From positions 1-34,095 of the forward strand of contig JAUZQK010000007.1 in NCBI GenBank assembly GCA_030951025.1: DNA of 34,095 nucleotides. The letters run 5' to 3'. The translations under genes and the position numbers were made by a program. Positions 1-34,095 of the stretch are shown here, in pieces. The notes below the pieces were generated by a model. The model was not told the DNA's origin and made no database searches. It saw nothing but the letters and a program-made list of their open reading frames with translations. This DNA is from Mariprofundus sp. (lineage in GTDB: Bacteria; Pseudomonadota; Zetaproteobacteria; Mariprofundales; Mariprofundaceae). Position 1 is the stretch's first letter. The number at the start of each line of letters is the position of its first letter.

Positions 1-1533
1 ACCACCCCCATTTATTATGTCAATGATGAGCCGCATTTGGGTCATATGTACACCACCATCGCTGCCGATGTGCTGGCGCGTTATCAGCGTATGAGCAGTC
101 GTGATGTGTTCTTTTTGACCGGTGTGGATGAACACGGCCAAAAGGTGCAACAGGCGGCAGCAGAGCGCGGCATTGAACCGATCGAATTGGCCGATCAGGT
201 GGTGGCACGCTATCAGACGTTGTGGCCGGAGCTGGGCATTAGCAACGACGATTTCATTCGCACAAGCTCGGATCGACACAAAGCAGGTGCACAGGCGATG
301 TGGCGACGATTGGAAAATGCCGGCACGATTTATAAAGATTTTTATGAAGATTGGTATTGTGTACCGTGCGAAACCTATTGGACGGAAACACAGCTCAAGG
401 AAGCCGAGCATTGGGAATCATCCACATGTCCGGATTGCAAACGGGCGGTGGAGAAGATTCAGGAAGAATCGTATTTCTTTCGATTAAGTGCCTTTCAGGA
501 TCAGCTGCTTGATTATATCAAGGCCAATCCTGATTTTATTGCACCAGCCTCGCGGCGCAATGAAGTGATTAGCTTTGTTGAATCCGGCTTGCGTGATTTA
601 TCGGTGTCGCGCACAACCTTCTCCTGGGGTGTGCCGGTGCCGGGTGATGAAAAACATGTGATTTATGTGTGGATTGATGCGCTGACCAATTATCTCTCCG
701 CACTCGGTTTCCCTGAACACGATGAACCCAAATACTGGCCTGCCGATGTGCATTTGATTGGTAAGGATATTTTGCGTTTTCATGCGATTTATTGGCCGTG
801 CATGTTGATGGCGGCAGGCTTGCCATTACCCAAACGCATTTATGCACACGGCTGGTGGACGGTTGAAGGTGAAAAGATGAGCAAATCGAAGGGCAATGCA
901 CTCCGCCCATCCGATTTACTGGCCGATTACGATGCCGATGTATTGCGTTACTTTTTGTTGCGTGAAGTCCCCTTTGGGCACGATGGTGACTTTTCCTTCA
1001 CGGCCTTAAAACAACGCTACAATTCCGAATTGGCCAACGATGTGGGTAATTTATTGAATCGCTCTCTGGCGATGCTGAATAAATACCGTGGTGGTGTGCT
1101 GGCTGAGGGTGGTGAAGAGCTGGATTGTGATCGCGCTCTGATTGCCGATGTCGAAGCGATGCAGCGCGATGTGGCTGAAATGATGGATAAACAGGCTTTT
1201 CATCTGGCCTTAGAGCGCATCAATATGCTGGTCAAACATGGTAATCGCTATGTTGAAGATAATGCGCCGTGGGCCCTGGCCAAAGCCGGTGATACGAAAC
1301 GCTTGAATACAGTGCTTTATCATCTGGTTGAAACGTTGCGTTTGGTGGCTGTGCAACTATCACCCTTTATGCCCGCTAAAATGCATCAGATGTTGAATCA
1401 GATTATGGATGACATACCTGATGCCGAAGTGGCTCATCGTAAGCTCTCATTTGCAGAGCATGGTGGCTGGGGATTACTTAAAGCCGGCCATCAATGTGCC
1501 AAGCCGCAGCCAGTATTCCCCCGGATGGATTAA
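1..1533 (+). CDS. metG: Methionyl-tRNA synthetase, 5' end cut by window edge
   Basis: Charges tRNA-Met and initiator tRNA with methionine in the cytoplasm. The reading frame is open from base 1, so only the first few residues are missing; 510 codons are visible. The class I signatures are both present: the HIGH-type motif reads PHLGH (visible residues 11-15) and the KMSKS loop is exact (292-296). Four cysteines (120, 123, 143, 146; CVPC and CPDC) form one zinc knuckle between the halves of the catalytic domain. The anticodon-binding helical domain follows (about 350-500). The protein ends there, so it lacks the C-terminal tRNA-binding (EMAP/Trbp111-like) domain of E. coli MetG; such short forms are known. 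The next gene starts in the stop codon (TAATG), suggesting co-transcription. Confidence 0.97.
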   Translation, partial: TTPIYYVNDEPHLGHMYTTIAADVLARYQRMSSRDVFFLTGVDEHGQKVQQAAAERGIEPIELADQVVARYQTLWPELGISNDDFIRTSSDRHKAGAQAMWRRLENAGTIYKDFYEDWYCVPCETYWTETQLKEAEHWESSTCPDCKRAVEKIQEESYFFRLSAFQDQLLDYIKANPDFIAPASRRNEVISFVESGLRDLSVSRTTFSWGVPVPGDEKHVIYVWIDALTNYLSALGFPEHDEPKYWPADVHLIGKDILRFHAIYWPCMLMAAGLPLPKRIYAHGWWTVEGEKMSKSKGNALRPSDLLADYDADVLRYFLLREVPFGHDGDFSFTALKQRYNSELANDVGNLLNRSLAMLNKYRGGVLAEGGEELDCDRALIADVEAMQRDVAEMMDKQAFHLALERINMLVKHGNRYVEDNAPWALAKAGDTKRLNTVLYHLVETLRLVAVQLSPFMPAKMHQMLNQIMDDIPDAEVAHRKLSFAEHGGWGLLKAGHQCAKPQPVFPRMD

Positions 1534-2066
1534 TGACTCCACGTCGTTTGGTGCAGCGCTTTTTACCCGATCACCGAACCATTCGGGATCACAAGGCATT
1601 AAAGTGTTTTGGTAAACTGTTGCATGATCCGGCGCTATGGCATTTGAATCGTCATTCGGTTGCCAAAGCTTATTTTGTTGGCTTGGTGTGTGCATTTATT
1701 CCGATACCATTCCAGATGGTTTTAGCTGCTGCTGTTGCGATTATGATACGCAGCAATCTACCCATTTCAGTGGCACTGGTTTGGTTGACCAATCCGCTGA
1801 CCATGCCGCCGTTATTTTATATGGCCTATAAAGTGGGAGCCTGGATGATGGGCTTGCCGGAGCAGGACTTTTTGTTTGAACCCAGCCTCGATTGGGTAAC
1901 GCAAAGCATGTCCACTGTTTGGGAGCCATTTTTATTGGGTTGTGCAGTCCTCGGCGTCGGCAGTGGCGCGTTGGGTTATGTCGGCATCCAATTACTCTGG
2001 CGTTGGATGGTCGTACGTCGTTGGCGCGGTCGGGGTCATCGTGATTTGGATTCGCGGCAGCCGTAA
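1533..2066 (+). CDS. DUF2062 family membrane protein
   Basis: A 177-residue protein of the DUF2062 family; biochemical function unknown. Its ATG overlaps the metG stop as TAATG, which I prefer to an ATG 39 bases upstream inside metG. The basic N-terminus (TPRRLVQRFLPDH) leads to a conserved helix with FIPIPFQM, then a segment with TNPLTMPPLFYMAYKVG. Both are typical of DUF2062 proteins, which often have a Pro-rich, phosphatase-like membrane core. A last hydrophobic helix (about 125-155) is followed by a strongly basic cytoplasmic tail (RRWRGRGHR). The following kinase gene begins one base after this stop, so the three genes probably form one transcript. Confidence 0.85.
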   Translation: MTPRRLVQRFLPDHRTIRDHKALKCFGKLLHDPALWHLNRHSVAKAYFVGLVCAFIPIPFQMVLAAAVAIMIRSNLPISVALVWLTNPLTMPPLFYMAYKVGAWMMGLPEQDFLFEPSLDWVTQSMSTVWEPFLLGCAVLGVGSGALGYVGIQLLWRWMVVRRWRGRGHRDLDSRQP

Positions 2067-2067
2067 T

Positions 2068-2961
2068 GTGACAGCGCTATGGCGGCATATTGAGCAATCA
2101 ATTCAGCTTGCCACAGGCAGTGCCTTTATCATTCAGCAACAACACAGTATTGCAGGTGGCAGTATTAATCGTGTGTATCGCATTGTTGGTGGCGAACAGC
2201 ATTTCCTGGTAAAAATTAATACATCAGATCGCTTGCAGATGTTTGAAGCTGAAGCTGCGGCTTTGAAAGAGCTGGCTGATGCCGGGGCGATACGGGTGCC
2301 GGCCGTACTGTGTTCGGGGCAGGCTGATGGTCAATCATGGCTGGTGATGGAGTTTATTGAACTGGTAGCGGGTAATGCTGAATCTTCGCGTTGCTTGGGT
2401 AGAGCGTTGGCGGTGCTGCATCGTTGTGATTCATCTGCGTTTGGCTGGTGGCGTGATAATACGATCGGCTCGACCATACAGCATAATAGTGTGATGGCTG
2501 ATTGGCCGACATTTTATCGTGAACGGCGTTTGCGTGTGCAATTTGATTTGGCCGCAGAGCATGGGTTTACTGGCTCGTTACAAGATAAAGCTGAGCTGCT
2601 GATGGCGGATATGCATGTATTTTTTGCCGATTATCAACCCCATCCATCGTTATTGCACGGTGACTTATGGGCTGGAAACTGTGCCTTTGATAGAGATGGC
2701 AAGCCGGTGATTTTTGATCCTGCGCTATATTATGGTGATCGCGAAACCGATCTCGCCATGACAGAATTGTTCGGTGGTTTTTCAGCCGGATTTTATGAGG
2801 CATATCAGCAGGCCTGGCCATTGCATGAGGGCTATGCGGTGCGCAAAGCGCTGTACAATCTCTATCATATTTTAAATCACGCCAATCTATTCGGTGGCGC
2901 TTATATCATTCAAGCTGAGTCGATGATCGATGCTCTGCTGGCTGAATGTGGCGGTGGATGA
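2068..2961 (+). CDS. Fructosamine kinase family protein (YniA-like)
   Basis: A 297-residue protein of the fructosamine-3-kinase/aminoglycoside phosphotransferase fold, predicted to phosphorylate ketosamines formed when sugars glycate amines, a protein-deglycation step. Visible motifs: a glycine-rich region SIAGGSINRVYRI near residue 35, an ATP-binding lysine in FLVKIN, the catalytic loop LLHGDLWAGN (Asp199, Asn204) and a metal-binding IFDPALYYGDRETD (Asp217). I chose GTG at 2068. The frame is open further upstream, but that stretch overlaps DUF2062 and reads as low-quality protein; E. coli YniA is about 286 residues, matching the short form. No strong Shine-Dalgarno is visible, so translational coupling to the upstream gene is likely. 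It ends 3 bases from the convergent pmbA stop, with no terminator between them. Confidence 0.88.
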   Translation: MTALWRHIEQSIQLATGSAFIIQQQHSIAGGSINRVYRIVGGEQHFLVKINTSDRLQMFEAEAAALKELADAGAIRVPAVLCSGQADGQSWLVMEFIELVAGNAESSRCLGRALAVLHRCDSSAFGWWRDNTIGSTIQHNSVMADWPTFYRERRLRVQFDLAAEHGFTGSLQDKAELLMADMHVFFADYQPHPSLLHGDLWAGNCAFDRDGKPVIFDPALYYGDRETDLAMTELFGGFSAGFYEAYQQAWPLHEGYAVRKALYNLYHILNHANLFGGAYIIQAESMIDALLAECGGG

Positions 2962-2964
2962 CAA

Positions 2965-4347
2965 TTATTCTCCAGCGATGGTCATGCCGGAAATGGCAAT
3001 CGATGGAACAGCACTGGAGCCAAACCAGGTGAGATCTGAGCCGATCAGTTCAATGTTGGCAAACATATCTTTTAGATTACCGGCAATGGTGATGCCTTGC
3101 ACTGGATGACTGATCTTTCCATCGTTGATTAAAAAGCCACCCGCGCCACGTGAATAATCACCGGTGACCGCATTGACACCAAAACCAATCAACTCCGTGA
3201 TCAAGACACCATGACCGATGCTGCTGATCATATCAGCCTGAGTGCTGTTGCCGGGCTGCCAGATGAGATTGGATGAGCCGATACCGATATCGCCGGTCAG
3301 GCCGCGAGAAGCACTGCCTGTTTCTGCCTGGCCAAGGCGTTTGGCCACGTATCGGTCTGCCAAAAAGGTGTTTAATTTACCGTCGCTGATGATGTTATTT
3401 AATGTACAGCGCGTGCCTTCGCCATCGAACAAACGATTACCCAGCCCGTCGGGGTGATCGGGGTGATCTTCGATGTTGATAAAATCAGGGAAAATGGATT
3501 GATTGAGGCTGTCGGCTAAAAATGAGCGTTGCTGCAACACCGAGCGACCATTGATCGCACCAACCAGATGGCCGAGCAATGATGTGGCCGTGCGTGGCTC
3601 GAAGATGATCATGCTCTCGCCACTTTCCATGCTGCCGGGATTAAGGCGTGCTGTGGCACGGCTGGCAGCTTCTTCGGCGATCGTTTGTGGTGAATGCAAA
3701 TCGTCGGCATGAAAAGCACGATGCCAGGCATAATCGCGCTGCATATGCTCACCTGTACCGGCAATCACCGACACACTCAATGAGGCTGAAGCTTTGGCAT
3801 ATTCGGCAAAAAAACCATCACTGGACGCATAGGCCACTGAGCTGTTGCCAAAGCAGGCATCTGCACCTTCGCTGTTGCTGATCAGACTGGAATAATCGCG
3901 TGCAAGTTGTTCACATTCCAATGCGGCGGCTTTGGCTAGCTCGAGATTCCAGCCGGCATCGCTGCGGTTGTGTTTGGCTTGCCAGGCTTTTAATTCATCC
4001 ATGCCGGGGTGATTGGCACCGACCGGTGGTACGGCATCGGGATCGGGCTCTGAGATGCGCGCCATGGCGACGACCTGTTTGGCCAGTTTTTTGAGACCTG
4101 ATTCGGATACATCAGAGGACGATGCGGTGGCAAAAGCCAAGCCGCCAGCAGGAGACTCGACAAAGGCACGCAGGCCAATGCCCTGGGCATCTTCGCGCTC
4201 CACTGATTCGACTTGCCCGTTACGAATACTGATTGAGTCGCCGGTATCGCACACGGCCAACGCATCGACATGGATAGCGCCGTATTGTTTAGCCGCTTCT
4301 ATGAGCTGGCTGGACTGATCGGCAATACTATTGATTGTTAAGCTCAT
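2965..4347 (-). CDS. pmbA: TldE/PmbA metalloprotease-complex subunit
   Basis: A 460-residue PmbA/TldE protein. In E. coli TldD and TldE form a heteromeric protease that matures microcin B17 and degrades unfolded peptides, with TldD carrying the metal site. Family features seen here include SISIRNGQVESVEREDAQGIGLRAFV near residues 35-60, a central domain with MIIFEPRTATSLLGHLVGAINGRSV, and the C-terminal GAGGFLINDGKISHPVQGITIAGNL. There is no HExxxH, as expected for TldE. Its ATG overlaps the tldD stop (ATGA, 4344-4347), so the subunits are translationally coupled. No antimicrobial-peptide precursor gene is visible nearby. Confidence 0.95.
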   Translation of the reverse strand: MSLTINSIADQSSQLIEAAKQYGAIHVDALAVCDTGDSISIRNGQVESVEREDAQGIGLRAFVESPAGGLAFATASSSDVSESGLKKLAKQVVAMARISEPDPDAVPPVGANHPGMDELKAWQAKHNRSDAGWNLELAKAAALECEQLARDYSSLISNSEGADACFGNSSVAYASSDGFFAEYAKASASLSVSVIAGTGEHMQRDYAWHRAFHADDLHSPQTIAEEAASRATARLNPGSMESGESMIIFEPRTATSLLGHLVGAINGRSVLQQRSFLADSLNQSIFPDFINIEDHPDHPDGLGNRLFDGEGTRCTLNNIISDGKLNTFLADRYVAKRLGQAETGSASRGLTGDIGIGSSNLIWQPGNSTQADMISSIGHGVLITELIGFGVNAVTGDYSRGAGGFLINDGKISHPVQGITIAGNLKDMFANIELIGSDLTWFGSSAVPSIAISGMTIAGE

Positions 4348-5777
4348 GTCTCGGTGCCTCCGACAGTTAAATCATCAATGCGAATGGTCGGCAATCCCAC
4401 CCCAACCGGTACAGACTGGCCGCCTTTGCCACAGGTGCCGACACCGGGATCGAGTTCCAGATCATTGCCGATCATCGATACCTTTTGCAGCACTTCATGG
4501 CCTGCGCCAATCAATGTTGCGCCTTTAACCGGATATTGAATTTTTCCATTCTCCACGTAATAGGCTTCCGATGTGGTGAATACAAACTTGCCGGAGGTGA
4601 TATCGACTTGTCCTCCACCGAAATTGACGGCATAAATACCGCGATCCAACGAGGCAATGATATCATCGGGATTATCGTTGCCTGCCAACATAAAGGTATT
4701 GGTCATGCGCGGCAGAACCGGATGTGCATAGGATTCGCGGCGACCATTGCCGGTGGCCTGCATGCCCATCAGTCGGGCATTTTGTTTGTCCATCAAATAG
4801 CCGGTTAAAATACCATCTTCAATCAATACAGTGCGATTGGTAGCCGTACCTTCATCATCGACGCTGAGTGAACCACGGCGCTCAGGGATAGTGCCATCAT
4901 CGACAACTGTAATACCTTTGGCCGCCACACGCTGCCCCATTTTATCGGCGAAAACAGAGCTGCCCTTACGATTAAAATCACCCTCTAAACCATGGCCAAT
5001 GGCCTCATGCAGTAGAATGCCAGGCCAGCCGGGGCCCAAGACCACAGGCATAGAGCCAGCTGGAGTATCGTGGGCATCGAGATTCAGCAGTGCCAGGCGC
5101 ACAGCTTCACGCACCAGCCGTTTGGCTTGGTCACCAGCTGTTAAACGCGATAAAGCAAAGCGGCCACCGCCACCGGCTGAACCAGTTTCACGTTTACCAT
5201 TCTGTTCAACGACAACGGAAATATTCAAGCGTACCAAAGGGCGAGCATCATGGATATGACAACCATCCATGCGAATGATATGGATATCTGAAAAGGATGA
5301 TGAGACATTGGCAAAGACTTGTAGCACGCGCGGATCGAGGCTGCGTGCCAGCGCATCGAGTTCTTCAAGTAATGTTTTTCGCTGTAAAAAATCAACGCCA
5401 TCTGATGGGTTTACAGCTTGATACAGGCTAGTTGTTGGCTTGCCGGAATGAATGGATACAGGGGCAATACTGGAGCCGCTCTCGGCAATGGCACGAGCTG
5501 ATTTTCCGGCCTGCATCAGTGCACCATGATCGAAGCAATCGGTAAAGGCGTGGCCGGCCGATTCCCCCTTGATGACACGCGCACCCATGCCCTGATGGGT
5601 GGAGGCAGAGACATGTTTCACACGGCCTTCTTCGAGCGCCAGTGATTCCGAAGTGCTGTGCTCGATATACAAATCACCATCATCGGCATGGGCCGGTAAC
5701 AGACTGGAGAGTACAGATTGTAAGGTTTCAAGGGCGATAGGCAGCGGGCAGGGGGGGGGAGAGTTGTTTGTCAGCAT
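4344..5777 (-). CDS. tldD: TldD metalloprotease, catalytic subunit
   Basis: A 477-residue TldD, close to the 481 of E. coli. The zinc motif HEAIGH (HExxxH, His257-His262) lies in LLHEAIGHGLEGDF. The N-terminal sensor-like region contains STSESLALEEGRVKHVS; the C-terminal region contains VENGKIQYPVKGATLIG. I start at ATG 5777; an in-frame ATG at 5843 would add 22 residues without family support. A run of nine C (plus-strand G 5751-5759) sits seven codons after this start and encodes Pro-Pro-Pro. Slippage there would frameshift nearly the whole protein. First gene of the tldD-pmbA pair, divergent from the DUF2007 gene. Confidence 0.95.
   Translation of the reverse strand: MLTNNSPPPCPLPIALETLQSVLSSLLPAHADDGDLYIEHSTSESLALEEGRVKHVSASTHQGMGARVIKGESAGHAFTDCFDHGALMQAGKSARAIAESGSSIAPVSIHSGKPTTSLYQAVNPSDGVDFLQRKTLLEELDALARSLDPRVLQVFANVSSSFSDIHIIRMDGCHIHDARPLVRLNISVVVEQNGKRETGSAGGGGRFALSRLTAGDQAKRLVREAVRLALLNLDAHDTPAGSMPVVLGPGWPGILLHEAIGHGLEGDFNRKGSSVFADKMGQRVAAKGITVVDDGTIPERRGSLSVDDEGTATNRTVLIEDGILTGYLMDKQNARLMGMQATGNGRRESYAHPVLPRMTNTFMLAGNDNPDDIIASLDRGIYAVNFGGGQVDITSGKFVFTTSEAYYVENGKIQYPVKGATLIGAGHEVLQKVSMIGNDLELDPGVGTCGKGGQSVPVGVGLPTIRIDDLTVGGTET
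5751..5759 (-). repeat. C9 homopolymer inside tldD 5' coding region
   Basis: Nine consecutive C on the coding strand (G on plus) at codons 7-9 of tldD. It is the longest G/C homopolymer I noticed in the window. Such tracts can mediate slipped-strand variation or cause sequencing error. The present length keeps tldD in frame. Confidence 0.8.
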
Positions 5778-5850
5778 GGCGGTAATCGTCGGCGCTGGCT
5801 GGCTGCTGTCAAGCAAGGCTGATGAATTGAATAACAGCTTCAACAGATTT

Positions 5851-5880
5851 TCACCGCAAAGTACGCAGAGGAACGCAGTA
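5851..5880 (+). repeat. Dispersed intergenic repeat, copy A
   Basis: Reads TCACCGCAAAGTACGCAGAG followed by GAACGCAGTA. It belongs to a family with three more copies in this window (30581-30612, 31986-32016, and 32052-32080 on the minus strand). It lies just upstream of the chosen tldD start, in the gap before the divergent DUF2007 gene. No ORF is associated with it. The rest of the 5778-5999 gap holds a ten-T run (5978-5987) and no terminator. Confidence 0.65.
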
Positions 5881-5999
5881 GTAAATCAAGATCAACAGCT
5901 CCATATTGACTGTTAAGTCCAAGAATTTCGCGGTGCATGCTTTTGAGGCTAGTGATCTGGTGGGTGACGCTGTGCGATTTTTTTTTTAGCTTGTTGCAC

Positions 6000-6209
6000 A
6001 TGATTGAACTTATACGTATTTCTGATCCTGTCAGTATTCAAATTCTTAGTGACGCGCTGGAGTCACGCCAGATATTGTTTCGTATTGATAACGCCGGCAT
6101 GAATGCCTTGATGCCATTGCCCACGGTGATGGATGCGCGGGTGTTGGTGGCTGAAGAGGATATCGTGGCTGCCGAATTGATCTTGTCTGATCTGGAGTTG
6201 AATCTATGA
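6000..6209 (+). CDS. DUF2007 small protein
   Basis: A 69-residue DUF2007 (putative signal-transducing, ACT-like fold) protein. The typical pattern is seen: IRISDPVSIQILSDALESRQ at the start, a central IDNAGMNAL, and a C-terminal ARVLVAEEDIVAAELILSDL. The frame is open upstream to 5937, but that segment crosses a ten-T run and is not family-like, so I start at ATG 6000. No good Shine-Dalgarno is visible. Its stop overlaps the start of the EI24 gene (ATGA 6206-6209), so the two are coupled. The function of the family is not established. Confidence 0.8.
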   Translation: MIELIRISDPVSIQILSDALESRQILFRIDNAGMNALMPLPTVMDARVLVAEEDIVAAELILSDLELNL

Positions 6210-6907
6210 TCAACGGTGGCATGGTGTTGTTGGGCGGCATGCGTTTGTTGCTCAGTCGGGCTGAATTGCGTGCTGTGTTATGGCGCATGCTGGCGTTGTT
6301 GTTGGCCTTGATGTTGATCTTGAGTTTTGGTGTGTTTTGGTTGGTGGATTATATTGCCGCGCTTTGGATTCCCAGCGCTGATACCTGGTATTGGCAATTG
6401 TTATCATGGCTGGTTGGGGGGCTGGCATTTTTACTGGCCGTGCTATGCGGAATTATCAGCTTTGTTACCCTGGGTTCGGCAGTGTCGGCACCCTGGCTGG
6501 ATGTATTGGCTACGCGTACAGAAGCGATTTCCGGTCAACCGGTGAAAGAGCCGGAGGTAAGCTGGTGGCCGATGATGCTACAGAGTCTGGTCAATTCGGT
6601 ACGACCGTTATCAGTGTTATTGCTGTGGGGTGCGGTGGCACTGGTGTTTTTCTGGTTACCACCTCTGGCCACAGCCATCTGGACGTATGGTGCGATGCGT
6701 TTCCTCAGTTTTGAATTGATTGATACAACGGCATCGCGGCGAGGCTGGGACTATGCCGAACGCAAAGCACATTTGCTTGATCGACGCTGGTTTTATATTG
6801 GGTTTTCAGGTCTGGCTATCTTGCTGATGATGGTGCCGCTGGTTAATCTACTGGTGATTCCAGCAGCAGTGGTGGCTTTGAGTAAAGAACAAGTTTCACA
6901 TGCATGA
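6206..6907 (+). CDS. EI24 domain (CysZ-like) membrane protein
   Basis: A 233-residue integral membrane protein of the EI24/CysZ fold, known in E. coli CysZ as a sulfate permease; other members are uncharacterised. Hydrophobic helices at about 24-52, 62-92, 128-160 and 200-225 frame a family-like VSAPWLDVLATRTEAISG segment and the motif SFELIDTTASRRGWDYAERKA before the last helix. In the family this stretch (LD...R) is conserved. Substrate cannot be read from the sequence, and no sulfate-assimilation genes lie nearby. It faces the cytochrome gene convergently across 104 bases in which I see no clear terminator. Confidence 0.82.
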   Translation: MINGGMVLLGGMRLLLSRAELRAVLWRMLALLLALMLILSFGVFWLVDYIAALWIPSADTWYWQLLSWLVGGLAFLLAVLCGIISFVTLGSAVSAPWLDVLATRTEAISGQPVKEPEVSWWPMMLQSLVNSVRPLSVLLLWGAVALVFFWLPPLATAIWTYGAMRFLSFELIDTTASRRGWDYAERKAHLLDRRWFYIGFSGLAILLMMVPLVNLLVIPAAVVALSKEQVSHA

Positions 6908-7011
6908 TTGCTGGCGCCAGGCCAATCGCATTAGGCAAAAGGGGACATGGATGCCGAATGCAGTATGAGCTTTACTAAACCAGTGCATGAACATCCGGTT
7001 TATTAAAACAA

Positions 7012-7782
7012 TCAGTGGCGTGGTGCTGAAGGATTTCCTGATGTGGATGGGCGAGCCACGGTCAGGAATGCTGCCACATTGGCAATGTCTTCATCACTCA
7101 ATCGGGCTGCAACGTTGCGCATTTGGCCCATGGGATCGTTATCACGGGCGGCATCGTCATCCGATGATGCTGTGCTGGCTCCCAGGCGAAAAGCCTCCAA
7201 CTCATGTTTTAAATAGGTGTAGTTCTGGCCGCCGATCATCGGGTACATATTACCCGCTGAACGGCCATTAAAAGCATGGCAACTTTGGCATGCGGGTATG
7301 CCGCGTTCCGGTATGCCGAAATGGACAATGATTTTTCCTTTATACATCAGGCCAATGTCATCGCCATTTTTACGCATGCTATCCAGGTCCGAGCCTAAAC
7401 TCGGAGTTTTTAACGCATGTGCATAAGCCGCTACATCCCGGCGTTGTTCGCGGGTCAATGCTTTGGCGATATCGTTCATCTGGTACATTTGATTGTCTTG
7501 ACGCTTGTCGGAAGCAAAGTCTTCCAATTGTTTCCAGATATATTTTTGAACCTGATACGCCAAACGTGGTGTGCCCATTTCATCGGAACCCATGCCGCCA
7601 GTGCCGTGGCAACCTGCACATGCAGGCACATCATCACCGAGCCCATTCTGATAAATGATGCGGCCATTGATGATGTTGCCCTGTGCTTCGCGAACACCGT
7701 CATGAATGCCTGCAGCAGATATGTTTATCGCCCCGACATTCAGTGCAACGACCATCCCGATAGAAATCATAAAACGTTTCAT
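7012..7782 (-). CDS. Diheme cytochrome c, c4-like, periplasmic
   Basis: A 256-residue secreted protein with two covalent heme sites: CAGCH (55-59) and CQSCH (165-169). The layout is two class I cytochrome domains in tandem, as in cytochrome c4, which shuttles electrons to terminal oxidases. Probable axial-Met regions are MGTPRLAYQ and NMYPMIGGQNYTYL; the latter resembles the c4 consensus. The signal peptide is MKRFMISIGMVVALNVGAIN with cleavage near ISAAG. The start at 7782 is set by GGGAGG nine bases upstream; an in-frame ATG five codons earlier is less likely. Two overlapping single-helix mini-ORFs lie just upstream in the same direction. No oxidase subunit genes lie in the window. Confidence 0.93.
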   Translation of the reverse strand: MKRFMISIGMVVALNVGAINISAAGIHDGVREAQGNIINGRIIYQNGLGDDVPACAGCHGTGGMGSDEMGTPRLAYQVQKYIWKQLEDFASDKRQDNQMYQMNDIAKALTREQRRDVAAYAHALKTPSLGSDLDSMRKNGDDIGLMYKGKIIVHFGIPERGIPACQSCHAFNGRSAGNMYPMIGGQNYTYLKHELEAFRLGASTASSDDDAARDNDPMGQMRNVAARLSDEDIANVAAFLTVARPSTSGNPSAPRH

Positions 7783-7820
7783 AAATCTGCCTCCCATGGC
7801 TGTTTGTTTTTAACGATGAA

Positions 7821-7904
7821 TCAAAGCGCTTCAATCAACATCAAGAGAGCCAGGATTAGTATCGAGCCGATGATGGGCGTACTTTTCCGCGATAATTTAT
7901 TCAT
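7821..7904 (-). CDS. 27-residue single-helix membrane mini-protein
   Basis: Twenty-seven codons, beginning MNKLSRKST and then a hydrophobic helix ending ALLMLIEAL. It has the best ribosome-binding site in the region: AGGAGG (7910-7915), five bases before ATG 7904. The basic N-terminus followed by one hydrophobic stretch predicts an N-in single-pass inner-membrane peptide. Its start overlaps the stop of the preceding mini-ORF (ATGA, 7901-7904), and the cytochrome c start is 38 bases downstream of its stop. The layout resembles small accessory subunits of respiratory complexes (CydX or CcoQ type), but I see no sequence identity to a named family; the function is unknown. Confidence 0.6.
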   Translation of the reverse strand: MNKLSRKSTPIIGSILILALLMLIEAL

Positions 7905-7987
7905 GATGACCTCCTGAATGCTTCTAGAGATATAAGTGCAATAGATATGCCAATGAGAAATAATAAAAAAACTGCGTTCTTTATCAT
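7901..7987 (-). CDS. 28-residue hydrophobic mini-protein, coupled to the next
   Basis: Twenty-eight codons: MIKNAVFLLFLIGISIALIS, then LEAFRRSS. It is one predicted membrane helix with a basic C-terminal end. The stop overlaps the ATG of the 27-residue gene as ATGA. The last codons AGG AGG double as the Shine-Dalgarno of that second gene, so the coding sequence and signal are interleaved. Its own Shine-Dalgarno is weak (an A-rich leader), which lowers confidence that it is translated. An in-frame ATT lies seven codons upstream, after a TAA. Confidence 0.45.
   Translation of the reverse strand: MIKNAVFLLFLIGISIALISLEAFRRSS
7910..7915 (-). promoter_or_regulatory. Strong Shine-Dalgarno for the 27-residue mini-gene
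   Basis: AGGAGG on the minus strand, five bases from the ATG at 7904. It is a perfect match to the anti-Shine-Dalgarno core and is the main reason to treat such a short frame as a gene. Confidence 0.75.
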
Positions 7988-8118
7988 TTTTTGTGCTTTG
8001 TTTTCAATGTCTTATGTTTTTTAAAGTGTGTTTTTATTGGTGTGTGATATTCTCTGGATTGAGAAGCTGCGCGGATTTAATCCCTGATTTTGGCAATGCA
8101 CTTTTGTGAATCAATCGT

Positions 8119-8988
8119 TTAACTGCAATGCGTGTTGTCATGCTCGCAGCAGTGGAACTCAGGTTGCAATGTAATATGCTCGATATGATGTTTTTGCAGG
8201 GTATCGCGTAAAGCTAGCAATATGTCCGGCCAATGTGACATATCTTCGATTTGCACGTGGGCTGAAACAGCCAGCTGTGTATTGGGTAAACGCCATAAAT
8301 GAATATGGTGGATATTTACAATACCAGTGTTTTTTTTCATGGCCGATTCGATGCGTTCAATATCGATTTCCTGTGGCAAGGCTTCCATTAACTCCAGTGT
8401 GGTTTCGCGCAATAAGCGCCAGCCACCCCATGCCAGAATACCGGCCACCAGAAAAGACAGTAACGGGTCAATCGGCATCCAGCCGGTCAAAACAATCACA
8501 CCACCGGCAATAATGGCTGCGACAGAGCCCAGCGCATCACCGAGTACATGCCAGTAAGCGGCACGGGTATTAAGATCATGGCTGCCATGCAACCAGCGCA
8601 TGATGATCAGATTAATCATCAACCCGATAGCCGCAATGAGCATCACCATGCCACCCTGAACGGTGGGTGGCTGGCTTAACCGGCCAATGGCCTCCCACAC
8701 GATCCAGGCGCTGAGCAGCCACAGCATGAAACCACTGAGCTGAGCTGCCAGCACTTTGGCACGACCATAACCATAACTCATCTGGGCATGGGCAGGTCGA
8801 TTGGCAATGTGATTGGCAAGCATCGCCAAGCCCAATGCTGCGACATCGGAAACCATGTGACCGGCATCGGCCAACAAAGCCAGCGAATTGGCCATGAGCC
8901 CACCAACCAGTTCCACCACCGCAAACACCGCCGTCAACCAGAAGGCGGCGTTCAAGGATGAATGATGATTGTGTCCAGCATGACTCAT
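8119..8988 (-). CDS. Cation diffusion facilitator (CzcD/ZitB-like) Zn2+ exporter
   Basis: A 289-residue CDF protein that exchanges cytoplasmic Zn2+ or similar divalent ions for protons. It has six membrane helices. The transport-site ligands are visible as HxxxD pairs: His44/Asp48 in LADAGHMVSDVA and His147/Asp151 in WHVLGDALGS. The His/Asp set is typical of the Zn-type CDF group. The N-terminus is His-rich (MSHAGHNHH) and the cytoplasmic C-terminal domain ends FHCCEHDNTHC, both possible metal-sensing tails. It is the last gene of the metal cluster, 99 bases after czcA, and may be read from the same transcript; it would feed ions into the periplasm for CzcCBA to export. The Shine-Dalgarno is weak. 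Confidence 0.92.
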   Translation of the reverse strand: MSHAGHNHHSSLNAAFWLTAVFAVVELVGGLMANSLALLADAGHMVSDVAALGLAMLANHIANRPAHAQMSYGYGRAKVLAAQLSGFMLWLLSAWIVWEAIGRLSQPPTVQGGMVMLIAAIGLMINLIIMRWLHGSHDLNTRAAYWHVLGDALGSVAAIIAGGVIVLTGWMPIDPLLSFLVAGILAWGGWRLLRETTLELMEALPQEIDIERIESAMKKNTGIVNIHHIHLWRLPNTQLAVSAHVQIEDMSHWPDILLALRDTLQKHHIEHITLQPEFHCCEHDNTHCS

Positions 8989-9087
8989 GTGGCGTTGACC
9001 ATTCGGATAAACATATATCGATTAGTGTGCATCAACGCGCATTCTGCCAAGCCCATGCAACAAATACGATTGTGAAAACATCATTTG

Positions 9088-12000
9088 TTATTTACCTCCA
9101 CTGAAGCGAGCAAACAAACAGGGCAAAACAAATAGCGTCAGCAGGGTGGAGGAGACCAGACCACCGACCACCACGGTGGCGAGAGGTTTCTGAATCTCCG
9201 AACCTATACCTGTTGCCAACAACAACGGAACAAGCCCTAAACCGGCAATCATGGCAGTCATCAGCACTGGCCTTAAACGACTCTCGGCACCATTGCAAAT
9301 GGCTTCATCAATATCTCTGCTATCACCCCGGTGGCGGTTGATCGCATCAACCAAGACCACGCCGTTGAGCACAGCCACCCCGAACAGGGCGATAAAACCG
9401 ATACTTGATGGTACCGATAAATACTGACCCGATGCCCACAAAGCCAGAATACCACCGATCAATGCCATCGGCACATTAAGCATAATCAACGTAGCCTGAC
9501 CGACGGAATGGAACATGAAGTAGAGCAGGATAAAGATCATCAATAACGATAGCGGCACCACGATCATCAGCTTGGCCTGAGCACGCTGCTGATTCTCGAA
9601 CTGGCCACCAAAGACCACCGTATAGCCCGGTGGCAAATCAATTTCATTCTGGATGCGCTGATCGAGTTCTGCCACCAACGAACCCATATCCCGATCTTCC
9701 ACATTGCTTTGAATCACCACCCGACGTTGCACATCATCACGTCTGATCATCGGTGGGCCTTGTTCCACGCCAATCGATGCAACATCCTGCAATCGCACCC
9801 AGGCTCCACTCGGCGCTTGCAGAATCAGATTGCCAATGGTTGCCGCATTATTGCGAAAATCCTTGGCCAGGCGCACATAGATATTATATCGCTCATTGCC
9901 GGAAATCACTTGCCCGGCAGTTGCACCGCCAATGGCATCAGCCACCAGACTCATGACATCATCAACCGGGATACCGTAACGGTCCAGCTTGGCGCGATCC
10001 GGGCTAATCACCAATTGCGCTTCGCCTTCGATCTGCTCCATCGCTACATCACGTGTGCCTTTAACACTCTTGGTCAGCGTTTCGATCTTTTTACCCATCG
10101 TCGCCAATACTTTGAGATCAGGGCCAAAGAGCTTGATCGCCAAAGCAGCTTTGACACCAGAAATCAACTCATCCACACGCATGGCAATAGGCTGGGTGAA
10201 TGCAATCAACAAGCCAGGTACCACCTCCATTTTTTCGCGCATTAGCTTCTGCAAAGCCAACCTGTCGCTGGCACTGGTCCATTCTTCAACGGCTTTCAGA
10301 CCAACAAAAAGTTCAATATTGGATACAGGCTCTGGGTCACCACCAATTTCTGCCCTTCCGACGCGGGATGAGACATAAGTCACTTCCGGAAATGATTCAA
10401 CCAGTATCTTCTCCAGCTTTTGCCCCGTATCTTTGGCAAAGCCCAACGATGAGGATGGAGCCAATGTCACACGAATAGCCAGCGTTCCCTCTTCCAGTTC
10501 AGGTACGAACTCTGTACCCAAAAAGGGAACAATGGCGATGCTTAAGACAAAAGCCACAGCCGCACCAGCGACAACTTTCTTGCGCGCTTTTAAGGCTGAG
10601 CGCAGCAGACGATGGTAAGCGCGTGCAATGGGAGCCAGCACCGGGCTTTCTTTATGCACGATACCCTTGGTAAACACATAGGTTGCCAATACAGGCATGA
10701 CAAACAGAGCCACCAGTAATGAAGCAAACATGGCGAAACAAATCGACAGCGCCATCGGTGTAAACATCTTGCCTTCCACACCTTCGAGTGAGAATAACGG
10801 CGTGAATACCAGCAGAATAATCAATACCGCAAACAATACCGGCCGCGCCACTTCTTTGGATGCTTCAGTAATACGCAACGGGATGCCAGCTCTGTTTTTT
10901 TGGCCATAATCACCATCCGGTGTTTTCTCCAAATGTTTGAAGATATTTTCCACCATCACCACCGATCCATCGACCATCATGCCGATGGCAATCGCCAAGC
11001 CGCCCAAACTCATCAGATTGGCTGAAATACCGTAATGCTCCATCACGGCGAGCGCGGATAACACCGAGATTGGTACGGATAATAATACCAGAGTCGCCGC
11101 CCGCACATTCATCAGGAACAGAAACAAAATAATGATGATCAACACAAAGGCTTCGAGTAAGGCTTTTTCCACTGTCCAAACGGCTTTGTTGATCAAGTCC
11201 GACTGATCGTAAAACGGTTGAATGGTGACACCCTTCGGCATGGATTTTTGCACAATTTCAAGCCGTGATTTCACATCATCAATGGTGTTTTTGGTATTCG
11301 CACCAAAGCGTTTGAGCACAATACCCACCACCACTTCACCCAGCGATTTAGCACTGCCATCTGCAGCACGCTCCGTCATGGTGACTGCGCCTTGGCGAAT
11401 TTCACCGCCAAAAGCCACTTCGGCCACATCACGTACACGAATCGACGTGCCATTGACGGTTTTGACCGGAATCGCCGCAATCGCCGCAAGGCCATCTTTA
11501 CCACCGGGCACCCAGCCCACACCACGAATCACCAACTGCTCATCACCCTGCGGTAAATACCAGCCACCGGCATTGCGATTGTTCGCTTCAATAGCCGTCA
11601 CCACATCGGACACATGCAGATTGTAGGAGAGCAAGCGCTCGGCATTGAGCTGCACCTGATATTGGCGTATCTCACCACCGTAGGAGAGGATATCGGTTAC
11701 ACCAGCAACCGGCATCAGCATCAATTTAACCACCCAGTCGTTCAAGGCACGCAGTGTTAAAGCATCATAACCAGCCTCAGGGTCGGCTTTGATAATGTAC
11801 TGAAATACCTGACCAAGGCCGGAGGTGTTTGGCCCGACTTTAGGTGTGCCTGCCCAGGATGGAACCGTCTGACGGGCATCCTGCAGCTTTTGAAATACCA
11901 ACTGGCGGGCAAAATAAATGTCGGTTCCTTCTTTGAATACCACCGTAATCACAGATAAACCTGTTTTGGAAATCGAACGCACTTCTTCCACATCCGGCAA

Positions 12001-12225
12001 GGAGTACATCACCGCCTCAATTGGATAGGTAATAATTTGCTCAACTTCTTCAGAGGCCAGTCCTTGCGCTTCGGTATTGATCTGCACCTGCACATTGGTG
12101 ACATCGGGAAAGGCATCGAGATTCAGTTTTGGTACGACAAATAAAGCATAGGCCATCGAACCAATCAGCAGCATGAGAATCAGTAGGCGATTGTTGATCG
12201 CCGCATCAATCATTTTAGGAAACAT
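9088..12225 (-). CDS. czcA: CzcA-like heavy-metal RND pump
   Basis: A 1045-residue inner-membrane RND transporter of the heavy-metal efflux (HME) family, driving proton-coupled export of divalent cations through CzcB and CzcC. The length is typical. TM1 is followed by the porter motif LDAFPDVTNVQVQINT; TM4 carries GMMVDGSVVMVEN (about 415-427) with the proton-relay Asp419. That pattern matches divalent-metal members better than the Cu/Ag CusA type, which reads GAMVDAA there. Further helices include FIALFGVAVLNGVVLVDAIN and MIAGLGLVPLLLATG. The start is preceded by GAGGT and lies 11 bases after the czcB stop. Exact metal cannot be read from the sequence. Confidence 0.95.
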   Translation of the reverse strand: MFPKMIDAAINNRLLILMLLIGSMAYALFVVPKLNLDAFPDVTNVQVQINTEAQGLASEEVEQIITYPIEAVMYSLPDVEEVRSISKTGLSVITVVFKEGTDIYFARQLVFQKLQDARQTVPSWAGTPKVGPNTSGLGQVFQYIIKADPEAGYDALTLRALNDWVVKLMLMPVAGVTDILSYGGEIRQYQVQLNAERLLSYNLHVSDVVTAIEANNRNAGGWYLPQGDEQLVIRGVGWVPGGKDGLAAIAAIPVKTVNGTSIRVRDVAEVAFGGEIRQGAVTMTERAADGSAKSLGEVVVGIVLKRFGANTKNTIDDVKSRLEIVQKSMPKGVTIQPFYDQSDLINKAVWTVEKALLEAFVLIIIILFLFLMNVRAATLVLLSVPISVLSALAVMEHYGISANLMSLGGLAIAIGMMVDGSVVMVENIFKHLEKTPDGDYGQKNRAGIPLRITEASKEVARPVLFAVLIILLVFTPLFSLEGVEGKMFTPMALSICFAMFASLLVALFVMPVLATYVFTKGIVHKESPVLAPIARAYHRLLRSALKARKKVVAGAAVAFVLSIAIVPFLGTEFVPELEEGTLAIRVTLAPSSSLGFAKDTGQKLEKILVESFPEVTYVSSRVGRAEIGGDPEPVSNIELFVGLKAVEEWTSASDRLALQKLMREKMEVVPGLLIAFTQPIAMRVDELISGVKAALAIKLFGPDLKVLATMGKKIETLTKSVKGTRDVAMEQIEGEAQLVISPDRAKLDRYGIPVDDVMSLVADAIGGATAGQVISGNERYNIYVRLAKDFRNNAATIGNLILQAPSGAWVRLQDVASIGVEQGPPMIRRDDVQRRVVIQSNVEDRDMGSLVAELDQRIQNEIDLPPGYTVVFGGQFENQQRAQAKLMIVVPLSLLMIFILLYFMFHSVGQATLIMLNVPMALIGGILALWASGQYLSVPSSIGFIALFGVAVLNGVVLVDAINRHRGDSRDIDEAICNGAESRLRPVLMTAMIAGLGLVPLLLATGIGSEIQKPLATVVVGGLVSSTLLTLFVLPCLFARFSGGK

Positions 12226-12236
12226 AGTCTGTTACC

Positions 12237-13463
12237 TCAATGGTTGTGCACTTCAAAGCCGGCTTTCGCCAACTCTGAAGCGAGCACAAATGCGCCCTGC
12301 ACAACAACGGATTCACCCGCCTTTACGCCTTTGCGAATCGCAACCATACCCATGCTGGCCTTGCTGGTTTCCACTTCACGGCGTTCAAAGTGACCCGGCT
12401 CTTCTTCCACAAAAACAATCAATTCGCTACCCTGACGCTGGACAGCATGTGCTGAAATCAACAAAGCCTGTTGACCTGAACTGGTGCCAATTTCGACGCT
12501 GACAAACATGCCCGGATGCAATTGATCATTATTATTGCGAATACTCAAACGTACGCCGGCAGTGCGTGTGACGGCATCGAGTTGATGATGGATATTGATC
12601 ACCTTGCCTTGGTAATGTGCGTTGGAACCTTTCGGCATCACCGATGCAGCTTGGCCTACCCGAACGCTTGGCAACAGTGTTTCCGGTATTTTGACTTCTA
12701 CCCAAACATACGATTCATCCACAATCTGCATCAAGCGAGTACCTGCTGCCAAATGCTGGCCGAGACGAAAATCATCGGCGACAACAGTGCCTGCATGTGG
12801 CGCACGTAAAGTCAGCAGACCATAAACCTCCTGTCTCAACAAGCTGGAAATATCCGCTTTATTCAAACCATAAGAATACAGGCTTGCCCGAGCCGCTGCT
12901 AAATTAGCATGCATGGCTTGATAGGTGCTTTGTGCCTGCTGCAAACGGGCTTGGGAGACAATATTTTGCTGCGCCAGTTTTTTCAACCGCCCCAGTTCCT
13001 GTTTGCTGCGATTGTGTTCGGCGCGGGCTTTGAGGTAATCCGCTTCAGCTTGTGCAAGCGTGGTACTGTTCAGCGTCACCAGTTTTTGCCCCTTGCGCAC
13101 CTGATCACCCAGACGCACATGGCGTGCATGCACGATGGCATCGACCACTGTCGTAATATCAGCCAGAGCATAGGCATTAAAGTCGATTGTACCGGGCGCA
13201 CTCAGCGTTTGCATTTCCGCACGCATGGTCAGGGTTTCGGTAACAATGCCAGCTTGTTTGATTTGAGCTGGAGTTAGCTTGATCAGGCCACTTTCTTCAT
13301 GGCCACCATGTTCGCCGGCATGCCCTTTATCGGAATGACCGGATTCTTCTTGATCATGCCCATGTTCACCGGCCATGACTGGCGCACTGATAAACACCAG
13401 CATGGCTGTTAAAACTACCGTTATTGTTTTCATGGTTGAATTGTTCATAACTGCATTGTTCAT
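12237..13463 (-). CDS. czcB: CzcB-like periplasmic adaptor (membrane fusion protein)
   Basis: A 408-residue adaptor joining CzcA to the outer-membrane channel. The signal peptide region is MKTITVVLTAMLVFISAPVM, starting ten residues into the protein. A His/Glu-rich stretch follows (GEHGHDQEESGHSDKGHAGE) as a likely metal-binding tail. Next come the lipoyl/barrel-sandwich halves (VVDAIVHARHVRLGDQVRKG and LRAPHAGTVVADDFRLGQHL) flanking an alpha-hairpin, then beta-barrel and membrane-proximal domains. I choose ATG 13463 because it overlaps the czcC stop (ATGA 13460-13463) with a GGA upstream. In-frame ATGs at 13448 and 13433 are alternatives, the last starting directly at the signal peptide. Confidence 0.93.
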   Translation of the reverse strand: MNNAVMNNSTMKTITVVLTAMLVFISAPVMAGEHGHDQEESGHSDKGHAGEHGGHEESGLIKLTPAQIKQAGIVTETLTMRAEMQTLSAPGTIDFNAYALADITTVVDAIVHARHVRLGDQVRKGQKLVTLNSTTLAQAEADYLKARAEHNRSKQELGRLKKLAQQNIVSQARLQQAQSTYQAMHANLAAARASLYSYGLNKADISSLLRQEVYGLLTLRAPHAGTVVADDFRLGQHLAAGTRLMQIVDESYVWVEVKIPETLLPSVRVGQAASVMPKGSNAHYQGKVINIHHQLDAVTRTAGVRLSIRNNNDQLHPGMFVSVEIGTSSGQQALLISAHAVQRQGSELIVFVEEEPGHFERREVETSKASMGMVAIRKGVKAGESVVVQGAFVLASELAKAGFEVHNH

Positions 13464-14701
13464 GACTGAATTCCTTTGAGTATATATTCGGGATGACCAA
13501 GCACTTCGGCCAGTCGAATGCGTGCAAACCACGCCTGTTGTATGATTTCCAGTGCCGTCATGCGGGCATCGAGCCCCTGACGGATATGCACCACCAGCTC
13601 TTCCAGATCCAACTCACCAGCATCGTAGGCTTTCTGGGCCAGGCTGATGGTGTTCTTGGCACTCTGCTGCATGTGTGAACTGATGATGCCGGATAGCGCC
13701 AGCATGGCATTGGCATGATTATCGACTGCACTTTGCACAGCATAACGTAGCTGCTGGGTAGACCAGTCTAGGCCGGTACTTACCCGTTCCTGCTCAGCCA
13801 GTGCTGCACGGTAAGCGCCTTTATGGCTGTTGAGTACAGGGATCGGCATGGTAAAGCCCAATTTAATCAGGTTTTCACCGGCTTCACGACCTGTCATCGC
13901 GCTGACGGTGATATCAGGCAAACGTGTCGCATTGGCCAAATCCACCTGTGCTTCGGATTGTCTAAGCTTTGCCCGCAAGGCTGCCAGGTCAGGGCGTGAT
14001 TTTAGTGCCATGGCGTAGGCATCTGCAGGTGGCTGCCAGCTTGTTTGCAGCTTAGGCAGGGGGTGCTTGCTGCTCAAGGGGCTTGAGACATTGCCGAGCG
14101 CGGTTAAATAAGCCTGTTTGCTGCGGGTTAAAATTTGCCTGGCGACGGTGGTGGCATTGAGAGCCGATGAAAAAGCCGATTGCGCCAAATTGGCATCGAG
14201 CTGACTGGATTGGCCGAGCTTGAGTTGTAGCGCTACAGCATGGCTGACTTTTTTTAACATCGAGCTTTGCTGGCTGCGTAATTCCAATGCCTGCTCGGTA
14301 AAATACAGCGCCACATAAGCGTTGGCCGCAGCAATCATCAGTTGTTGGCGGGTGTTACTTTTGTGCTGATTCATTTGATTCAACACAGCCTGAGCCGATT
14401 GCTCTCGAAAGCCTTGTTTGCCGGCTGTTTCGATGCTCTGTGACAGGGTAATATAATAATCATTGCTGCTGCCACCGCCATTAAGGCGACGACGCTGTGG
14501 TTCCAGACTCAGTTCTGGATTATAGGCATAAGCGCTTTGCTCGCTTAGATTGCCTTGGGCGGCGGCAATCTGCTGCTCGGCCATTTGCAGCATGGGATGC
14601 TGTTCAACAGCAGTTTCCATAGCTTGTTGTAAGCTATCGGCATGGCTAAGAATGGGTTGAATGCATAATAACATTCCAATCGTTAAAAATAGTGTGCGCA
14701 C
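13460..14701 (-). CDS. czcC: CzcC-like outer-membrane efflux channel (TolC family)
   Basis: A 413-residue outer-membrane efflux protein with a signal peptide (RTLFLTIGMLLCIQPILSHA) and two OEP repeats rich in long helices. Internal coiled-coil-like segments such as QQIAAAQGNLSEQSAYAYNP and EAQVDLANATRLPDITVSAM are typical of the family. It provides the exit duct for CzcA/CzcB. The start is GTG at 14701, supported by GGGGGA a few bases upstream; the first in-frame ATG (codon 10) would cut the signal peptide. It overlaps czcB by four bases. Confidence 0.92.
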   Translation of the reverse strand: MRTLFLTIGMLLCIQPILSHADSLQQAMETAVEQHPMLQMAEQQIAAAQGNLSEQSAYAYNPELSLEPQRRRLNGGGSSNDYYITLSQSIETAGKQGFREQSAQAVLNQMNQHKSNTRQQLMIAAANAYVALYFTEQALELRSQQSSMLKKVSHAVALQLKLGQSSQLDANLAQSAFSSALNATTVARQILTRSKQAYLTALGNVSSPLSSKHPLPKLQTSWQPPADAYAMALKSRPDLAALRAKLRQSEAQVDLANATRLPDITVSAMTGREAGENLIKLGFTMPIPVLNSHKGAYRAALAEQERVSTGLDWSTQQLRYAVQSAVDNHANAMLALSGIISSHMQQSAKNTISLAQKAYDAGELDLEELVVHIRQGLDARMTALEIIQQAWFARIRLAEVLGHPEYILKGIQS

Positions 14702-14769
14702 AGTTTCCCCCTGTGAAAGATATTTTTGATAAACGGGGAAGCTTATTTTCCAGATAAAATACCAGCACG

Positions 14770-14785
14770 AGAGCCTTCAGGCTCT
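14770..14785 (-). other. Short hairpin between His-rich gene and czcC
   Basis: Perfect six-base-pair inverted repeat AGAGCC/GGCTCT with a four-base loop, in the 107-base gap between the His-rich protein and czcC. No good U-run follows on the minus strand, so it is more likely an mRNA processing or partial attenuation element than a full terminator. Confidence 0.4.
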
Positions 14786-14808
14786 AATGCAGGCTGCTGT
14801 TTGGAAAA

Positions 14809-15129
14809 TTAGCTGTGCAGGTTTTTGGGAGGGTGTTCGATCCGAAAGGGTAACTTTTTGAGGTTCAGATCAGCCAAAACATGGTAGTTTTCAATAGCGA
14901 TGAATGGTGTCATGGTGGCTTGTTTATCTGCCGATACAGTAAACGTATGGGATGCATGCAGATGACAACTATGCTGCGCAGAATTCGGATTATGCTGGCC
15001 ATTGTGATCATCCGCATGTTCAGCAATATGGCTCACATTTGATTCCATGGCATGCACGTGAATATCAAAACCACATGTGTAAACCGTCAGCTGTAAAGCA
15101 ACAAAAGCGATAAGAGCCATAATGCGCAT
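14809..15129 (-). CDS. Small His-rich secreted protein, CzcI-like position
   Basis: A 106-residue protein with an N-terminal signal peptide (MRIMALIAFVALQLTVYTCG). The mature part is rich in histidine (about twelve, e.g. HIAEHADDHNGQH and HSCHLHASH), suggesting periplasmic divalent-metal binding. It is the first gene of the metal-efflux cluster, 107 bases before czcC. A small His-rich periplasmic protein (CzcI) occupies this place in the czc operon of Cupriavidus and affects its regulation. The resemblance here is in position, size and composition; I cannot claim homology. ATG 15129 has no strong Shine-Dalgarno, and ATG 15120 is an alternative. Confidence 0.65.
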   Translation of the reverse strand: MRIMALIAFVALQLTVYTCGFDIHVHAMESNVSHIAEHADDHNGQHNPNSAQHSCHLHASHTFTVSADKQATMTPFIAIENYHVLADLNLKKLPFRIEHPPKNLHS

Positions 15130-15135
15130 GCCGGA

Positions 15136-15164
15136 ATCATTGGATGATCAAGCCAGCCTGTCAA
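15136..15164 (-). promoter_or_regulatory. Possible promoter of the metal-efflux cluster
   Basis: TTGACA (15159-15164), then 17 bases, then AATGAT (15136-15141; four of six matches to the -10 consensus) immediately upstream of the His-rich gene. The -10 is poor and leaves almost no leader before ATG 15129. The -35 match is perfect, so a promoter with regulated or leaderless use is possible. Confidence 0.3.
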
Positions 15165-15260
15165 GTTTTTGAGGCGCTTGTTTGAAGAAACCGTGTTTGA
15201 TCCTTCCATGTTTGAGCCCTATGGACTTTACTGCTTCGCCAAGGGTGGCAGGGGGAGGAA

Positions 15261-15866
15261 TTAGGCGTGGCCGATTTGACTGGACAGGTGATTGCGATCT
15301 ATTCCCATGCAGCGCGCACCAAAATCCCAGCGTCCTGCGGGTGGTTCTTGAAAGACAATATGATGACTGGCGGGAGCGATGAGCCAGTCGTTGTTGGATA
15401 GTTCAGCTTCGAGTTGTCCTGCTTGCCAGCCGGCGTAGCCGAGTATGAGCATGTAATGTTCGGGGCCTTCACCATGACCGAGTGCTTCGAGTACATCGCG
15501 TGATGATGTTAAATGCAGTTCGCTACTGATTTGCATGGTTGATTCATACACCTGCCAGCCATCGTGCAGGACAAAACCCCTGAAATCATCCACTGGCCCG
15601 CCTTCAAACACCTTGTTTTCAGACTGATCACGCTGTTTGCCCGTTGGAGATACAGTCTCAATATCCAGATCGGTCAATACATCGGCAATGCTGATATCAC
15701 GTGGCCGGTTGATGATCAGCCCCATGCAGCCTTTATCATCATGGTGGCAGATCAGGATGACAGCATTTTTAAAACCGGGTTCGAGCAGGGAGGGAGAGGC
15801 GAGCAGCAGTTGACCAGTGAGCTGACTGAGTTGCATATGATTGCTCTGTATGCGATCAAGCTGCAT
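15261..15866 (-). CDS. YqgE/AlgH family protein (UPF0301)
   Basis: A 201-residue UPF0301 protein; the function is not established, despite the AlgH name from Pseudomonas alginate regulation. Family hallmarks are visible: LTGQLLLASPSLLEPGFKNA at the start, ILICHHDDKGCMGLIINRP, the VFEGGPVDDFRGFVLHD segment, and LILGYAGWQAGQLEAELSNN. The start at 15866 is set by an AGGAGGG (15871-15877) four bases upstream; an in-frame ATG at 15899 has no comparable signal. It is the last gene of the lptD-surA-pdxA run. In E. coli rsmA follows pdxA, so the order here differs. Confidence 0.93.
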   Translation of the reverse strand: MQLDRIQSNHMQLSQLTGQLLLASPSLLEPGFKNAVILICHHDDKGCMGLIINRPRDISIADVLTDLDIETVSPTGKQRDQSENKVFEGGPVDDFRGFVLHDGWQVYESTMQISSELHLTSSRDVLEALGHGEGPEHYMLILGYAGWQAGQLEAELSNNDWLIAPASHHIVFQEPPAGRWDFGARCMGIDRNHLSSQIGHA

Positions 15867-15905
15867 CTGACCCTCCTGGGTGATATTATTTTTAGACATC
15901 GAATC

Positions 15906-16961
15906 TTAAGTCGATATCGAAACACGCATCTGACGCGCCATGCGCAGCGCAGCCAGCAGGCTTGTATACGATACGTCGTTTGACCCGACCCGGTCAAGGG
16001 CTGTGCCGTGATCGACACTGGTGCGGATAAAAGGTAAACCCAGGGTGACATTGACTGACTCGCCGAAACTGAGCGCCTTTAGCGGAATCAGCGCCTGATC
16101 ATGATAACAGCAAACAATGGCATCATAGTGTTGCCTGACGGCTGCTGAGAAGATGGTATCGGCCGGCAAGGGGCCATCGATATGGATGCCTTCAGCGCTT
16201 GCTTGCGCCACAGCCGGAGCCAGCACATCAATTTCTTCTCTGCCAAACTGGCCTTGTTCACCGGCATGGGGATTGAGGCCGCACAAGGCCAGGCGGGGGT
16301 GGCTGATGCCGAACTGCTTACGCAGATCATGATCAATAATGCGCAAACACTGGAGTGTGTCTGTTGTATTGAGGGCATCGGGCACATCACGTAAAGCCAG
16401 ATGGGTGGTTAATAATGCAACACGTATTTCATCCGATGCCAGCATCATGACGAAATTACTTTGTTGTTTACTACCATGTGTTGAGGTGGTGGATAAATGA
16501 TCCAGAAATTCTGTATGGCCGGGGAACTGAAAGCCGCAACGGCGCAAGATGGCTTTTTCAATGGGCCCTGTGACGAGTGCTGCAGCCTGTTGAGCCAAAC
16601 AGGCATTGGCCGCAGTCTCGATGCAAGCTATGACTGCCGATGCGGTGTGTACGGATGGTTTTCCTGGGTTGACTGACTCGCATGTATGGCTGAGCGATTG
16701 CGGTTTCCAGCAACATAGACCAATGGCTTGACTGCTTGTCGAGGCCGCATTGCGGGCGGCTTGCAAGTCAGAAAATTCATGGATTACAGACGAGCCCAGT
16801 TTCAGTTGAGCTTCGAGTTGTTGGGCGCGTTGCTCTAACCAGCTGGCTGGCGCGACAATCACACAGTGTTCAAACGCATCTGGCTGGGCATGGTAGGCGC
16901 GTAGTATGCAGTCCGGCCCTATTCCCGCCGGTTCACCGACGGTGATAACAATCGGTTTCAT
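15906..16961 (-). CDS. pdxA: 4-hydroxythreonine-4-phosphate dehydrogenase
   Basis: A 351-residue PdxA, which oxidises 4-phosphohydroxy-L-threonine in pyridoxal phosphate biosynthesis. It begins with the family motif ITVGEPAGIGPD. The metal-binding histidines are His187 (TTHLALRDV), His232 (GLNPHAGE) and His287 (CCYHDQALIPLK), each offset by 21 from His166, 211 and 266 of the E. coli enzyme. The substrate-phosphate region PGHTEFLDHL is present. About 20 extra residues come from a longer N-terminal half (around 50-105). The ATG overlaps the surA stop by one base (TAATG), matching the conserved surA-pdxA linkage. Confidence 0.96.
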   Translation of the reverse strand: MKPIVITVGEPAGIGPDCILRAYHAQPDAFEHCVIVAPASWLEQRAQQLEAQLKLGSSVIHEFSDLQAARNAASTSSQAIGLCCWKPQSLSHTCESVNPGKPSVHTASAVIACIETAANACLAQQAAALVTGPIEKAILRRCGFQFPGHTEFLDHLSTTSTHGSKQQSNFVMMLASDEIRVALLTTHLALRDVPDALNTTDTLQCLRIIDHDLRKQFGISHPRLALCGLNPHAGEQGQFGREEIDVLAPAVAQASAEGIHIDGPLPADTIFSAAVRQHYDAIVCCYHDQALIPLKALSFGESVNVTLGLPFIRTSVDHGTALDRVGSNDVSYTSLLAALRMARQMRVSIST

Positions 16962-18676
16962 TATTGTGGCAGGGCGCTTAATTCACGGGTGATTTTCCAG
17001 CCGGATTCCGAGCGTTGCAGTTGCAGTTGTTTGGTGTCTGTTTGACTGAATCGTGGTGAGGTGTATTTCTGGGTGAATATTACTCGCGCCTGATTATCTT
17101 GCGGGTAGCTGATTTCGACGTTTTGAACGCTGATTTCAATGTTCTTCTTATTACCGATACGCATGCGTCGGGAGGTTTTCCAGGCTTCGATGCTGTTAAA
17201 TTTTTGGCCGGGCACGAAGTCATCTGAATAGGCCGCAAAATAAGCCTTGAGATCCTGTTTGACCCAGGCTTGACGCCATAATTCCAGGGCGATTTTCACT
17301 GCTATATCCATGCTTTCAATCGATTGACGCGATGCCTGTTGCTCAGGCCGGGGTAAATTCACATTGATGGTGATTGATGGGCAGTTTTTGTAATGGACAG
17401 TGGCATTGGCTTTGAGACTGGCAGTCCAGCGGGGTAATTGATCCTGAATCGCGACATTGCTTAAAATGCTTTGAATTTGATCACGGTTGCTTTCCAATGA
17501 GTTGGGATCGACGTGGCGTTTTTCAACAACGCGAATAATGTGCAGACCGAAATTGGTTTCGACGACACCACTGGTTTCTCCGGCTTGCAGTGCAAAAGCT
17601 GCTTTCTCAAACGATGCCACCATGGCACCTTTTTTGAACCAGCCCAGATCACCACCTGTAGTGGCACTAGGCCCTTGTGATGCTTCTGTGGCGCGAATAC
17701 TGAAGGCTTTATCACTCACACCCTGCATATCATCGGCGATGGTTCGAGCCCGTTGGTAAATCTTTTCACGGGTTGCTTCATCGGCTGTTGAGGGGATTTG
17801 TAACAGGATGTGACGGGCATGGATTTCATCATGACTGACTCCGACACTTTTAGCTTCTTTCCAGCGTTCGTTGATGACCTTGAGAATATGGAAGCCGGAC
17901 GGGGAACGAATCGGGTCGGTTATTTCATTGACCGCCAAATCCAGTGCCGGCGCAAAACGCTGGCTGATGCCACCCTCCATGAACCAGCCCATGATACCTT
18001 GCTGTTGGCGGTCGGGTGATTCTGAATAGAGAGCAACCAGTTGAGAAAACTCTTTACCCTGCTCGAGCTGGTGATGGATATCGCGTATGCGGGCGCGCAC
18101 CTTGGCAAGCTGCTGGGGTGTCGGCTCCGGTGGTATGGTCAGGAATATTTGTGCGACCTGTACTTCACGGCGTGGTTTGGCCACGGCAAGGTATTTTCTG
18201 TAATACTCACTGATGGCTTCTTCGGAGACTTGCACCTTGCTGCGCACGGCAATATTGATCACTTTACCGATGAGCAGTTGGTCATGGATTTTTTCTTTAA
18301 AGTCGTCGAAGTTGCCACCCTGCTGATTGACTACTTGTTCCAGTTGGCCGGGTGACATGCCATTTTTGCTTTCGATGTCCCGGATTGCATTGCCCATTTC
18401 TTCTGGATTGACGGAGAGTTCCAGCTTCTGGGCTTCTTCGAGCTGTAAGGTATTCATGATCCGCGCATCGAGTGAGCGACGATTCAACTCCTCTGCCGAG
18501 GGCAGGTTTTTCTCACCGGACTGACGCAATTGCAGCAGCATTTCCTGGGTATCTTTGGCCACCTCATAACAGGTGATGACATTGTTATCGACGACTGCGG
18601 CAATGGCATCAATTGTTTCTGCGCGGGCTGGTGAAACCAGGAATAATAAGCTGATAAGAAAAACTGGGACGTGCAT
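16961..18676 (-). CDS. surA: Periplasmic chaperone SurA with extra C-terminal NTF2-like domain
   Basis: SurA escorts outer-membrane proteins across the periplasm to the BAM complex. The start at 18676 has GGAGG upstream and opens a signal peptide ending SPARA. The N-domain spans about 21-165. Two parvulin domains follow: 170-270 (VQVAQIFLTIPPE ... GFHILKV) and 283-388 (IHARHILLQIP ... GLHIIRVVEKR). The protein is 571 residues against 428 in E. coli. The surplus is a separate module at about 457-571 (bases 16961-17308) with W, AW, AYSDDFVP, W...SRR, and a final GWKITRE, resembling the NTF2-like (Cds6/DUF4440-type) domains appended to some L,D-transpeptidases. Operon: lptD 102 bases upstream, pdxA overlapping downstream. 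Confidence 0.93.
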   Translation of the reverse strand: MHVPVFLISLLFLVSPARAETIDAIAAVVDNNVITCYEVAKDTQEMLLQLRQSGEKNLPSAEELNRRSLDARIMNTLQLEEAQKLELSVNPEEMGNAIRDIESKNGMSPGQLEQVVNQQGGNFDDFKEKIHDQLLIGKVINIAVRSKVQVSEEAISEYYRKYLAVAKPRREVQVAQIFLTIPPEPTPQQLAKVRARIRDIHHQLEQGKEFSQLVALYSESPDRQQQGIMGWFMEGGISQRFAPALDLAVNEITDPIRSPSGFHILKVINERWKEAKSVGVSHDEIHARHILLQIPSTADEATREKIYQRARTIADDMQGVSDKAFSIRATEASQGPSATTGGDLGWFKKGAMVASFEKAAFALQAGETSGVVETNFGLHIIRVVEKRHVDPNSLESNRDQIQSILSNVAIQDQLPRWTASLKANATVHYKNCPSITINVNLPRPEQQASRQSIESMDIAVKIALELWRQAWVKQDLKAYFAAYSDDFVPGQKFNSIEAWKTSRRMRIGNKKNIEISVQNVEISYPQDNQARVIFTQKYTSPRFSQTDTKQLQLQRSESGWKITRELSALPQ

Positions 18677-18778
18677 GAAGCCTCCAACAATGATGCTTAC
18701 CTTTGTATCAGGTTTATAGCGTACCTGCTTGCAAAGTAAGTGATGAAACTGACCCTGATGATGCATGGGGGATCCGAA

Positions 18779-20884
18779 TTAGGAACCAACGCTACCGAGC
18801 CCCTTAAACTCGAGCAACAAACGGAAACCAAAGTTGGATGCTGTGCCCGTACCAATCGGGCTATTGGTGCGATATGCTTCAAAGCCCAGTGTCCAGCACG
18901 GGTGATTATATTGTAAGCCCAGGGCTGTGCGTTGAGAGAGTTTAAGCAGCATATCATATTGCCAGTTGGCAGTGGCTTTCCAGCGGTGATTTAAGCCGAT
19001 CTGGCTGTTTAAGCTCAGCAATTGAACCTTGGTGGTATAGCGCGCATCGGTGAACTTATAGGTAGCGGATACATGATCACCATCGGCTGAACTGATACTT
19101 GCAGATGCATTGAGATCAGCCCAGAAACGCTTGGCGGTATCGTATTGGCCACTGCTGGATAAGCGCAGATTGCCCAGCGGCTGCCAGATGGCTTCAGCCA
19201 AGAGGTTGGAAAAAGGCCGTGTCGGTGTGCTTTGTAAGGCTGTATCGATGCTTGTTCGCATTAAATCATAAGACATACCTGTGCGTACAATCAGCACATC
19301 GCGTTTTACCGATGTATCCAGATCATTGAACTGTAATCTGTTTTCCAACAACACACTGACCCGACTGCTGCGTTCAATGCGATCGAGGCCGGTGAAGCGG
19401 TTGCCCGAGAGTAGATTGCTTTGGTTTAATAACACCAGACTGGAATCGAATACGGGCAAACCGCGTTGGTTGGGCGCGCTGATATAATCATACCGTATAA
19501 TGGGCGAGACAACATGTCGCCAGCCGTGCTGCGCGCCAATGCGTTCAAAATCCGAGCGTACTTCGAGGCTTGCATCAGCTGTGGTGCGGGTTGGTTTATT
19601 GTCCGGTAACAGGCTTTGTTGCAGCCAATAACGTGTATGTTGTACACCTGCAGTCAGCACCGCCGATATGCCGCCGCCATCGAGCTCCCATGGCATTTCA
19701 ATATAGGGGCGAATATTAACGCGCCAGCCATTTTCACCAGTGCGCCGGCTAAAACGGGTGCTTTGTTGGCCAAGATGGGCAATTAGATTGGGGTTGATTT
19801 GCCAGCGTGCATCACTTTGCAATCGGGGCAGGATTTGCAGGGTGGTGGCATTGCTCTGCAATAACAGGTTCTGCAAATGCATCCCTTGCAGCGACCAGTT
19901 GGCCATGAAATCTTGATGTTGAACGGCTTGTGATAGCGTCGCGATGCTCTGTAAAAATACCGAACTGATCTGATTGCCGGTGGCATAATCAGCCACATAC
20001 AAACGGTCGCTGACATGATCTGCTTTGGCACTTAATTGCATATTGGCGGGTAAGCGCCATTGCAGTTCTCCGCCCAATCGACTGCGTGTCGAGCCTGCGA
20101 TGGTGTCGTTGATGCCAGCAATATTAATGCTTTCATGACCATAATCGGATACGTGACGTGCCTCCAGTTCACCCATGAGGCCACGCGCGCTCATCCAGCG
20201 CGGTGTGACGGTGAGATCCCAATTGGCTTGGGGTGCAAAATAATAGGGCAGGGATATTTCGCTACCGCGCCGTTTGCCGGTGGCGACATTGGGCATTAAA
20301 AAACCGGATTTGCGCTTTAACGACTGCTGCCACCAGGGCGTATAAATCACAGGGATTTGCCATAATTCGAGACGGGCATGATTGGCAGTAAAGCTGCCTT
20401 CAGCTTGATTGATGACAGCGCGGCTGGCAGCAACCCGCCATGATTCCTCATCAATCGGGCACGATGAAAACAGCACTTCTTCGGCTTCATAGGTTTGATC
20501 ATCAACACGTTTGACGTGAGCGGCAGTGATGCGTTCGCCACCTGCGAGTGTAATCACAGCATGACCCATGTGGCCGGTTTTGCTTTGTGTTTGCATAATG
20601 GCCTGATCGGTTTCAATGGTGGCTTTGTCCGATTTGATGATGACATGGCCTTTGGCTTCGAGCACATGCTGATTGGCGCGGTATTTTACTTCATCGGCCA
20701 TGAGTGTGTCCCATTGCCGTATGATCACCACATGACCACGGGCAATCACCACACCATCGGCTGTGCGACTGATTTCATCAGCCGTAATATCAACCGGTTC
20801 GGCCACGGCAAGAGATGCCGAAAGGGATACTGCGCAGGGCAGCATGAGTAGGGTGATGCATAATACATACAGGCGGTGGAGCAT
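18779..20884 (-). CDS. lptD: LPS-assembly protein LptD
   Basis: A 701-residue outer-membrane LPS translocon component (LptD/OstA). It has a signal peptide ending SLAVA, a periplasmic OstA/beta-jellyroll domain (about 30-150, with ADEISRTADGVVIARGHVVI) and a C-terminal beta-barrel. The barrel entry reads QIPVIYTPWWQQSLKRKSGF, close to the LptD consensus PVFYLPY. The mature protein appears to have just two cysteines, Cys142 (FSSCPIDEESW) and Cys663 (HPCWTLGFEAYR), enough for one N-domain-to-barrel disulfide, whereas E. coli LptD has four. No strong Shine-Dalgarno is visible at ATG 20884. It heads lptD-surA-pdxA in the conserved order. Confidence 0.95.
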   Translation of the reverse strand: MLHRLYVLCITLLMLPCAVSLSASLAVAEPVDITADEISRTADGVVIARGHVVIIRQWDTLMADEVKYRANQHVLEAKGHVIIKSDKATIETDQAIMQTQSKTGHMGHAVITLAGGERITAAHVKRVDDQTYEAEEVLFSSCPIDEESWRVAASRAVINQAEGSFTANHARLELWQIPVIYTPWWQQSLKRKSGFLMPNVATGKRRGSEISLPYYFAPQANWDLTVTPRWMSARGLMGELEARHVSDYGHESINIAGINDTIAGSTRSRLGGELQWRLPANMQLSAKADHVSDRLYVADYATGNQISSVFLQSIATLSQAVQHQDFMANWSLQGMHLQNLLLQSNATTLQILPRLQSDARWQINPNLIAHLGQQSTRFSRRTGENGWRVNIRPYIEMPWELDGGGISAVLTAGVQHTRYWLQQSLLPDNKPTRTTADASLEVRSDFERIGAQHGWRHVVSPIIRYDYISAPNQRGLPVFDSSLVLLNQSNLLSGNRFTGLDRIERSSRVSVLLENRLQFNDLDTSVKRDVLIVRTGMSYDLMRTSIDTALQSTPTRPFSNLLAEAIWQPLGNLRLSSSGQYDTAKRFWADLNASASISSADGDHVSATYKFTDARYTTKVQLLSLNSQIGLNHRWKATANWQYDMLLKLSQRTALGLQYNHPCWTLGFEAYRTNSPIGTGTASNFGFRLLLEFKGLGSVGS

Positions 20885-20955
20885 GGTGCTGCAAGCTAGC
20901 TTACAATTTTAAGCCGTCTACAGGCGCGCTGTGCCAATGTTGATGGTGGTTGCGT

Positions 20956-21732
20956 TTATTCTGTTGATGATTTGATATTTTGATCGATGTTTTGATCCAT
21001 GCATGGGGTGACGCTTTGTTTGTTGGTCGAGCTGCTTGTTGAGACATTTTTTTCCGAATTACTTTTCGTTGTATCGGCTGACTCCATGTCAGTCTCCGCA
21101 GCATGTTGCTTGTGGGTATATTCTTCAATGAATACTGTGACATTGGCGATAATCAATGAATAGACCACGATACCAAAAATCATGGTAATCACCGCCACAA
21201 TACGGCCGCCCGGAGTGATCGGTACAATATCCCCATAACCCACCGTGGTCAGGGTAACAAAGGCCCACCATAAGCCATCCTGCATGACACCAAACTGAGG
21301 GTTTTGCTCATGTTCCAATAGATAAGTACCTGTGCCAAAGACAAATACAATACCGAACACCATGGCCATGGCCACAGGTAAACTTTCGCCGGATAAGACC
21401 AGCAAGCGCAATATTCGATCTTTGTTGGCTCGAATCAGTGCGCCCACGCGCAAAGCCGGTAACAAGTGAGCGAACCTTAGCGCCATCAACATGCGCAATA
21501 CAGGTGAGGACAATAAAACCACAACAACCAAATCAAACCAGTTGGATTTCATCCATGCAGTGCGGTCATCGGCGATGCGCCAACGGATAAAAAACATAAT
21601 CACAAATGAAACGAGAATGACCATGGTGCTCCAATCGGGCAAATCATCGATGAAAGAAACCGCAACGGCGGCCAATGTTATCACAAACATTGCAACATCG
21701 AGAGCGCGTTGGAGCAGTAGTCGTTTGGTCAT
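20956..21732 (-). CDS. Voltage-gated-type potassium channel, 6-TM
   Basis: A 258-residue ion-channel protein. The selectivity filter TVGYGD (163-168) is exact for K+. An S1-S4 module precedes it (helices from about 10 to 115), with an S4-like segment ALRFAHLLPALRVGALIRANK containing spaced arginines. S5 and S6 flank the filter (GIVFVFGTGTYLLE and ITMIFGIVVYSLIIANV). The last 50 residues are a hydrophilic, Ser/Thr/Asn-rich tail without a recognisable ligand domain. It sits 21 bases after yqhA and 71 before lptD; a poor Shine-Dalgarno suggests coupling to yqhA. Confidence 0.88.
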   Translation of the reverse strand: MTKRLLLQRALDVAMFVITLAAVAVSFIDDLPDWSTMVILVSFVIMFFIRWRIADDRTAWMKSNWFDLVVVVLLSSPVLRMLMALRFAHLLPALRVGALIRANKDRILRLLVLSGESLPVAMAMVFGIVFVFGTGTYLLEHEQNPQFGVMQDGLWWAFVTLTTVGYGDIVPITPGGRIVAVITMIFGIVVYSLIIANVTVFIEEYTHKQHAAETDMESADTTKSNSEKNVSTSSSTNKQSVTPCMDQNIDQNIKSSTE

Positions 21733-21753
21733 GTCGAATAAATGTTGATGCGT

Positions 21754-22266
21754 TTATTTATGTTCGCCGGATTTGTGACCGTAATAACCGGCCAGTGCCA
21801 CCAGAAAAATACCACCACCCATATACAGTACATCGAGTGGTTCTTTAAATTCGACATGCAATACGTTTTTGAAAAAGGCCACGATGAGGATCATGAGAAT
21901 CACTTTACCCAAGCGATCTTTCAAATCATCGAGGCTTTCAATTTGTAATAATTTACCGGCGGCAGGATTGTCACGGGCAATATCGAGTTTGTCGATATGC
22001 AGTTCATATACACCGAGGCCAAAAATAAGCAGCACCATGGCGAGCAGAAAATCATCTACGGCAGTAATAACATGGCTCACCACATTGGTATGGAAATCAG
22101 GCACAGTATGGCCGAGTGCATAGACATTGAAGAACTCAACCAACAACTTGCCCATATCAATGGCGGACAGGATAAATAATAACGCCATGCCGACAATACA
22201 GGACCAAACCGCCAGTAGTGTCAGGTACCGTGAGTTCCAAAGCATTCGTTCAAAAAATCGTTTCAT
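21754..22266 (-). CDS. yqhA: YqhA family (UPF0114) membrane protein
   Basis: A 170-residue UPF0114/YqhA inner-membrane protein; function unknown. Family features include an N-terminal FERMLWNSRYLTLLAV, a helix through MVLLIFGLGVYELHIDKLD, a cytoplasmic loop with LQIESLDDLKDRLGKVILMI, and a last helix YMGGGIFLVALAGYYG. GAGGGG lies about six bases before the ATG. Together with the K+ channel 21 bases downstream it forms a small membrane-protein pair; joint involvement in ion homeostasis is only an inference. Confidence 0.87.
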   Translation of the reverse strand: MKRFFERMLWNSRYLTLLAVWSCIVGMALLFILSAIDMGKLLVEFFNVYALGHTVPDFHTNVVSHVITAVDDFLLAMVLLIFGLGVYELHIDKLDIARDNPAAGKLLQIESLDDLKDRLGKVILMILIVAFFKNVLHVEFKEPLDVLYMGGGIFLVALAGYYGHKSGEHK

Positions 22267-22365
22267 AACATACCCCTCAAATTGATTGGCCTAAAGCTAG
22301 TTTATTCTGCCGGATTCGTCAGCAGGATTGATGCCAATGTGTTGTTTTCAGTATTCAGACAGCGT

Positions 22366-22983
22366 TCAGGCTGGCCAGAGACCTGCTCCGGTGCGTAGTA
22401 ATTCAGGCTCATGATTGCATAAATCAATCACGCTGGTTGGTTCCATGCCGCCCCAACCGGCATCCAGTATGGCACACGATAAATGTTTTAAACGTGGCAC
22501 AAAGAGATCAGGATCAATAGCCGGGTGGGCTTCATCAGGCAACTGCAGTGTGGTGCATAATAAAATATCACCATATTCTTCCAACAACATCTGACACACC
22601 GGATGATCCGGCATGCGAATGCCAACATCGCGACGTTTGCCAAAGATGCGACGTGGCAAGGATGAGCTGGCCGGTAAAATGAATGTATAGGGTCCCGGCA
22701 GACAGCGTTTGAGGATGCGGTGAGCTTGATTATCCATGCCTACACAGGTGGCCGCTTGCGATAAATTGGCACAAACCACCGACCACAAATGGCTGGAATC
22801 CAGCTGGCGCAGTTGTCGCATATCATTGATGGCATTCGAAGATGTCGGCTTGCACATCATGACATAGGTGGTGTCAGTCGGTACAACGATAAACAAGCCC
22901 TGTTGCAACAGCGCCACGGCACGCCTGATCTGTCTGATCTGGGGGCGTTCGGGATGCAGGCGCAGATGTTCAAATTGATGCAT
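22366..22983 (-). CDS. yciO: YciO, Sua5/YrdC/YciO family protein
   Basis: A 205-residue member of the Sua5/YrdC/YciO family that binds RNA and ATP-like ligands. YrdC and Sua5 make threonylcarbamoyl-AMP for t6A in tRNA; the role of YciO-type members is less certain. The sequence follows YciO rather than YrdC: VPTDTTYVMMCKPTSSN, CLPGPYTFILPASSSLPRRI, KRRDVGIRMPDHPVCQMLLE, and the C-terminal MEPTSVIDLCNHEPELLRTG. The usual 'Y.LGC' near residue 40 is altered to VMMCK. Its start is 44 bases after the asmA stop. Confidence 0.88.
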   Translation of the reverse strand: MHQFEHLRLHPERPQIRQIRRAVALLQQGLFIVVPTDTTYVMMCKPTSSNAINDMRQLRQLDSSHLWSVVCANLSQAATCVGMDNQAHRILKRCLPGPYTFILPASSSLPRRIFGKRRDVGIRMPDHPVCQMLLEEYGDILLCTTLQLPDEAHPAIDPDLFVPRLKHLSCAILDAGWGGMEPTSVIDLCNHEPELLRTGAGLWPA

Positions 22984-23027
22984 TGTTTAGCAGCTGATTG
23001 TTTTGTCGTTGATTGATGCGGCGGTGA

Positions 23028-25334
23028 TTAAAATCCGGGGATCATACCTCCAAGCCCTTTGAGTAACTGCTGTTTGGGTGACTCAGGCTGTGCTTGAGGT
23101 TGCGTTGCTGGAGCCGGTTGATTGGCTTGTTTGCCACCGCCAAGCAATTTACCCAACGATCCACCAATATTATGTGCGCCTTTGTTTAATAGCGCAGGTG
23201 CATTCTGAATCAATGTTTTGGCATTGATGATGGGTATGATTTTGGGTGCGTCGAAAGGGCCATAGATGCGCAGTGGAATGGATAAACCCGGCCGCAAGAA
23301 TGAGCTACCTTGTCCTTGCAATGTGCCAACCACACGTGGTTTCACTTCATAATCCAGTGTTTTGTTGACCAGATTAATAGTGCCCTTACCGGTGATACGC
23401 AACAGTGGTGAGGCCATGAATAGATCCTGATTGGTGGCAATACCGTTTTTTATATCAAAACTGCCGGAGAGTTGGGCGAAATCCGTTTCTTTCGGGCCTT
23501 GTTTGTAGGCTGTTGGATTGGTGTATTTGCGCAGTGCTCCGGCGATATCGAAGCCCTTTAATTTACCATCACGAAACAGCACCGTACCGCGTCCATTGAG
23601 CGTGTTCACAGCTTTAGGCGTGAGGCCGGTGGCATGGAATTTTGTATCCATGTCCATGCTGCCTTCTAGCATGTTAAAATCAGCCAGTGTGGCCAATAGC
23701 GGGCCTGCCTGGACACGTGAGATATGCACTGACTCAGTCCATTTTACAGGATAGCTGTTGACGTTCAGGGTGGCTTTTTCCGTCACCTTACCACTGGCCA
23801 GCTTGAAGCTGAGTGGTTGCAATCGGAATTGACCCTTGGCCGCGTTGATGGTGGCAGAAAAGTCGGACATTTCCATGCCACGCATAAATAACGAGCCGAT
23901 TTTAAGCTGTGAGGCGATTTTCCAGGTTTTCAAGAAACGCAAGTCAGGTTCGGCCGCTTCTTTTGCCGGTTTTACAGCGGCGATTGCCTCATTGATCAGA
24001 GAGAAGCTTTGCAAACGCCTGTGAGCCGTCTTGTTGTCTTCGCCTTGCGGTAGCCAAGCATCGAGATGCAGTTGTTTGGCTGTCATACGTAAACGAATGT
24101 CGGGGCCGGCGTAGCTAAGGCTGCCCGATGTCTGCAGCAGTTCATTGTCCAATTTTAGCTGGAAGTCGCGAATGTCTAATTTTTTAGTGCCGCCTGCCAA
24201 CGAGGCATTAAACTTGAGCTGTTTCCAGGGCGCGGGGTGATTGGCGTACATGGCTTTTAAATCAGGTACAAAGGCCTCTAACCATGTGCGCTCGATGGCT
24301 TGGCTATCAATGCGCATCTTAAAGCTCGGCTGTTTAGATAAATGGTTCAGGCTACCATTGGCATCAATCAGAGTCTTGCCATCAACAGCCAGCGAAGCAT
24401 GGTTGATTTTCATTTGATTGGCAGTTGGCATTTCAATTTTCCAGCTCAAGCCCAGATCATGGGCGGCTTTCAAGTTGAATTCGCCATTGCTTAACCGAAT
24501 ACCATCCGGCCGCTGCTCGATTTGTGCGGAGACTTGTACTGAGGCGTTAGCGATATCTCCAAGCTGTGCAGGCCAGCCGCTGATTATTTTTTTGAACGGC
24601 TTGAGTTGGATGTCAGTTGCTGAAAACTGCCCTTGTAGGGGTAGTGCATTGACATCCAAGGTGGCTGGATCACCAACCGGCCCAAGCTGTGCATCGAGTT
24701 TAAATGCATTATCGGATAATTTGCCGGACATCGATATGCTGATCGGCCGATCCAGTTGCACATCGTTGAGTGCCACGGTCAATTCAGATAATACTACCGG
24801 TGCAGCTGCCGCATCGACCCAGGTGATTTCACCGCCAGTCAGGCTGAGTGACTCGGCCTGCAATGCGGCCAGAGCCGGAGCTGCTGGTGCCGACGCAGCC
24901 GTGCTTGCCGTTGTCGGAGATGATGTGGCGTTGTCGGGCGCAGGTGCGGCAATCAAATCACCCCAGTTGCTCTCACCATTTTTGCGACGCTCGAGATAAA
25001 TCACCGGCGCTACGATTTCAAAGTGTTTGATTTCAATTTGTTTGGATAACAACGGCATCAGCGCCAGTTTCACATGCAAACGCTCGACACTGAGGAAATC
25101 ACGCTGAGCAAAACCTTTTCGATTGGCCAAATGCACATTATCCAGTTCAATGCCTACCCAAGGGAACAATGAGGCCTCTATATTGCCAATGCTTAATTTG
25201 CGTCCGGTGGCCTCTTCAACCTTTTGCTCGATTTGACTCTTATAAACATTCACGTCGATAAAAAAAGGTGCTGACAGCAATGCAACAGTAAGCAAGGCAA
25301 ACAGAATGAGGCTGTAACGAATGATTTTGGACAT
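23028..25334 (-). CDS. AsmA family envelope protein
   Basis: A 768-residue AsmA-like protein. It is anchored by one N-terminal helix (IIRYSLILFALLTVALLSAP), with the rest in the periplasm. The AsmA N-terminal motif follows: PFFIDVNVYKSQIEQKVEEA, TGRKLSIGNIEASLFPWVGI and LDNVHLANRKGF. A low-complexity Ala/Pro/Thr linker sits near 155-185. The C-terminal AsmA_2-type region includes LNGRGTVLFRDGKLKGFDIA and VPRVVGT-like elements near the end, finishing in a Pro/Gln-rich tail. Family members form bridge-like tubes implicated in phospholipid or OMP homeostasis. GGAGGG before ATG 25334 sets the start. Confidence 0.9.
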   Translation of the reverse strand: MSKIIRYSLILFALLTVALLSAPFFIDVNVYKSQIEQKVEEATGRKLSIGNIEASLFPWVGIELDNVHLANRKGFAQRDFLSVERLHVKLALMPLLSKQIEIKHFEIVAPVIYLERRKNGESNWGDLIAAPAPDNATSSPTTASTAASAPAAPALAALQAESLSLTGGEITWVDAAAAPVVLSELTVALNDVQLDRPISISMSGKLSDNAFKLDAQLGPVGDPATLDVNALPLQGQFSATDIQLKPFKKIISGWPAQLGDIANASVQVSAQIEQRPDGIRLSNGEFNLKAAHDLGLSWKIEMPTANQMKINHASLAVDGKTLIDANGSLNHLSKQPSFKMRIDSQAIERTWLEAFVPDLKAMYANHPAPWKQLKFNASLAGGTKKLDIRDFQLKLDNELLQTSGSLSYAGPDIRLRMTAKQLHLDAWLPQGEDNKTAHRRLQSFSLINEAIAAVKPAKEAAEPDLRFLKTWKIASQLKIGSLFMRGMEMSDFSATINAAKGQFRLQPLSFKLASGKVTEKATLNVNSYPVKWTESVHISRVQAGPLLATLADFNMLEGSMDMDTKFHATGLTPKAVNTLNGRGTVLFRDGKLKGFDIAGALRKYTNPTAYKQGPKETDFAQLSGSFDIKNGIATNQDLFMASPLLRITGKGTINLVNKTLDYEVKPRVVGTLQGQGSSFLRPGLSIPLRIYGPFDAPKIIPIINAKTLIQNAPALLNKGAHNIGGSLGKLLGGGKQANQPAPATQPQAQPESPKQQLLKGLGGMIPGF

Positions 25335-25377
25335 GCAGATCCCTCCAGGTGTTGAGCTAAGCCGGTTGCCCGGTGTG

Positions 25378-26079
25378 TTATGTATGGTCTGCCATCGTCG
25401 GCGAAAGCGATGCATCTTGCAAGTGTGGAAAGAAATTTAACAGATCTGAGAAATCAGTCACCACATGACTGGCTCCAGCCTGCATCAGCTCAGTACTGCT
25501 GGCCACACCAAACGACACACCCAAAGCCTGAACGCTGGCCGCTTTGGCCATTTGTATATCAAACACAGCATCACCGACCACGCAGGTTTGTTCGGCAGTG
25601 ATGCCGAGCTCCTGCATGCATTCAAGCACCATTGCAGGATGTGGTTTGGAGTGGGTGCAATCGGCTGTGCGCAAGACATAAAACAAATCGTTTAAATCAA
25701 AGCGTTGTAATACACGCTTCAAACCCGCTTTTGATTTGCCGGTTACGACCCCCAGCCAGTAACCGGATGCTCGCAGCCTCTCCAATGTCTGCCGCACATG
25801 TGGAAACAACTCAACCTGATCTTCCAGTAGAATATAATGCTGGCGGTATGCCTCGGCAATATGTTGTTGCAAGGCTGGCTTATTGCTTTGATCTGTTACT
25901 ATTAAACGCCTGATGGCCTGTGTTAATGATAACCCAATTATATCACAAACAGCCTGATGTTCTGGCGCATTTAGACCGGCCTGTTGAAAAGCGGCCTGCA
26001 TGGCCTGCACAATAATACCATGTGAATCGGTCATGGTGCCATCGCAATCAAATAAAATTAAAGCGGGTTCTGAAGAAAT
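25378..26079 (-). CDS. gph: HAD phosphatase, phosphoglycolate-phosphatase-like, with ATT start
   Basis: A 233-residue HAD hydrolase resembling phosphoglycolate phosphatase or other beta-phosphoglucomutase-type enzymes. Motifs: nucleophile FDCDGT (11-16), VVTGKSKAG (motif II), KPHPAM lysine (motif III) and VVGDAVFDIQMAKAA (motif IV). The first ATG in frame (26034) follows directly after FDCDGT, so it would remove the catalytic Asp. Between the upstream TAA and this motif there is no ATG, GTG or TTG. An ATT at 26079 sits six bases after AGGAG and six codons before the beta-strand ALILFD, exactly where the family starts. I therefore call ATT as start. The gene symbol is by family resemblance; substrate is unproven. 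It lies 43 bases before asmA. Confidence 0.82.
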   Translation of the reverse strand: MSSEPALILFDCDGTMTDSHGIIVQAMQAAFQQAGLNAPEHQAVCDIIGLSLTQAIRRLIVTDQSNKPALQQHIAEAYRQHYILLEDQVELFPHVRQTLERLRASGYWLGVVTGKSKAGLKRVLQRFDLNDLFYVLRTADCTHSKPHPAMVLECMQELGITAEQTCVVGDAVFDIQMAKAASVQALGVSFGVASSTELMQAGASHVVTDFSDLLNFFPHLQDASLSPTMADHT

Positions 26080-26085
26080 AGAGCA

Positions 26086-26090
26086 CTCCT
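26086..26090 (-). promoter_or_regulatory. Shine-Dalgarno supporting the ATT start of gph
   Basis: AGGAG on the minus strand, six bases before ATT 26079-26077. The only other start nearby in range, a GTG overlapping this site, is in another frame and hits TGA after a dozen codons. Confidence 0.6.
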
Positions 26091-26091
26091 G

Positions 26092-26214
26092 ATGAGATAT
26101 AAACTGAATTTACAACTTGAACTCAGACAATATATTGAACTAGAACGGCATCTTAAAGCGGCTGGCGCAGAGGTCAATTTGCCTCCAAAAAACATTTCTG
26201 TTTTATGCGGTTGA
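26092..26214 (+). CDS. Possible 40-residue small ORF upstream of tRNA-fMet
   Basis: Forty codons beginning MRYKLNLQLELRQYIELER; the middle reads as an amphipathic helix and the end is NISVLCG. It runs divergently from gph and its stop overlaps the -35 box of the tRNA promoter. No Shine-Dalgarno is seen at its ATG. It could be a real small protein, a remnant of a gene, or chance; I do not recognise it. Confidence 0.25.
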   Translation: MRYKLNLQLELRQYIELERHLKAAGAEVNLPPKNISVLCG

Positions 26215-26238
26215 CATGGCCAAACTCGCCCCTATAGT
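26211..26238 (+). promoter_or_regulatory. Sigma-70 promoter of the initiator tRNA
   Basis: TTGACA (26211-26216), 16-base spacer, TATAGT (26233-26238), then a GC-rich discriminator (TCGGCC) before the tRNA. Strong consensus -35 and a GC-rich discriminator are typical of growth-rate-controlled stable RNA promoters. Confidence 0.85.
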
Positions 26239-26251
26239 TCGGCCTCCCTGA

Positions 26252-26326
<75 letters not shown>

Positions 26327-26332
26327 AATTAT

Positions 26333-26368
26333 AAAAAGGCACCGATTTATTCGGTGCCTTTTTTTGTT
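26333..26368 (+). terminator. Rho-independent terminator after tRNA-fMet, probably bidirectional
   Basis: Stem AAAAAGGCACCGA (26333-26345), loop TTTAT, stem TCGGTGCCTTTTT (26351-26363), then T-rich sequence. On the minus strand the hairpin is also followed by TTTTT, so it can stop the convergent ZnuB-like gene ending at 26416. Confidence 0.9.
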
Positions 26369-26415
26369 TTTTTGGTGTCCTCTTTTATCTTGCAAATAGC
26401 TAAAATATAATGTCT

Positions 26416-27237
26416 TTATGGATTGTCGTTGGTGCGTTCGCGCTGTTTGTTGCCGTCTTGATCTGAGCTTTCTTCTTGGTCTTCTTCGTCGGCTTTTTCA
26501 TTGTCGGTTTTGTGGTGCATATTGTGCATGATCGTGCCGATGATGACAGAAATCAGACCGAGGGTGAGTACGACAGTGGCTGAGGGAGGTAGGTCGAGTA
26601 GGTGAGCGGCGAGGGTGCCGATGATGCTGGCTAGGGCTGCCAAGGCTGTGGCTTGCCAGACGGGGCCATTATGTCCGTGTCGCCAGACAGCGAGGGCGGG
26701 CATGACCAGATAAGCAAAGACCAGCAATACGCCGATGGCATGGATGGCTGGCACGATGATCAGACTCAAACCTGCGGCAAAACGTAAACGGCCATGGTAG
26801 GTGTTGCTGTGCGGAGTTAGCGCCAGCGCCAGACCGAGAGCCGAGAAGGCCACAAGTATGCCGATGCCCTCCCAGTTGATGGCCAGAATGCTGCCGAACA
26901 TCAAGCCCATCAACTGGCCTTCGCCATACGGCAGCAGCGATAATAAGACCATGCCGAGCGAGGCTGCAAAAGCATAAACTGCACCCATCACGGCCTCTTT
27001 GGGTAATACGGTGTCTTCATCCATCAAGGCCATCAAGGCGACTGCGATGGCGGTGGTAATGATGGCGATGAGTATGCCGGGCATGTGTAATGCCATGCCG
27101 AGGGCGTAACCGGTGGCTGCAACTTGTGCCAAGGCCAGATCGACAAAGACAATACGCCGCTCCAGCACACGTTGGCCGAGTACAGGTAGGCTGATGGCAA
27201 TCACCAGGGTTGCGATTAATACAGTTAATAAAATCAT
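26416..27237 (-). CDS. Metal ABC transporter permease, ZnuB-like
   Basis: A 273-residue ABC-3 family permease for divalent metals (Zn/Mn/Fe). It has about eight membrane helices. Family motifs include VLGQRVLERRIVFVDLALAQ (the conserved LxxRxxxFxxxxLxQ segment), QLMGLMFGSILAINWEGIGI, and GVLLVFAYLVMPALAVW near the cytoplasmic coupling helix. The C-terminus is an unusual hydrophilic tail with HNMHHKTD and runs of Glu/Asp, a possible metal-sensing element. GAGGAG just before ATG 27237 sets the start, 7 bases after the solute-binding gene. No ATPase gene sits beside the pair. Confidence 0.88.
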   Translation of the reverse strand: MILLTVLIATLVIAISLPVLGQRVLERRIVFVDLALAQVAATGYALGMALHMPGILIAIITTAIAVALMALMDEDTVLPKEAVMGAVYAFAASLGMVLLSLLPYGEGQLMGLMFGSILAINWEGIGILVAFSALGLALALTPHSNTYHGRLRFAAGLSLIIVPAIHAIGVLLVFAYLVMPALAVWRHGHNGPVWQATALAALASIIGTLAAHLLDLPPSATVVLTLGLISVIIGTIMHNMHHKTDNEKADEEDQEESSDQDGNKQRERTNDNP

Positions 27238-27244
27238 GGGCTCC

Positions 27245-28174
27245 TCACTGACTCCAGCGTGCAATGCGTTGTACCATTCTGTCAAACATGCCGATATAAC
27301 CTTTCAGACCATAACCGGCGACAGAATCGGGTAATACCATCAATCGAATACCTGCGGCATCGGCTAAGCGTCTGGCAACGGCCCGGTTGTTGTACGGTTC
27401 GACCCAGATCAAGCGCACCTTTTTTTGATGAATGGTATCGATCAACTGGCTCAAGTGGCGGGTGGATGGTTCAATGCCGGATTTGGGTTCAATAAACCCT
27501 GCTAACTCAATGTGCATAGACTGCATGAAATACACATAGGTATTGTGGTAGGTGATGATGGGGCCGGTATAGATATTCATGTAATCGCGCCAGCGTGGTA
27601 GTTGCTTGTTGACGGCGCTGGCAAACTTTGCAGCCCGGACTTTATAGCGTTCAGCATTAACCGGATCGATTTCGCCGAGTCGGACAGCCAGTGCCAAGGC
27701 GACCTTGATGCCGAGCTCCGGATCGAGCCACCAGTATGGGTTGATATCGGGTGACCATTGCTGCATGGCTGTGCTGGTCATGCCCAGCGGTACGCCAATG
27801 GCTTCAATGGCATCGTCACCACTAAAATAACCGCTCATGCCCGGTGCGATGTTGGCATTGGCGGAAAGGCGGATGAGGGTGGGTAACCATCGGGATTCCA
27901 GTCCGAAACCAACGGAAAACAATAAGCTGGCACTGGAGAGATCATGTACATGGCTGGGGCGGGGCACGAGATTGTTGGGGTCTTGGCCGACGCGGGTTAA
28001 CGATTTCACCTGAATATCTATGCCGCCCACAGCCTCGGCAATCTGAGCCAGTGTCGGGGTGGTGGTGATGATGAGCGGTTTAGCGATCACCTGTGCAGGA
28101 AGCATGAGCGAGAGTGCCCATGCCCAGATGATGAACATGCTATTGCAACGAGGCAGTATGTGTTTAACAAGCAT
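27245..28174 (-). CDS. Metal ABC transporter substrate-binding protein, ZnuA-like
   Basis: A 309-residue periplasmic binding protein of cluster A-I (ZnuA/TroA). It has a signal peptide ending PAQVIAKP. The fold markers are clear: ITTTPTLAQIAEAVGG at the start, a long backbone helix (about 160-195), YHNTYVYF (His210), GIEPSTRHLSQL, and VEPYNN (Glu259). Two usual ligands are changed: DPH at 65-67 reads DPN, and NPHYWLDP reads NPYWWLDP (145-152). His75 and His77 in PRPSHVHDL are possible substitutes. GGAGG seven bases before ATG 28174. Paired with the ZnuB-like permease; the metal cannot be told from the sequence. Confidence 0.85.
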   Translation of the reverse strand: MLVKHILPRCNSMFIIWAWALSLMLPAQVIAKPLIITTTPTLAQIAEAVGGIDIQVKSLTRVGQDPNNLVPRPSHVHDLSSASLLFSVGFGLESRWLPTLIRLSANANIAPGMSGYFSGDDAIEAIGVPLGMTSTAMQQWSPDINPYWWLDPELGIKVALALAVRLGEIDPVNAERYKVRAAKFASAVNKQLPRWRDYMNIYTGPIITYHNTYVYFMQSMHIELAGFIEPKSGIEPSTRHLSQLIDTIHQKKVRLIWVEPYNNRAVARRLADAAGIRLMVLPDSVAGYGLKGYIGMFDRMVQRIARWSQ

Positions 28175-28296
28175 TCAAGTGCCTCCAGTGTGATGTTCTT
28201 TGTGCAGTATTCTATTGTAAGCAGAAACAATGCCAAGAGTGTTTAGCGGTGGATTGTTTGTGTAATATCAGAATTGATGGACTGACCAAGGATGCG

Positions 28297-29142
28297 ATGA
28301 TGTACCGTTATGTATTATATATTGCTGCTCTGTTATCGGCATTGCCGATGGCATTGGCGCATGCGGCTGAGTGGGTCGATATTCCTGCCGGAGCGTTTTT
28401 AATGGGCAGTACAGTGGCTCAGATTGAATCGGCCTATAAGACCAGCGCCGCAGGTTATGCTCACGATGGGGTACGTGAGGCTGGTTGGTTTGATCATGAA
28501 TCACCGCAGCGGCGGATATTTTTACCCCGTTTCCGCATTCAAAAAACACCGGTGACTCAGGCTGAATATGGCCGTTTTATCCAGGCAACAGGTCACCACG
28601 CCCCTTTTGTCGGTGCAGAAACATGGTTGTCGTATGGCTTAGCTCACCCATATGCACATGTGCGACCTTATTTGTGGCATGATGATCAGCCGCCGCTGGG
28701 TAAGAATCAACATCCGGTGGTATTGGTATCGTTTCAGGATGCCCTGGCTTATGCGGTCTGGTTGTCCAAACAGCGCGGCAGAGATTTTCACCTGCCCAGT
28801 CAGGCGCAGTGGGAAAAAGCCATGCGCGGCACAGACGGCAGGCAATATCCATGGTCTGGTGAGTATGATGCAAGGCGATTAAACAATGCCGATCGGCAGC
28901 CAGATGCAACGCAACCGGTTGGCTCATACCCAGCTGGCGCAAGTCCTTATGGTGTGTTGGATGGGGCTGGCCAGGTGTTTGAATGGACAGAGACCGATGC
29001 GGGCTCGGGCAAGAAAGTTGTCAAGGGTGGTAGTTGGGATGATCATGGCGGTGTATGCAGACCAGCAGCTTTTCATGCCCGGCCTGCAGCGTTGAAACAT
29101 ATTCTTATCGGCTTTCGGCTGGTGGACGAATTTGGCAAATAG
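28297..29142 (+). CDS. Secreted SUMF1 (FGE-sulfatase-type) domain protein
   Basis: A 281-residue secreted protein with a SUMF1/FGE-type C-lectin fold, the fold shared by formylglycine-generating enzyme, EgtB and NirV. The signal peptide ends MALAHA. The fold markers are WVDIPAGAFLMGS, RIQKTPVTQAEYGRFIQATG, HPVVLVSFQDALAYAVW, LPSQAQWEKAMRG, GQVFEWTET, KVVKGGSW and a final IGFRLVD. In true FGE two cysteines bind copper; here alignment of the GGS region leaves only one (VCRPAAFHARP), and Asp replaces the first. I therefore think it is not a functional FGE. AAGG five bases before ATG 28297. It lies divergent from znuA-like and 18 bases upstream of sthA. Confidence 0.85.
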   Translation: MMYRYVLYIAALLSALPMALAHAAEWVDIPAGAFLMGSTVAQIESAYKTSAAGYAHDGVREAGWFDHESPQRRIFLPRFRIQKTPVTQAEYGRFIQATGHHAPFVGAETWLSYGLAHPYAHVRPYLWHDDQPPLGKNQHPVVLVSFQDALAYAVWLSKQRGRDFHLPSQAQWEKAMRGTDGRQYPWSGEYDARRLNNADRQPDATQPVGSYPAGASPYGVLDGAGQVFEWTETDAGSGKKVVKGGSWDDHGGVCRPAAFHARPAALKHILIGFRLVDEFGK

Positions 29143-29160
29143 ATTAACGGAGCCGCTCTG

Positions 29161-30558
29161 ATGCAGCATTATGATATATTGGTAATTGGGTCTGGCCCTG
29201 CGGGTCAGCATGCGGCTATTCATGCGGCCAAACATGGCAAGAATGTTGCGCTGGTTGAGCGCAAGCCCCGCATTGGTGGTGCGGGTCTGCAAACGGGTAC
29301 CATTCCCAGCAAAGCCTTGCGGGAGATTGCCTACAGCACCACCATCGGAGCCAGCCATGGTATGCGCAGTGCATATCCGGATATTAGTCGGCAACACGAT
29401 TTTTTGACCGAAGCGATTCGTAAAAAAGATGTGATTATTGATAAACAGGAATCGGTGATTCTGAATCAGTTGATGCGCCATGGTGTTACCCTGATTCCGG
29501 GCGAAGCGGGCTTTCGTGATGAGCATACACTGTGCGTTCAAAGTCCGCATGGTGGTGAGAAGTTATTGCATGCCGATGCTATTATTTTGGCCACAGGCTC
29601 ACGCCCCCGGCGGCCGGATCATATTCCATTTGATAAAAAGCGTGTGCTCGATTCCACCTCGATTTTAAAAATGCAGCATTTGCCGAAAACCTTAACCATT
29701 GTGGGTGGTGGGGTGATTGCCTGTGAGTTTGCGACCATTTATGCATCGCTGGGTGTGGCCGTCACCCTGGTCGATAAACACACCCATGTGCTGCCCTTTT
29801 TATGCCGGGATATATCGGAAACATTGCAGACGGCGATGCTCAATATGGGGGTTCGTTTTCATTTGCAGCAGGAGATTACTGCGATCACATGCAAGGATCA
29901 TGGTGTTTGCACCTGCACCGATGATGCTATGCTGGAGAGCGATTGCCTGCTTTATGCTTTGGGGCGTGTGCCCAACACCGAGGGGCTGGGACTGGATAAA
30001 ATCGGTATTGAAGCGAGTCCGCGTGGCTGGTTGGAAGTCAATAAACACTGCCAGACGAATATCGACCATATTTATGCCGTCGGTGATTTGATCGGCTCGC
30101 CATCGCTGGCTGCAACCGGCATGGAGCAGGGGCGTATTGCTTCCATGCATGCCTGTCATGCCGAATCGAATATCACCTTTAATCATTTGCCGATGGCGAT
30201 TTATACCATTCCTGAAGTGGCGTGGGTGGGTAAAACCACTGCCGAATTGGATGAACTGCACTGTGATTATGTCACCGGTTATGGTTTATACCGTGAAACA
30301 GCGCGTGGTCAGATTATTGGTGATCAGAATGGCATGTTGAAACTGCAGGTGGATAAAACAAGTCGTCAGTTACTCGGTGTGCATATTGTCGGAGAGTTGG
30401 CCAGTGAATTGATTCATATCGGTCAAATGGTGATGAATTTGGGTGGCACGGTGGATACCTTGGTTGAGCATGTGTTCAATTACCCGACTCTGGCCGAGTG
30501 TTATAAAATAGCCGCGCTTGATTGCAGTGATCAACTGGAGGCTTTGAGCCGGGGGTAA
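29161..30558 (+). CDS. sthA: Soluble pyridine nucleotide transhydrogenase
   Basis: A 465-residue flavoprotein of the disulfide-reductase fold that transfers hydride between NADPH and NAD+. FAD site: ILVIGSGPAGQHAAIHAAKH (6-25). NAD(P) site: LTIVGGGVIACEFATIYASLG (about 180-200). ATGSRPRRP, YALGRVPNTEGLGL, and IYAVGDLIGSPSLA are all typical of SthA. The redox CxxxxC of lipoamide dehydrogenases is absent, as expected; here GLQTGTIPSKALRE has no cysteine at all, whereas E. coli SthA keeps one. GGAG lies nine bases before the ATG. It ends in the convergent terminator region before the OMP gene. Confidence 0.95.
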   Translation: MQHYDILVIGSGPAGQHAAIHAAKHGKNVALVERKPRIGGAGLQTGTIPSKALREIAYSTTIGASHGMRSAYPDISRQHDFLTEAIRKKDVIIDKQESVILNQLMRHGVTLIPGEAGFRDEHTLCVQSPHGGEKLLHADAIILATGSRPRRPDHIPFDKKRVLDSTSILKMQHLPKTLTIVGGGVIACEFATIYASLGVAVTLVDKHTHVLPFLCRDISETLQTAMLNMGVRFHLQQEITAITCKDHGVCTCTDDAMLESDCLLYALGRVPNTEGLGLDKIGIEASPRGWLEVNKHCQTNIDHIYAVGDLIGSPSLAATGMEQGRIASMHACHAESNITFNHLPMAIYTIPEVAWVGKTTAELDELHCDYVTGYGLYRETARGQIIGDQNGMLKLQVDKTSRQLLGVHIVGELASELIHIGQMVMNLGGTVDTLVEHVFNYPTLAECYKIAALDCSDQLEALSRG

Positions 30559-30580
30559 GTTACGAGCTTGATAAAAGCGA

Positions 30581-30612
30581 TCACCGCAAAGGACTCAGAG
30601 GACGCAGGGGAT
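30581..30612 (+). repeat. Dispersed intergenic repeat, copy B
   Basis: Reads TCACCGCAAAGGACTCAGAG then GACGCAGGGGAT, sharing TCACCGCAAAG and CAGAGGA with copy A at 5851. It sits just after the sthA stop. Confidence 0.65.
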
Positions 30613-30660
30613 AAGTAAAAAAGTCAAAAGCGTGAATCATTGAATGCTAACTTAGCAATA

Positions 30661-30694
30661 AAAAAAAGCCGCCAGCTTTTAGGCTGGCGGCTTT
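30661..30694 (-). terminator. Strong hairpin terminator of the OMP gene, also facing sthA
   Basis: Twelve-base-pair stem AAAGCCGCCAGC (30665-30676) and GCTGGCGGCTTT (30683-30694) with a six-base loop. On the minus strand it is followed by a run of T (complement of A-rich 30653-30664), making it the terminator of the OMP gene; on the plus strand it has a shorter T tail after sthA. Confidence 0.9.
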
Positions 30695-30717
30695 GTTGAA
30701 CGGGTCTTTGTGAGGCT

Positions 30718-31287
30718 TTAAAACTGATATGCGAGAGTGGCCGTAAAACCGTTCACGTCGAGCCCCTTGAAAGCGGCGGTGTTTTTCGTTGCAGCATCGG
30801 CATTGCTTGAATAGCGCACCCATTCTGCCCCCAGCTTTAACTGATCCATGATTTGATACGATGCACCAAGACCATAACTAAATCCTGTTTTGGTGGATGA
30901 TGCCTGGACGACTGAAGCCAGCGGTGTGAAGCTGGTTTTGATGCTGGTGACACCAAGCAGCGCATACAGCTCAAAATCGGAACTGATGGCAATTTTTGGT
31001 TTGGCGAACAGGGATAAGAACCAGTCTACCTTGAATGTTTCTGTTAATGGGCCGAGCTCTTCACGGCCTTTTTTACCGGTCAAGCCAGCGCGAAATTCAG
31101 CTGCAAAATATTCATGCAGGTCGGCTCCGAAGAAGCCGTAACCACCGAATGTAGCCTTTTTGTTTGCCCCTGGATCGAGTTCATAAACACCTAGTCCAAC
31201 ACCGGCATAGGGTTTAATTTCAGTTGCCGATGCGATGCTTGCTTGCATGCAAAGCAGGGCGGTAAGGCTTAATAATAGTTTTTTCAT
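30718..31287 (-). CDS. Small outer-membrane beta-barrel protein
   Basis: A 189-residue protein of the OmpA-like/porin-family eight-strand barrel type. The signal peptide is MKKLLLSLTALLCMQASIAS with cleavage near ASA. Alternating amphipathic strands follow (IKPYAGVGLGVYEL, YGFFGADLHEYFAAEFRAGL, FELYALLGVTSI, GFSYGLGASYQIMDQLKLGA). The last residues LAYQF give the C-terminal phenylalanine recognised by BAM. GGAGG seven bases before ATG 31287. No ligand or enzymatic role can be inferred. Followed by a strong terminator. Confidence 0.85.
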   Translation of the reverse strand: MKKLLLSLTALLCMQASIASATEIKPYAGVGLGVYELDPGANKKATFGGYGFFGADLHEYFAAEFRAGLTGKKGREELGPLTETFKVDWFLSLFAKPKIAISSDFELYALLGVTSIKTSFTPLASVVQASSTKTGFSYGLGASYQIMDQLKLGAEWVRYSSNADAATKNTAAFKGLDVNGFTATLAYQF

Positions 31288-31326
31288 GATAAGTCCTCCA
31301 AAATTTTTCGGCATTATGAGCAGGTA

Positions 31327-31883
31327 CTATGTTATCTCAAACTTAAATTTTTTATGGTTATTGTGCTTGTGGATATGGCGATTTGCATGATTGAGCCCGC
31401 GCAGGCTGTATAGGGAATCATTATCATCAATGGTGAATGCATCCGGGCCGTTATCAACATCGAGCATGATGGCATCGAAACCGTTTTTATGCGCCTTGAT
31501 TACTTTGCCGACATCCTGAATGGCCACATGCACGCGTTCATCTTCCAGTGGACAGCCTGCCAGAATGCCCAGATGTTCGTAATTCCAGCGCACCACAGCA
31601 GGCATCAATTCTGCGACAGTGACTTGCGCAGTCTCTCCTACATGCGAAAGGGCGGCAGCGAGCGTGAAACCCATGCCGAGGCCACCGACCAGTACGTGGC
31701 ATTTTTGCGTTTGGCGATGGGTGTACACGCCAGCTTCGCCAGCACAGCTTCAGAATGATGCACGCGGCTATTCATTAGGTCAGCGGCTTTATCTACACGA
31801 ATAGAGAACTCCATGCCGCGCTGGTACAAACGCAGTGTGGCTCCATGTTCGGTGGCGGTGTCGAGTAATCGAAAGGGGATCAT
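31327..31883 (-). pseudogene. Spermidine-synthase-like methyltransferase-fold gene, frameshifted and 3'-truncated
   Basis: Two overlapping frames together read as one Rossmann-fold spermidine-synthase-like protein. The upstream part (from ATG 31883) has MIPFRLLDTA, LYQRGMEFSIR, DLMNSRVHHSEAVLAKLAC. The downstream part, in another frame, has VLVGGLGMGFTLAAALSHVG, AELMPAVVRWNYEHL and DAIMLDVDNGPDAF. The switch falls near 31695-31710, where a five-A run on the coding strand (31702-31706) would restore the frame if one A were added. After GLNHANR the expected C-terminal strand and roughly 50-60 residues are missing; the frame runs into unrelated sequence and stops. The frameshift alone could be a sequencing error; the missing tail suggests real decay. 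Confidence 0.75.
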
Positions 31884-31985
31884 AGCGGGCAAGTTTCCAC
31901 CAGCTTGTGAACAGTGCAAGTGCAGTGGTTGATCTATAGTGTAGCAGCTACCGATTATGGTGTTATTGTAACGATTCAAAACCTT

Positions 31986-32016
31986 GTACCGCAAAGGACG
32001 CGAAGTACACAGAGGG
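31986..32016 (+). repeat. Dispersed intergenic repeat, copy C
   Basis: Reads GTACCGCAAAGGACGCGAAG then TACACAGAGGG. It shares ACCGCAAAGGAC with copy B and ACAGAGG near the end with the other copies. Confidence 0.6.
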
Positions 32017-32051
32017 AAAATCTTAATTGTTTTTAATATGGGTTTTGATTT

Positions 32052-32080
32052 AGCTGCGATCCTCTGCGTACTGAAGGTGA
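32052..32080 (-). repeat. Dispersed intergenic repeat, copy D (inverted)
   Basis: On the minus strand TCACCTTCAGTACGCAGAGG then ATCGCAGCT, matching copy A in AGTACGCAGAGGA and CGCAG. It is inverted relative to copy C, 35 bases away, so C and D could pair as a hairpin. Confidence 0.55.
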
Positions 32081-32199
32081 TTGCGCAGCAAGAGAGATCA
32101 CCCTGGGGTGCTGCCGTAAAAAAACCCAAAGTTATTCTGTGATGGGGCATCGCACAGCAGGATGAGGCGCTAGTCAATATGGTTATAACAGGAGGATAG

Positions 32200-32634
32200 A
32201 TGCTGGAATCATTGGCTTTGGATGTTTGGCATATTTGGTTGCTGGCCGCTTGCTTGATTGTCGTTATTGAGCTGTTGCTGGTCGGCTCGTATTATTTATT
32301 GGCGCTGGCTGTGGGTGCAGCGGTTGTAGGCGGGTTGGCTGCCTTCATGGATCTGACTGCGTCAGCACAATGGTTAATCTTTACGCTGGCAACGATTATA
32401 GCAACGCTGCTGATGCGTTATTTGCGCACACCTGTTATTAACGATGATGTTTCGCATATGGTGGGTGCATTGGTGAGTGTTGTAGAAACGATCTCGCCGC
32501 GTGGGCGTGTGGTATACAAGAGCGTGACATGGGCTGCGGAATCGGCAGATAAACTCGAAAAAGGTGTTTCAGCACGTGTTGTCGGTGTGCATGGCAGTAC
32601 ATTATATGTGATAAAAACTGAGGAGAAAAGCTAA
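32200..32634 (+). CDS. NfeD family membrane protein
   Basis: A 144-residue short NfeD protein. Its hydrophobic N-terminal half (two to three helices, about 10-75, with LLVGSYYLLALAVGAAVVGG) leads into a C-terminal OB-fold domain (MVGALVSVVETISPRGRVVY, SADKLEKGVSARVVGVHGST). NfeD proteins partner SPFH proteins encoded next to them in membrane microdomains. Start supported by AGGAGGA. Its stop overlaps the qmcA start (TAATG at 32632-32636). Confidence 0.9.
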   Translation: MLESLALDVWHIWLLAACLIVVIELLLVGSYYLLALAVGAAVVGGLAAFMDLTASAQWLIFTLATIIATLLMRYLRTPVINDDVSHMVGALVSVVETISPRGRVVYKSVTWAAESADKLEKGVSARVVGVHGSTLYVIKTEEKS

Positions 32635-33605
32635 TGGAAATAGTGCTAATTGCAGTTGCGTTGATGGTCGTGATTATTGTTTACAAGGGCATTGTGGTGG
32701 TTCGCAACTCCGAACGCATGGTGATCGAACGCTTGGGTAATTATAATCGTACGCTGATGCCAGGCATCAACTTTATTATTCCATTCTTGGATAAGCCGCG
32801 CGAATTTATCTGGAAAAGTGCAGCGACCAGTGGTGCGCTGGGTCGATTATTGGGCGATTCGGGTGATTCGTCGTATTCAAATTTGCAGCAAGTCACACGT
32901 ATTGATATTCGTGAAACGGTGTTGGATTTTCCATCACAAACCGTGATTACGCGTGATAATGTCAGCATTCAAATCAATGCCCTGCTGTATATCGAAATCA
33001 CCAGTCCACATGATGCTGTGTACCGGATTTCCAACCTGCCCAATGCGATTGAAAAACTGGCTCAGACCACATTGCGTAGCCTGGTGGGTGAAATGGAATT
33101 GGATAAAACGCTTTCATCGCGAGAAGATATTAATGCACGTTTGCAGGTTACACTCGATGAAGCGGCTGATGATTGGGGTGCGAAGGTGAAACGTGTTGAA
33201 GTGCAGGATTTGAATGTGCCGGGCGAGGTGCAAGCTGCCATGGAAAAACAAATGCGGGCTGAACGTGATAAGCGTGCTTCTATTCTGGAAGCGGAAGGCA
33301 TGCGTCAATCTGATATTTTGAAGGCGGAAGGCGAAAAGCAGGCCGCGATTCTGGTGGCCGAAGGCAACCGGCAAGCGCGTATTCTGGAAGCCGATGGCGA
33401 AAAGGCTGCTTTGGACAAGCTCAAAGAAGCGCTTGGAGAGCAGGGCTTTAGCCAATATCTTATTGCCATTCGTTATCTCGATACACTCAATACCATTGGC
33501 ACCGCAGGGGCTGGTGATAAAACAGTATTCATGCCGATTGATGCAACAGCCACGCTTGGTGCGATTGGCGGCATTAAAGAACTGTTCGGGGTAAATAAGC
33601 AATAG
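32634..33605 (+). CDS. qmcA: SPFH/stomatin-like protein QmcA
   Basis: A 323-residue SPFH protein. One N-terminal membrane helix (IAVALMVVIIVYKGIVVVRN) is followed by the band-7 domain: MVIERLGNYNRTLMPGINFI, RIDIRETVLDFPSQTVITRD and YRISNLPNAIEKLAQTTLRS. It then has a charged coiled coil with repeated A-EG units (SILEAEG, DILKAEGEKQ, ILVAEGNRQ, ILEADGEK). It likely forms a membrane scaffold with NfeD; in E. coli, QmcA is linked to FtsH-dependent quality control. Translationally coupled to nfeD. Confidence 0.94.
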   Translation: MEIVLIAVALMVVIIVYKGIVVVRNSERMVIERLGNYNRTLMPGINFIIPFLDKPREFIWKSAATSGALGRLLGDSGDSSYSNLQQVTRIDIRETVLDFPSQTVITRDNVSIQINALLYIEITSPHDAVYRISNLPNAIEKLAQTTLRSLVGEMELDKTLSSREDINARLQVTLDEAADDWGAKVKRVEVQDLNVPGEVQAAMEKQMRAERDKRASILEAEGMRQSDILKAEGEKQAAILVAEGNRQARILEADGEKAALDKLKEALGEQGFSQYLIAIRYLDTLNTIGTAGAGDKTVFMPIDATATLGAIGGIKELFGVNKQ

Positions 33606-33618
33606 ACTGGGGCGTTTG

Positions 33619-33921
33619 ATGAAAAAAGCACAGCGCCAGCGCATCGTGGATCGGCATCGCGATAGCTGCACACGCTATGGTCACCATGCCAAAGCCCTGT
33701 ATTGGAGCAGCCAGGAGATTCAGGAACTGCGTTTTCAGGTGCTGGCAGAGATTGGCATTAAAAGCGGTGACTCGGTGCTCGATGTGGGCTGTGGTTTTGC
33801 CGACTTTAAAAGTTGGATGAAAGCGCGCAAAAAAACGGAAGCCTCTCTACCTCAAAGTGAAGAGAACTACCGCTTGCTCACCGAACTCTCTGTACGGTCC
33901 TTAGTCTACGGCGGTCCTTAG
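33619..33921 (+). pseudogene. SAM-dependent methyltransferase gene interrupted after motif I
   Basis: The first 70 codons read as a class I methyltransferase: RIVDRHRDSCTRYGHHAKAL, YWSSQEIQELRFQVL and the SAM-binding motif I DSVLDVGCGFADFKSW. From about base 33829 the frame becomes unrelated (KKTEASLPQSEENYR...) and stops at 33921. A full enzyme of this fold needs roughly 150 more residues, so the gene is cut by foreign sequence. The real start is ATG 33619, 13 bases after the qmcA stop. An alternative is a break in assembly at this point. Confidence 0.7.
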
Positions 33922-34095
33922 TCGCACCAAGCTAAATACCGCTCTCCTCTCGCATGAACAGGCTCTGAAACAAAAAACTGCACCGCATACACCATTTAGG
34001 CGATGCGCGACTAAGGATGTATCCGCTCGCTACGATCACCCTAAGTCCGACAGACTCCTAGTCAGGTGTCTCCCCATTTTCTCATGGGATTTCAT
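33829..34095. mobile_element. Unidentified insertion at the right edge, palindromic
   Basis: Sequence replacing the rest of the methyltransferase gene. It contains CGGTCCTTAGTC twice (33895-33906, 33912-33923; 17-base period) and an exact 11-base inverted pair TCCTTAGTCGC (33915-33925) / GCGACTAAGGA (34007-34017); imperfect pairing extends inward. A further CTCCTAGTC lies near 34056. A small hairpin CCCAT/ATGGG is at 34073-34088. No transposase frame is visible before the window ends. It may be the end of an IS element, a MITE or a structured repeat; I cannot name it. Confidence 0.4.

Follow-up and report, generated by a model that had tools for sequence, protein, structure and literature searches.

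A probable single-helix miniprotein gene ahead of a duplicated cyc1-like cytochrome gene in a Mariprofundaceae genome

In current models of marine iron oxidisers, periplasmic carriers such as Cyc1 connect the iron oxidase of the outer membrane with the terminal oxidase; to our knowledge, the docking of such carriers at the inner membrane is not established. The locus described here carries two tiny hydrophobic frames directly ahead of a diheme cytochrome gene, and it raises the question whether either frame is a gene and, if so, whether its product has anything to do with the cytochrome. The window, that is the whole stretch of 34,095 nucleotides that was analysed, is contig C131 of a Mariprofundaceae (Zetaproteobacteria) MAG of 2.2 Mb in 163 contigs.

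Layout of the locus

The initial annotation had described two consecutive minus-strand frames of 28 and 27 codons, each encoding one hydrophobic helix, and both are present (ORF1 and ORF2, Table 1). The finer details which it gave are equally accurate: ATGA is common to the ORF1 stop and the ORF2 start, the AGGAGG ahead of ORF2 doubles as Arg-Arg codons of ORF1, and 38 bases separate the ORF2 stop from the cytochrome ATG at 7782. Both frames are carried by a minus-strand spacer of 336 bases that separates the CDF gene from the cytochrome gene and has a GC content of 0.37, compared with 0.44-0.52 in almost every other contig. CDF/CzcA genes and an EI24/CysZ-like gene flank the locus.

Table 1. 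Features in and around the spacer, with positions in the window
Feature	Position	Strand	Description
ORF1	7901-7987	(-)	28 codons, ATG start, single hydrophobic helix, MIKNAVFLLFLIGISIALISLEAFRRSS; probably not a gene (leader or promoter-like DNA)
ORF2	7821-7904	(-)	27 codons, ATG start, single hydrophobic helix, Lys/Arg-rich N-terminus, MNKLSRKSTPIIGSILILALLMLIEAL; probable species-specific miniprotein gene
Shine-Dalgarno of ORF2, AGGAGG	7910-7915	(-)	AGGAGG-TCATC-ATG, 5-base spacing
Diheme cytochrome c gene (c4/Cyc1-like), second copy in the genome	7012-7782	(-)	Pfam and PDB matches, two CXXCH, 79% paralogue
Weak sigma-70-like hexamer pair, 9/12	7960-7987	(-)	Overlaps the ORF1 start
CDF cation efflux gene (ZitB/CzcD-like)	8119-8988	(-)	Upstream; last gene of the CzcCBA-type metal efflux cluster 8119-14701

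No minus-strand terminator was detected near the spacer, including between the CDF gene and the ORFs; with none detected after the CzcC/CzcB/CzcA and CDF cluster, co-transcription of the cluster with this cytochrome copy is possible. The sigma-70-like pair is by itself no evidence of a promoter, since one such match was found where 3.9 are expected by chance. A search for structured RNAs and riboswitches at the spacer returned none, and positions 7600-8250 gave no match in Rfam.

The segment holding both frames is bracketed by copies of an 8-base direct repeat, TGAATCAA, one at 7817-7824 and the other at 8107-8114. A small mobile element was considered and rejected, as by rough count the repeat is about what chance would give and matching terminal inverted repeats are absent.

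Coding potential of the two frames

Frames of 20-60 codons beginning with ATG and carrying a helix as hydrophobic as those of the two ORFs (2.85 and 2.71) were sought in shuffled versions of the spacer. A single frame of this kind appeared in 0.06-0.4% of the shuffles; an adjacent pair at the strict threshold appeared in none of 20,000 dinucleotide shuffles and none of 5,000 block shuffles, and with the looser threshold in no more than 1 of 5,000. Within the 517 kb of the genome examined, which gave 208 intergenic strands, no second such pair was found, and eight frames pass the hydrophobicity filter, one of them being a conserved small gene ahead of the paralogous cytochrome (see below). The pair statistic, however, draws mainly on ORF2, since the coding tests speak against ORF1.

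By the coding tests, which were chosen after the region had been inspected, were each run on this one locus and give uncorrected P values, the two frames differ. ORF2 has a Shine-Dalgarno matching at 6/6 positions at 5-base spacing (chance 0.00085), a synonymous-codon score of +2.2 bits, which is within the native gene range whereas noncoding DNA averages -8.7 (P 0.012), and a GC3 of 0.59. It also shows a T bias at codon position 2, whose P of 0.006 is not to be multiplied with the others because T at this position overlaps with hydrophobicity. Three other small membrane frames of the genome, including the conserved small gene of the paralogue, have codon scores of -5 to +9. ORF1 has no Shine-Dalgarno, and its synonymous-codon score is -19 bits, or -14.9 without its two AGG codons, the minimum of 5,080 gene windows being -14.0; its codon choice fits noncoding DNA.

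Taken at the level of sequence statistics, ORF2 is probably a real, species-specific single-helix miniprotein gene, and the initial view that its Shine-Dalgarno argued against a chance frame gains support from codon choice and T bias, which likewise give it the look of a translated frame. With no Shine-Dalgarno and a codon score below every sampled gene window, ORF1 is probably not a gene, and AT-rich leader or promoter-like DNA is the more fitting description. The picture of twin frames as two equal genes is not upheld.

No homologues of either peptide were found in 78 genomes of the class, in Pfam (up to E 10), NCBIfam or PHROGs, or among plasmids. Matches in the 78 genomes were all weak (E above 0.2), and two which were checked fell within or over other genes. 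The initial annotation had held that relatives which keep the cytochrome gene but conserve neither peptide would refute its reading, and as far as orthologous conservation is concerned this is, formally, the outcome. The spacer DNA gave nothing beyond short chance matches when compared with relatives, plasmids and phages, and a joined 54-residue reading of both frames matched no family. Amongst the candidate origins rejected is a duplication of ORF1 into ORF2, which had been suggested from the resemblance of the two helix ends; the likeness is not above chance (BLOSUM62 score 17, null mean 22, P 0.94; DNA P 0.65). CydX, CcoQ and KdpF-like families were likewise rejected for the two ORFs, there being no Pfam match.

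The cytochrome gene and the slot before it

The cytochrome matches Pfam Cytochrom_C at 8.6e-21 and the solved c4 cytochromes 1etp, 6q2u and 1h1o in the PDB at E 7e-16 to 7e-17, the last of which is the diheme cytochrome of Acidithiobacillus ferrooxidans. In its reading of 261 residues CXXCH occurs at 60 and at 170, and it thus has the features of a c4/Cyc1-like diheme protein, namely two class-I c domains with one CXXCH apiece and similarity to solved c4 proteins. Its ATG at 7782 has GGGAGG upstream and agrees with the start of the paralogue, and an ATG at 7797 is a longer upstream alternative. Its relatives in named records are Mariprofundaceae/Zetaproteobacteria MAGs. Two single-contig genomes lack the cytochrome, as does one entire genus of the same family; we infer that it is cyc1-like because this distribution is similar to the one published for cyc1, a gene missing from strains CP-5 and CP-8 and from ZOTU9 (PMC5513912, PMC7029218).

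A paralogue with 79% identity occurs on contig C124 of the same genome, and the tree joins the two copies as sisters (support 92/81). Synonymous sites are saturated between them, so that the duplication cannot be very recent unless the tree has joined them imperfectly. Upstream of the genes, the DNA of one copy gave no alignment with that of the other (score 28, against a null mean of 29.6).

A survey of 45 cytochrome copies from draft genomes of Mariprofundales, in which small proteins were sought by a motif tuned to the family, revealed a conserved protein of 42-49 residues with a single predicted helix encoded directly upstream of 40 copies, including the C124 paralogue, where its gene has 44 codons (L031, G000:C124:9884-10018). 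In most of those listed the small gene is preceded by GGGAGG or a close variant. The consensus is approximately MLxxFIEASVxFQNxDVxxxYxx, after which come the helix and a charged tail (alignment A1), and dN/dS is 0.10-0.50 over 12 pairs, a 13th pair being not computable owing to saturated synonymous sites. In 299 genomes of the phylum, members of the family turned up in the order Mariprofundales alone. It has no PDB sequence match, the members scanned gave no significant match in Pfam or NCBIfam (the best Pfam score being under the cut-off), and no description of it was found in the literature searched, of which coverage was partial.

The window copy does not carry this protein. It is one of five such copies, all of them secondary paralogues, for which the tree needs at least three changes. 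The other four lack both the conserved protein and any hydrophobic mini-ORF comparable to ORF2, and the partner may therefore not be needed. ORF2 resembles the conserved proteins in its slot directly upstream of the cytochrome gene, in having its own Shine-Dalgarno and one helix, and in lying tens of bases from the cytochrome ATG (38 bases from its stop, compared with 31 for the small gene of the paralogue). It differs from them in its length of 27 residues and in its residues: among the conserved A1 positions (Tyr, E7, S9, F12), ORF2 is without the E-x-S-x-x-F and the Tyr is absent from both peptides. Against the A1 profile ORF2 scores 3.5 bits and ORF1 1.5 bits, as compared with 82.9 for a true member, which places both outside the family. 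Descent of ORF2 from the conserved protein was rejected on this profile score and on a P of 0.11 against shuffles.

A weaker branch of the small-protein family occurs in nine places. At the three that were read (L196:3566-3751, L194 and L198), the small protein adjoins a predicted protein of about 450 residues with a single N-terminal CXXCH, together with a His-rich membrane protein; by eye the former resembles Cyc2-type cytochrome-porins, and it has no Pfam or NCBIfam match. At G003:C3:1403601-1403873 the match to a cyc1-like gene covered just its first third, with the conserved small protein before it, and the gene there may be masked, broken or divergent.

Readings of the locus and known small membrane proteins

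The reading that we favour, to which we would give about an even chance, is that of a duplicated cytochrome without its partner, in which ORF2 is a new single-helix miniprotein in the vacant slot and ORF1 is leader DNA. The sequence shows that the second copy of the cyc1-like gene, which lies behind the heavy-metal efflux cluster, has its coding sequence and is without the 44-codon partner gene of the original copy. Translation of ORF2 would begin at a strong Shine-Dalgarno of its own, a short way before the cytochrome gene, and, as the sequence statistics suggest, would yield a species-specific miniprotein inserted by one helix in the inner membrane; the AT-rich leader would contribute the last part of the ORF1 frame as the ORF2 ribosome-binding site. 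Judging by position and topology, ORF2 would most likely take over, locally, the role of the lost partner, its helix docking, anchoring or helping to mature the periplasmic c4 cytochrome near a membrane oxidase. For M. ferrooxydans PV-1, a strain reported to be without ccoQ (PMC3179512), Cyc1 and the cbb3 oxidase have been proposed to interact (as reported in PMC5513912), and a helix near the Cyc1-cbb3 junction would make sense in the light of both. A wider proposal, that Cyc1-type cytochromes of Zetaproteobacteria work with a dedicated, undescribed single-helix subunit and that the duplicate replaced it by the unrelated, new 27-residue ORF2 in a non-orthologous replacement like that of CydX/CydY, is offered tentatively and is rather doubtful.

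It is possible, though on balance unlikely, that neither frame is a gene and that the two are hydrophobic by chance, lying in AT-rich spacer DNA which remained after insertion of the cytochrome gene behind the efflux genes. The failure of every search to find homologues, the noncoding-like codons of ORF1, the four secondary copies without a comparable ORF and the low GC of the spacer all agree with such an origin; however, the adjacent pair was never reproduced in the dinucleotide shuffles, and the Shine-Dalgarno, gene-like codons and T-position bias of ORF2 are each unlikely by chance. If, on the contrary, both frames were real and translationally coupled, they might form a two-peptide membrane unit. 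An ATGA overlap is typical of coupled genes and both helices are strongly hydrophobic, but the missing Shine-Dalgarno of ORF1, its codon choice outside the native range, the unlikeness of the two peptides and the lack of conservation in relatives render this improbable.

ORF2 may instead be a hydrophobic stress peptide, perhaps linked to metal stress in view of its location behind the CzcCBA/CDF genes with no detected terminator between. TisB is within 27-29 residues in size and, like ORF2, has one helix, and the size and topology of ORF2 also match those of YohP (27 residues, single helix; PMC12719787, PMC7549839). We nevertheless consider this explanation quite improbable, as there is no Rfam match, no evidence of an antisense RNA or of a link to stress and no sequence family, and as the position and spacing of ORF2 match the slot of the cytochrome partner better. 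The least credible explanation is a relict of a decayed membrane-protein gene whose helices have come to lie in two frames; although two hydrophobic stretches in adjacent frames without homologues are consistent with a pseudogene, the joined reading belongs to no family and a strong Shine-Dalgarno at the ORF2 start would be unexpected midway in a decayed gene.

Encoded ahead of cyc1-like genes throughout the order and missing from the curated families that were searched, the conserved one-helix protein makes a concrete candidate for a partner of these carriers. The duplicated copy without it implies either that the partner is dispensable or that a new one-helix peptide arose in its place, and the window thus offers a small case for the birth of respiratory microproteins.

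The suggestion in the initial annotation of a tiny single-helix companion for the cytochrome fits the cytochrome family, because 40 of the 45 copies carry a conserved small protein in that slot. The known subunits which it had named as examples, and which in its view neither peptide resembled, fit less well: the motif speaks against CydX, and both the family match and the neighbouring genes against CcoQ. CcoQ/FixQ of the cbb3 oxidase is likewise a small single-helix respiratory subunit, but the ORFs have no Pfam match to it and no ccoNOQP operon or other cco genes alongside. The CydX motif, YxxWxxGx15E/D (PMC4325964), is absent from both peptides, which contain neither Tyr nor Trp, and no cydAB is found among the flanking genes. 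What the ORFs would have in common with CydX, CydY and CydZ of the cytochrome bd oxidase is a tiny single-helix protein encoded together with a respiratory protein; these three, mutually unrelated single-helix proteins in cydAB operons (PMC4325964), are a documented precedent for different helices in one type of operon, as the favoured reading would have it.
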